NCBI GenBank assembly: GCA_003216275.1
Contig: QCJC01000015.1
Span: forward strand, 1-39,267
Direction: 5' to 3'
DNA: 39,267 bases
Source: Prochlorococcus sp. AG-402-P18
Lineage (GTDB): Bacteria; Cyanobacteriota; Cyanobacteriia; PCC-6307; Cyanobiaceae
A program made the position numbers and the translations under genes. The notes beneath the pieces are model-generated. The model made no database searches. It had not been told where the DNA came from and was given only the letters and a program-made list of their open reading frames with translations. The first letter of the stretch is position 1. Each line of letters begins with the position of its first letter. Below, piece by piece: positions 1 through 39,267 of this stretch.

Positions 1-813
1 GACTACAAAGGTGCAATTGATGACTTCACGAAAGCAATAGAAATTAATCCAACAGATGTCGGTAATTTAAAATCTCGTGCTTACTCAAAAAATAAATTAG
101 GTGATCATCTAGGTGCGATCGATGATACAACTAAAGCATTAAAAATTGATCCAGGGAATGCTTATTACTTTATTGTTAGAGGTCTTTATAAAAACAACCT
201 AGGTGATCATCAAGGTGCCATTGATGATACAAATAAAGCATTAGAAATTGATCCAGAGAATGCTAATTACATTATTAATAGAGGTCTTTACAAAAACAAC
301 CTAGGTGATCATCAAGGTGCCATTGATGATACAAATCAGGCATTAAAAATTGATCCAACTAGCGATATTGCTTATAGCAATATCGCTAGTTATAAGTATG
401 ACTTAGGTGATTATCATAGTTCTATTAATGATGCAAAAAAAGCATTAGAGATTAATCCAAATTCTGATAGTGCCTATACCAATCTTGGAAGGTCTAAAGA
501 TATTTTAGGTGATCACCAAGGTGCGATTGATGATTTCTCAAAAGCAATAGAAATTAATCCAACAGATGCTGATAATTTTAAATTACGTGGAATTTCTAAA
601 TGTGCATTAAATGAACTCAAAGGTGCCTGTGAAGATTGGAAAAAATCATCAGACCTGGGCGATCAATCTGTGATTGAATTAATAAATAAGCACTGCAAAG
701 TGAATAGAAACTTAGTTAATCTTAATTCTCTAATGAAGTGTTTTATAAATATTTTTCTAGAGCTGCCAGTAACAAGTCTCAAAAGACTTATAAATCTTTT
801 ATTTAAAACTTAA
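1..813 (+). CDS. TPR-repeat protein, 5' end cut off by the window
   Basis: Frame 1 is open from the first base to TAA at 811-813, giving 270 residues with no start in view. Residues 1 to about 220 are consecutive 34-residue tetratricopeptide repeats built on GDHxGAIDD, KALEIDP and AY/NY positions, the usual TPR A/B helix pattern for protein-protein contacts. The last unit ends in GACEDWKKSSDLGD, a common TPR end-cap. A tail of about 50 residues follows, with a hydrophobic patch (KCFINIFLELPVTSL). Some repeat units are almost identical at DNA level, so the array has expanded recently. No enzymatic domain is visible; its partners are unknown. Confidence 0.85.
   Translation, partial: DYKGAIDDFTKAIEINPTDVGNLKSRAYSKNKLGDHLGAIDDTTKALKIDPGNAYYFIVRGLYKNNLGDHQGAIDDTNKALEIDPENANYIINRGLYKNNLGDHQGAIDDTNQALKIDPTSDIAYSNIASYKYDLGDYHSSINDAKKALEINPNSDSAYTNLGRSKDILGDHQGAIDDFSKAIEINPTDADNFKLRGISKCALNELKGACEDWKKSSDLGDQSVIELINKHCKVNRNLVNLNSLMKCFINIFLELPVTSLKRLINLLFKT
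181..384 (+). repeat. Two near-identical 102-bp tandem repeats (TPR units)
   Basis: The string ggtctttata/c-aaaacaacctaggtg recurs exactly 102 bases later (181 and 283), and the following bases differ at only a few positions. One unit equals one 34-residue TPR, so this is an in-frame duplication inside the TPR gene. Confidence 0.85.
358..390. repeat. Perfect 14-bp inverted repeat within the TPR gene
   Basis: actagcgatattgc (358-371) and gcaatatcgctagt (377-390) are exact reverse complements separated by ttata. The arms lie in coding sequence for one TPR unit (PTSDIAYSNIASYK). The mRNA or single-stranded DNA could form a strong hairpin. Confidence 0.9.
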
Positions 814-898
814 AAATAATTTGGTTTACAAAATCTAGATAAACTAAGCATCAATGAAATTCCCTTAGAAAAGGAATGCGGAAAGTGTGGTTGTCCAT

Positions 899-928
899 TT
901 GGCACGACATGGCACTTGATGGCACAAA
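899..928 (+). repeat. Three phased 10-bp direct repeats (TGGCAC type), cluster 1
   Basis: ttggcacgac, atggcacttg and atggcacaaa follow each other without spacers, so the core TGGCAC recurs every 10 bp, about one helical turn. They lie in the 814-1037 intergenic stretch, which otherwise holds only a start-less ORF fragment. A protein-binding array (operator or iteron-like) is one explanation; function unknown. Confidence 0.6.
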
Positions 929-1037
929 AAACAAGGTAATTTCATGCTTTTTCCATGTGTTTTTCCATATAACGCTTTAACGTCTTTCCCTAGCAACATT
1001 GGAAACTGCTATATCTAAGAAAGACTTCTAAAAACTC

Positions 1038-1190
1038 ATGGACAAAGAAACCTTTATCAGGTTGGCAACTCCTTTATCAATAACTTTGTTAGCGATAAGT
1101 ATTGCAACTTATCCCCTAGTAGTAAATGCATATGGAGATTTTGAAAAAGGTGGAAAATATGCCCCACTTCATGTAAAAGTCATCAACTAG
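1038..1190 (+). CDS. Small membrane or secreted protein, 50 aa
   Basis: ATG at 1038 opens a 50-codon ORF ending TAG at 1190. Residues 1-7 are polar (MDKETFI). A hydrophobic stretch follows (about residues 8-30), then a short polar tail ending LHVKVIN. This is a single-pass or signal-anchor layout. No strong Shine-Dalgarno is visible, which is common in this genome type. The ORF sits between two clusters of 10-bp repeats. I do not recognise the family, and it could be a chance ORF; its clean polar-hydrophobic-polar design is the main support. Confidence 0.45.
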   Translation: MDKETFIRLATPLSITLLAISIATYPLVVNAYGDFEKGGKYAPLHVKVIN

Positions 1191-1246
1191 TAAAGAATAT
1201 TTTGCCTGAAAAATTAAGTATTGATTTGACTAGGAAGTCTCACCTT

Positions 1247-1276
1247 ATGGCACTTAATGGCAACTTATGGCAACAA
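1247..1276 (+). repeat. Three phased 10-bp direct repeats (ATGGCA type), cluster 2
   Basis: atggcactta, atggcaactt and atggcaacaa lie head to tail, sharing ATGGCA at 10-bp spacing. This repeats the design of the cluster at 899-928 on the other side of the small ORF at 1038. The remainder of 1277-1505 holds CCAACAAC-rich sequence and no convincing gene. Confidence 0.6.
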
Positions 1277-1505
1277 ATTCGTTTTAGATAAGCGCAGAGG
1301 GTGCCAGTCGATTTGTAGTCAGGAGGGACGGTAAGGGATCAAAGAGGAACAATAACTAGAAATCGGGTCAAAAATCCAACAACATTTCTAAAAATCAAAC
1401 AACAAACCCAACAACTTTATGATTGAAAGACTAAAAGATTAAAAAGCAACTTTTTTCATGAGGAATTAGAATGTATAAATCAAGAGATTAATTTCGTTCT
1501 AATTT

Positions 1506-1883
1506 ATGGAAATCAAAGATCTTTCAAACTCACAAAAGACTGATCTAGCAAATGCTATTGCTATGTTTAATGTAACAGAAACAACTGAATCTTCGTTTTC
1601 TTTAATCTTCTCTCAATTGGGCATAACTGTTCCAAAAAAATGGAGTTGTACCGAAGTAGAAAATGGAAATGAAAATGATGAAAGGCAACTAGAATTATAT
1701 GAACAGGCAGAGCAATTAGTTACAGATATTGAGTGCTTAAAGTATGAGATTTTAATGGAGATTAATAATAAAGAAGCAATTGAAGAACTTAAAGTTTCAG
1801 CAGATCAGATTTGGGATGATTTTGAAGAGTTAAACGAATCCGATGATTGGGAAGATTTTATTGCAGGAGCACAACAAACTTAA
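1506..1883 (+). CDS. Acidic hypothetical protein, 125 aa
   Basis: The ORF runs from ATG 1506 to TAA 1883. The protein is strongly acidic and looks helical and soluble. The N-terminal region (ALANAIAMFN-like, residues about 14-45) has amphipathic helices, and the C-terminal half is rich in Glu and Asp (EELNESDDWEDF). There is no signal peptide, membrane segment or known catalytic motif. No clear ribosome binding site precedes the ATG. It stands alone, between an intergenic repeat region and tRNA-Ser. Function not recognised. Confidence 0.6.
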   Translation: MEIKDLSNSQKTDLANAIAMFNVTETTESSFSLIFSQLGITVPKKWSCTEVENGNENDERQLELYEQAEQLVTDIECLKYEILMEINNKEAIEELKVSADQIWDDFEELNESDDWEDFIAGAQQT

Positions 1884-1951
1884 ATTTCATGAGATTAAAT
1901 AGCAAAAGATAGTAATTAAACCTTTGCTAGGAAAGAGAAGTATTTTTTGAA

Positions 1952-2038
1952 CGGAGAGGGTGGGATTCGAACCCACGGATAGTTGAAGCTATCAAACGAT
2001 TTCGAGTCGTTCGCTTTCGACCACTCAGCCACCTCTCC
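1952..2038 (-). tRNA. tRNA-Ser (anticodon CGA)
   Basis: On the minus strand the 87-nt sequence starts GGAGAGG and ends CCTCTCC plus discriminator G, forming a 7-bp acceptor stem. The anticodon arm is AACGA-CTCGAAA-TCGTT, giving CGA for UCG codons. A long variable arm (GATAGCTTCAACTATC) and the T arm GTGGGTTCGAATCCCAC fit a class II serine tRNA. CCA is not encoded. Confidence 0.97.
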
Positions 2039-2113
2039 TTCCTAAAAAATTTTAAGACACTTTTTTAGTTTCTCTTGATAAATATCCGAATTAAAAAAAT
2101 TAGTTTTCAACTC

Positions 2114-3139
2114 TTAATCCCAACCAGCCTTTCTCATCAGCTCTATTGCTTTCTTATTGTTTGCGCCTAATTGATCAATAGTCACCTTGTCAGGCGTGAA
2201 TTCGCCAAATTGAGTAACTTCCTTTGTTGTGTTGAAGCCTACTAAAGGGTGTTCATAGGTGGGTCCGGCCAACCCTCTACTTCCCGTTGGAGAAGCCAAA
2301 TACTCCAGTAGCTGTATTGCTTCTTCTTTATTCTGAGCATATTTAGCAATTCCACCTGCGCTTACATTCACATGAGCAGGATTAGGAGTTAGTACTTTTA
2401 CTTTTTTAGCCAAGCTTTTATCTTTTCTACCATTAACACCAGCAAGCATTCTTGAAACATAGTAGTGATTAACGAGACCTACTCCACATTTACCCTGAGC
2501 AACAGCTCTAATGACCCCTATATCTCCAGGAAAAAAAGGTTGAGAAATATTTGAAATCAAACCTTTTAGCCATTCCTTAGTTTTTGCTTCTCCTTTATTA
2601 ACTATTTGATTGGCCACTAAAGATTGATTATATGGACTATTCCTTTTCCTCACGCAGACAAGACCTTTCAATGAAGGACTTGCAAGATCTGAATAATCTT
2701 GAATTGAATTTATATTAACTTTCTTTGGGTTAGCGACCATAACTCTCACCCTTCTTGTTAGGGCATACCATCTTGCCTGAGGATCTCTATATTCCACAGG
2801 AACATTTTTATCTAACTGAGAGGATCTATATGACTGAAGAAGTCCACTTTTTGCAGCATTGCTAATTCGAGCAGCATCTACAAGAAGAATTACATCGGCT
2901 TTAGACTTTGTTCCTTCCCTCTTCACTCTCTCTACTAAAGAAATTCCTGTAGCCTCAATTAATCGTATTTTTATTCCTGTTTCCTCATTAAATTTCTTGT
3001 ATATCTGCTTATCAGTGTTGTAATGCCTACCTGAATAAATCCTTACTTCTCTATCAGAGGCCTTTACCTGGCTAAAACTTGAAGAAACCAATAGAGAGCT
3101 TCCTATTAGTGAAGTAAAGAGACGCTTAATTAAATTCAT
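2114..3139 (-). CDS. futA: Ferric iron ABC transporter substrate-binding protein (FutA/IdiA type)
   Basis: A periplasmic Fe(III)-binding protein of 341 residues that would deliver iron to a Fut-type ABC permease; no permease or ATPase gene is in this window. A signal peptide covers about residues 1-27 (ends SQVKA). The iron-site pattern of this family is present: GRHYNTD with His39-Tyr40, SPYNQ with Tyr170, and the NHYY pair Tyr226-Tyr227. Length and fold signature match FutA/IdiA/AfuA proteins. It is divergent from a PiuC-type hydroxylase with about 140 bp between the starts, so the two probably share a control region. I found no convincing Fur box there. Function confident; the exact symbol follows cyanobacterial usage. 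Confidence 0.93.
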   Translation of the reverse strand: MNLIKRLFTSLIGSSLLVSSSFSQVKASDREVRIYSGRHYNTDKQIYKKFNEETGIKIRLIEATGISLVERVKREGTKSKADVILLVDAARISNAAKSGLLQSYRSSQLDKNVPVEYRDPQARWYALTRRVRVMVANPKKVNINSIQDYSDLASPSLKGLVCVRKRNSPYNQSLVANQIVNKGEAKTKEWLKGLISNISQPFFPGDIGVIRAVAQGKCGVGLVNHYYVSRMLAGVNGRKDKSLAKKVKVLTPNPAHVNVSAGGIAKYAQNKEEAIQLLEYLASPTGSRGLAGPTYEHPLVGFNTTKEVTQFGEFTPDKVTIDQLGANNKKAIELMRKAGWD

Positions 3140-3279
3140 TAATCTATCAAGTAAGGGACTAATTATTTATATAGACTAGGCAAAAAGATAAGGCTAAATT
3201 TGATTTAGGAACTTTTATACCTATTGAAGTATAAATTGATATCTCGTTTATACATTAATATAGGGTTTAAGCCTAAGTT

Positions 3280-3951
3280 ATGAATATGGAATATTTAACT
3301 CATTCTTTACTCAATAAGTCAGAGGCAAAAGAAATAGTTCAAAAGCTAAAAGTTGAGAAATCTGCCTGGCAAGATGGAAAAAAAACTGCAGGGAGTCATG
3401 CTGCAAAAACAAAAAACAATTTCCAATTAGATAAAAGTTCAGATATATCTATAGAAATAAAAGATCTTATAGTTAATAAAATCATCTCAAATAAACTTAT
3501 AAAAAGTTTCACCTTACCAAGTTTAATTCATGGAGTAATGTTTACTAAATCGCTAGCAGGACATGGCTATGGAACACATCTTGATAATCCATATATGCCC
3601 TCCGGAAGAAGCGATCTGTCTTTTACCTTATTTTTAAACGAACCAGAGGATTATCAAGGTGGTGAATTATGCATTCAGACAATCAATAAACTCGAAAAAA
3701 TAAAGCTCTCAGCTGGAGAAATGATATTTTATCCGAGCTCGCAACTCCACTCCGTTGCCGAAGTCAAAAATGGCGAACGCTTCGTCTGCGTAGGCTGGAT
3801 TCAAAGCTATGTTCAAAATAATGAAGATAGAAGTTTTTTATTTGGTCTTGATGCTGGAGCAAAAGGCTTGCTGGCAAAACATGGTAGATCCGATGAATTG
3901 GATTTAATTTTCCAGGCCTACAGTAATCTCCTAAGAAGATTAGGAGATTGA
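3280..3951 (+). CDS. piuC: PKHD-type 2OG-Fe(II) hydroxylase (PiuC/YbiX family)
   Basis: A 2-oxoglutarate/Fe(II)-dependent dioxygenase of 223 residues. The facial triad is visible: His100 and Asp102 in GTHLDNP and His157 in SSQLHSVAEV, with Arg167 (NGERFVCVGW) as the 2OG-binding arginine. The N-terminal SAWQDGKKTAGSHAAKTKNN segment is the typical PiuC signature. The family is regularly found with iron-uptake genes, and here it lies divergent to futA. Its substrate is not known. A second ATG two codons in (MEYLTH) is an alternative start. The stop codon lies inside a 10-bp hairpin. Confidence 0.9.
   Translation: MNMEYLTHSLLNKSEAKEIVQKLKVEKSAWQDGKKTAGSHAAKTKNNFQLDKSSDISIEIKDLIVNKIISNKLIKSFTLPSLIHGVMFTKSLAGHGYGTHLDNPYMPSGRSDLSFTLFLNEPEDYQGGELCIQTINKLEKIKLSAGEMIFYPSSQLHSVAEVKNGERFVCVGWIQSYVQNNEDRSFLFGLDAGAKGLLAKHGRSDELDLIFQAYSNLLRRLGD
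3925..3949 (+). other. 10-bp hairpin across the piuC stop codon
   Basis: aatctcctaa and ttaggagatt are exact reverse complements around a gaaga loop. The right arm ends on the first base of the TGA stop. There is no following T-run, so it is not a classical terminator; it could stabilise the 3' end of the mRNA. Confidence 0.6.
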
Positions 3952-4037
3952 GACGATCACTTTATACAGAGAAAGGTAAAAAAAGAACTTTCATTAGTAA
4001 GTGCGAACTATCAAAATATGTCTAAAGAATTTCTGCT

Positions 4038-4283
4038 ATGCAAAGCAAAACACCTATAGGAATATTTATTGCTGCAGCAGCTGCTTTAGCGACTAGCTCA
4101 ATTATTCCAGAGAATTCACTAGCTGGAGAGAAGCATAGTGATATGGGCGGTTTAAAAGAATGGACTACAGATCAAGAAGCAGACGAGGATGGCAAACTTG
4201 ATGAAGCTGCTCAAAAAGCTGCAGATAAGGCAAAGAAAGCAGACATATGCATTCCAATAGGTGAAGGAGAAAATTGCTGGTAA
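4038..4283 (+). CDS. Small exported protein, 81 aa, with C-terminal Cys pair
   Basis: Residues 1-29 form a signal peptide (MQSKTPIG, an Ala-rich core, then NSLAG). The mature part is short and very polar, with a Lys/Ala/Asp helix (EAAQKAADKAKKAD). It ends in ICIPIGEGENCW with two cysteines that could form a disulfide. No enzyme motif. It is followed by a strong bidirectional terminator shared with the convergent porin gene. Probably periplasmic; function unknown. Confidence 0.7.
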   Translation: MQSKTPIGIFIAAAAALATSSIIPENSLAGEKHSDMGGLKEWTTDQEADEDGKLDEAAQKAADKAKKADICIPIGEGENCW

Positions 4284-4346
4284 AAAGAATATAAAATTAA
4301 TAACGCTTTTAAAGCTATTAAACTCCTACGTTTCAATACAACTCAA

Positions 4347-4382
4347 CCAAAAAAAACGCCCCTTAAGGGGCGTTTTTTTGGA
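4347..4382. terminator. Bidirectional Rho-independent terminator
   Basis: ccaaaaaaaacgcccc pairs with ggggcgtttttttgg around ttaa. The CGCCCC/GGGGCG core is flanked by A- and T-runs, so it can stop transcripts from the 81-aa gene on plus and the porin gene on minus. Confidence 0.93.
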
Positions 4383-4397
4383 TCTAATTAAAAAAAA

Positions 4398-5645
4398 TTA
4401 GAATCTAAATTCAGTTAGAAGAACTGCTCCATTAACATCTTTGTCAGCGCCTGAGACATCAGTGCTTCCAAAGATAGCTGGAGTAACGCTCACTCCATCA
4501 TTAACCTTGAAAGTGTAATAAGCTTCCCAAACTGAATTATCTTCAGATGGATCAGTTCCACCACCTTTAATTTCAGTAGCAGCCATCTCTGAACCAATAG
4601 CAACCCCTGCACTATTTCCATCAATAAATAGGTCTCTCCAACCAAGACCAATCATCCAACCTTCTGTCTCTTCAGCCTGACCTGCAGTTGCCTCATCAAA
4701 AGAAGCAGTATCATAACCAATTTGAATGGAAGGCACAGCACCAGTTGTTTCTGGCTTCCAATAGGCTCTTACACCGTAAGCAGTCATTTCACCAACAGTT
4801 GAACTGGCTAATGAGGAATGGAAGTAACCGTCATATCCAGCTTTTGAAGAATGACCATCTTTCTTTGCAGCGGCTATAGAAACTTGCCAACGAGGTGAGC
4901 CATACTCAACTTTAGTCAAGAAGAAGTTTCTGTTGTCATCGCCCAACAAGCCTTTTGTTGAAGATGCTCCGTCCTTAGAAGTGTAGTTAACACTTAGAGC
5001 AAATCTTGGATCCATAGGATCTTCAACTTGTTGTGTCCAAGCAGCACCAAAACCAGGGCTTGTGCTTGATCCATAAGCAGAACCATTACCACCTAAAGCA
5101 AACTGCTTTGTAATTGGCTTATAAATCGAAGGAGCACTAGCCAACATATAGTAGTTCTCTATTCTTGGACCAACCCATACTTGAAGGCTATCTCCAACAG
5201 GGAATTGATACCAAAGCTTATCTACCTTTAGTTCTCCACCATTACCGTTAGCAGCAGATAAGTAAGTGTTCTGCCCTTTGTCCTTAAAGTGATCACTTAC
5301 GTTACCGGTTTTGATACGTGTGTATAGATTATCTTCACCAGTGAAACTTGTATTCAGATTTAACTGATACATGTATTCCATAGTGATCTCGTCAGTATCG
5401 TTCTCTGCATCATCATCTACATAACCAGTAATGAAAGCAGCCTTACCACTCATCTTTGTAGACGAAGAAAACTGACCAGCTTGAATTTCACCTAGCTGAG
5501 CCTCTACTCCATCAACTCTTGCTTGAATAATTTCAGAACTAACGTCTGAGTCATTAGATACCGAAGTAACATCGGCATTTACAGCCAAAGGAGCCATTAG
5601 TCCCAAAGCAGCAGGAGCTACCAGCAAACGCTGAAAAAGCTTCAT
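4398..5645 (-). CDS. Som-type outer-membrane porin (short form)
   Basis: A beta-barrel porin of 415 residues from the chosen start. The signal peptide is about residues 1-24 (MKLFQRLL to LAVNA). A short coiled segment (IIQARVDGVEAQLGEIQAG) follows where larger cyanobacterial porins carry an SLH domain. The rest is a typical barrel with alternating strands, Gly and aromatic residues, ending in the outer-membrane signal LLTEFRF. The upstream TTG at 5660 is rejected as start because GTGTGAGGACACAATG places GAGG a proper distance from the ATG at 5645. That leader contains a Yfr1-like sRNA target. Likely channel for small solutes in the outer membrane; selectivity cannot be read from sequence. Confidence 0.88.
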   Translation of the reverse strand: MKLFQRLLVAPAALGLMAPLAVNADVTSVSNDSDVSSEIIQARVDGVEAQLGEIQAGQFSSSTKMSGKAAFITGYVDDDAENDTDEITMEYMYQLNLNTSFTGEDNLYTRIKTGNVSDHFKDKGQNTYLSAANGNGGELKVDKLWYQFPVGDSLQVWVGPRIENYYMLASAPSIYKPITKQFALGGNGSAYGSSTSPGFGAAWTQQVEDPMDPRFALSVNYTSKDGASSTKGLLGDDNRNFFLTKVEYGSPRWQVSIAAAKKDGHSSKAGYDGYFHSSLASSTVGEMTAYGVRAYWKPETTGAVPSIQIGYDTASFDEATAGQAEETEGWMIGLGWRDLFIDGNSAGVAIGSEMAATEIKGGGTDPSEDNSVWEAYYTFKVNDGVSVTPAIFGSTDVSGADKDVNGAVLLTEFRF

Positions 5646-5649
5646 TGTG

Positions 5650-5658
5650 TCCTCACAC
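5650..5658 (-). promoter_or_regulatory. Putative Yfr1 sRNA target site over the porin ribosome binding site
   Basis: The minus-strand leader reads GTGTGAGGA just before the porin ATG. It is exactly complementary to the conserved unpaired UCCUCACAC of the cyanobacterial sRNA Yfr1, which is known to repress som porin mRNAs in Prochlorococcus. Pairing would cover the GAGG Shine-Dalgarno. The Yfr1 gene itself was not seen in this window. Confidence 0.7.
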
Positions 5659-5812
5659 AAATATTTCAGTACTATTTTAATGTATTCATTGAGACATTCT
5701 AGAGCAATAACTTATAGAAGTATCTTTTGATACAGGCATATATAATATTCGAACTATTTATTATTAAAAAAGCTAAAAATGTTACTAGAACTTAATTAAT
5801 TAATTAGTAATT

Positions 5813-6676
5813 TCAACAAAAAGGAAATCCAAGAGCCTCTCTTTCCTGTAACCAAGCATCAGCCACTTTACGAGCTAATGATCGAATTCTTGCAATAATT
5901 TTAGTTCTCTCCGTAACAGAGATAACGCCTCTAGCCTCTAATAAGTTAAAAGTATGACTACATTTTAGGACGTAATCAAGGCAGGGAGTAGGAAGTTTTT
6001 TAGTAATTAATTGATGAGCTTCTGCTTCATAAATTTCAAAAAGTTTTCTTAAATTGTCTGAATTAGATTCCTCAAAATTATATTTACATTGACCTTTTTC
6101 AAAAGGTAGCCAAATATCACCATATTTATTCTTTTTATTCCATGAAAGATCCCAAATACTATCAACATTTTGCAAATACATTGCCAATCTCTCTAAGCCA
6201 TAAGTAATCTCAATGGAGACAGGCTTGCAATCAAGACCTCCACATTGTTGAAAATAAGTAAATTGCGTAACCTCCATACCGTCAAGCCAGACTTCCCATC
6301 CGACACCCCAGGCTCCTAAAGTTGGAGACTCCCAATTATCTTCGACGAACCTAATATCATGATCGATCGCTAAAATACCCAATGCTTCGAGCGAAGATAA
6401 ATACAATTCTTGAATTCCATTTAAAGAAGGCTTTATCAGGACTTGATATTGATAATAATGCTGCGCTCTATTTGGATTATCCCCATACCTTCCATCAGTT
6501 GGTCTTCGACATGGTTCTGGATAAGCGACAGCCCAAGGTTCAGGTCCAATCGCTCTCAGGAAAGAATGAGGGCTCATTGTCCCTGCGCCTTTTTCTAAGT
6601 CGTATGGCTGAAGAAGTAAACATCCTCTTTTACTCCAGAAATTGTTAAGGCTGGAAATTATGTCCTGAAAATACAT
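5813..6676 (-). CDS. glyQ: Glycyl-tRNA synthetase alpha subunit
   Basis: The catalytic alpha chain of the alpha2-beta2 bacterial glycyl-tRNA synthetase (cytoplasm, glycine charging). The 287-residue length matches the family. Diagnostic stretches are [19 protein letters not shown] at residues 19-37, [32 protein letters not shown], and [14 protein letters not shown], which are class II synthetase motifs of GlyQ. The start [10 protein letters not shown] is the family N-terminus. The beta subunit gene glyS is not in the window. It marks the end of conserved sequence before an accessory stretch at higher coordinates. Confidence 0.98.
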
Positions 6677-6811
6677 ATATAATTAATTATATAGTTAATT
6701 TAAATTTTAGAATTAGATAATTATCACATCAAATATACACTTTAAAAGCAATAATGTAAGAAAAAACAGAATATAGAAATATTTAAAACAATCTTAACCT
6801 TTTTAATCATA

Positions 6812-7272
6812 TCAAGAAGGTAAATAAGATAAATTTCCTGCTATTGAAATTCTGGGTTGGTCAGTAATATAAAATGGATAAACACAATGTCTTAATTCAG
6901 CAGGGAAGAAAAGCATATATCCTTCATATACTGGAGATAATTTAAATATATAGTTGAGTATACCTCCAATTGAATTATTGTATTCAAACTCAAAGCAACC
7001 TGCCTTTATATCTTCATCTTTAATATCACTAAATTGTGCAATCCTTTTTGATCTTCCCAAGAATATGGAATCTTCAACCAAATAGCGAAAGAATAGACTC
7101 CACTATGATCATGATAAGGGTTGAATTCTGTTTTATATTGATAATTGACCCATAATTGATTTAATATTAATTTAGCATTAGATCCAAGCAATGTATTTTG
7201 AGAGACAGGGTCATTGCCGCTAAAATTACTTTTACGAAAAGCATTAATCAAAGGGATACAAAAGGGATACAA
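6812..7272 (-). pseudogene. Frameshifted 2OG-Fe(II) oxygenase of the cyanophage type
   Basis: Two overlapping minus-strand frames together encode one domain. The upstream frame (from 7272) holds LNQLWVNYQYKTEFNPYHDH and SGVYSFAIWLKIPYSWEDQK. The downstream frame (to 6812) continues RIAQFSDIKDED, then YEGYMLFFPAELRHCVYPF. This is the pattern of the small 2OG-Fe(II) oxygenases common in cyanophages and picocyanobacteria: NPxHxHSG with a distal PxxLxHxVxP. The frame is lost at an A5 run (T5 on plus, 7045-7049); one more A would restore it. The 5' end is also damaged: an 11-bp tandem duplication (7250-7271) precedes, only a TTG is available as start, and an in-frame stop lies just upstream. Slippage at the A-run remains possible. 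Confidence 0.8.
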
Positions 7273-7281
7273 ACAGATTTA

Positions 7282-8138
7282 TAAAAAGTTGAATCTAGAT
7301 CTTCAAGCAAAAAACTTTGTGAGATATTACCTACTAATTATTTTTATAATTATTATTTTTAGTTTTGCCAATATCAATAATTTCCACAAATACTCAATAG
7401 TTTCTTGATCTAGTTTAACTTTTAAAAAGCCAGATACTGGAGGGGATATTTTAGTAAGTTCCATTATTAATTGAAATTCCCCAAAATAAAACGATTAACA
7501 ATAAAGTACAACCAATTACTTAAACATCACCTAGAGAGCTTATAATGATGTAATAAGTTACTTATTAACTACTGTTATAGATGAAGCCTAAGAGGACTAA
7601 ATTTGAACTAATTACACAAGCAAAAGAAGACTTTTACAATCGTGAGAAGAGGTTAGAACAAGGTGTTCTTAGTTAACTAAAACAAAATACTAATTCCACT
7701 GGCTTCAAATTCTCAAGACGAAACAAAGACTATCTAATAATTCTAAATTCACCATTTAGGTTTAAAGATGAACCCTGGAACCGGGAATCAAGTCGCTCGT
7801 TGAGTAGATATACTTAGTCAAGCGAGTAACCAAGGAGATCCTATATTTAACAGTAGCAGTACTATCTTGATTAGATATCTTCCGAATTAATCGCATTATC
7901 ATTTAACTTAAATCAATAAATAAAGCATAGGTGAAATATGAAAGCCTAATCAAGTCATAAGCCTTTTAAAAAATAGATTATAAAAATTATAGAGGTTAAA
8001 AGTAAGAACACTATGCATTTTTTTTAACTTATTAATCAAGTATTGCCACTATTGAACGCTATAGAGTAAGTAGTACATTTGTATCCATTGTTCCGATTCG
8101 TCACAAGGCGTATATTTAACAAGCGACTAAGCAAGCCT
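7282..8138. other. AT-rich accessory stretch with little coding support
   Basis: Between the oxygenase remnant and the GC-rich gene at 8139 I see one interrupted ORF (7581-7817) and otherwise no convincing gene, RNA or terminator. The sequence is AT-rich and looks like a decayed zone. Confidence 0.5.
7581..7817 (+). pseudogene. 78-codon ORF broken by one in-frame stop
   Basis: ATG at 7581 gives 31 basic residues (MKPKRTKFELITQAKEDF and on) to a TAA at 7674-7676. The same frame then stays open for 46 more codons (SGFKFSRR-like, then DYLIILNSPFRFKDEPW) to TAG 7815-7817. The continuation also looks protein-like, so this is probably a single small gene interrupted by a stop. The stop sits in the perfect palindrome TTAGTTAACTAA (7669-7680). 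Family not recognised. The first 31 codons could alternatively be a complete short peptide. Confidence 0.4.
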
Positions 8139-8753
8139 ATGGATCTATCTCCGACAGAAGTGGTCGACCTAGCGAATGTCAGCTTAAACGGCGAAGTGAC
8201 CAAGGGGCTGGTGCCCGCCCAAGTCGAATACGTAAAAGAATCAGTTATCGAAATAAACGAAGAGCTAAGCTGCGTAGGGCAATCCTTAAGGGCCGTAGCA
8301 GCAAATCTTGCTGATATCAAGGACAACATCAAGCCTGGAAACTGGAGAGCATTCCTGAAATCGGGAGCCATCAATTGCTCGGAAAGGTTCGCAATCGACC
8401 TGGTCAGCGCATACACTAATTGGCTCGGAAGATCAGATATCAATGACATTTTAATTGCGTCGTTAACCCCAAGATCGCTAGCGTTAATGGGAAGCAAAGG
8501 CGTAACAGAGAAAGAACGTCAGAAGGTTTTTCAAGCTGTTGAGAACGGTGAGAGGATGACCGAAGCGACGGTAAGAGAGATTGTAAAAGGCAGTAAAAGG
8601 AAAGCTAAGACTTCCAAACCTAAGAGTGAGACTGAAAAGGTAAAATTACTTAAAGAAAAAATAGAAAACTACAAAAAAGTAATCAATACGCTTCAAGACG
8701 AGAACACAAAGCTAAGCAAGTTACTATCAAACAGAGAAAAATTAATCCCTTAA
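8139..8753 (+). CDS. Putative DNA-associated protein (DUF3102-like) with C-terminal coiled coil
   Basis: 204 residues from ATG 8139 (MDLSPTEVVDLANVSL); a TTG 60 bases upstream would add 20 residues. The middle (about residues 45-125) has the look of DUF3102-like phage and plasmid proteins: LRAVAANLADIKDNIKPGNW, RAFLKSGAINCSERFAIDLV, then LTPRSLALMGS. After a KGSKRKAKTSK basic linker, the last 40 residues form a leucine-heptad coiled coil (VKLLKEKIENYKKVINTLQ). Codons in 8140-8500 are clearly GC-richer than the surroundings, while the coiled-coil end is AT-rich, which suggests import. It heads a tight operon of four more small genes. The domain assignment is by eye and tentative. Confidence 0.65.
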   Translation: MDLSPTEVVDLANVSLNGEVTKGLVPAQVEYVKESVIEINEELSCVGQSLRAVAANLADIKDNIKPGNWRAFLKSGAINCSERFAIDLVSAYTNWLGRSDINDILIASLTPRSLALMGSKGVTEKERQKVFQAVENGERMTEATVREIVKGSKRKAKTSKPKSETEKVKLLKEKIENYKKVINTLQDENTKLSKLLSNREKLIP

Positions 8754-8797
8754 TAAGTCCTATCTTCCTATAAAATTATCCTATCACTAAGTTAAAA

Positions 8798-8974
8798 ATG
8801 ACAATGAATGAGAATTTACTCTATCAACCCAAAATGAAGGAAATGGGTAAAGATATGATTAATCCTTCTCCACAAGGAATTACGGAAAAACTTCTAGAAA
8901 AATACAAGCCAGTAGCAGGGATTACAGAAATTGAGAGTGAATATAAAATCACAAAATCAAAGGAGTTAAATTAA
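8798..8974 (+). CDS. Hypothetical protein, 58 aa (operon gene 2)
   Basis: ATG 8798 to TAA 8974. The product is polar and soluble, with Met and Lys rich N-terminus (YQPKMKEMGKDMINPSPQGI) and ending SKELN. No recognised motif. It lies 44 bp after the GC-rich gene and one base before the next ATG, so it is probably co-transcribed. An in-frame second ATG two codons later is an alternative start. Confidence 0.5.
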   Translation: MTMNENLLYQPKMKEMGKDMINPSPQGITEKLLEKYKPVAGITEIESEYKITKSKELN

Positions 8975-8975
8975 A

Positions 8976-9137
8976 ATGAATAAAAATTCTAACTCCAGAA
9001 ATGGATTCATCCATCTTTACAATCCTAAGAAAGAGGGATTGGGATCATATGATGTTCATTATATTAATGGATATAAAAATAGTAAATTAGATAAAAAGCA
9101 ACAGCAGAAACTATCTAATGAGAGGAATGCAGCATGA
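8976..9137 (+). CDS. Hypothetical protein, 53 aa (operon gene 3)
   Basis: The ATG at 8976 is preceded by AGGAG at a spacing of about 10 bases, a better ribosome site than most here. The protein is polar and aromatic (NGFIHLYNPKKEGLGSYDVH) and ends KLSNERNAA. Its stop overlaps the next start in ATGA (9134-9137), a sign of translational coupling. Function unknown. Confidence 0.55.
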   Translation: MNKNSNSRNGFIHLYNPKKEGLGSYDVHYINGYKNSKLDKKQQQKLSNERNAA

Positions 9138-9454
9138 TTCCGTTCATTAGATGTCTTGCCGAGTTAAGGGCAATTACTAATCAAAGACATAGAAAAAGTA
9201 TAGGAAAAAATAACCATGAGTTTAATAGTTTAACAGAAGATAGTGGGCAGAGAAAAAGATATATTGGCTATGTAATTGAAAATAAAGTATGTTTGCCTAA
9301 TCTGCCTAAAGGGAAAAGACGAAAGTGGACAAGAGGCAAAGAGGCTGTATCGAAGTTCTTCAATGAGTTAGATTATAATAATCAGATACAATCATCCTAT
9401 GACTTAACGCTGTTAGAGAACCAAAACTATTATGATCAAAAGGATGTTGCCTAA
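9134..9454 (+). CDS. Basic hypothetical protein, 106 aa (operon gene 4)
   Basis: Starts inside the ATGA overlap with the preceding ORF and ends in TAATG overlapping the following one. The protein is basic. The middle carries KRYIGYVIENKVCLPNLPKG followed by KRRKWTRGKEAVSKFF, which could bind nucleic acid, and the tail is Asn/Tyr rich. No defined domain is recognised. Overlaps on both sides support a real operon gene rather than a chance ORF. Confidence 0.6.
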   Translation: MIPFIRCLAELRAITNQRHRKSIGKNNHEFNSLTEDSGQRKRYIGYVIENKVCLPNLPKGKRRKWTRGKEAVSKFFNELDYNNQIQSSYDLTLLENQNYYDQKDVA

Positions 9455-9780
9455 TGCTAAAAAAGCTAATTAAACTGATTGAGACATTATCATTTTTATG
9501 TGTTATTTCCTATTTTTTTCTACATAGTATAATTTTCGTACTTTTTGGTATTTGCTTATCTCTATTGGCTATCAATAAGAGTTTTAATAATAATATGAAA
9601 ACATTATTAAGAGAATTAGAAAGTGAAGAAGAAATTATAAGTGCATTGGATTTAGAAGTTGAAAAATCAAAAGATTCTATGTTAAAGCAAAATTCATCAA
9701 ATCTAAGATTGGTCGAAGAAATAGAAGAATTAGGATTTATACCTTCAATAAAGAGAAATAAGGAGGATAAGATTGCTTAG
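9454..9780 (+). CDS. Membrane-anchored coiled-coil protein, 108 aa (operon gene 5)
   Basis: ATG shares a base with the previous stop. Residues about 10-42 form one or two closely spaced hydrophobic segments (SFLCVISYFFLHSIIFVLFG). A cytoplasmic-looking coiled-coil follows (LLRELESEEEIISALDLEVE), then a short Lys-rich end. This would place the operon's last product at the membrane. No homologous family recognised. About 170 bp of AT-rich DNA without a gene follow. Confidence 0.55.
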   Translation: MLKKLIKLIETLSFLCVISYFFLHSIIFVLFGICLSLLAINKSFNNNMKTLLRELESEEEIISALDLEVEKSKDSMLKQNSSNLRLVEEIEELGFIPSIKRNKEDKIA

Positions 9781-9951
9781 TAGATTTATATATATACTTG
9801 TTAACAGAAAAACATTAATCTATAATTAATCTAATGATATAAAGATGTATCGTTGGCAGAAATAATGTTGATATAATATGTTAGATAAAACAAATATACT
9901 ACTGTACAACTAGGTAATAAAAAGTTAACATAGTATACATGCTTAGATTTA

Positions 9952-10146
9952 ATGATTGAAAATCAAAATGATATAGAGGATACATTAGTTAGAGGCTTAT
10001 CGCATATTTTGAAGCGAACTGTAGAAGTAAATCCAGGTGATCAATTAGCAATTGCTCAGGAATATAAAGAATGGATTCATTGCGTCTCAGCCAGTGATTT
10101 TTCAAAACAGGAAATACTAGTAATTGATAAATTTTCATTTAGTTAA
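9952..10146 (+). CDS. Small protein, 64 aa, paralogous to the one at 12985
   Basis: ATG 9952 to TAA 10146. The product is small, soluble and acidic. It aligns without gaps over most of its length with the 66-residue protein encoded at 12985-13185: shared features are an N-terminal E-x-I/E-x-T-L region and the core AQEYKEWI versus YQEFKEWI, followed by QEIL. Two diverged copies about 3 kb apart argue for a real family. No known domain recognised. Confidence 0.6.
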   Translation: MIENQNDIEDTLVRGLSHILKRTVEVNPGDQLAIAQEYKEWIHCVSASDFSKQEILVIDKFSFS

Positions 10147-10231
10147 CAAAAACTTTTTTAGAAATATTATATTTATTGATAATTTACTAATATCAAAATT
10201 TAAAGTTATAGGTTATTCTTAAATCGCTAAC

Positions 10232-10519
10232 TTGCAAGCCGTTGACAACGCGATAGTACGCATGTACTATCAGGAGGTAGTGCTAAGGAAAATCCTAGTT
10301 ATTACCTTTTTGCTGGCATTATTTAATTTCCTGATCATGCTTAATAAATTGGTTTATAAAAAAGGCTTCTTCTCATCTTTACAAACCCAAATAGCTAAAT
10401 CATCTGATGAAATCTTCACGCACTTCAAAATTGGAATCAACTACGAAACAAAAGCTTTCAAACGCACCAGGAATAGGCATGGATTCTCTCATAACAAACT
10501 CATCAAGAGAATTAGTTGA
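10232..10519 (+). CDS. Doubtful ORF, one membrane segment, 95 aa
   Basis: The longest reading opens with TTG. The first codons are less AT-rich than the surroundings, then a strong hydrophobic segment (ILVITFLLALFNFLIMLNKL) is followed by a basic tail. ATG 10262 and GTG 10280 lie in frame. AGGAGG at 10272 is only two bases from the GTG, too close for normal use. The 3' third overlaps the plus-strand ORF at 10407 in another frame, so one of the two is probably wrong, or both are parts of one frameshifted gene. Confidence 0.3.
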   Translation: MQAVDNAIVRMYYQEVVLRKILVITFLLALFNFLIMLNKLVYKKGFFSSLQTQIAKSSDEIFTHFKIGINYETKAFKRTRNRHGFSHNKLIKRIS

Positions 10520-10604
10520 GTTTTATTGGATCAATAGAAAAAGGTTTTCAGGGGCATATAAAAATTTCCCAACCAATTCAGAGAAAATACAAAAAAATTA
10601 TTGA
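10407..10604 (+). CDS. Hypothetical small basic protein, up to 65 aa
   Basis: The ORF ends TGA at 10604. The convincing part begins at the internal ATG 10479 (MDSLITNSSRELVEFYWINR), giving 41 residues ending FPTNSEKIQKNY. The 5' part (residues 1-24) is Ser/Lys rich. It overlaps the ORF at 10232 in a different frame. No family recognised; moderately plausible from its amino-acid composition alone. Confidence 0.35.
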   Translation: MKSSRTSKLESTTKQKLSNAPGIGMDSLITNSSRELVEFYWINRKRFSGAYKNFPTNSEKIQKNY

Positions 10605-10772
10605 CCTACAAGTTCTAATTTAATTTTTAATCTTTTTCAATAATCATCAAATGAGATAAACCTTAATTCTAAATAATCAAGTTTTCATATTTCTAGTTTA
10701 TAAATAACTTCTTTTTGTTATTAAGATATTAATTAATCACAAAATTTAGCCTAAATAATAAAAATAATTGGA

Positions 10773-10991
10773 CTATTTCTTATAAGGTGGCTCTTTAAAT
10801 AAGTTTGGAGCTAGTATTAGAAATAATATCCACCAAATAATAATAAAGAAACCTAATATTGAAGAAATTAAAAGATTGTTGAATATTATCCAACTAGAAG
10901 TTAGCAATAATGTGCCAAAACTAATTATTGACCAAGGTTGACACCAGTAAGGTTTTAATTCCCAAAATTTATTTTTTGAATCTGAGTCCAT
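10773..10991 (-). CDS. Small membrane protein of the cyanobacterial DUF6737 type, 72 aa
   Basis: The start chosen is ATG 10991 (MDSDSKNKFW); a TTG at 11012 would add seven residues and overlap the upstream stop. The N-terminus FWELKPYWCQPWSIISFG is a family hallmark. It is followed by two hydrophobic segments (about residues 20-38 and 42-62) with IWWILFLILAPNLF near the end. This pattern is common in small uncharacterised cyanobacterial proteins that I associate with DUF6737. It is the second gene behind the repeat protein at 11009-11368 and is probably co-transcribed with it. Confidence 0.7.
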   Translation of the reverse strand: MDSDSKNKFWELKPYWCQPWSIISFGTLLLTSSWIIFNNLLISSILGFFIIIWWILFLILAPNLFKEPPYKK

Positions 10992-11008
10992 CAAGCAAAT
11001 TTGTAAAA

Positions 11009-11368
11009 TCAACCCATAATAACCTCTCCATCAGATTTATCTTCTCCACCAGGTCTTTCTTCCTCAACAGGCTTTTCTTCCTCAACAGGCTTTTCTTCTC
11101 CAAAAGGTCTTTCTTCTTCAACAGGCTTTTCTTCCTCAATGGGCTTGATTTCTACAATATTCTCTATTGAGGTATTGGAAGAGGTGTCAGAGAGAATCTG
11201 AGAAGCCTCCTTATCTTTCTCAGACTCAGTACCCTTAAGCAAAAACTTTAAAACATATCGAAGAGATACAAACAAAGCAATTGGCAGAACAAATCCCAAA
11301 AGCAATTTATAGAGAATTACACCTATGCCAAGCACAGCAATAGCTATAATGATGTTTTTGCTGTTCAT
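11009..11368 (-). CDS. Membrane-anchored protein with acidic EEKPVE repeats, 119 aa
   Basis: Residues about 5-40 hold two hydrophobic stretches (IIIAIAVLGIGVILYKLLLG, then VLPIALFVSLRYVLKFLL). A polar linker leads into six imperfect six-residue repeats of the type EEKPVE/EERPxG (about residues 78-110), ending GEVIMG. The tail would be an extended charged arm. The DNA repeats are 18 bp long, so the count can change by slippage. The gene lies just upstream of the DUF6737-type gene on the same strand. Confidence 0.65.
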   Translation of the reverse strand: MNSKNIIIAIAVLGIGVILYKLLLGFVLPIALFVSLRYVLKFLLKGTESEKDKEASQILSDTSSNTSIENIVEIKPIEEEKPVEEERPFGEEKPVEEEKPVEEERPGGEDKSDGEVIMG

Positions 11369-11481
11369 TTGATCTATTTAATCAGTACTAAATCTAAGCT
11401 ATTTCTAGGCTGTCAACATTACATCTTCTTAACACGGTGTCTATTTAAATAATTTAAATTAGAAAAATCTACAAAAATCAA

Positions 11482-11907
11482 ATGCTAATCCAAGAGAGAG
11501 AGTTAAAAAAATTTTTCAATTTATCTTATGGAGAACAAGCCCCATCGAGAGAAGAGTGGGAGTCCTTATACAATAAAGAAGTTAAGTTTATAGACCCTAC
11601 TCAAGAAAAAAATGGCATAAATGCATATATAAAAGCACAAGATGGGTTAATCAAAAGATGTGATGATATTTATCTAGAATCACATTCAATTGCTATAAAT
11701 AAAAATATTGCATTTGTTGAATGGACAATGGGGTTAAAAATAAAAGGTATTGAGTTTTTATATGAAGGGACAACAAGATTAATATTCGATGAAGAAGGTA
11801 AGGTTAAAGAACATAGAGATTATTTTGATTTTTGTTCTAGCACTTTTGGCAATGTACCAATCGTAGGTAGTTTTATTAGATGGCTATACTCAAAGTTTGT
11901 TGACTAA
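11482..11907 (+). CDS. NTF2/SnoaL-like fold protein, 141 aa
   Basis: Length and pattern fit a SnoaL-like, NTF2-fold protein: LYNKEVKFIDPTQEKNGINA at about residues 29-48, then IAFVEWTMGLKIKG, then EGTTRLIFDEEGKVKEHRDY and FDF. The HRDYFD motif after the GTTRL strand is typical of small polyketide-cyclase-like proteins in cyanobacteria. No signal peptide or membrane segment, so cytoplasmic. The ligand or reaction cannot be told. The following 280 bp to 12187 are AT-rich with no gene seen. Confidence 0.8.
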   Translation: MLIQERELKKFFNLSYGEQAPSREEWESLYNKEVKFIDPTQEKNGINAYIKAQDGLIKRCDDIYLESHSIAINKNIAFVEWTMGLKIKGIEFLYEGTTRLIFDEEGKVKEHRDYFDFCSSTFGNVPIVGSFIRWLYSKFVD

Positions 11908-12187
11908 ATTTTCTACGATTTGAAACACATCGAGACTTTATACTGAGTTACTTACAATATTATAAATTATTTTTAGCTTCTAGTAAATTGCTTAAAGATA
12001 AAGAAATTAATTATAAATTTTCAATTTTCAAAAGTATCTAATAAATTAGACATGAAATTTCTATATTTAAATAGAATTTAATTAAATTTCTATATATTTG
12101 ATTTGTACCAGTATGTTTGATTATTTTTATTTATTACGTAAATAATTTTTTTATTAGCTATAACATTATTGGTGCTGTAAGAATTTA

Positions 12188-12550
12188 ATGGAAACATTAG
12201 TTAAAATAATCAAAGAAACCTATGACCATAAAGCATGCTTGGACATTGCCAATAGTGGTTGCTCTAACGGGGCATGTACTAGACATAACTATCAAGCTGA
12301 TACTCTTTTACTCTATATGAGTTACTCAGAAGAAATAATTAAATACACCTCTGAAAAACTTGGATATTCCTTTCTTTCAAATCTTGCCATAGACTTTGGA
12401 TCACCACTTAAAGGAAATAAAGATCAAGATCAATTCTCATGGCAAGAAGTAGTGTCGGCATGTCCAAACAAGGATGATTATAAACATGCTCTTGTATGGA
12501 AATTTATAGAATTAGTTGCCAAAGAGAAAAGTTTAGAACTTCATCAATAA
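12188..12550 (+). CDS. Small phage-type hypothetical protein with GCSNGACTRH motif, 120 aa
   Basis: Soluble, 120 residues. The N-terminal half carries IANSGCSNGACTRHNYQADT followed by a stretch with YSEEIIKYTSEKLG. I associate this arrangement with small uncharacterised proteins of phages and picocyanobacteria; cysteines at residues about 18, 25 and 30 could bind metal or form a redox pair. The remainder is helical, ending in a basic tail (VAKEKSLELHQ). No enzyme assignment is justified. Confidence 0.6.
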   Translation: METLVKIIKETYDHKACLDIANSGCSNGACTRHNYQADTLLLYMSYSEEIIKYTSEKLGYSFLSNLAIDFGSPLKGNKDQDQFSWQEVVSACPNKDDYKHALVWKFIELVAKEKSLELHQ

Positions 12551-12583
12551 AATAGAAACTTAATAAGAGAAGCTAATATTCAG

Positions 12584-12784
12584 CTATTTAAATATTGCTG
12601 ATACGGCTGATTTGATATTGAATAAGAATTCGATCATTGGTCTCATCCACGGAGGATGGAAAAATAAATACACTAATATAAAGAAAATTATTGCTCCAAT
12701 TATTCCATAAAATTGAATCTCAATTTCTTCCCAAATCTCTTCAAATAAATTAACAAATGGCTTGTTATTAGTTTCTCTAATCAT
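12584..12784 (-). CDS. Small membrane protein, 66 aa
   Basis: Chosen start ATG 12784 (MIRETNNKPF). ATG 12820 would add a hydrophobic N-terminal segment and TTG 12835 five more residues. A TATAAT sequence lies a little upstream of the chosen ATG and would suit a promoter. A polar first 27 residues with FEEIWEEIEIQFYG lead into one membrane helix (IIGAIIFFILVYLFF), then HPPWMRPMIEFL and a short basic end. Family not recognised. Confidence 0.5.
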   Translation of the reverse strand: MIRETNNKPFVNLFEEIWEEIEIQFYGIIGAIIFFILVYLFFHPPWMRPMIEFLFNIKSAVSAIFK

Positions 12785-12984
12785 TACTAAAAAGATTATC
12801 AAACTATTATATATGACCATACAAAATTCTAACAATAACTACTAATACTATTAAAAACAATGAAAAGGGTTTTATTTTTATATACATTTATTTTAGGTTA
12901 ATAAATTAAATCTATAATTACTTCGACGAATACACAGTCTCAATACTTTTTGGCTAATTTAAAATTGTGTAAACTAATAGAAAA

Positions 12985-13185
12985 TTGAAGAATGAACCAT
13001 CGGTTGAAGAAATTATTACACTCACGCTTAATTGTGTCTTAATTAGGATGACCGAAATTGATAAAATAGATAGGTCTGTGCTTTACCAAGAATTCAAAGA
13101 ATGGATTGAAATTTCTGGGGAAAATGATCAGAACCAAGAGATTCTGTGCTTAAGGCAACTTAAAAACGATTGGAAGATTAATTAG
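12985..13185 (+). CDS. Small protein, 66 aa, paralog of the one at 9952
   Basis: No ATG is available near the start; TTG 12985 gives MKNEPSVEEI, which aligns end to end with the ATG-started paralog at 9952 and so supports the TTG. The shared core is YQEFKEWIEIS versus AQEYKEWIHCV, followed by QEIL. Small, acidic and soluble, with no known domain. Confidence 0.55.
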   Translation: MKNEPSVEEIITLTLNCVLIRMTEIDKIDRSVLYQEFKEWIEISGENDQNQEILCLRQLKNDWKIN

Positions 13186-13280
13186 GAAAACTTATAATTA
13201 GCTATAAACTATCCCTGGAATTATCTTTCGAAATCCCCATTCTCAAATGAAAGCCTTTAAGATAATTAAAAAATTCAATA

Positions 13281-13547
13281 ATGTTAAATCCATTCCTTTC
13301 TTTCCTTTTCTCAACCTTGCTCTGGGTTCAAGTGCCTCAGTGGAACGATAATTGGTCAAAATGCGCCGTAGATATACCCGATTCTGCTTGTCACTGGTAT
13401 ATCGTATCCCCAGATAATACTTTTGGTAAGGGATTTAATTGGGCAACTGCACCTTGGTTCGATGCAAACGGATTAAACGATGTTGCAAAGATTTCCTCAG
13501 AAACAGTCGTAGAAAAATTGCAATACAGAAAATCACCCACGGTTTAA
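13281..13547 (+). CDS. Small exported protein, 88 aa
   Basis: A short hydrophobic N-terminus (MLNPFLSFLFSTLLWVQV) resembles a signal peptide, although no ideal cleavage site follows. The mature part is Trp-rich (WNDNWSKCAVDIPDSACHWY) with two cysteines at about residues 28 and 37 that could form a disulfide, then NWATAPWFDANG. It is probably periplasmic. No enzymatic motif; family not recognised. Confidence 0.55.
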   Translation: MLNPFLSFLFSTLLWVQVPQWNDNWSKCAVDIPDSACHWYIVSPDNTFGKGFNWATAPWFDANGLNDVAKISSETVVEKLQYRKSPTV

Positions 13548-13608
13548 GTCAACTATAAATTTTGAACTACATAAAATTTTATCTTTCCTAACTATAATCT
13601 AGTAATAA

Positions 13609-14064
13609 TTAATTTCTTATTTCACCTAACACTCTTAGAGCTTCGTTTACATGTGCAGGACCATTTAAAAGGTCGTTAAATATATGTCTGATTACTCCTT
13701 TTGAGTCAACTATATATGTTACTCGACCATCTAGTAATCCAAGTACCTTAGGAACCCCAAAAGCTTTTCTTAAGGAGTTATCAATATCACATAATAAAGG
13801 GAACGGTAGTTTATTTTTGTCAGCAAATGATCTGTGACTTGCTTCATCATCTCCACTCACACCCCATACTTCAGCGCCAAAAAGCTTAAAAAGGTCGTAC
13901 TTATCTCTAAAGCCACAATTCTCAGCAGTGCAACCTGGTGTATCATCTTTGGGATAAAAAAATAAAACTAGTGGCCTGCCCTTTGCTTGGTTATTAGTCC
14001 TAGAAACTCCTAATTGATCAGGGAGTGCAAAATCGGGTATTTGATCTCCCAACTTTAAAGGCAT
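13609..14064 (-). CDS. bcp: Thioredoxin-dependent peroxiredoxin, BCP/PrxQ type
   Basis: Reduces hydrogen peroxide and organic hydroperoxides using thioredoxin. Residues 36-50 read FYPKDDTPGCTAENC: Cys45 is the peroxidatic cysteine in the PxxxTxxC site, and Cys50 five residues later is the resolving cysteine of the atypical 2-Cys PrxQ subgroup. The 151-residue length is standard, and GVPKVLGLLDGRVTYIVD is the usual C-terminal portion. No signal peptide, so cytoplasmic. It ends the accessory stretch that began after glyQ. Confidence 0.95.
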   Translation of the reverse strand: MPLKLGDQIPDFALPDQLGVSRTNNQAKGRPLVLFFYPKDDTPGCTAENCGFRDKYDLFKLFGAEVWGVSGDDEASHRSFADKNKLPFPLLCDIDNSLRKAFGVPKVLGLLDGRVTYIVDSKGVIRHIFNDLLNGPAHVNEALRVLGEIRN

Positions 14065-14258
14065 TTGTTAATTCTGAACTTGTATTAATATTATATAAAA
14101 ATAAGGGACATATTGTAGAGAAAAAGCCTGAAAACTATTTTTACAGGTTTTTATTTAATCTAAAGGCTAAAAATGTATAATGAAAATTCAAAATTTATTA
14201 AGCTTAAATAATACGAATTTTTAATAAAGTATACTAAATTTAAATCAAAAAAAATTCA

Positions 14259-16598
14259 TTGGGTGGTTTCGGTCAAAAGAAAAAAGAGCATAAGGTCTCT
14301 TATAAAAAACTCTTAAAGCTTTCAGAAAAGGATCTGAAAGCAAAGTCTATTAATAGTCATATGAAAGGTAATTTAGATTTAGCAGAGAAAGGATATCTAA
14401 CTTTTATAAAAAATGGATTCTTAGATGCAGATATATTTTCGAATTATGCTCTTATATGCGAAGGGAAAGGGGAAATAGATAAAGCCATTAAGCTATATAA
14501 AAGATGTATGTCAAGTTTTCCTAATCATATCTTCTCTAAATTAAACTTATCTTTTTTATATTACAAATTAAATAAATTAAATAAGGCAAAAGAATTGATT
14601 GAAGAAGCAATTAATTTGAATCCAAATATACCAAATGGATATTGTATTAAAGGATTAATTTTAAAAGGTTTAAATAACTATCATGAGTCAAAAAAATCTC
14701 TAGAGCAAGCACTTAAAATTGATGAAAATTACTTTGATGCATTCATCAACCTAGGTTTATTGAATAAAGAAACTAATAACTATAATGATGCAGAGACAGC
14801 TTATTTAAAAGCGATAGAAATAAATAATAAATCTGCAATTGCCCATTTAAACCTAGGTGCTTGCTATAAAGAAATGCTAGAGATAGATAAGGCTATATTC
14901 CACACAGAATTAGCAATACAACTAAATGATAAATTAGAGAATTCTTATTTAAATCTTGCTTCAATATACAATCAAAAAGGGGACTATAAGAAATCATTTT
15001 CTCTTGCTAAAAAAGAACTTTCAATCAATCCTAGTAGTGAATTAAGTTATCAACTTATAAGTGAGTTAATTAAAAGACTAGAGCTATCAGATCTGTCGGA
15101 AAATGAAAATAGATATGTAATTTCCAATATATTGAGTCGTAAAGACATTTCTCACAGAGAACATTTTAGAACTATAAATAGTTTAATTCCAAAGGAATTG
15201 CTAGAAAAATTATCATTCTGTGAATCTGAATTAAATGAGAATAAGGAATTTATTTTTCTTGTAAAAGATAAGGAATTGGCAAAAGCTCTTAAATTATTGA
15301 TATTCTGCTCTCCTTTGTGGGAAAAGGCTCTAAGCAATATTCGTAAGAATATGCTCATGAATTATTCAGATAATATAAGTGTAAATAGAGATTTCCTTAA
15401 CTTTGCTATCTGTCTAGGGTCTCAATGCTTCTTAAATGAGTATGTCTATTATATATCTGAAGAAGAAAAGTTTAAGTTAGAAGAAATTAAGGAATCAATA
15501 GCTAAGAATAACAATCGAGTCTACAAATTAGCAATAATTTCTTGTTATCAATCTCTATCTTCTATTCATAATAAGTATATAAATTTAACTAATTATAAAT
15601 CTAATAACAAAGAATTTAATAAATTACTTAACTTACAAGTTGAAGAGATTCTAATTGAACAGAAGATCTCAAAAGATATTAAAAGGATAGGTAAAGTCGA
15701 TGATCTAATTTCGAAAGAAGTTAAAAATCAGTATGAATTGAACCCCTATCCTAGATGGAGATATAATTCCTATGCAAAAGAAAACAAAGTTAATTTCATT
15801 TCCATAATTAATTCAGAGATTTATCCTAATACTCTCCAGCCAAAAGAATTAAAATTACGTAATAAGACACTAAATATACTTATTGCAGGATGTGGTACTG
15901 GTATTCAAATCCTCGAAGCATCTCGATATAGCAATTGTGAAATAACAGCAATTGATTTAAGCAATTCAAGTATTTCGTATGCAAAAAGGAAAGTTGATGA
16001 ATATGGAATGCAAAATGTCAATTTTATAGAAATGGATTTACTTGAATTGAAACAACTAAATAAAAGGTTTGACTTAATTGAATGTTCAGGTGTTCTTCAT
16101 CACATGAAAGATCCTACAAAAGGATTATTTAATCTAATTGAATCTTTAGAACCAAAAGGCTTCTTAAAGTTGGGCCTATACAGTAGGTATGCCAGACAGG
16201 CAATATTAAAAGCTAGAGCATTAATCAAAGGAAAAGACATAAAGCCAAATCTTGATGAAATACGAAATTTTCGAAATGATGTTCTTAATGGCGATATAAA
16301 GAATTTAACTCAAATAACAAATTGGTCAGATTTCTACTCAACATCAATGTGCAGAGATCTATGCTTTCATAGTCAAGAAAAATGTTACTCTCTAATTGAA
16401 ATTAAAAATATGCTGTATACAGCAAATCTAGAATTCCTAGGATTCACTCTTTCAAAAGATATAAAAGATAATTACCAACTCATCAATAAGGATATGAAGT
16501 CTATATTAGATTTGAGTCTATGGGATGCATTCGAAAAACAATACCCCAATTCCTTTAGAGGTATGTATCAATTTTGGACAAGAAAATCAATTAAATAG
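14259..16598 (+). CDS. TPR protein fused to a class I SAM-dependent methyltransferase, 779 aa
   Basis: TTG 14259 gives MGGFGQKKKEHK, an N-terminus I know from picocyanobacterial TPR proteins, so I accept it. Residues about 25-270 hold some seven TPR units (for example EEAINLNPNIPNGYCIKG). Residues about 300-480 are a helical middle region containing SQCFLNEYVYYISEEE. KNQYELNPYPRWRYN follows at about 490. The methyltransferase comes next: LIAGCGTGIQILEASRYS is the glycine-rich SAM motif near 545, AIDLSNSSISYAKRK the acidic loop, and GVLHHMKDP near 611. The substrate is not known; the family's (V)xxQYExNPYPRW signature points to protein or glycan modification only by analogy. The 3' end overlaps a convergent small gene by 12 bases. 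Confidence 0.88.
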   Translation: MGGFGQKKKEHKVSYKKLLKLSEKDLKAKSINSHMKGNLDLAEKGYLTFIKNGFLDADIFSNYALICEGKGEIDKAIKLYKRCMSSFPNHIFSKLNLSFLYYKLNKLNKAKELIEEAINLNPNIPNGYCIKGLILKGLNNYHESKKSLEQALKIDENYFDAFINLGLLNKETNNYNDAETAYLKAIEINNKSAIAHLNLGACYKEMLEIDKAIFHTELAIQLNDKLENSYLNLASIYNQKGDYKKSFSLAKKELSINPSSELSYQLISELIKRLELSDLSENENRYVISNILSRKDISHREHFRTINSLIPKELLEKLSFCESELNENKEFIFLVKDKELAKALKLLIFCSPLWEKALSNIRKNMLMNYSDNISVNRDFLNFAICLGSQCFLNEYVYYISEEEKFKLEEIKESIAKNNNRVYKLAIISCYQSLSSIHNKYINLTNYKSNNKEFNKLLNLQVEEILIEQKISKDIKRIGKVDDLISKEVKNQYELNPYPRWRYNSYAKENKVNFISIINSEIYPNTLQPKELKLRNKTLNILIAGCGTGIQILEASRYSNCEITAIDLSNSSISYAKRKVDEYGMQNVNFIEMDLLELKQLNKRFDLIECSGVLHHMKDPTKGLFNLIESLEPKGFLKLGLYSRYARQAILKARALIKGKDIKPNLDEIRNFRNDVLNGDIKNLTQITNWSDFYSTSMCRDLCFHSQEKCYSLIEIKNMLYTANLEFLGFTLSKDIKDNYQLINKDMKSILDLSLWDAFEKQYPNSFRGMYQFWTRKSIK

Positions 16599-16754
16599 TT
16601 TCTCTTCCAGTCCTGGAATAAACATTTTTGAGAGGGAGAAGATAAACAATAATGCAAGGACGTTGCCAAGCATTGCTATTGCAAAGCGAATTCTTAAATC
16701 CTTAGCAAATGGGAGTAAGTTCTCCCACAACTGAAGTAATGGTCCGCCTGCCAT
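16587..16754 (-). CDS. Small single-pass membrane protein, 55 aa
   Basis: ATG 16754 to TGA 16587. MAGGPLLQLWENLLPFAKDL is followed by RIRFAIAM and a clear membrane helix (LGNVLALLFIFSLSKMF), then PGLEEKLFN. The size and layout are those of small photosynthetic or respiratory complex subunits, but I do not recognise it as any named Psb, Psa, Pet or Ndh protein. It overlaps the 3' end of the TPR-methyltransferase by 12 bp, convergently. It is the first of several small membrane proteins up to 19.4 kb. Confidence 0.65.
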   Translation of the reverse strand: MAGGPLLQLWENLLPFAKDLRIRFAIAMLGNVLALLFIFSLSKMFIPGLEEKLFN

Positions 16755-16855
16755 TGGCTATTTATGTTTAATTACTATTAGCTTACAGTGGTAATACCTT
16801 ATTGGCTACAGAAGAAATAGATTTAAATTCTAAAGGTATATTTATTAATGTTTTT

Positions 16856-17122
16856 TCAATTTAAATTGATTCTCATAAGAAATAGAATTATCAATCCTAT
16901 CGATATTAAAGTCAAAGGATAAATCATCAGAAATAAAAGTTCAGTTAAATTCGCTGGCCTATTAACAATAAACAAACCAATTATAAAGATTATTATTGGC
17001 AAGAGTATTAGTGATTTTATTAATAGGCCTTCATTCCATCTCTTAATCTCATTGTCGTCATCTAATAAAATTTTAAATTTCTCCTTTAAAACTTCTTCAT
17101 CGAAATTAGAACGATCAATCAT
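16856..17122 (-). CDS. Two-helix membrane protein, 88 aa
   Basis: The ATG at 17122 (MIDRSNFDEE) is preferred to a TTG at 17137. A charged N-terminal helix (EEVLKEKFKILLDDDNEIKR) precedes two membrane segments: LIKSLILLPIIIFIIGLFIV and LLFLMIYPLTLISIGLIILF. No conserved motif recognised. It is divergent from the SemiSWEET gene, with about 100 bp between them. Confidence 0.6.
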   Translation of the reverse strand: MIDRSNFDEEVLKEKFKILLDDDNEIKRWNEGLLIKSLILLPIIIFIIGLFIVNRPANLTELLFLMIYPLTLISIGLIILFLMRINLN

Positions 17123-17220
17123 AATACAAAATACCAATCCAAACCAGGTAAGCTAAAAACTATATAATAGTTTTTATATTCAACATATTTTGAACTTGAC
17201 CGATTCAAAAATAAAGCAAG

Positions 17221-17502
17221 ATGATTCATTTTAATTATATCGATTGGTTTGGTTTTTCAGCTGCATTACTTACAACTATAGCTTTTTTACCTCAATTATA
17301 TAAAACCTGGAAGACGAAGTCAGCCGATGATGTTTCATTGATTATGTTAATTCTTTTCATAACAGGTCTTGTTTGTTGGATTATTTACGGTTTGAAAATT
17401 AATTCAATTCCTATTGTAATTGCTAATGTAATTACCTTTATTTTTAATTTTTCAATTTTAATTTTAAAAATTACTTATAGTGAAAACAAAAAAATCAAAT
17501 AG
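17221..17502 (+). CDS. SemiSWEET-family transporter, 93 aa
   Basis: A half-SWEET protein of three membrane helices, which dimerises to make a sugar facilitator in characterised members. Helix 1 ends in the PQ-loop motif AFLPQLYKTWKTKSADDVSL (Pro24, Gln25). Helix 2 is IMLILFITGLVCWIIYGLKI and helix 3 has IPIVIANVITFIFNFSILIL; the Asn in helix 3 matches the binding-pocket Asn of the family. The size of 93 residues is standard. Substrate unknown in this organism. Confidence 0.9.
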   Translation: MIHFNYIDWFGFSAALLTTIAFLPQLYKTWKTKSADDVSLIMLILFITGLVCWIIYGLKINSIPIVIANVITFIFNFSILILKITYSENKKIK

Positions 17503-17579
17503 ATTCTTTTATATATATTAAATTATCTTTTTTGAGCTCCTAAAGAAGCTATAGTTACTAGAGAATTAATCTAAATTAA

Positions 17580-17741
17580 ATGTCAGGAGAAGAACTACAA
17601 CTAATTGGAAGATCATTAGCTCTGCATCCTCCTGTAATGATAATCACCCTTGGTTTGTTCATGTACATCAGAGGTAAAGCTATTGCAAGTAGCAATCCAA
17701 CAAAAAAAGTTACCCCATTTTTTCCTTTTAGAAACGTTTAA
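17580..17741 (+). CDS. Small single-pass membrane protein, 53 aa
   Basis: ATG 17580 to TAA 17741, reading MSGEELQLIGRSLALHPPVM, then one hydrophobic helix (IITLGLFMYI), then a basic tail RGKAIASSNPTKKV ending FFPFRNV. TCAGGAG lies after the ATG, not before it. The layout resembles low-molecular-weight photosystem subunits, but I cannot name it. It lies in the cluster of small membrane proteins next to the PsbF-like gene. Confidence 0.6.
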   Translation: MSGEELQLIGRSLALHPPVMIITLGLFMYIRGKAIASSNPTKKVTPFFPFRNV

Positions 17742-17803
17742 AATATAATTATTTGTTATTACCTAACAAAAAAAACAAATAAATTATTGAATTAACATTA
17801 GTT

Positions 17804-18325
17804 TTAACCAAAAGGATTAGTTCCTTTCAATGGGCCTACGAATAGAAATTCCATAACAGCTCCAGTTATTGCTACAGGGAAAACCCAAATAGACATAAAT
17901 CTAATTCCCATAAATTTCATTCCTCCTTTTCCAGCAAATGCATCTTTTGTCATTGTATAAACTGTTTCAGTATCTTTTACTGAGTATGTATTTCTTCCTG
18001 GATCAGAATAAGCCTGAGCAAAGTTCAAATTATTAATTAAATTTCTAACTTTGTTATGCAAAACTATAGGCCAAACCCATAAGAAAAATATACGACTAGC
18101 GAAGGCAAAAGTATCAGACTGAGGAATACCTAATTGCTGTTTAGCTTTATCCTTTGGGAAAGCGTCTTCAATAATTGATGAGATAAGATCTTGATCTGTT
18201 GGAAATACTTTTCTTTCATTAGTGGATTTAGATTCACTCCTCAAGGAAGCAAGTTCAGATCCATTATCTTCCAAAACAGCTGTTGAGCTATTATTTTCAT
18301 TCAGATTTGATTCTTGATTTACCAT
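17804..18325 (-). CDS. Membrane protein of the PsbF-like cluster, 173 aa
   Basis: Residues 1-45 are polar, Ser/Asn-rich and probably disordered. Residues 47-75 contain IIEDAFPKDKAKQQLGIP. The first hydrophobic segment is FASRIFFLWVWPIVLH (about 76-90). A loop with SDPGRNTYSVKDTETVYTMT follows, then a second membrane segment from IRFMSIWVFPVAITGAVMEF to LFVGPLKGTNPFG (141-173). The C-terminus faintly recalls small PSII subunits (PsbJ, or PsbE with RxxxxW where PsbE has RxxxxH), too weak to name. It lies just downstream of the PsbF-like gene on the same strand but behind that gene's terminator, so it probably has its own promoter. No hairpin was seen at its own 3' end. Confidence 0.75.
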   Translation of the reverse strand: MVNQESNLNENNSSTAVLEDNGSELASLRSESKSTNERKVFPTDQDLISSIIEDAFPKDKAKQQLGIPQSDTFAFASRIFFLWVWPIVLHNKVRNLINNLNFAQAYSDPGRNTYSVKDTETVYTMTKDAFAGKGGMKFMGIRFMSIWVFPVAITGAVMEFLFVGPLKGTNPFG

Positions 18326-18427
18326 GACTTATTTTTCTGTAAGCTAATTATAAGCTGTATTAGTTATAGTTGATTAAAAAAATATATAATTTGAAAATTT
18401 TTGATTGAACTATGCTTTTTACTCCAT

Positions 18428-18459
18428 AAAAAAAAGCCTATCTTTTGATAAGCCTTTTT
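18428..18459 (-). terminator. Rho-independent terminator of the PsbF-like gene
   Basis: On the minus strand AAAAAGGCTTATC pairs with GATAGGCTTTTT around an AAAA loop, with two G-U pairs, and runs into eight T. It lies 20 bases past the PsbF-like stop. Confidence 0.75.
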
Positions 18460-18477
18460 AGATTTTTACTTTATAAA

Positions 18478-18771
18478 TTAAGCGTTAATAACACCACGGC
18501 GAATAAATTGCATTGCAAAAATAGCACCAAGGAAAAAGACCGTTGGAATTCCTAATGCATTAACTGCCAATGTCCTAACAGTAAATACTGGATATCCATC
18601 TTGAGGTCTTCCTTTATCTGCAACTATTGCTGTATCTTCCCAAACTTGCTGGTTTTGAATAGTAGGACCATTATCCCAGACAAATACTCCCCATCTTCTC
18701 AACCAATAATCAGTAAAGGCAACTGAAAAAATGACTGGGGTGAGTACCAGGAGTAATTTGAAGTTGATCAT
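18478..18771 (-). CDS. PsbF (cytochrome b559 beta) paralog lacking the heme-ligand histidine, 97 aa
   Basis: Residues 60-91 match PsbF almost throughout: [20 protein letters not shown], then [13 protein letters not shown]. In true PsbF the motif is RWLAVH, where the His is an axial heme ligand. Here it reads RTLAVN: Trp is Thr67 and the ligand is Asn71 (codon AAT, checked on the minus strand). Residues 1-59 are an extension with its own membrane segment ([20 protein letters not shown]) and a loop [17 protein letters not shown], so the protein is more than twice normal PsbF length. No psbE lies nearby. It should sit in thylakoid membranes but cannot ligate heme in the usual way. It is divergent from the PsbL-like gene and has its own terminator. 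Confidence 0.88.
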
Positions 18772-18962
18772 CCATCTATATATTTATCCAATAAATATTG
18801 GCATATGAGAGCCAAAAAGGCTGATTGATTGATTGAGCTTATGGATTCTGTAACAAATTGGTCCGAATTTAGAAGCTTTAATAAGTCTCTAAGTTGACTC
18901 GCAATACTTCTGATAGGGTGTCTTATAGCCTCTTAAAAGGCCTAAATTAACTGGTTTGGTTT

Positions 18963-19397
18963 ATGGAATTTGGTTTTAAAGAAATCCTTTTTGGACTAGC
19001 AGGAGTAAGCATGATTGCTTGGGCTGGTGTAATTGGTCTCTGGCATACCTACATGTTCCCAAGATTTTTCAAAGAAGATTCTCAACGAATTAATAGTGCT
19101 TCCCCAGTGAGTACAACGCAGTCAGCTCAAGCAAATAACGGCTCTAACAAACCTTGGTTTATTGATGACGAAGGGGGAAGCCTTACACCTAATACAGCTC
19201 TTGGAGCGATAGGCCTTAGTGATAGAGGAAAATACAGCAAAAAATCTTTTGTAGTTGCTGATTTCAACCCTATTGAATCTGACTATGGCGTAAACAGGCT
19301 TTACACCTCAATTCTAATTGGATTAGCTATCAGTACATTTGTAATAATTTCCTTTGGACTTCAGAGTGGATTTGGAATGATGGGACCGACCTTATAA
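18963..19397 (+). CDS. Thylakoid-type membrane protein with PsbL-like C-terminus, 144 aa
   Basis: The first membrane segment is residues 5-33 (IAWAGVIGLWHTYMFPRFF). A polar Ser/Asn-rich linker follows (40-65), then PWFIDDEGGSLTPNTALG. The second segment at 108-133 reads YGVNRLYTSILIGLAISTFV. PsbL has ELNRTSLYLGLLL at the same place, so NR, TS and GL line up if two residues (LY) are inserted. The end is GLQSGFGMMGPTL. PsbL similarity is suggestive only. The gene faces away from the PsbF-like gene across a 190-bp shared upstream region and ends in its own terminator. In both proteins a PSII-like segment is at the C-terminus behind an added N-terminal membrane segment. Confidence 0.75.
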   Translation: MEFGFKEILFGLAGVSMIAWAGVIGLWHTYMFPRFFKEDSQRINSASPVSTTQSAQANNGSNKPWFIDDEGGSLTPNTALGAIGLSDRGKYSKKSFVVADFNPIESDYGVNRLYTSILIGLAISTFVIISFGLQSGFGMMGPTL

Positions 19398-19469
19398 ATT
19401 GGTTAAATTAAATTTCAAAAAGACATAGCCAGATAAAACATTTTCTTAAAGCGCAATTAATAGCTCTTT

Positions 19470-19505
19470 AAGTCAGGTTCAAAATATTGAGCCTGACTTT
19501 TTTAT
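19470..19505 (+). terminator. Rho-independent terminator after the PsbL-like gene
   Basis: agtcaggttca pairs with tgagcctgact (one G-U pair) around aaatat, followed by a run of T. It separates the PsbL-like gene from isiB. Confidence 0.9.
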
Positions 19506-19859
19506 TGCATAGCAATTCACTAAAGAAATGTTTTCAGATAAAGATCTTTAAAAAGAAAGACTGGTGCTAATTTTTAAATGTTTTGTATTTATAAAAAAAA
19601 AAACAAAGAGCATTCAATTTTTTTCTCGAAAAAATTTCAATTCATTTTATCTTCAAACCCTTTGATAGCTTTGGTTTGAGAATAGCAATGAAGATAAAGC
19701 CCAAACGAAAGAATTAGTAGCCCAACAACAAAAGTGACAGATATTGACTTTTTTATGTATCAAAAATCAATATTCCATAAACAAGAAAATTTAAAAAAAA
19801 CCAAATTCACTCTAAATGTGCAAAGCTGCTTTAAAATATCGTTGATTTTAAATTGCTCC
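19506..19859. other. isiB upstream region
   Basis: About 350 bp without a gene, containing A- and T-tracts (a long A-run near 19598-19610). The frame of isiB is open upstream to 19734, but that extension does not resemble flavodoxin. I could not identify a Fur box or a clear -35/-10 pair. Confidence 0.5.
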
Positions 19860-20375
19860 ATGACTGTAGGAATCTACTTCGCTACAACAACAGGTAAAAC
19901 CGAAGATATAGCTGAACGGCTTCACGGCTTACTTGACTCTGCTGAAGGTCCAAAGGATATTTCAGATGTCGATGACCTTAGTGAATTAGCTGGACATGAT
20001 GGGGTGATTTGTGGAATCCCAACATGGAACACTGGTGCAGACTCTGAAAGATCTGGAACCGCTTGGGACTCAATCCTTGAAGACATTGGTGAGCTAAATC
20101 TCAGTGGTAAAAAGGTTGCGATTTTCGGCTTGGGAGATTCTTCTACTTATACCGAGAACTATTGCGATGCAATGGAAGAACTTCATAGGTACTTCCAGCA
20201 AGCAGGCGCTTCAATGGTGGGATACGTTGCAAAAACTGATTACACTTTTGACGAGTCCAAAAGTGTAGTTGGAGAACAGTTCTGCGGCTTACCACTCGAT
20301 GAAGACAGTGAATCAGACATGACTGATGAAAGGCTCGCAGGATGGGCTGAAAAACTAAAAAGTGAAATGTTTTAG
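19860..20375 (+). CDS. isiB: Flavodoxin
   Basis: An FMN-binding electron carrier that replaces ferredoxin downstream of photosystem I when iron is scarce. It has 171 residues, a long-chain flavodoxin. The phosphate-binding loop is ATTTGKTEDIAERL (residues 8-21), the first isoalloxazine loop PTWNTGADSERSG, and the second GLGDSSTYTENYCDAM, all in canonical order. The start is taken at MTVGIYFATTTG; the 42 codons of open frame upstream lack homology. In low-iron marine strains flavodoxin may be constitutive; no regulator site was recognised. It sits between the PSII-like cluster and a small RHH-like protein. Confidence 0.96.
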   Translation: MTVGIYFATTTGKTEDIAERLHGLLDSAEGPKDISDVDDLSELAGHDGVICGIPTWNTGADSERSGTAWDSILEDIGELNLSGKKVAIFGLGDSSTYTENYCDAMEELHRYFQQAGASMVGYVAKTDYTFDESKSVVGEQFCGLPLDEDSESDMTDERLAGWAEKLKSEMF

Positions 20376-20397
20376 TCTTACAAACTAAAGACTCCTT

Positions 20398-20431
20398 ATC
20401 TTCCTAAGTGTTACTTAGGAAGATTTTTTTT
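20398..20431 (+). terminator. Rho-independent terminator of isiB
   Basis: atcttcctaagt and acttaggaagat form a perfect 12-bp stem with a gtt loop, followed by eight T. Confidence 0.95.
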
Positions 20432-20552
20432 GCAAATTTTTCTATATGCTAAAAAACACTGAAAAAAAGCCTATTAATACCAAAAAAGTCATTTCCTAAA
20501 GCTCTTTAAGGAAATCAACCAAAAAGCTCGACAATATCTTAATATTTTCTTT

Positions 20553-20792
20553 ATGAACTCAAATAGTTGCTCAGGCCAAAACATTTCTATAAGCCTAAAC
20601 CTCTCTTTAAAAGAGGAGACTTTGCGCATGTTGATAGAAATGGCAGAAGATATGGGCGCAAGTCTTGAGGATGTTATTAGCTCAATAGCCGAGGACTCAG
20701 TAATTGATCTAAAGAGACTTCAAGAAGATTTAGGAATTGTAATAATCCCAGAAAAATGCAGCAAGCAAGATTTAATAAATTCGCTTCAATAA
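20553..20792 (+). CDS. Small protein with ribbon-helix-helix-like pattern, 79 aa
   Basis: The N-terminal region reads ISISLNLSLKEETLRMLIEM, then AEDMGASLEDVISSIAED. A short alternating beta-strand followed by two helices is the layout of RHH/CopG-type DNA-binding proteins, although the characteristic basic strand is missing. The C-terminal part (DLKRLQEDLGIVIIPEKCSK) is unassigned. It may be autonomous, starting after the isiB terminator. The homology is by eye and weak; a plain conserved hypothetical is the alternative. Confidence 0.55.
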   Translation: MNSNSCSGQNISISLNLSLKEETLRMLIEMAEDMGASLEDVISSIAEDSVIDLKRLQEDLGIVIIPEKCSKQDLINSLQ

Positions 20793-20804
20793 TTTAAAGC
20801 TTCT

Positions 20805-22643
20805 TCAAAATCTTTCTGGTTTAGGATTTTTCCATGTAGTAATAACGCCCTCTGATATCAAAGCTTTTGATCTTCTTTCAAGGTTTTCTCTATTAAGTCT
20901 CCAAACACTATATACACCAAATTCTCCTAAGACTTTTGGATTTAAACCCTGCCAATAAACTTTTTCTTCAGATCTTTTATCAATAATTAAAAGAAATGTT
21001 TCTGAGCCATTTGGTCCGTATTTAGATCTTCCTTCCCAACCCCTCCGCTTCTCATTTTCAAGTCGATCTGAGACATTAACTAAGGCATTTTTAGATCGAC
21101 CTTCAAAAATAATTACTTGGTTAGTGTAAAAATGAATAGAAGGTTTCATAGCACCAACCATTACAAAGGGCTCATTCTTATTCTTAGAGTTTAAAAGCAG
21201 TTCTGAAGCCTGTCTTAAGGGAAGCTGTCTTAATTTATCTGCCAAATCAAAAGTTGGTAAAACAATTAAAAAATGTGCTAACAATAATGGAATCTGTAAG
21301 ACCAGTAATTTTCCAAAAAGTCTTCTAGATAAAAATACCATGCCTAGAAAAGCAATTAAAAAAAATAAAAACCCAGCTTTATCAATTAAAAAACTATTCT
21401 TTAATTCTTCTGAAAAATTGGGCATTTCAGGATCATTAAGAAGTCCAATCCAGAGTTGAGAAGAAAATAAGATTATGGAAAAGAGTATGGATAAAAATAC
21501 TGTAAATTTCCATGCCAAAGATTTTAATAAGTCATCTTTTACTTGATTTGTTAAAGAAAAGGATATTAGAATTGATGCTGCTGGTGTTGCAGGGAGCCAA
21601 TAACTTGGAAGCTTTGTAGCAGAAATAGAAAAGAAGATAAATACAGAAATTAGCCAAAAAAATGAGAACTCATATAAAGACTTATCTGGTTTTTTTATAA
21701 CCCTTCTATTCAATTTAAATATATTGCAAATATTATTCCAAATACTTATTAATAATAAGGGTGTAAAAGGTAAAGAAGCTATGCTCAATACAATTAGGAA
21801 AAACCACCAAGGCTCACCATGTGAATTGACTACTGATGTGAATCTCTGAAGATTGTGATAACCAAAGAAGCTATCTAAGAAAGGTTTACCTTCTATTAAT
21901 AATTCAATTAAATACCAAGGAAAACTAATAACAAAAACAATCAATAGACCTTTTATCCATTTTAATATCTTTAAAATTCTCAAAAAATCATTTTGAAAAA
22001 ACCCAAAAAAGAAAATTGTTAATCCACATAAGACCAAAGCCACAGGACCTTTAGTTAAAACTGCCAATGCTAAAAAAATCCAAGATAACCACCAAACTTC
22101 TCCCTCAGGATTGGCATATCTTCTCCATTTAAGAAGTAAACAAGTTCCTAGAGTGCTGCATAGCAATGCATCACTTACAGCACTTCTTCCCCAAATAATT
22201 ACTAGAGGCGAGAAAGCAAATCCCAGTGCAGCAAGAATCGCTATCCTTCTGTTGAAATAATTTTCCTCTTGGGGATATCTCATCATTGTGTCCCCTAAGA
22301 CAATCATTAAGAAAATTGTTGACAAAGCAGAAGGAAGTCTGGCAGCCCAAGTTCCTAGTGGATCCCAAAAACTATTTCCTGGAATTGAAAAGCCTATCCC
22401 CATTAGCCAATAGACCAAAGGGGGCTTATCAAAACGAGCCAATCCATTAACTTGAGGAGTTAACCAATTTCCTGTTGTCGCCATTGCCCTACTTGCTGCG
22501 GCAAACAATGGTGGTGTTTCATCAACTAAACCAGTTGAACCTAATTGCCAAATAAAAATCATGACACCAACAAGCAAAATAAAAAGAAGACCTCTTCTTC
22601 TTTGTTTAAAAGTTGGTGAAAATGACTTCGTTAAACTTTTCAA
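20805..22643 (-). CDS. ArnT-like GT83 family glycosyltransferase (PMT fold)
   Basis: An integral-membrane glycosyltransferase using a polyprenyl-phosphate sugar donor, 612 residues with about 11-12 membrane segments. The PMT/ArnT signature is in the first periplasmic loop: LVDETPPLFAAASRAM (Asp-Glu) and later ARFDKPPLVYWLMGIGFSI. Hydrophobic helices alternate to about residue 460. The C-terminal soluble part includes KPSIHFYTNQVIIFEGRSKN and ends in a basic tail. The start is TTG 22643, directly after the preceding stop (TAATTG), which suggests coupling. It is last of three genes; target probably lipid A, an O-antigen-like glycan or a protein, not decidable here. Confidence 0.9.
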   Translation of the reverse strand: MKSLTKSFSPTFKQRRRGLLFILLVGVMIFIWQLGSTGLVDETPPLFAAASRAMATTGNWLTPQVNGLARFDKPPLVYWLMGIGFSIPGNSFWDPLGTWAARLPSALSTIFLMIVLGDTMMRYPQEENYFNRRIAILAALGFAFSPLVIIWGRSAVSDALLCSTLGTCLLLKWRRYANPEGEVWWLSWIFLALAVLTKGPVALVLCGLTIFFFGFFQNDFLRILKILKWIKGLLIVFVISFPWYLIELLIEGKPFLDSFFGYHNLQRFTSVVNSHGEPWWFFLIVLSIASLPFTPLLLISIWNNICNIFKLNRRVIKKPDKSLYEFSFFWLISVFIFFSISATKLPSYWLPATPAASILISFSLTNQVKDDLLKSLAWKFTVFLSILFSIILFSSQLWIGLLNDPEMPNFSEELKNSFLIDKAGFLFFLIAFLGMVFLSRRLFGKLLVLQIPLLLAHFLIVLPTFDLADKLRQLPLRQASELLLNSKNKNEPFVMVGAMKPSIHFYTNQVIIFEGRSKNALVNVSDRLENEKRRGWEGRSKYGPNGSETFLLIIDKRSEEKVYWQGLNPKVLGEFGVYSVWRLNRENLERRSKALISEGVITTWKNPKPERF

Positions 22644-23759
22644 TTAATCTTGCAGATCTAAAGATAAATCTTTATTTAAACCTTTATTAATCCAATTCTC
22701 AACTCGTTTTGCAAAAACTTTGTTAGAAGCTTTTTTTTCAAACCAATCCCTACAATTTCTTCTTTTGATGCTTGAGATCGATTTTATTGCTTTTAAAATT
22801 CCTTTAACATCATTTGGTCGAACCAAAAAGCCATTCAATCCATCTTCAATTAATTCCCCCGGTCCTCCAAGGTCATATGCCACAACTGGAACGCCACAAG
22901 CCATTGCCTCGACAATGACGTTACCGTAAGCTTCATTCCATTTAGGGGTATTTATAAAAGCTCTGCATTGTCCTAGTTGCTCCTGAAATTTAATAGTTGG
23001 TAAAAAACCTTTCCAATCAATGATTCCTTTTGAGGAACTATTTTCAATTTTTGATGCATATTCTTTATCTTCGATAAGTCCCCAAACTAATAATTTCTCC
23101 CCAAGATCACTTGCAACTTTTACTGCATCTTCTAATCCTTTTTCTGGAGCTATTCTTCCAGCCCAGCCTAGGGGTCCATTCTCATTTTCATTAAATAAAT
23201 AATTATCCACATCAAATCCATTACCAACTATAATTGGTTCAGTATTTAATAAATAATCTTTTGATTGTCTTTTAGTATGAAAAGCTAGTTGAAGAGGAAA
23301 TAATTGATTTATTTCTCTAACAATTTCTTTCATTACTAATGATTCAGCGCCCATACTAATTAAATGAAATATTTTAATTTCTTGAACTTTTGTTAACCAC
23401 AACGGGAGCCAATCATAAGCGAAATTAATAACAGCATCTGATTGATTAGCTAAATCAATTACAACTTCCCATAACTTTGGCAAAACGCTATTAAAAGGAA
23501 TCAAAACAGGATCATTTCTTTTTTGGTGTTGCCAACTTGGTTGATCAATTCCATCAATTAATATTATTTCAAGATTCTCACTGTCGAAGGGTAATTTTGA
23601 TCCTTTTGGCGCAACCAAAGTAATCTTATGACCTAATAGAATTAATCCTTTTATCAGTGAAATAATAGTAAGTTCAACTCCTCCACCTTTGCCACTTCCT
23701 AGAAAACCTATAGGAGTGCTAACAAGCATAAGTTTTAATTGCTTATTTATCAATTTCAT
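22644..23759 (-). CDS. Glycosyltransferase family 4 (WaaG/RfaB-like), 371 aa
   Basis: A cytoplasmic GT-B sugar transferase. The N-terminal domain begins MLVSTPIGFLGSGKGGGVEL, the acceptor-side glycine loop. The C-terminal domain contains GWAGRIAPEKGLEDAVKVA, and FINTPKWNEAYGNVIVEAMA then CGVPVVAYDLGGPGELI, the E-x7-E donor-binding segment of GT4. The ATG 23759 is preferred: its A is shared with the TGA of the transporter gene and GAGG lies just upstream; the TTG three bases earlier is unlikely. It is the middle gene of the operon, so it probably assembles the same surface glycan as the GT83 protein. Confidence 0.9.
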   Translation of the reverse strand: MKLINKQLKLMLVSTPIGFLGSGKGGGVELTIISLIKGLILLGHKITLVAPKGSKLPFDSENLEIILIDGIDQPSWQHQKRNDPVLIPFNSVLPKLWEVVIDLANQSDAVINFAYDWLPLWLTKVQEIKIFHLISMGAESLVMKEIVREINQLFPLQLAFHTKRQSKDYLLNTEPIIVGNGFDVDNYLFNENENGPLGWAGRIAPEKGLEDAVKVASDLGEKLLVWGLIEDKEYASKIENSSSKGIIDWKGFLPTIKFQEQLGQCRAFINTPKWNEAYGNVIVEAMACGVPVVAYDLGGPGELIEDGLNGFLVRPNDVKGILKAIKSISSIKRRNCRDWFEKKASNKVFAKRVENWINKGLNKDLSLDLQD

Positions 23760-24709
23760 CAAACCTCTTCTATTAATTCTTTGTTGCTTTTAATTCCCCA
23801 AAACCTTCCTCTTTGACTTACAAATAGTACTGAAATTAAAACCAAAACTACTCCAATCCACTGGAGGGTAAATAGTCTCTCACCCAACCAAATTCCACCA
23901 GTAATCAAAGCAAATACTGGTGTTAAAAATGCAAGGGTGCTAAAGCTTGTCAACTCTTTACGACTTGCAAACCAAAAAAACAACCCATATGCCAGCGCGC
24001 TGCCAAACAAACTTGAATAAGACATCAAAGTCCATTCAAAAACCGACCAGTGAGGAACTAAAGGCCAATTTTTATCAAACACATGCCAAACCAGAAGAGG
24101 AACACTGCCTAAAACCATATGCCATCCTGTTACTGCGACAGGATCACTATTTCTGCAGGCAAATCGAATAAGTACTGTCCCTAAGGCCATAGAAGTTGCT
24201 GCGCATATCATCCAAATTTCGCCATGGCTCAAAAAATTACTTGCTGATTCAAATTTGCCAAGCAAAAACCAATTTCCAAGCAATTCAGTAGGAACCCCAA
24301 GACAAATTATTCCCACCAAGCCAAGAACTAATCCAATCCATCCAATTGGATTAATTGCATCTCCAAACAAAACTCTTGCTAATAAAGCAACCATCAAAGG
24401 CTGGGAATCAATAAGTACAGAGCCCAAACCTGCGCCAGTTTCCATTAAACCTTTGGCTAAAAAAATCTGAAATAGCGTTGCGTCAATAAGAGTAAATACA
24501 AAAAACCACACCAAATCATCTTTTGAAATATTCCAACTCCTCTTCAAAAAAGGGACGAAAGCTAAAACTACTAGTCCTGCTGGCAAAAGCCTTAGAGAAG
24601 CAACAATCTCAGGCCCAGCGCCATTAACCAAAGGTGCCATAGCCGCCATGGAAGTGCCCCAAAGAGCAAACGGCAAAATCATCAAAAACCAATTCCAAAT
24701 GACAAACAT
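23759..24709 (-). CDS. EamA/DMT-family transporter, 316 aa
   Basis: Ten membrane helices in two EamA repeats, drug/metabolite transporter superfamily. Start taken at ATG 24709 (MFVIWNWFLMILPFALWGTS), where the family N-terminal WG(T/S)xxxA motif begins; the GTG at 24805 would invade the divergent sppA. Repeat 1 covers about residues 10-140 (GLGSVLIDSQPLMVALLARV), repeat 2 about 175-310 (ATSMALGTVLIRFACRNSDP). The end overlaps the GT4 start by one base. Substrate unknown; the operon context suggests a link to surface glycans, an inference. Confidence 0.88.
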   Translation of the reverse strand: MFVIWNWFLMILPFALWGTSMAAMAPLVNGAGPEIVASLRLLPAGLVVLAFVPFLKRSWNISKDDLVWFFVFTLIDATLFQIFLAKGLMETGAGLGSVLIDSQPLMVALLARVLFGDAINPIGWIGLVLGLVGIICLGVPTELLGNWFLLGKFESASNFLSHGEIWMICAATSMALGTVLIRFACRNSDPVAVTGWHMVLGSVPLLVWHVFDKNWPLVPHWSVFEWTLMSYSSLFGSALAYGLFFWFASRKELTSFSTLAFLTPVFALITGGIWLGERLFTLQWIGVVLVLISVLFVSQRGRFWGIKSNKELIEEV

Positions 24710-24762
24710 AAGGTCAGATCGCAATCTCCTTTTTAAGATCAATGAAGTTATGCATAAATTGA

Positions 24763-25572
24763 ATGATTTGGCCCTTGAGCCGTAAATCCAAAAAAAGGAT
24801 GGCACGAATCTGTATTGAAGGTCCTATCAATGCAGAGACTCGAAAAAATGTTCTAAAAGCATTAAAGCAAATTGAGGAAAGAGAGTTCCCAGCACTATTA
24901 CTTCGCATTGATAGCCCTGGAGGAACAGTTGGTGATAGCCAAGAAATCCATGGTGCTCTTTTGAGGCTACGAGAGAAAGGTTGTCATGTTGTAGCCAGTT
25001 TTGGCAATATCTCTGCCTCAGGCGGGGTCTATATAGGAGTTGGCGCAGAAAAAATTGTTGCCAATGCAGGAACAATAACTGGATCAATTGGAGTAATTTT
25101 AAGGGGAAACAACCTATCCAAATTATTAGAAAAAGTTGGAATTAAATTTGAGACGGTAAAAAGTGGAATTTATAAAGACATACTTTCTCCTGATCGCTCT
25201 TTATCAACTGAGGAGAGAGCCCTCCTTCAATCATTGATTGACAGCAGTTATGAACAATTTGTTTCAGCAGTCGCGAAAGGTAGAAATTTAACTCCAGAAG
25301 TTGTAAAAAGTTTTGCAGATGGAAGAGTTTTTACTGGAGAGCAAGCTAAAGAATTCGGATTAGTGGATGAAATTGGTGATGAAAACGATGCAAAATTACT
25401 TGCTATAAAAATTGCAAAGCTAGATGAAAAAACAAAGCCAATCACCTTTGGTAAAACTAAAAAGAAATTATTAGGACTTTTACCAGGAGGAAAATTAATT
25501 CATAATCTATTAATCGCATTAAATCTAGAGCTTGGGGGGAATGGACAAATTCTTTGGCTTCATAAACCATGA
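24763..25572 (+). CDS. sppA: Signal peptide peptidase SppA (short form)
   Basis: A serine-lysine peptidase of the ClpP/crotonase-like S49 family, 269 residues. RIDSPGGTVGDSQEIHGAL (residues 48-66) is the substrate-strand region. The catalytic serine lies in GNISASGGVYIG, most likely Ser86, and the lysine base is probably Lys138 in VKSGIYKDILSPDRSLS. It lacks an obvious N-terminal membrane anchor, as do many short cyanobacterial SppA proteins. MARICIEGP at codon 13 is an alternative start. Its TGA overlaps the aroH ATG (ATGA), so the two are coupled. Divergent from the DMT gene. Confidence 0.93.
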   Translation: MIWPLSRKSKKRMARICIEGPINAETRKNVLKALKQIEEREFPALLLRIDSPGGTVGDSQEIHGALLRLREKGCHVVASFGNISASGGVYIGVGAEKIVANAGTITGSIGVILRGNNLSKLLEKVGIKFETVKSGIYKDILSPDRSLSTEERALLQSLIDSSYEQFVSAVAKGRNLTPEVVKSFADGRVFTGEQAKEFGLVDEIGDENDAKLLAIKIAKLDEKTKPITFGKTKKKLLGLLPGGKLIHNLLIALNLELGGNGQILWLHKP

Positions 25573-25946
25573 GATTTCAAAATGAATTCAATTATCTTTC
25601 TGCATTAAGAGGCGCTACCACTTCTGAACACAACTCTGTTGAATCAATTACTTCAGCAGTAGAGGAATTGCTGGCAGAACTAGTCTCAAGAAATAATTTG
25701 ATCCCAGATCAAATTATTTCTGTAACTTTTTCCGTAACCTCAGATTTAGATGCCTGTTTCCCAGCTTCAATAGCCAGAAAGAAACCAGGCTGGGAAAAAG
25801 TCGCACTTTTAGACTGCCAGCAAATGTCTGTTAAAGGCGACTTATCGAAATGTATTCGTTTAATAGCCTACGTCTCCTTACCTAACGAACAACAGCCGCA
25901 AAATCCATATATTGGCAGGGCAAAAGAACTTCGTCCTGATCGATAA
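25569..25946 (+). CDS. aroH: Chorismate mutase, AroH class
   Basis: Converts chorismate to prephenate on the way to Phe and Tyr. It is a monofunctional, trimeric AroH-type enzyme of 125 residues, the family length. LSALRGATTSEHNSVESI holds the conserved Arg of LRGAT. VTFSVTSDLDACFPASIAR and the central WEKVALLDCQQMSVKGD supply further active-site positions. The late Arg (IRLIAYV) and Tyr are also present. The ATG overlaps the sppA stop by four bases. Confidence 0.95.
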   Translation: MRFQNEFNYLSALRGATTSEHNSVESITSAVEELLAELVSRNNLIPDQIISVTFSVTSDLDACFPASIARKKPGWEKVALLDCQQMSVKGDLSKCIRLIAYVSLPNEQQPQNPYIGRAKELRPDR

Positions 25947-26043
25947 TTCCAAAGTTTTTGCCAACAACCGATTATATTTAATTAACTTCTCTCAATACAC
26001 TTGAACATATTCAAGTGATCTATATTTTTAAACAACTTAAATC

Positions 26044-26619
26044 ATGTTCAAAAAACAATTTTTACCAATGAGCAAGAAAGTTTTATTTCTTGGATTTTCA
26101 GCTTTGCTAATTAGTACTGGAGCTTTTAAATTAGCTCCAGAATCTTCAGCTTCGCCAGGTTTTTTTGAATATCAATGGGATCCTGAACCAGGATATAAAA
26201 GACTAAAATACTATCAATCCTCCTCTGAAAGGAATGAGAGAGCAACTTATTACTTTTTCCTAAGAGGCAAAGAAAGAAAACAAGAGATTATCAAATTAAC
26301 CCTTGCTGTACCCGAGTATTTCGAAGCAAAAATAAAGAAAGAGAAATTAAATCTATGTAAAGTTAAAGTTGGAGGTTATACAGAAAGAACACGTTGCTTA
26401 TCTAACGTTCCCTCTAGAATTGAAATTAATGATAAACAAACTTCTATTGAAATCTTCCCAGAAAAACCAATTCCATTAAATAAAGACAATTACGCAGTGG
26501 TAATGAAAATTTTCAATCCTAGAAAAAGAGGTATGTTTCAATTTCGAGCGCTTTCGCAGCAAGCTGGTGACATTCCTATCTCAACATATTTAGGCACCTG
26601 GAACATAGACGTACAGTGA
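26044..26619 (+). CDS. DUF2808 exported protein
   Basis: A cyanobacterial secreted protein of 191 residues. The signal peptide is residues 1-38 with FLGFSALLISTGAF as core and an end near ASPGFFEYQWDPE. The DUF2808 layout follows: YYFFLRGKERKQEIIKLTLA, VPEYFEAKIKKEKLNLCKV with GGYTERTRC, and the C-terminal YLGTWNIDV. Two cysteines at about residues 102 and 113 could bond. Function of the family is not known; probably periplasmic or cell-envelope associated. It lies just before the rpmH-rnpA-yidC group. Confidence 0.85.
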   Translation: MFKKQFLPMSKKVLFLGFSALLISTGAFKLAPESSASPGFFEYQWDPEPGYKRLKYYQSSSERNERATYYFFLRGKERKQEIIKLTLAVPEYFEAKIKKEKLNLCKVKVGGYTERTRCLSNVPSRIEINDKQTSIEIFPEKPIPLNKDNYAVVMKIFNPRKRGMFQFRALSQQAGDIPISTYLGTWNIDVQ

Positions 26620-26667
26620 ACTGTTAAATTAATCTTTGTATCTAATCAAATACAGGCATAAGGAGAA

Positions 26668-26805
26668 ATGACAAAAAGGACTCTTGGAGGAACAAGTAGA
26701 AAAAGGAAAAGAGTTTCTGGATTCAGAGTGAGAATGAGGTCTCATACTGGCAGAAGAGTTGTAAGGACTCGAAGGAAAAGGGGAAGAGCTCGTTTGACTG
26801 TCTAA
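26668..26805 (+). CDS. rpmH: 50S ribosomal protein L34
   Basis: 45 residues starting [20 protein letters not shown] and continuing with [20 protein letters not shown], the standard L34 sequence. AGGAG lies six bases before the ATG. It sits 40 bp before rnpA, the usual gene pair, and is followed by yidC, as in most bacteria. Confidence 0.98.
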
Positions 26806-26845
26806 AAAAGACTCTTACAGATATTTCCAACTAAATTTTCTTCTC

Positions 26846-27232
26846 ATGGTTTTGCCAAAACATATGAGACTCAAAGGTCATAGATGTTTTGATTTCATCT
26901 ATAAAGAAGGCTCAAGGTTCTACAGCTCTTCAATGATCCTTAGAGTTACGAATGCTAATACAAGAATTCAAACCAAAGTTACTAGCTCCAAAATTAGACC
27001 TTCCATGAAATGTGCCATCTCAATAAGCAATAAAGTAAGCAAAAAATCAGTTATTAGAAATAAGCTTCGACGGTTATTCCACCATCACTTGTCTCATAGG
27101 TTTTCTAATATGAAATTTGATAATGAGATATGGGCTTTTATTTCTTTGAAGCCTTCATGCATGCAAAATTCTACTGTCTCTCTTCTTAAAGAATGTGACA
27201 AACTATTTCTCAAGGCTGGATTAACAAAATGA
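26846..27232 (+). CDS. rnpA: Ribonuclease P protein component
   Basis: The basic protein subunit of RNase P (tRNA 5' processing), 128 residues. The start is MVLPKHMRLKGHRCFDFIYK, whose FDFIYKEG is the typical entry into the fold. The RNR-motif helix is present as ISNKVSKKSVIRNKLRRLF (about residues 58-76). The C-terminus includes IWAFISLKPS. Its stop overlaps the next start by four bases (ATGA at 27229). Order rpmH-rnpA-PH protein-yidC is the common cyanobacterial arrangement. Confidence 0.96.
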   Translation: MVLPKHMRLKGHRCFDFIYKEGSRFYSSSMILRVTNANTRIQTKVTSSKIRPSMKCAISISNKVSKKSVIRNKLRRLFHHHLSHRFSNMKFDNEIWAFISLKPSCMQNSTVSLLKECDKLFLKAGLTK

Positions 27233-27642
27233 CTATTAGTACTAAGGAGGATATTTTTTACGAGGGCGGTCCAGCAGGAGGAGATCTAATAATAAATTTA
27301 ATGGCTGGTATAACTTTGATAGGCCTACCCTTCACTTTTGGAGCCTTAGTAAGAGCTCTCTGGGTTCGATACAAAATAACTAGCCGCAGAGTATCAGTAA
27401 CTGGTGGCTGGCTAGGACGTAATAAGACTCAAGTTGTTTACAGTCAAATAACTGAGATTAGAGCCATCCCTAGAGGCTTAGGATCTTATGGTGATATGGT
27501 TTTAGTCTTGAAAGACGGAGCTCGCCTAGAAATGAGATCAATTCCCAATTTTCGAGAAACAGAGACTTTTATCCTAGAAAAAATAAAAAACACATCAAAA
27601 AATATGGTCGAAAAAGACGTACAGGGCTTTTCAAATCAATGA
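27229..27642 (+). CDS. PH-domain (bPH2/YdbT-like) membrane-associated protein
   Basis: 137 residues. Residues about 20-45 form a hydrophobic hairpin (LMAGITLIGLPFTFGALVRA). The PH-like beta domain follows: WVRYKITSRRVSVTGGWLGR, NKTQVVYSQITEIRAIPRG, GSYGDMVLVLKDGARLEMRS. This is the bacterial PH2 pattern, found regularly between rnpA and yidC in cyanobacteria, which suggests a link with membrane-protein insertion; that link is inference. It overlaps rnpA by four bases. Confidence 0.88.
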   Translation: MTISTKEDIFYEGGPAGGDLIINLMAGITLIGLPFTFGALVRALWVRYKITSRRVSVTGGWLGRNKTQVVYSQITEIRAIPRGLGSYGDMVLVLKDGARLEMRSIPNFRETETFILEKIKNTSKNMVEKDVQGFSNQ

Positions 27643-27723
27643 GCCCTCACGAAAATGTGAGACAAGAGAACATCCTCTAAGGCAAACTGGCCTAACAACC
27701 TTAATCTTTCAACATTAAAAACC

Positions 27724-28872
27724 GTGATCGGGTACATCTCAGACAATCTACTTATCCCGATCCTAGATTTTTTCTACGGATTAGTTCCAAGTTATGGACT
27801 AGCGATTGTCGCATTAACGATAGTTATTCGCCTAGCTCTATTTCCTCTTAGCGCAGGCTCAATAAGAAGTGCTAGAAGGATGAAAATTGCTCAACCTGTT
27901 ATGCAAAAAAGACAGGCTGAGATTAAGAGTCGCTATGCAAGCAATCCTCAAAAACAACAGGAAGAGCTAGGAAAATTAATGGGTGAATTTGGGAGCCCCT
28001 TGGCTGGATGTCTCCCTTTATTAGTTCAAATGCCAATATTATTTGCTCTATTTGCAACTTTGAGGGGATCTCCTTTTGCAGATGTACCTTACCTTGTAAA
28101 CCTTAAAGTACTTCCATCCGAACAAATAGCAGCTGTAGAGCCTAAACCCTTCAAAACGGCAAAGCACTCAATATTTATAACCGAAAAAAATCATTTTCCT
28201 GTAATAGCATCACTCCCTGGTGGAACTAAAATTGGATCAGGTGAAACGGTCAAAATTAACTTACAAACTTTAAGCGGTGATCCTTATCTCAATGAATTAA
28301 AGAAATATGAAGATGGATCAAAATTTTCACCATCCTGGAAAGTGACCAAGGGAGAAGAAATAGTAAAAGTATCTGCTGATGGAACAGTCAATGCAATTGC
28401 ACCTGGAGATGCAACTGTGGAAGCTAAAATCCCAGGTTTAGCAGCTAAAAGTGGATTCCTATTTATAAAAGCATTAGGAAATGTAGGCTTTTATGTTGAT
28501 GGATCTATTCATTGGGATATTGCAATACTTGTTGCAGGTTTTGGCTTGACACTTGTTATTTCTCAAGTTCTCTCTGGCAGAGGGATGCCAGTAAATAAGC
28601 AGCAATCAACTGCCAATAAAATAACTCCTGTAATGATTACTGGAATGTTTTTATTCTTCCCTCTACCAGCAGGAGTTCTGCTCTACATGGTTATTGCAAA
28701 TATTTTTCAAGGGTTACAAACATTTCTTCTTAGTAGAGAAGCTCTACCTGAGAATTTGCAAAAAATACTTGATGAACAACTTAAGGATCAAAACAAGCCA
28801 TCTATAGCTACTAATTCTGAATTAATATCAGATTCAAGTAGATTACCTTTTGAGCCAAAGAGTAATAAATAA
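27724..28872 (+). CDS. yidC: Membrane protein insertase YidC/Alb3 with Ig-like insert
   Basis: Inserts thylakoid and plasma-membrane proteins. 382 residues, GTG start. The transmembrane core is residues 18-60 with the conserved groove Arg36 ([11 protein letters not shown]), then the cytoplasmic helical hairpin ([20 protein letters not shown]), helix 2 ([20 protein letters not shown]), and C-terminal helices from [11 protein letters not shown] to [18 protein letters not shown]. Between helices, residues 125-252 form a lumenal insert with a Big2-like end: [20 protein letters not shown]. Cyanobacterial YidC proteins are known to be larger than the chloroplast form here. Follows the PH-domain gene. 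Confidence 0.95.
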
Positions 28873-28941
28873 TTTATATAATTTTGTTTATAAAAGCTTA
28901 TTATATTAATTCAAAGCCGTCTAGAAATTAATCAATAACTA

Positions 28942-30420
28942 ATGTCTAAATGGGATGAACAACTTGATCTGCTTATTAGAGCCAGAACTCCCATTATCTG
29001 GATAAGAAGTAAAGAAGAAGAAAGAGTCGAAAATCTTTTACAAAACTCTTCGAAAAGGCTTGCCCCAAGAAGACTCGCAACTTGGGACTATATCAATGGA
29101 CTAGAAAATATTCTTAATTCAAATAGTCATGGAGCCAAGCAGCCAATGGCCGTTCTTGAATGGCTTAAAAAGTTAGAACCTAACCCACCAACGATACTTC
29201 TGCTAAAAGATTTTCATCATTTCTGTGAAGATCCAGGTATTTTAAGAATGCTAAAAAACTTAAGCCTTCAACTTAGATCAAAGCCACATTCAATAATTAT
29301 AAGTTCGGGGGTTGGGAATCCATCCAATGATTTAGAAGAAGACCTCACAATCCTTGATCTCCCATTACCTAAAGAGAAAGAAATAAAAATACTTTTATCA
29401 AACATTTCAGAAGCTAGTAATTCGAAATTAAAGGAAGAAGATCTAGAAGAGCTCACTAAGGCATGCACTGGACTTAGCGAATCTAGAATTCGTAAAGTAG
29501 CTGCGAGAGCACTTGCCCAAAGAGGGCAAATAAGTAAGCATGATCTAGTGGAAGTTCTAGAAGAAAAGCGACAATCTATTGCACGTAGTGAAGTTTTGGA
29601 ATACTGCAAAACCAATGAATCAACTGATGATGTTGGTGGTTTAGAAATTTTGAAGGAATGGTTAAAAAAGAGGAAACAAGCTTTTTCAGAAGAAGCTAAA
29701 GATTTTGGCTTGCCATTGCCTAAAGGTGTTTTATTAGTAGGACCTCAAGGCACAGGAAAGTCACTCGTAGCAAAAGCGATAGCGAACAGTTGGTCTATGC
29801 CTTTATTAAGACTGGATGTAGGTAGATTATTTGCTGGTTTAGTTGGTGCGAGTGAGGCTCGCACTAGAGAAACCATTCAACGTGCAGAAGCCATGGCACC
29901 TTGTATTCTATGGATTGACGAAATTGACAAGGCTTTTGGCGGAGACGGAAGAAGTGATGGGGGAACTAGTCAAAGAGTTCTAGCAAATATTCTCACTTGG
30001 ATGTCAGAGAAAACTTCTCCTGTTTTTCTTGTTGCAACTGCAAATGGAATTGATAAATTACCTGCTGAGCTTCTCAGAAAAGGAAGATTTGATGAGATTT
30101 TCATGCTGGAGTTACCTTCCAGAAGCGAACGACATAGCATTCTTAAACTTCACCTTCAAAAAAGAAGGCCTGGTCTAGAAATAACGTTAGAGGCCGCTGT
30201 TGATAGATCAGAAGGGTTTTCAGGCGCAGAACTAGAACAGTCAGTCATAGAGGCTATGTATTTTGCATTCGCAGAAAAAAGAGAGCTTTTGGAAAGTGAT
30301 CTAATCCTCGCCACAAGTCAACTAGTCCCACTTTCAAAAACTGCAAGAGAGCAGCTTGAGTCTTTAAAAGAATGGGCTTCAAGCGGTCGAGCAAGAGCAG
30401 CATCACCGAAGCTTTTTTAA
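28942..30420 (+). CDS. ycf46: AAA+ ATPase Ycf46
   Basis: 492 residues, standard for Ycf46. The N-terminal domain has IWIRSKEEERVENLL. The AAA module runs from about residue 225 on: Walker A GVLLVGPQGTGKSLVAKAIA, Walker B CILWIDEIDKAFGG, arginine-finger region ELLRKGRFDEIFMLELP, and the C-terminal GFSGAELEQSVIEAM sensor-2 helix. The family is conserved in cyanobacteria and red-alga plastids; a role in CO2/photosynthesis regulation has been proposed, but the mechanism is unknown. It stands in the yidC-serS stretch. Confidence 0.93.
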   Translation: MSKWDEQLDLLIRARTPIIWIRSKEEERVENLLQNSSKRLAPRRLATWDYINGLENILNSNSHGAKQPMAVLEWLKKLEPNPPTILLLKDFHHFCEDPGILRMLKNLSLQLRSKPHSIIISSGVGNPSNDLEEDLTILDLPLPKEKEIKILLSNISEASNSKLKEEDLEELTKACTGLSESRIRKVAARALAQRGQISKHDLVEVLEEKRQSIARSEVLEYCKTNESTDDVGGLEILKEWLKKRKQAFSEEAKDFGLPLPKGVLLVGPQGTGKSLVAKAIANSWSMPLLRLDVGRLFAGLVGASEARTRETIQRAEAMAPCILWIDEIDKAFGGDGRSDGGTSQRVLANILTWMSEKTSPVFLVATANGIDKLPAELLRKGRFDEIFMLELPSRSERHSILKLHLQKRRPGLEITLEAAVDRSEGFSGAELEQSVIEAMYFAFAEKRELLESDLILATSQLVPLSKTAREQLESLKEWASSGRARAASPKLF

Positions 30421-30532
30421 TATTTTCATGAGAACTCATTCAAAAATAGTTTTAAATCAGGAGAAGTTTATATTTGGGATTATTATTAGGAACAACAAAC
30501 GATTAGGCTATTAAGACTACCCTAAATAAATA

Positions 30533-31813
30533 GTGATAGATCAGCGACTATTAAGAAACAATCCCGCTTTAATTGAGGAAGGGCTAAAAGCAAGAGGAAT
30601 GGATATTGATTTAGCTCCTCTTCAGAAGCACTGCAAAGCACTCAAAGAGCTTGAAGAAAAAAGAAATATCCTTCAATCTCAAGGAAATTCAATAGGTAAA
30701 GAGGTTGGGAAAAAAATAAAGCAAGGAATATCACCAAATTCTGAAGAAATTTCAAACCTTCGAATTAAAGGTAATCAAATAAAGCAAGAGGTTGGACTTA
30801 TTGAAGAAGAAGAAAAATCTATTAATACCAGGCTCAATGATCAAATACTTTGCTTACCCAACCTCCCAGAAAAAGATTCTATTCAAGGTAAAAATGAAAA
30901 AGATAATAAAGAGATAAGAAGATGGGGAGAACCTTTTTCAAGGAAAAACCTTAAAGAACATTGGGAAATTGCTAATAAATTAAACCTTTGGGATAGTGAG
31001 AGGTCTGCATTAATAGCCAAAAGTCGTTTTGTAACCCTTTTCAATCAAGCTGCAAAACTTGAGAGATCACTTATCAGCTTCATGCTTGATTTACATGTGA
31101 AGAAAGGATATCAAGAAGTTCTTCCTCCAGCACTGGTAAATACAGCCAGTCTGAAAGGATCAGGGCAGTTACCAAAATTTGCTGAAGAAAGTTTTCGATG
31201 TGCTGATGATGATTTGTGGCTTACTCCGACTGCTGAGGTTCCATTAACCTCTCTGCATAGAGGGGAAATAATTCCTAAAGAATTGCTTCCATTAAAATAC
31301 GTTGCTTACAGCCCTTGTTTTAGAAGAGAAGCTGGAAGTTATGGAAGGGATACAAGAGGTTTGATTAGACTCCATCAATTCAATAAAGTTGAACTATATT
31401 GGTTCTCAAATCCCATTAATTCAAGAGAAGCTTTAGATCAAATCACCTCTGATGCTGAGTCTGTACTCCAACAACTTGAATTGCCTTATCGAGTGATAGA
31501 GCTCTGCACAGGTGATCTAGGCTTTTCTGCAAAAAAAACTTATGATCTGGAAGTCTGGCTTCCAGGAGCAAATGCCTATAGAGAAATATCTAGTTGCAGT
31601 AACTGCGGAGACTTTCAAGCCAGACGTTCCTCAATACGAACAAAAGATAACAATAAAAAGAATGTCCTTTTACACACCTTAAATGGAAGTGGATTAGCTA
31701 TAGGTCGCACTATGGCAGCGATTTTAGAAAATGGTCAACAGTCTGATGGAAGTATCAATTTGCCAAAAGCTTTAATACCTTACTTCGGTTCAAGCAAATT
31801 AAAGCCAGAATAA
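30533..31813 (+). CDS. serS: Seryl-tRNA synthetase
   Basis: Charges tRNA-Ser (one of which, CGA, is at 1952-2038). 426 residues with GTG start (MIDQRLLRNNPALIEEGLKA). The long antiparallel coiled-coil tRNA-binding arm is residues 25-110. The class II catalytic domain has motif 2 CFRREAGSYGRDTRGLIRLH, the serine-site LTPTAEVPLTSLH, DLEVWLPG, and motif 3 NGSGLAIGRTMAAILEN. All catalytic segments are intact. Confidence 0.98.
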   Translation: MIDQRLLRNNPALIEEGLKARGMDIDLAPLQKHCKALKELEEKRNILQSQGNSIGKEVGKKIKQGISPNSEEISNLRIKGNQIKQEVGLIEEEEKSINTRLNDQILCLPNLPEKDSIQGKNEKDNKEIRRWGEPFSRKNLKEHWEIANKLNLWDSERSALIAKSRFVTLFNQAAKLERSLISFMLDLHVKKGYQEVLPPALVNTASLKGSGQLPKFAEESFRCADDDLWLTPTAEVPLTSLHRGEIIPKELLPLKYVAYSPCFRREAGSYGRDTRGLIRLHQFNKVELYWFSNPINSREALDQITSDAESVLQQLELPYRVIELCTGDLGFSAKKTYDLEVWLPGANAYREISSCSNCGDFQARRSSIRTKDNNKKNVLLHTLNGSGLAIGRTMAAILENGQQSDGSINLPKALIPYFGSSKLKPE

Positions 31814-31832
31814 CAAGGTCAAAATCTAATTA

Positions 31833-32915
31833 ATGAACGTAATTTTATCCATAACTGTTCTTGGCCTTCTAATTTTCTTTCATGAGGCGGGACATTTTCT
31901 AGCGGCACTGCTTCAAAAAATCAAAGTAAGTGGATTTTCAATTGGTTTTGGACCAGCCCTTTTGCAAAAGGAAATAAATGGAATCACTTATTCAATCAGA
32001 TCTCTTCCTTTAGGAGGATTTGTTTCCTTCCCTGATGAAGAATCAGAGACACTAGTCAAACCAAATGACCCTGATCTTTTAAAAAATAGACCAATTTACC
32101 AAAGAGCAATAGTAATTTCTGCAGGAGTAATAGCTAATTTGTTACTAGCTTGGATAGTACTTGTAGGACAAGCTTCTTTAGTAGGTATTCCTAATCAACC
32201 TGATCCAGGGGTGATTATCATGGGAATTCAGCCTGATGAGCCTGCGAATAAATCAGGATTAGTTGCTGGCGATAGAATAATGAGCGTCAATGGCGAAAGC
32301 CTGGGAAGTGGAAAAGAAGGTATTTTAAAATTAGTAAGTATCATCCAAAAATCTCCAGGGAAAGAATTACTTTTCGAAAAAGTTACTCAAGATCAAACCA
32401 AAATAATTTCTATAACTCCCTCTGAAAACGAAGGGAATGGAAGAATAGGAGCACAATTACAGCCAAATCTTCCTAATGAGGTTTCTAAAGCTAAGAATAT
32501 TAGTGAAATAGTTAACAGTTCAAACTCTCAATTTTATGAATTACTAAGCAGAACAGTTATTGGCTATAAAAGTTTAATTACTAATTTTTCTTCTACTGCT
32601 CAGCAGCTTAGTGGACCAGTAAAAATAGTAGAAATTGGTGCCCAACTCTCAGAACAAGGAGGATCAGGTCTTGTACTTTTTTCTGCACTGGTCTCAATAA
32701 ATCTTGCAGTACTTAACTCTTTACCATTCCCGCTTCTTGATGGAGGTCAAATGGTTCTTCTTATTTTAGAAAGCATTCGTGGAAGGCCAGTTCCTGAAAG
32801 AATCCAATTAGCATTTATGCAATCTGGTTTTGTTTTACTCGTAGGTCTTAGCGTGGTTTTGATAATACGCGATACATCTCAGTTATCTCTTGTACAACAA
32901 CTGGTTAATAAATAA
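31833..32915 (+). CDS. rseP: Site-2 protease RseP (intramembrane zinc metalloprotease)
   Basis: 360 residues. Helix 1 carries the zinc site HEAGH (His17, Glu18, His21), followed by GFSIGFGPALLQK. One PDZ domain lies at about residues 120-200 (PDEPANKSGLVAGDRIMSVN, with the GxL/GDR carboxylate loop). The third zinc ligand is Asp in LPFPLLDGGQM near residue 305. The family cleaves membrane-bound regulators; the target here is unknown. Twenty bases after serS, so perhaps one operon. Confidence 0.95.
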   Translation: MNVILSITVLGLLIFFHEAGHFLAALLQKIKVSGFSIGFGPALLQKEINGITYSIRSLPLGGFVSFPDEESETLVKPNDPDLLKNRPIYQRAIVISAGVIANLLLAWIVLVGQASLVGIPNQPDPGVIIMGIQPDEPANKSGLVAGDRIMSVNGESLGSGKEGILKLVSIIQKSPGKELLFEKVTQDQTKIISITPSENEGNGRIGAQLQPNLPNEVSKAKNISEIVNSSNSQFYELLSRTVIGYKSLITNFSSTAQQLSGPVKIVEIGAQLSEQGGSGLVLFSALVSINLAVLNSLPFPLLDGGQMVLLILESIRGRPVPERIQLAFMQSGFVLLVGLSVVLIIRDTSQLSLVQQLVNK

Positions 32916-33031
32916 TTTAATTTAGCTTTGATTCTCTCTTAAGATACATCCCAAAAATTTTTAAATAAAATTCCTGAAAACAATAAGGCAAGGAGTTAAA
33001 ATACAAGCCATAAAAGTAAATAAAGCCCTAA

Positions 33032-33334
33032 ATGGCCAAAAAGTCAATGATAGCGCGAGATGTAAAGCGCAAGAAACTTGTTGAAAGATACTCAACTAAG
33101 CGCAAAACACTTATTGACGCTTTTAAATCAGCTAAAGATCCTATGGAAAGACTAGAAATCCATAGAAAAATCCAGGCTTTACCAAGAAATTGCGCACCAA
33201 ATAGAATTAGGAATCGTTGCTGGGCGACTGGAAAACCTAGGGGAGTTTATAGAGATTTTGGTCTTTGTCGAAATCAACTTAGAGCCAGAGCCCATAATGG
33301 AGAATTACCCGGCGTAGTTAAGTCAAGCTGGTAG
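33032..33334 (+). CDS. rpsN: 30S ribosomal protein S14 (zinc-independent form)
   Basis: 100 residues, [20 protein letters not shown] then a helical region and the conserved C-terminus [20 protein letters not shown] followed by [20 protein letters not shown]. The length is that of the long, zinc-free S14 type (short zinc forms are about 61 residues). A very strong palindromic terminator follows. Confidence 0.98.
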
Positions 33335-33347
33335 AAACAAACAAATC

Positions 33348-33390
33348 AAAAAAGAAGTGGAATAGATAATATCTATTCCACTTCTTTTTT
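33348..33390. terminator. Strong palindromic terminator after rpsN
   Basis: A perfect 21-bp inverted repeat with a single central base: aaaaaagaagtggaatagat on the left and its complement on the right, ending in tttttt. A-run and T-run on either side make it bidirectional in principle. Confidence 0.95.
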
Positions 33391-33502
33391 AATCACAGAA
33401 TTAAGGCAAATATTTGCTCTAAGAAACAAATACATCTAGATATTTACTCAATAAGTCCCATTAAGTGTAAGAATGTATAAAGACAAAAAGCTATAAAGTC
33501 AC

Positions 33503-35668
33503 GTGCAAGGTCAGACAAAATCCGTTTCCTTCGATGGTCGAGAGATAAAGCTCACTACAGGGAGATTCGCTCCACAGGCTGGTGGTTCAGTAATGATTGA
33601 ATGCGGGGACACTTCAGTTCTTGTAACAGCAACAAAATCAACAGGTCGCGAGGGTGTTGATTTCCTCCCTTTAATGTGCGATTACGAAGAAAGGCTATAC
33701 GCAGCGGGAAGGATTCCAGGGAGTTTCATGCGTCGTGAAGGTCGTCCTCCAGAGAGAGCTACACTAATATCTAGACTGATTGATAGGCCAATGAGGCCTC
33801 TCTTTCCTGGTTGGGTAAGAGACGATATTCAAATAGTCGCTACATGTCTTTCTTTAGACGAAAGAGTTCCTGCAGATGTTTTAGCTGTAACTGGGGCGTC
33901 AATGGCGACATTAATTGCTGGTATCCCTTTCTATGGCCCAATGGCTGCAGTTCGAGTTGGACTCTTAGGTGATGACTTTGTCCTCAATCCAAGTTTTAGA
34001 GAAATTGAAAGAGGAGATCTTGATCTGGTTGTAGCTGGGACATCAGATGGGGTTGTGATGGTTGAAGCTGGGGCTAATCAACTTTCGGAACAAGATGTGA
34101 TTGAAGCTATTGATTTTGGATACGAAGCAATTACAGAGTTAATTACTGCACAAAAAGATATTTTAAAAGAATCGGGTATCAAACATGAGATACCTGAAGC
34201 TCCTCAAGTTGATGAAACACTTCCAAACTATTTGGACAAAAATTGTACAAAAGCAATTAGTGAGGTTCTAAAAAACTTTGAACAAACAAAAGAGCAAAGA
34301 GATAGTAAGATTGACGAAATTAAAATAAATATTTCATCAAAAATAGATGGACTAAAAGATGACAATTCTGTTAAAAAATCTCTTGCTTCTAATAGCAAAC
34401 TTCTAGAAAATAGTTATAAAGCATTAACGAAAAAGTTAATGAGAGAACAGATAATTAAGGAAGGTAAAAGAGTAGATGGAAGAGAATTAAATGAAGTTAG
34501 AGCAATTGAAGCCTCAGCCTCTGTTTTACCAAACAGAGTACATGGATCGGCTTTATTTCAAAGAGGATTAACTCAAGTTCTTTCTACTGCAACATTAGGG
34601 ACTCCTAGCGATGCTCAAGAAATGGATGATTTAAACCCCAGTACTGATAAAACCTACATACATCACTACAACTTTCCACCTTTTTCTGTTGGAGAGACAC
34701 GCCCAATGAGGACACCTGGAAGAAGGGAGATAGGTCATGGAGCTTTAGCTGAAAGGGCTTTAATACCTGTTCTCCCTGCAAAAGATACTTTTCCATATGT
34801 TCTAAGAGTGGTTAGTGAAGTTTTAAGTTCAAATGGTTCTACATCTATGGCTTCAGTCTGTGGCAGTACTCTTGCTCTAATGGATGCTGGAGTGCCATTA
34901 AAAGCCCCAGTAGGGGGAGCAGCTATGGGCTTAATAAAAGAAGGTAAAGACGTGAAAATATTGACTGACATTCAAGGAATTGAAGATTTTCTTGGAGATA
35001 TGGATTTCAAAGTTGCAGGAACAGAAAAAGGAATTACAGCTTTGCAAATGGATATGAAAATAACTGGGCTACCAATAGAAACAATTGGAGAAGCGATTAA
35101 TCAAGCTCTTCCAGCCAGAACTCATATATTAGGTAAAATGCTTGAAGCTATTGACACCCCTAAAGATAGCCTATCTCCTCATGCTCCAAGGCTTTTGAGT
35201 TTTAGAATTGATCCTGAACTCATAGGAACTGTAATTGGACCAGGTGGTAGAACAATAAAAGGTATAACCGAAAGAACCAACACAAAAATAGATATAGAAG
35301 ATGGAGGAATAGTAACTATTGCATCTCATGATGGAGCCGCTGCAGAAGAAGCTCAAAGGATTATTGAGGGCTTAACAAGAAAGGTTCATGAAGGAGAAAT
35401 CTTCTCTGGATCAATAACTCGAATCATTCCTATAGGTGCATTTGTAGAAATTCTTCCAGGCAAAGAGGGAATGATACACATTTCTCAATTATCAGAAGCA
35501 AGAGTAGAAAAAGTTGAAGATGTTGTAAAAGTTGGAGACCAAGTAACTGTAAGGGTAAGAGAAATAGATAATAGGGGACGTATTAATTTAACTTTGAGAG
35601 GAGTACCTCAAAATGGTGGAATGAATTATCCTGAGCCAACTCCAACCCCTGTTGCTCCTCTTACATAA
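33503..35668 (+). CDS. pnp: Polyribonucleotide nucleotidyltransferase (PNPase)
   Basis: Phosphorolytic 3'-5' exoribonuclease and degradosome component, 721 residues with GTG start ([20 protein letters not shown]). First RNase PH domain at about residues 10-140 ([40 protein letters not shown]), alpha-helical linker, second PH domain from 310 ([40 protein letters not shown]), KH domain at about 560-620 ([20 protein letters not shown]), and S1 domain to about 695 ([19 protein letters not shown]). All are intact. It is convergent with cysQ, three bases apart. Confidence 0.98.
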
Positions 35669-35671
35669 AGA

Positions 35672-36586
35672 TTAGATTAAGTAATCAGGTTCATCTTCAA
35701 ATAAAGAATTCTTAGCTTTCTCACAAATACATTGATGTGATTTTCCATGGCTAGCTATTAGACAACCAGACTGCAAATATTCTGGATTTTGATAACTCAA
35801 AGTCCTACCATCTGCATGTGTAAAAGCACCTCCAGCAGCCTCAATAATTGCATGAGGAGCTGCCATATCCCAGTCTTTTGGTGAAGTATTTCCCGATAGA
35901 GAAATGTATACATCTGATTCTCCTCTCAATATTGAAGCGATTTTGCAACCAACACTGCCAATTTGCTTTGTGCTTGAAAAGCACATTCTCTTGAGAAGGT
36001 TTTGAAGTCTTGATTGATTATGATTTTTACTTGAAACTAAAATCAATTCAGAAATCTCTTTTCTATTACTAAAAGAAAAAAGTTTTTTAGTACCATTTCG
36101 ATCTTCGCACCATGCACCATTTCCCTTAATACCAATCCAAAGCTCATCCCTTTCGGGTATCAATACTATTCCGATTTTTGGCTTTTTTTTATAAGCCAAA
36201 GCAATATGAACTGCATAATTTTCTGATCTTTGAAGAAAATCTTTAGTTCCATCAAGTGGATCAATAATCCAACACCAATCTTTTTTGTGATGAATTTCTC
36301 TAGTTTTCACTCCCTTACTAGTTTCTTCACTTAAAATATCCCAACAATCATTAGAAGCATTTGCTTGTAACCCTGAAATCAATAAATCATTAACAGCCAT
36401 ATCTGCCGCTGAAACAGGACCATCTCCACCATCTTTTACGCTTAGATACTCGGGATATCCATAAGGTGGCTTTTGGCCTCGGGCATAGGCCATCAAGACT
36501 TCTGCGGCAGACCAGCTAAGCTTCCTAAGTTCATCAAGTAAAGTCGTTAGCTCGACATTTTCTGGTACAACAAGGTCAATTGACAT
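35672..36586 (-). CDS. cysQ: 3'(2'),5'-bisphosphate nucleotidase CysQ type (IMPase family)
   Basis: Magnesium-dependent phosphatase of the inositol-monophosphatase family, 304 residues. Metal sites: DGPVSAADMAVND (Asp of the first motif), then LSEET, and the family hallmark CWIIDPLDGTKDFL with the DPLDGT motif; the C-terminal metal motif is SPKDWDMAAPHAIIEAAGG with WDxAAxHAIxxxAGG. The clear CysQ features point to PAP hydrolysis in sulfate assimilation, but related IMPases exist. Its start codon is one base from that of rsmI on the other strand. Confidence 0.9.
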   Translation of the reverse strand: MSIDLVVPENVELTTLLDELRKLSWSAAEVLMAYARGQKPPYGYPEYLSVKDGGDGPVSAADMAVNDLLISGLQANASNDCWDILSEETSKGVKTREIHHKKDWCWIIDPLDGTKDFLQRSENYAVHIALAYKKKPKIGIVLIPERDELWIGIKGNGAWCEDRNGTKKLFSFSNRKEISELILVSSKNHNQSRLQNLLKRMCFSSTKQIGSVGCKIASILRGESDVYISLSGNTSPKDWDMAAPHAIIEAAGGAFTHADGRTLSYQNPEYLQSGCLIASHGKSHQCICEKAKNSLFEDEPDYLI

Positions 36587-36587
36587 A

Positions 36588-37478
36588 ATGGATTTAATTG
36601 ATAATCAACAACATGAACAAAATAGATTGGAACCTTGCCCAGGAACTCTTTACTTGGTAGCAACACCTATTGGGAACTTAGGTGATTTATCTCCAAGAGC
36701 AATATCTTTACTAAAGAAAGTATCTCTCGTCGCCTGTGAAGATACTCGAAAAAGTGGAAAACTCTTAAAAATTATCAACTCCAAAGTACCTCTTCTTAGC
36801 TATCACAAGCACAATCTCAAAAGTCGCTTAGTCCAATTACTACAGATTCTAGAAGAGAATGGAAGTATTGCTCTTATTAGCGATGCGGGGCTTCCTGGAA
36901 TAAGTGATCCTGGCGAAGAACTTGTAAAAGCCTCCAGGAAGAATAATCATGAAGTGATATGTATTCCTGGTGCATGTGCTGCAACTACAGCTCTTGTAAT
37001 AAGCGGCTTAGAATCACAAAGATTTTGCTTTGAAGGTTTTCTCCCCAAAAAAGAAAGTATTAGAAAAAAGCGACTAAAAGACATTTCAGAGGAAAAAAGA
37101 ACAACAGTAATATATGAATCACCACATCAATTACTAAAACTTTTGGAGGAACTCTCCACTTTCTGTGGAAAAGAACGCCCCATTTCAGTAGCTAGAGAAC
37201 TTACAAAAATATATGAAGAATCAATAACAAAAACAATCCAAGAGTTAATAGAATTTTATAAGGCCAATAAGCCAAAAGGTGAATTCACTTTGGTTCTAGG
37301 AGGAAATATGAAAGATAGAATTAAAGATGAAGTCAGTGAATCTGAAGCATTAAATAGATTGAACAGCCTAATTGATAAAGGAGAAAAATCTAATATCGCT
37401 GCAAGAAAAGTTGCCGATGAGACGGGTTATAACAAAAAATGGCTTTATTCAAAATTACATAAGAAACTTGACAAATAA
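36588..37478 (+). CDS. rsmI: 16S rRNA 2'-O-ribose C1402 methyltransferase
   Basis: An SPOUT-unrelated tetrapyrrole-methylase-fold enzyme, 296 residues. TLYLVATPIGNLGDLSPRAI is the diagnostic N-terminus; DTRKSGKLLKII, SDAGLPGISDPGEELVKA and CIPGACAATTALVISGL are in the expected order, then FEGFLPKKES and VIYESPHQL. A C-terminal dimer-forming helical part ends KLHKKLDK. ATG 36588 is the first in-frame start and leaves only one base to the cysQ ATG; a later start is unlikely because the conserved domain begins about 20 residues in. Confidence 0.95.
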   Translation: MDLIDNQQHEQNRLEPCPGTLYLVATPIGNLGDLSPRAISLLKKVSLVACEDTRKSGKLLKIINSKVPLLSYHKHNLKSRLVQLLQILEENGSIALISDAGLPGISDPGEELVKASRKNNHEVICIPGACAATTALVISGLESQRFCFEGFLPKKESIRKKRLKDISEEKRTTVIYESPHQLLKLLEELSTFCGKERPISVARELTKIYEESITKTIQELIEFYKANKPKGEFTLVLGGNMKDRIKDEVSESEALNRLNSLIDKGEKSNIAARKVADETGYNKKWLYSKLHKKLDK

Positions 37479-37531
37479 ACTTTTTCGTTCAAAGCTAATT
37501 AAAGTATTAATTTGATTTAAATTAATCCATA

Positions 37532-37765
37532 ATGTTGTTTAGATTAAAACTTTTCACTCTTAATATTGGAACTGCAATATTGCTAATTTTTTTTCTTTGC
37601 CTTGGATCCCAGAATCTAAAGGAGCGTTATAGTTTAAACTTTTTAATAAATAAAACCGTAGAATTACCATTAGGTTTCTTAATAGGAACATCATTCACAT
37701 TAGGTGTATTTACTGGTGGGATGACTTCAATATTAACATTTAAAAATAATAACAATAACGAGTAA
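37532..37765 (+). CDS. LapA-like two-helix membrane protein, 77 aa
   Basis: Two membrane helices (residues about 9-26, FTLNIGTAILLIFFLCLGSQ; about 42-67, LPLGFLIGTSFTLGVFTGG) separated by a short periplasmic loop, with a polar Asn-rich end. This is the LapA/DUF1049 arrangement (second helix starting with LPLxxL). Found in many cyanobacteria as a small membrane protein of unknown role. It is transcribed after rsmI with about 50 bp between. Confidence 0.6.
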   Translation: MLFRLKLFTLNIGTAILLIFFLCLGSQNLKERYSLNFLINKTVELPLGFLIGTSFTLGVFTGGMTSILTFKNNNNNE

Positions 37766-37780
37766 TTATTTCTGAAAAAC

Positions 37781-38581
37781 CTAATTATCTAAAGCAATAA
37801 TAGATTCTTCAAGAATCAATCTGGTAATTCCCTTAGAGAGCAAATAAGATTTAGAAAGAGTAAAGACACTAGTATTTGGAACTTTTATTACACGTTGATT
37901 TCTTGAACAACTTCTTTTTGCAGCTCGTTGATTAGAAAATAATAAAATTGCATTCCTCTTTAGCTCATCTTGAGGTAAAAAATTCCACTCAGGCAAATCA
38001 GAAATAGAGAATGAATCTAGTTCAACTTTTTTATCAACAAGCATATAAACAATCTCAGGAAGAATTTCTGCATTCTCAATCTGAAATTCTGATTTTTCCT
38101 TTTCTAATTCAAAATTAAAACTAGAAGCTAAAGGTGCTATCACCTCAAAATTATCATCAAACTCCTTATTAATCTTATCAACGAGATCTATTTCATTATT
38201 TGAATAATCAGAACTTGTTTCATCTTCAAAGTCATTTGCATCTTCAAGTGCCAAAGATTCTATTTTTAATGGATTATCTAATTCTTCAGAGATTAATTCC
38301 TCTGAATTCATAGAATTTTTCCTCTCTAATTTAATTTCTAAATCTGTTGGTCTTTCATTAAGATTATTTTTGTTTATTAATTCACCCTTTTTATTGTTTA
38401 TCTTTAACCTTTCCTCTTTTAAGTTTGCATACTCATCCTCTGATAATAAAGTCTTAACTGTTCTATTAATTGTATTCTGACTACAACTATACTGATTAGC
38501 AAGATCATTGGTGCTTTCTCCAGCTCGATAAGCTTCTAAGATTTCCGCTTTTTGTGTCTTAGTTAATCTCCTTGAAATCAT
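37781..38581 (-). CDS. Helix-turn-helix protein with long acidic linker, 266 aa
   Basis: Residues 1-50 form a Hin/resolvase-like HTH: MISRRLTKTQKAEILEAYRA, then GESTNDLANQYSCSQNTINR, which matches the DNA-invertase or transposase homeodomain-like fold. About 120 residues of Asn/Glu/Asp-rich linker (about 65-170) follow. A conserved C-terminus includes EIVYMLVDKKVELD, LPEWNFLPQDELKRNAI, LLFSNQRAAKRSCSRNQRVI, and SVFTLSKSYLLSKGITRLIL. No recombinase catalytic residues, so probably a regulator, not an enzyme. Similar proteins occur in picocyanobacteria as single-copy genes; target unknown. Confidence 0.75.
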   Translation of the reverse strand: MISRRLTKTQKAEILEAYRAGESTNDLANQYSCSQNTINRTVKTLLSEDEYANLKEERLKINNKKGELINKNNLNERPTDLEIKLERKNSMNSEELISEELDNPLKIESLALEDANDFEDETSSDYSNNEIDLVDKINKEFDDNFEVIAPLASSFNFELEKEKSEFQIENAEILPEIVYMLVDKKVELDSFSISDLPEWNFLPQDELKRNAILLFSNQRAAKRSCSRNQRVIKVPNTSVFTLSKSYLLSKGITRLILEESIIALDN

Positions 38582-38891
38582 CTTTATTGTTTTTTATCCA
38601 AGATAAGACCTAATTAAGAGAAATAGTAAAAAATAAAAGCTTCGGCCAAAAAAAGAAATACTCTAAAAATGTACAACAGCTTTAAAAGCAAATTCAATAT
38701 TATGCAAGCCAGATATATTTGTTGAGCAGCCTCTAAATTCTAATTTTAGAATAGGAATGGTATTCAATTACCTAGTAGAGATAAACAAGCTATTGTTGAT
38801 CTGCTTAATTCTGCTTGTGATGAGCTGCATCAGTATGTAATCTTAGAAGGTTGAATTTTTTATTTTACGGATTTCTCGAGAAGACCCTCAA
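38582..38891. other. Intergenic region before tRNA-Arg
   Basis: About 300 bp with no convincing gene. A 33-codon open frame without ATG (about 38756-38854, reading LPSRDKQAIVDLLNSACDEL and ending VILEG) looks protein-like and could be the remnant or start-less end of a small gene. No terminator seen. Confidence 0.4.
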
Positions 38892-38965
<74 letters not shown>

Positions 38966-39267
38966 TTAACTAACTTCAGTTCTCAGAGGAATTAACGATA
39001 AATTCTCTATTGGTTAAACCATATCTATTTGGTAGGGGTTTGCATGAACACATAATCAGTAGAAATTTACTAAAACTATTTGATTCAAAAAGTCCGTGTT
39101 CCCTTTAATCCTTATGATCCCTTAGTTTCTCTTCCGACAAGCCTTCACACAAAGGTTGATTAAGAGAAAAAATCAAAAGGGTCGCAAATACTTTATCTTC
39201 CGCAATTAAATTCTTATTCAATTATATAATCTATTCTTGTATGAGCCTCTCACGAAAAAATTGAATG
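38966..39267. other. Region after tRNA-Arg to window end
   Basis: About 300 bp with no convincing gene. A 37-codon minus-strand frame opening with TTG exists but has no supporting feature. No integrase fragment or copy of the tRNA 3' end was seen. Confidence 0.4.

Follow-up and report, generated by a model that had tools for sequence, protein, structure and literature searches.

Cytochrome b559 of photosystem II (PSII) holds its heme between two axial histidines, one from PsbE (alpha) and one from PsbF (beta), and a 2025 review finds no consensus on a physiological redox role of this heme (PMC12661325). Much of what is described comes from mutants. As summarised in section 4 of PMC4709441, mutants without either b559 subunit have no stable PSII reaction centres, Synechocystis substitutions of the axial histidines (the section lists Gln, not Asn) abolish photoautotrophic growth except in H22K-alpha, Chlamydomonas H23-alpha mutants have 10–20% of PSII left, and the Synechocystis mutants H22K-alpha, R7E-alpha and R17L-beta still give a heme signal with one axial ligand lost. 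In the Thermosynechococcus mutants H23A-alpha and H23M-alpha PSII is active and its cytochrome b559 is in the apo form (PMC4709441, section 4; PMC9214863), with slower recovery from photoinhibition (PMC4709441, section 4). The same section describes Arg19 of PsbF as closely contacting a heme propionate. PsbY adjoins PsbE and PsbF in PSII (PMC4823308) and, as described in PMC9214863, is needed for the high-potential form in Arabidopsis. Apo-cytochrome b559 is thus already known from mutants, and a long form of PsbF already has a name in NCBIfam; the SS120 proteomics described in PMC5451487 detected PSBF_PROMA, the long and canonical forms not being distinguished. The open-access literature that we searched (subscription papers lay mostly outside its scope) holds no report of psbF or heme-ligand loss in natural Prochlorococcus lineages, nor of the long form as a PsbY fusion or of psbF and psbY being gone where the long form remains.

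Here we analyse a long form encoded in a 39,267-nucleotide contig of Prochlorococcus sp. AG-402-P18 (QCJC01000015.1, the whole of which we call the window), originally predicted from the sequence to be a PsbF paralog that has lost its heme ligand. Genomes, loci and genera carry our own codes (G, L and g, respectively). We take the genus of the window to be LLI and G002 to be NATL2A, genera g29/g30 to be LLII/III-like (MIT9211, SS120) and g37 to be marine Synechococcus. Cultured strains exist for the main states described below: following the strain names in PMC11559063, G049 is MIT1223 (LLVIII), G197 is MIT1314 (HLII), and G044, G048 and G124 are MIT1307xe, MIT1341xe and MIT1300xe (all LLVII).

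A long-form PsbF without the axial histidine

The reading frame, its length, coordinates and strand had been correctly identified (Table 1). Over its whole length the window protein scores 182.2 bits against NF002717 ("cytochrome b559 subunit beta, long form", cut-off 153), whilst its second half is recognised by PF00283 (Cytochrom_B559; residues 60–82, 36.6 bits, cut-off 30) and by the PsbF equivalog TIGR01333 (residues 59–92, 64.1 bits, cut-off 61.15), in agreement with the original assignment of residues 60–91 to PsbF. No other family in Pfam or NCBIfam fits the helix better in the profile searches; a better fit elsewhere would have counted against this assignment. Alignment with PDB PsbF chains covers residues 55–92 and places R66 on beta-Arg19, T67 on beta-Trp20 and N71 on the axial beta-His24, the last in both alignments displayed (Thermosynechococcus numbering). 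The RWxxxH heme motif reads RTLAVN, just as first noted, with Asn71 at the axial position and Thr67 for the tryptophan, and the protein contains no histidine at all.

The protein retains beta-Arg19 (R66) and has a partner gene, psbE with its histidine, on contig 2, a different contig from that of the long form; no psbE adjoins it in the window, as had been observed. It is a 97-residue protein with two predicted helices rather than a single-helix protein of ~45 residues inside the psbEFLJ operon. The AlphaFold2 (AF2) model, of modest confidence (mean pLDDT 68), has helices at residues 4–26 and 62–96, the first of which corresponds to the extra N-terminal hydrophobic segment of the original prediction; a Foldseek search of the model against the PDB returned zero matches. 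An Rfam search of 17000–20500 gave no match, and a scan of 17700–19050 found three promoter-like sites, not above chance (5.6 expected), and a single site resembling a terminator, against 0.6 expected, which lies upstream of the long-form gene.

Table 1 Features of the long-form locus and related loci; positions refer to the window unless a locus is named.
Feature	Position	Strand	Basis
Long-form PsbF, 97 aa, ATG start at 18771; PsbY-like and PsbF-like segments, Asn71 for axial His	18478..18771	-	ORF; NF002717, 182 bits; only PsbF found
Putative PsbY-like membrane segment, residues 1–39, predicted helix 4–26	18655..18771	-	PDB profile search; PsbY bridge sequence; AF2 helix
PsbF-like helix, residues 60–92	18496..18594	-	PF00283, TIGR01333; alignment with PDB PsbF chains; invariant columns in long-form alignment
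C1, 173-aa membrane protein beside the long form, conserved in Prochlorococcus	17804..18325	-	Neighbour comparison
C2, 144-aa membrane protein, divergent neighbour; genus of the window, MIT1223, HL loci	18963..19397	+	Neighbour comparison
53-aa membrane protein, conserved neighbour	17580..17741	+	Neighbour comparison
Flavodoxin FldA	19734–20375		Match starts at residue 43
SemiSWEET sugar transporter	17221–17502		NF037968, 106 bits
Tandem PsbY-like short copies (HL)	L183, L184, L185, L186, L189; e.g. L183:9340–9570		
Gln-type PsbE (G044, G041, G050 and others)	L285, L286, L288, L299–L311, L319		

Fixation of the asparagine and selection

We found 241 relatives of the long form in genome contigs, and the best 80 of these, all from named Prochlorococcus or, at three loci, from uncultured Synechococcaceae, carry Asn without exception (80/80). 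When the final residue of the motif was left free in a scan, all 167 Thr-type motifs ended in Asn and all 38 Trp-type motifs in His, counted over redundant loci. An alignment of 28 diverse long forms shows no variation at N71 or R66 and no Trp in 27; the single exception (G054) reads RWLAIN, combining Trp with Asn, and looks like an intermediate. Within the genus of the window RTLAVN occurs in 30/30 long-form loci. The original prediction had asked whether residue 71 is always something other than His, which is the case in every relative read.

The median dN/dS of the whole gene is 0.064 among 22 coding sequences of the genus, about 0 in the PsbF part (dN 0, dS 0.70) and 0.106 across residues 1–59, and 48 HL sequences give 0.066 for the whole gene. 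Given these low ratios, above all in the PsbF part, the long form is neither a chance reading frame nor a decaying gene, and the proposal of selection on a membrane fold without the heme ligand holds.

The only PsbF in several genomes

The long form had been taken for a paralog, with a separate, normal psbEFLJ operon expected elsewhere in the genome. No such operon was found in the window genome (1.85 Mb, 35 contigs, 96.9% complete). A PF00283 search found two places, psbE and the long form, and a six-frame TIGR01333 search (E ≤ 10) returned only the long form and, at 12.6 bits, psbE; the psbE locus reads psbE-psbL-psbJ, with 29 bp from psbE to psbL and no psbF. In G001–G007 and G049, PF00283 at E ≤ 1 likewise identified psbE and the long form, with nothing else above 12.0 bits. 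All 14 psbE loci of the psbF-less low-light genomes (13 from the genus of the window, plus MIT1223) have no psbF in the operon, the spacing of psbE and psbL being 29 bp in the 13 and 34 bp in MIT1223, compared with 145–179 bp where psbF lies between the two genes (48 genomes measured). As the psbE operon is without psbF, the long form is the sole PsbF in the window genome, G001–G007 and G049. The long form was detected at E ≤ 0.001 (TIGR01333) in 30 of 41 genomes of the genus; the other 11 are drafts of 51–93% completeness, one of which (G014) carries part of a long form. In two HL genomes, G190 and G192 (90% and 95% complete, each a single contig, with the same genus code as the HLII strain MIT1314), psbF is likewise missing between psbE and psbL, at spacings of 109 and 104 bp.

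That a normal psbF is present and was missed, through an assembly gap or divergence, leaving the long form as a mere paralog, would be conceivable for a single draft of 35 contigs such as the window genome; the idea is already contradicted by the six single-contig genomes G002–G007 and the single-contig MIT1223, which agree with the window genome, and by the operon itself, and we regard it as hardly credible. The term paralog is apt for many g28 (HL) genomes, for g29/g30 and for a few g37 genomes, where long form and canonical PsbF coexist, and not for the nine genomes named above. The lack of a separate psbF, which the original prediction listed among the results that would undo it, does undo the paralog; it strengthens the ligand-less finding, since the ligand-less form is then likely to be the PSII subunit itself, and a substitute in b559 was among the roles first proposed. 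What stands of the first reading is a PsbF helix kept without its heme ligand and an added segment.

Seven genomes with a long form only and no psbE match (G175, G208, G214, G220, G262, G016 and G022) were set aside from the psbF and psbY counts, because with no psbE match either the operon is missing from their assemblies. PsbY is present in G175, G208, G214 and G220, and G262 has none above threshold.

A PsbY-like N-terminal half

The extra segment had been reported without an identity, its likeness to PsbY being overlooked. A profile of 14 N-termini searched against 177,635 PDB sequences gave PsbY for all five best matches (E 0.025–1.3), the sixth being an unrelated chain, and in a single pairwise comparison hhalign matched the N-terminus to PsbY with 93% probability (E 2.8e-7), against 4.5% for PsbF and 0.3% for PsbE as controls. 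The standalone PsbY of G044 forms a bridge, with 58% identity to the window protein over 38 residues (1–38) and 44–52% identity to typical PsbY among the matches listed. Across 388 genomes of the class, the strong matches to the N-terminal profile (E ≤ 7.1e-8) all came from the taxonomic family of the window and were either long forms or short copies in HL genomes, and in ten genomes of the family without a strong match 10 of 11 weak matches coincided with PsbY places, the exception being on contig 6 of G122 (E 0.001). Pfam PsbY (PF06298) does not match the window protein at E ≤ 1, nor seven long forms by hmmscan at E ≤ 10; 7 of its 19 sub-threshold hits fall on long-form N-termini (G206 twice, G208, G192, G190, G220 and G262; E 0.011–0.35) and 12 elsewhere. 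The PF06298 cut-off is therefore not reached, and profile-level homology to PsbY exceeds that to the other PSII helices. Such weak but consistent matches suggest that the long form is a natural PsbY–PsbF fusion. The C-terminus of PsbY and the N-terminus of PsbF both lie on the cytoplasmic side, and the helix order would fit a fusion in which PsbY comes first and joins the N-terminus of PsbF. A tandem copy of the PsbY-like half only (ORFs of 61–77 aa) adjoins the long form in HL genomes.

PsbY was surveyed in 186 genomes (completeness of at least 98% asked, plus the window genome at 96.9%), with 172 matches, two of them below the Pfam cut-off (G044 and G269). It was not found in 14: G000–G007, G049, G056, G205, G218, G226 and G274, and in the first nine of these the psbE operon was read and is without psbF. 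PsbY is absent from 9/9 of the psbF-less low-light genomes searched and from 5/177 others, counts that are not phylogenetically independent, the nine being mostly of one lineage; the psbF-less genomes G008, G014, G018, G030 and G031 fell outside the survey. Against a joint loss, G175 and G098 have no canonical psbF match but do have PsbY; G175 is also without psbE, and G098 is a 320-contig draft with no PsbF match of any kind in which psbE was not seen, and we ascribe both cases to gaps in the assembly. The PsbY matches in G190 and G192 are confined to the N-terminus of the long form itself. Because the psbF-less operons go together with the absence of psbY and the N-terminus is PsbY-like, the fusion appears to stand in for both PsbF and PsbY in the genus of the window, MIT1223 and the two HL genomes.

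The coexistence of the long form with a normal PsbF in g28 (HL), g29/g30 and a few g37 genomes, and its location in a cassette of small membrane proteins of no assigned function, could instead indicate an accessory or assembly factor outside mature PSII, which in the genus of the window would then run with PsbE alone or with a homodimer. We think this quite improbable, as the long form is the sole PsbF in nine near-complete genomes from which psbF and psbY are jointly absent, and reaction centres are unstable when either b559 subunit is missing (PMC4709441, section 4).

Ligand loss on PsbE and the heme pocket

In other low-light lineages, including the cultured MIT1307xe, PsbF retains its histidine and that of PsbE is replaced by Gln: the Gln-type PsbE reads DIKFWVIQIVTLP or similar, in place of SVRYWIIHAVTLP. 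A search that started from a single Gln-type PsbE, which biases the Gln share upward, gave Gln in 14 genomes of 10 genus codes and His in the other 16 across its 30 best loci. The Gln-type PsbE is confined to MIT1307xe among the three LLVII isolates, MIT1341xe and MIT1300xe having the full pocket. Several g37 genomes have a second PsbE match, away from the long-form locus.

We tabulated the heme pocket in 74 genomes, picked by search rank and not at random. Where both histidines are present the full pocket (alpha-R18/Y19/T26 and beta-R19/W20) is retained in 43/43 genomes. The psbF-less low-light genomes all carry alpha-T26A (14/14), with R18 and Y19 of PsbE retained in the genus of the window, whilst the two psbF-less HL genomes G190 and G192 have an unaltered PsbE pocket, including alpha-T26, the Thr for Trp in the long form being their only further pocket change. 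The alpha-Gln genomes all have alpha-Y19F and beta-W20F (14/14), with alpha-R18K in 13 and alpha-R18D in one. In the remaining genome, G054, psbE was not found. The pocket of the canonical subunits is changed beyond the ligand in 28 of the 30 ligand-loss genomes, and the remaining histidine (on PsbE or, in alpha-Gln genomes, on PsbF) is retained in 30/30. In most of these genomes, then, loss of the ligand is accompanied by changes at other heme-pocket residues.

The number of events was considered on a Ycf48 tree (73 rows), a single-gene tree with a weak backbone. The genus of the window groups with G049 (support 90/98), and the HL clade has G190 and G192 at its base. The PsbE His/Gln states imply at least five changes on this tree; a single clade of the 14 Gln rows is not rejected (p-AU 0.387), so we claim only at least one change event. 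Presence and absence of psbF imply at least three changes, and because of the basal position of G190 and G192, one loss of psbF followed by regain is an alternative to separate losses.

Neighbourhood of the long form

The long form lies amongst small membrane proteins that bear no Pfam or NCBIfam name and recur as a cassette (window 17580–19397, L003–L082 and L178–L189) of C1 (137–202 aa), C2 (121–157 aa as ORFs) and the 53-aa protein, the last with relatives of 53 aa in two of the HL loci compared. Neither C1 nor C2 matched a Pfam or NCBIfam family at E ≤ 1, and the AF2 model of C1 is poor (pLDDT 56). C1 was considered as a tandem cytochrome-b559-like protein on account of its "RFxAIWVLP" motifs, and gained no support, with hhalign probabilities of 0.3% to PsbF and 0.1% to PsbE. 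These membrane proteins may belong to the same complex as the long form. One HL genome (G206) has two cassette copies, L185 and L186, 359 kb apart, besides a normal psbF. Other neighbours were seen at L174–L177 (G377, G363, G379 and G362), L182 (G052) and L287 (G054), amongst them a pentapeptide-repeat-like protein with a signal peptide, judged by eye. As the match of FldA begins at residue 43, its true start is probably near 19860 and not at the listed GTG. A phage or viral origin was also considered and set aside: viral contigs gave no pattern match and 50,697 phage records no tblastn match, and PHROGs gave weak matches only (best E 0.2 for the long form and 0.0043 for its 173-aa neighbour).

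Possible consequences for the heme of cytochrome b559

We give a probability of roughly 0.6 to the reading that the PsbY–PsbF fusion is the sole beta-type subunit, pairs with PsbE in PSII, and leaves the complex unable to form a bis-histidine heme, and likely without any heme. The long form would take the places of both PsbF and PsbY beside PsbE, and the PsbE/PsbF scaffold for PSII assembly would thereby be retained. With one of the two axial histidines missing the bis-histidine heme would be impossible; the site would most likely be empty, with a structural role alone remaining. The fusion would thus preserve the scaffold and fix the position of PsbY, the redox role being given up or changed. 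The single copy, the missing psbF and psbY, purifying selection, the Asn of every copy read, the altered pocket and the PsbE route are observations; we infer that the long form sits in PSII, contacts PsbE and has no heme. The active PSII of the Thermosynechococcus H23A-alpha and H23M-alpha mutants speaks for the feasibility of such a state. Arguments against an apo-cytochrome are that Gln, the natural change on PsbE, is on the list of growth-abolishing substitutions in Synechocystis, that Chlamydomonas H23-alpha mutants have so little PSII left, and that G190 and G192 retain alpha-T26.

The main doubt is that heme may still be held by the lone PsbE histidine, the second ligand, Asn71 or water, being weak or lacking; this would give a mono-His heme, of low potential or high spin, whose open site may react with oxygen species. 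Several observations are consistent with this: the second histidine is never lost in the 30 ligand-loss genomes, R66, the counterpart of the heme-propionate contact beta-Arg19, is invariant in the 28 long forms, the Asn is fixed and not drifting, PsbE of the genus of the window keeps R18 and Y19, and the three Synechocystis mutants cited above retain a heme signal with one ligand gone. However, 27 of the 28 long forms have another residue in place of beta-Trp20 (the exception is G054), the alpha-R18 changes to Lys or Asp in the alpha-Gln genomes should weaken propionate binding, and helices so strongly conserved for packing make the kept histidine weak evidence; a heme bound in this way seems to us unlikely, though well short of negligible. 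A second ligand supplied by another residue or another protein, restoring a normal heme, we consider extremely unlikely: nothing was found in its favour, the window protein offers no histidine of its own, and no partner came to light in searches that had other aims.

Beyond this locus, we lean towards the view that natural PSII runs without the b559 heme in whole Prochlorococcus lineages, the ligand having been lost by different routes, through the PsbY–PsbF fusion with His to Asn, and through His to Gln on PsbE in low-light lineages including MIT1307xe. If so, oxygenic photosynthesis could in nature dispense with a cofactor regarded as universal to it, with one iron saved per PSII, which would bear on how a highly abundant phototroph manages its iron and its photoprotection. 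Natural loss of either axial histidine in cultured strains, alongside cultured relatives that keep both, turns the question of what the heme does into a direct comparison. The naming of the long form as "cytochrome b559 subunit beta" carries the implication of a heme protein and is called into question.

Comparison with known systems

The window protein is by score a member of NF002717, and the descriptions returned for NF002717/NF002720, compared as descriptions only, are silent on heme loss, PsbY or the replacement of psbF. With canonical PsbF (TIGR01333) the long form has in common the helix including beta-Arg19; it differs in the missing axial histidine and Trp20, in the added PsbY-like half, and in lying outside the psbEFLJ operon. 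Its N-terminal half aligns with PsbY (PF06298), and psbY is missing from genomes in which the long form is the only PsbF; unlike PsbY it falls below the Pfam threshold and is fused to PsbF. The Thermosynechococcus H23A-alpha and H23M-alpha mutants resemble the proposed state, with an axial ligand removed, no heme and active PSII; these are laboratory mutants of PsbE, whereas in the long form the change is natural, fixed and on PsbF.

A PsbF–PsbY fusion is found in the solved structure of the Acaryochloris marina PSII-Pcb complex (7YMI/7YMM; PMC12661325), where chain F, of 99 aa, also combines PsbF-like and PsbY-like segments; a PsbY query finds its residues 63–98 (E 0.023). In that chain, unlike the long form, PsbF comes first and PsbY second, and the axial histidine is present. 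Both lineages use Pcb antennae, and the Prochlorococcus and Acaryochloris fusions may be convergent.
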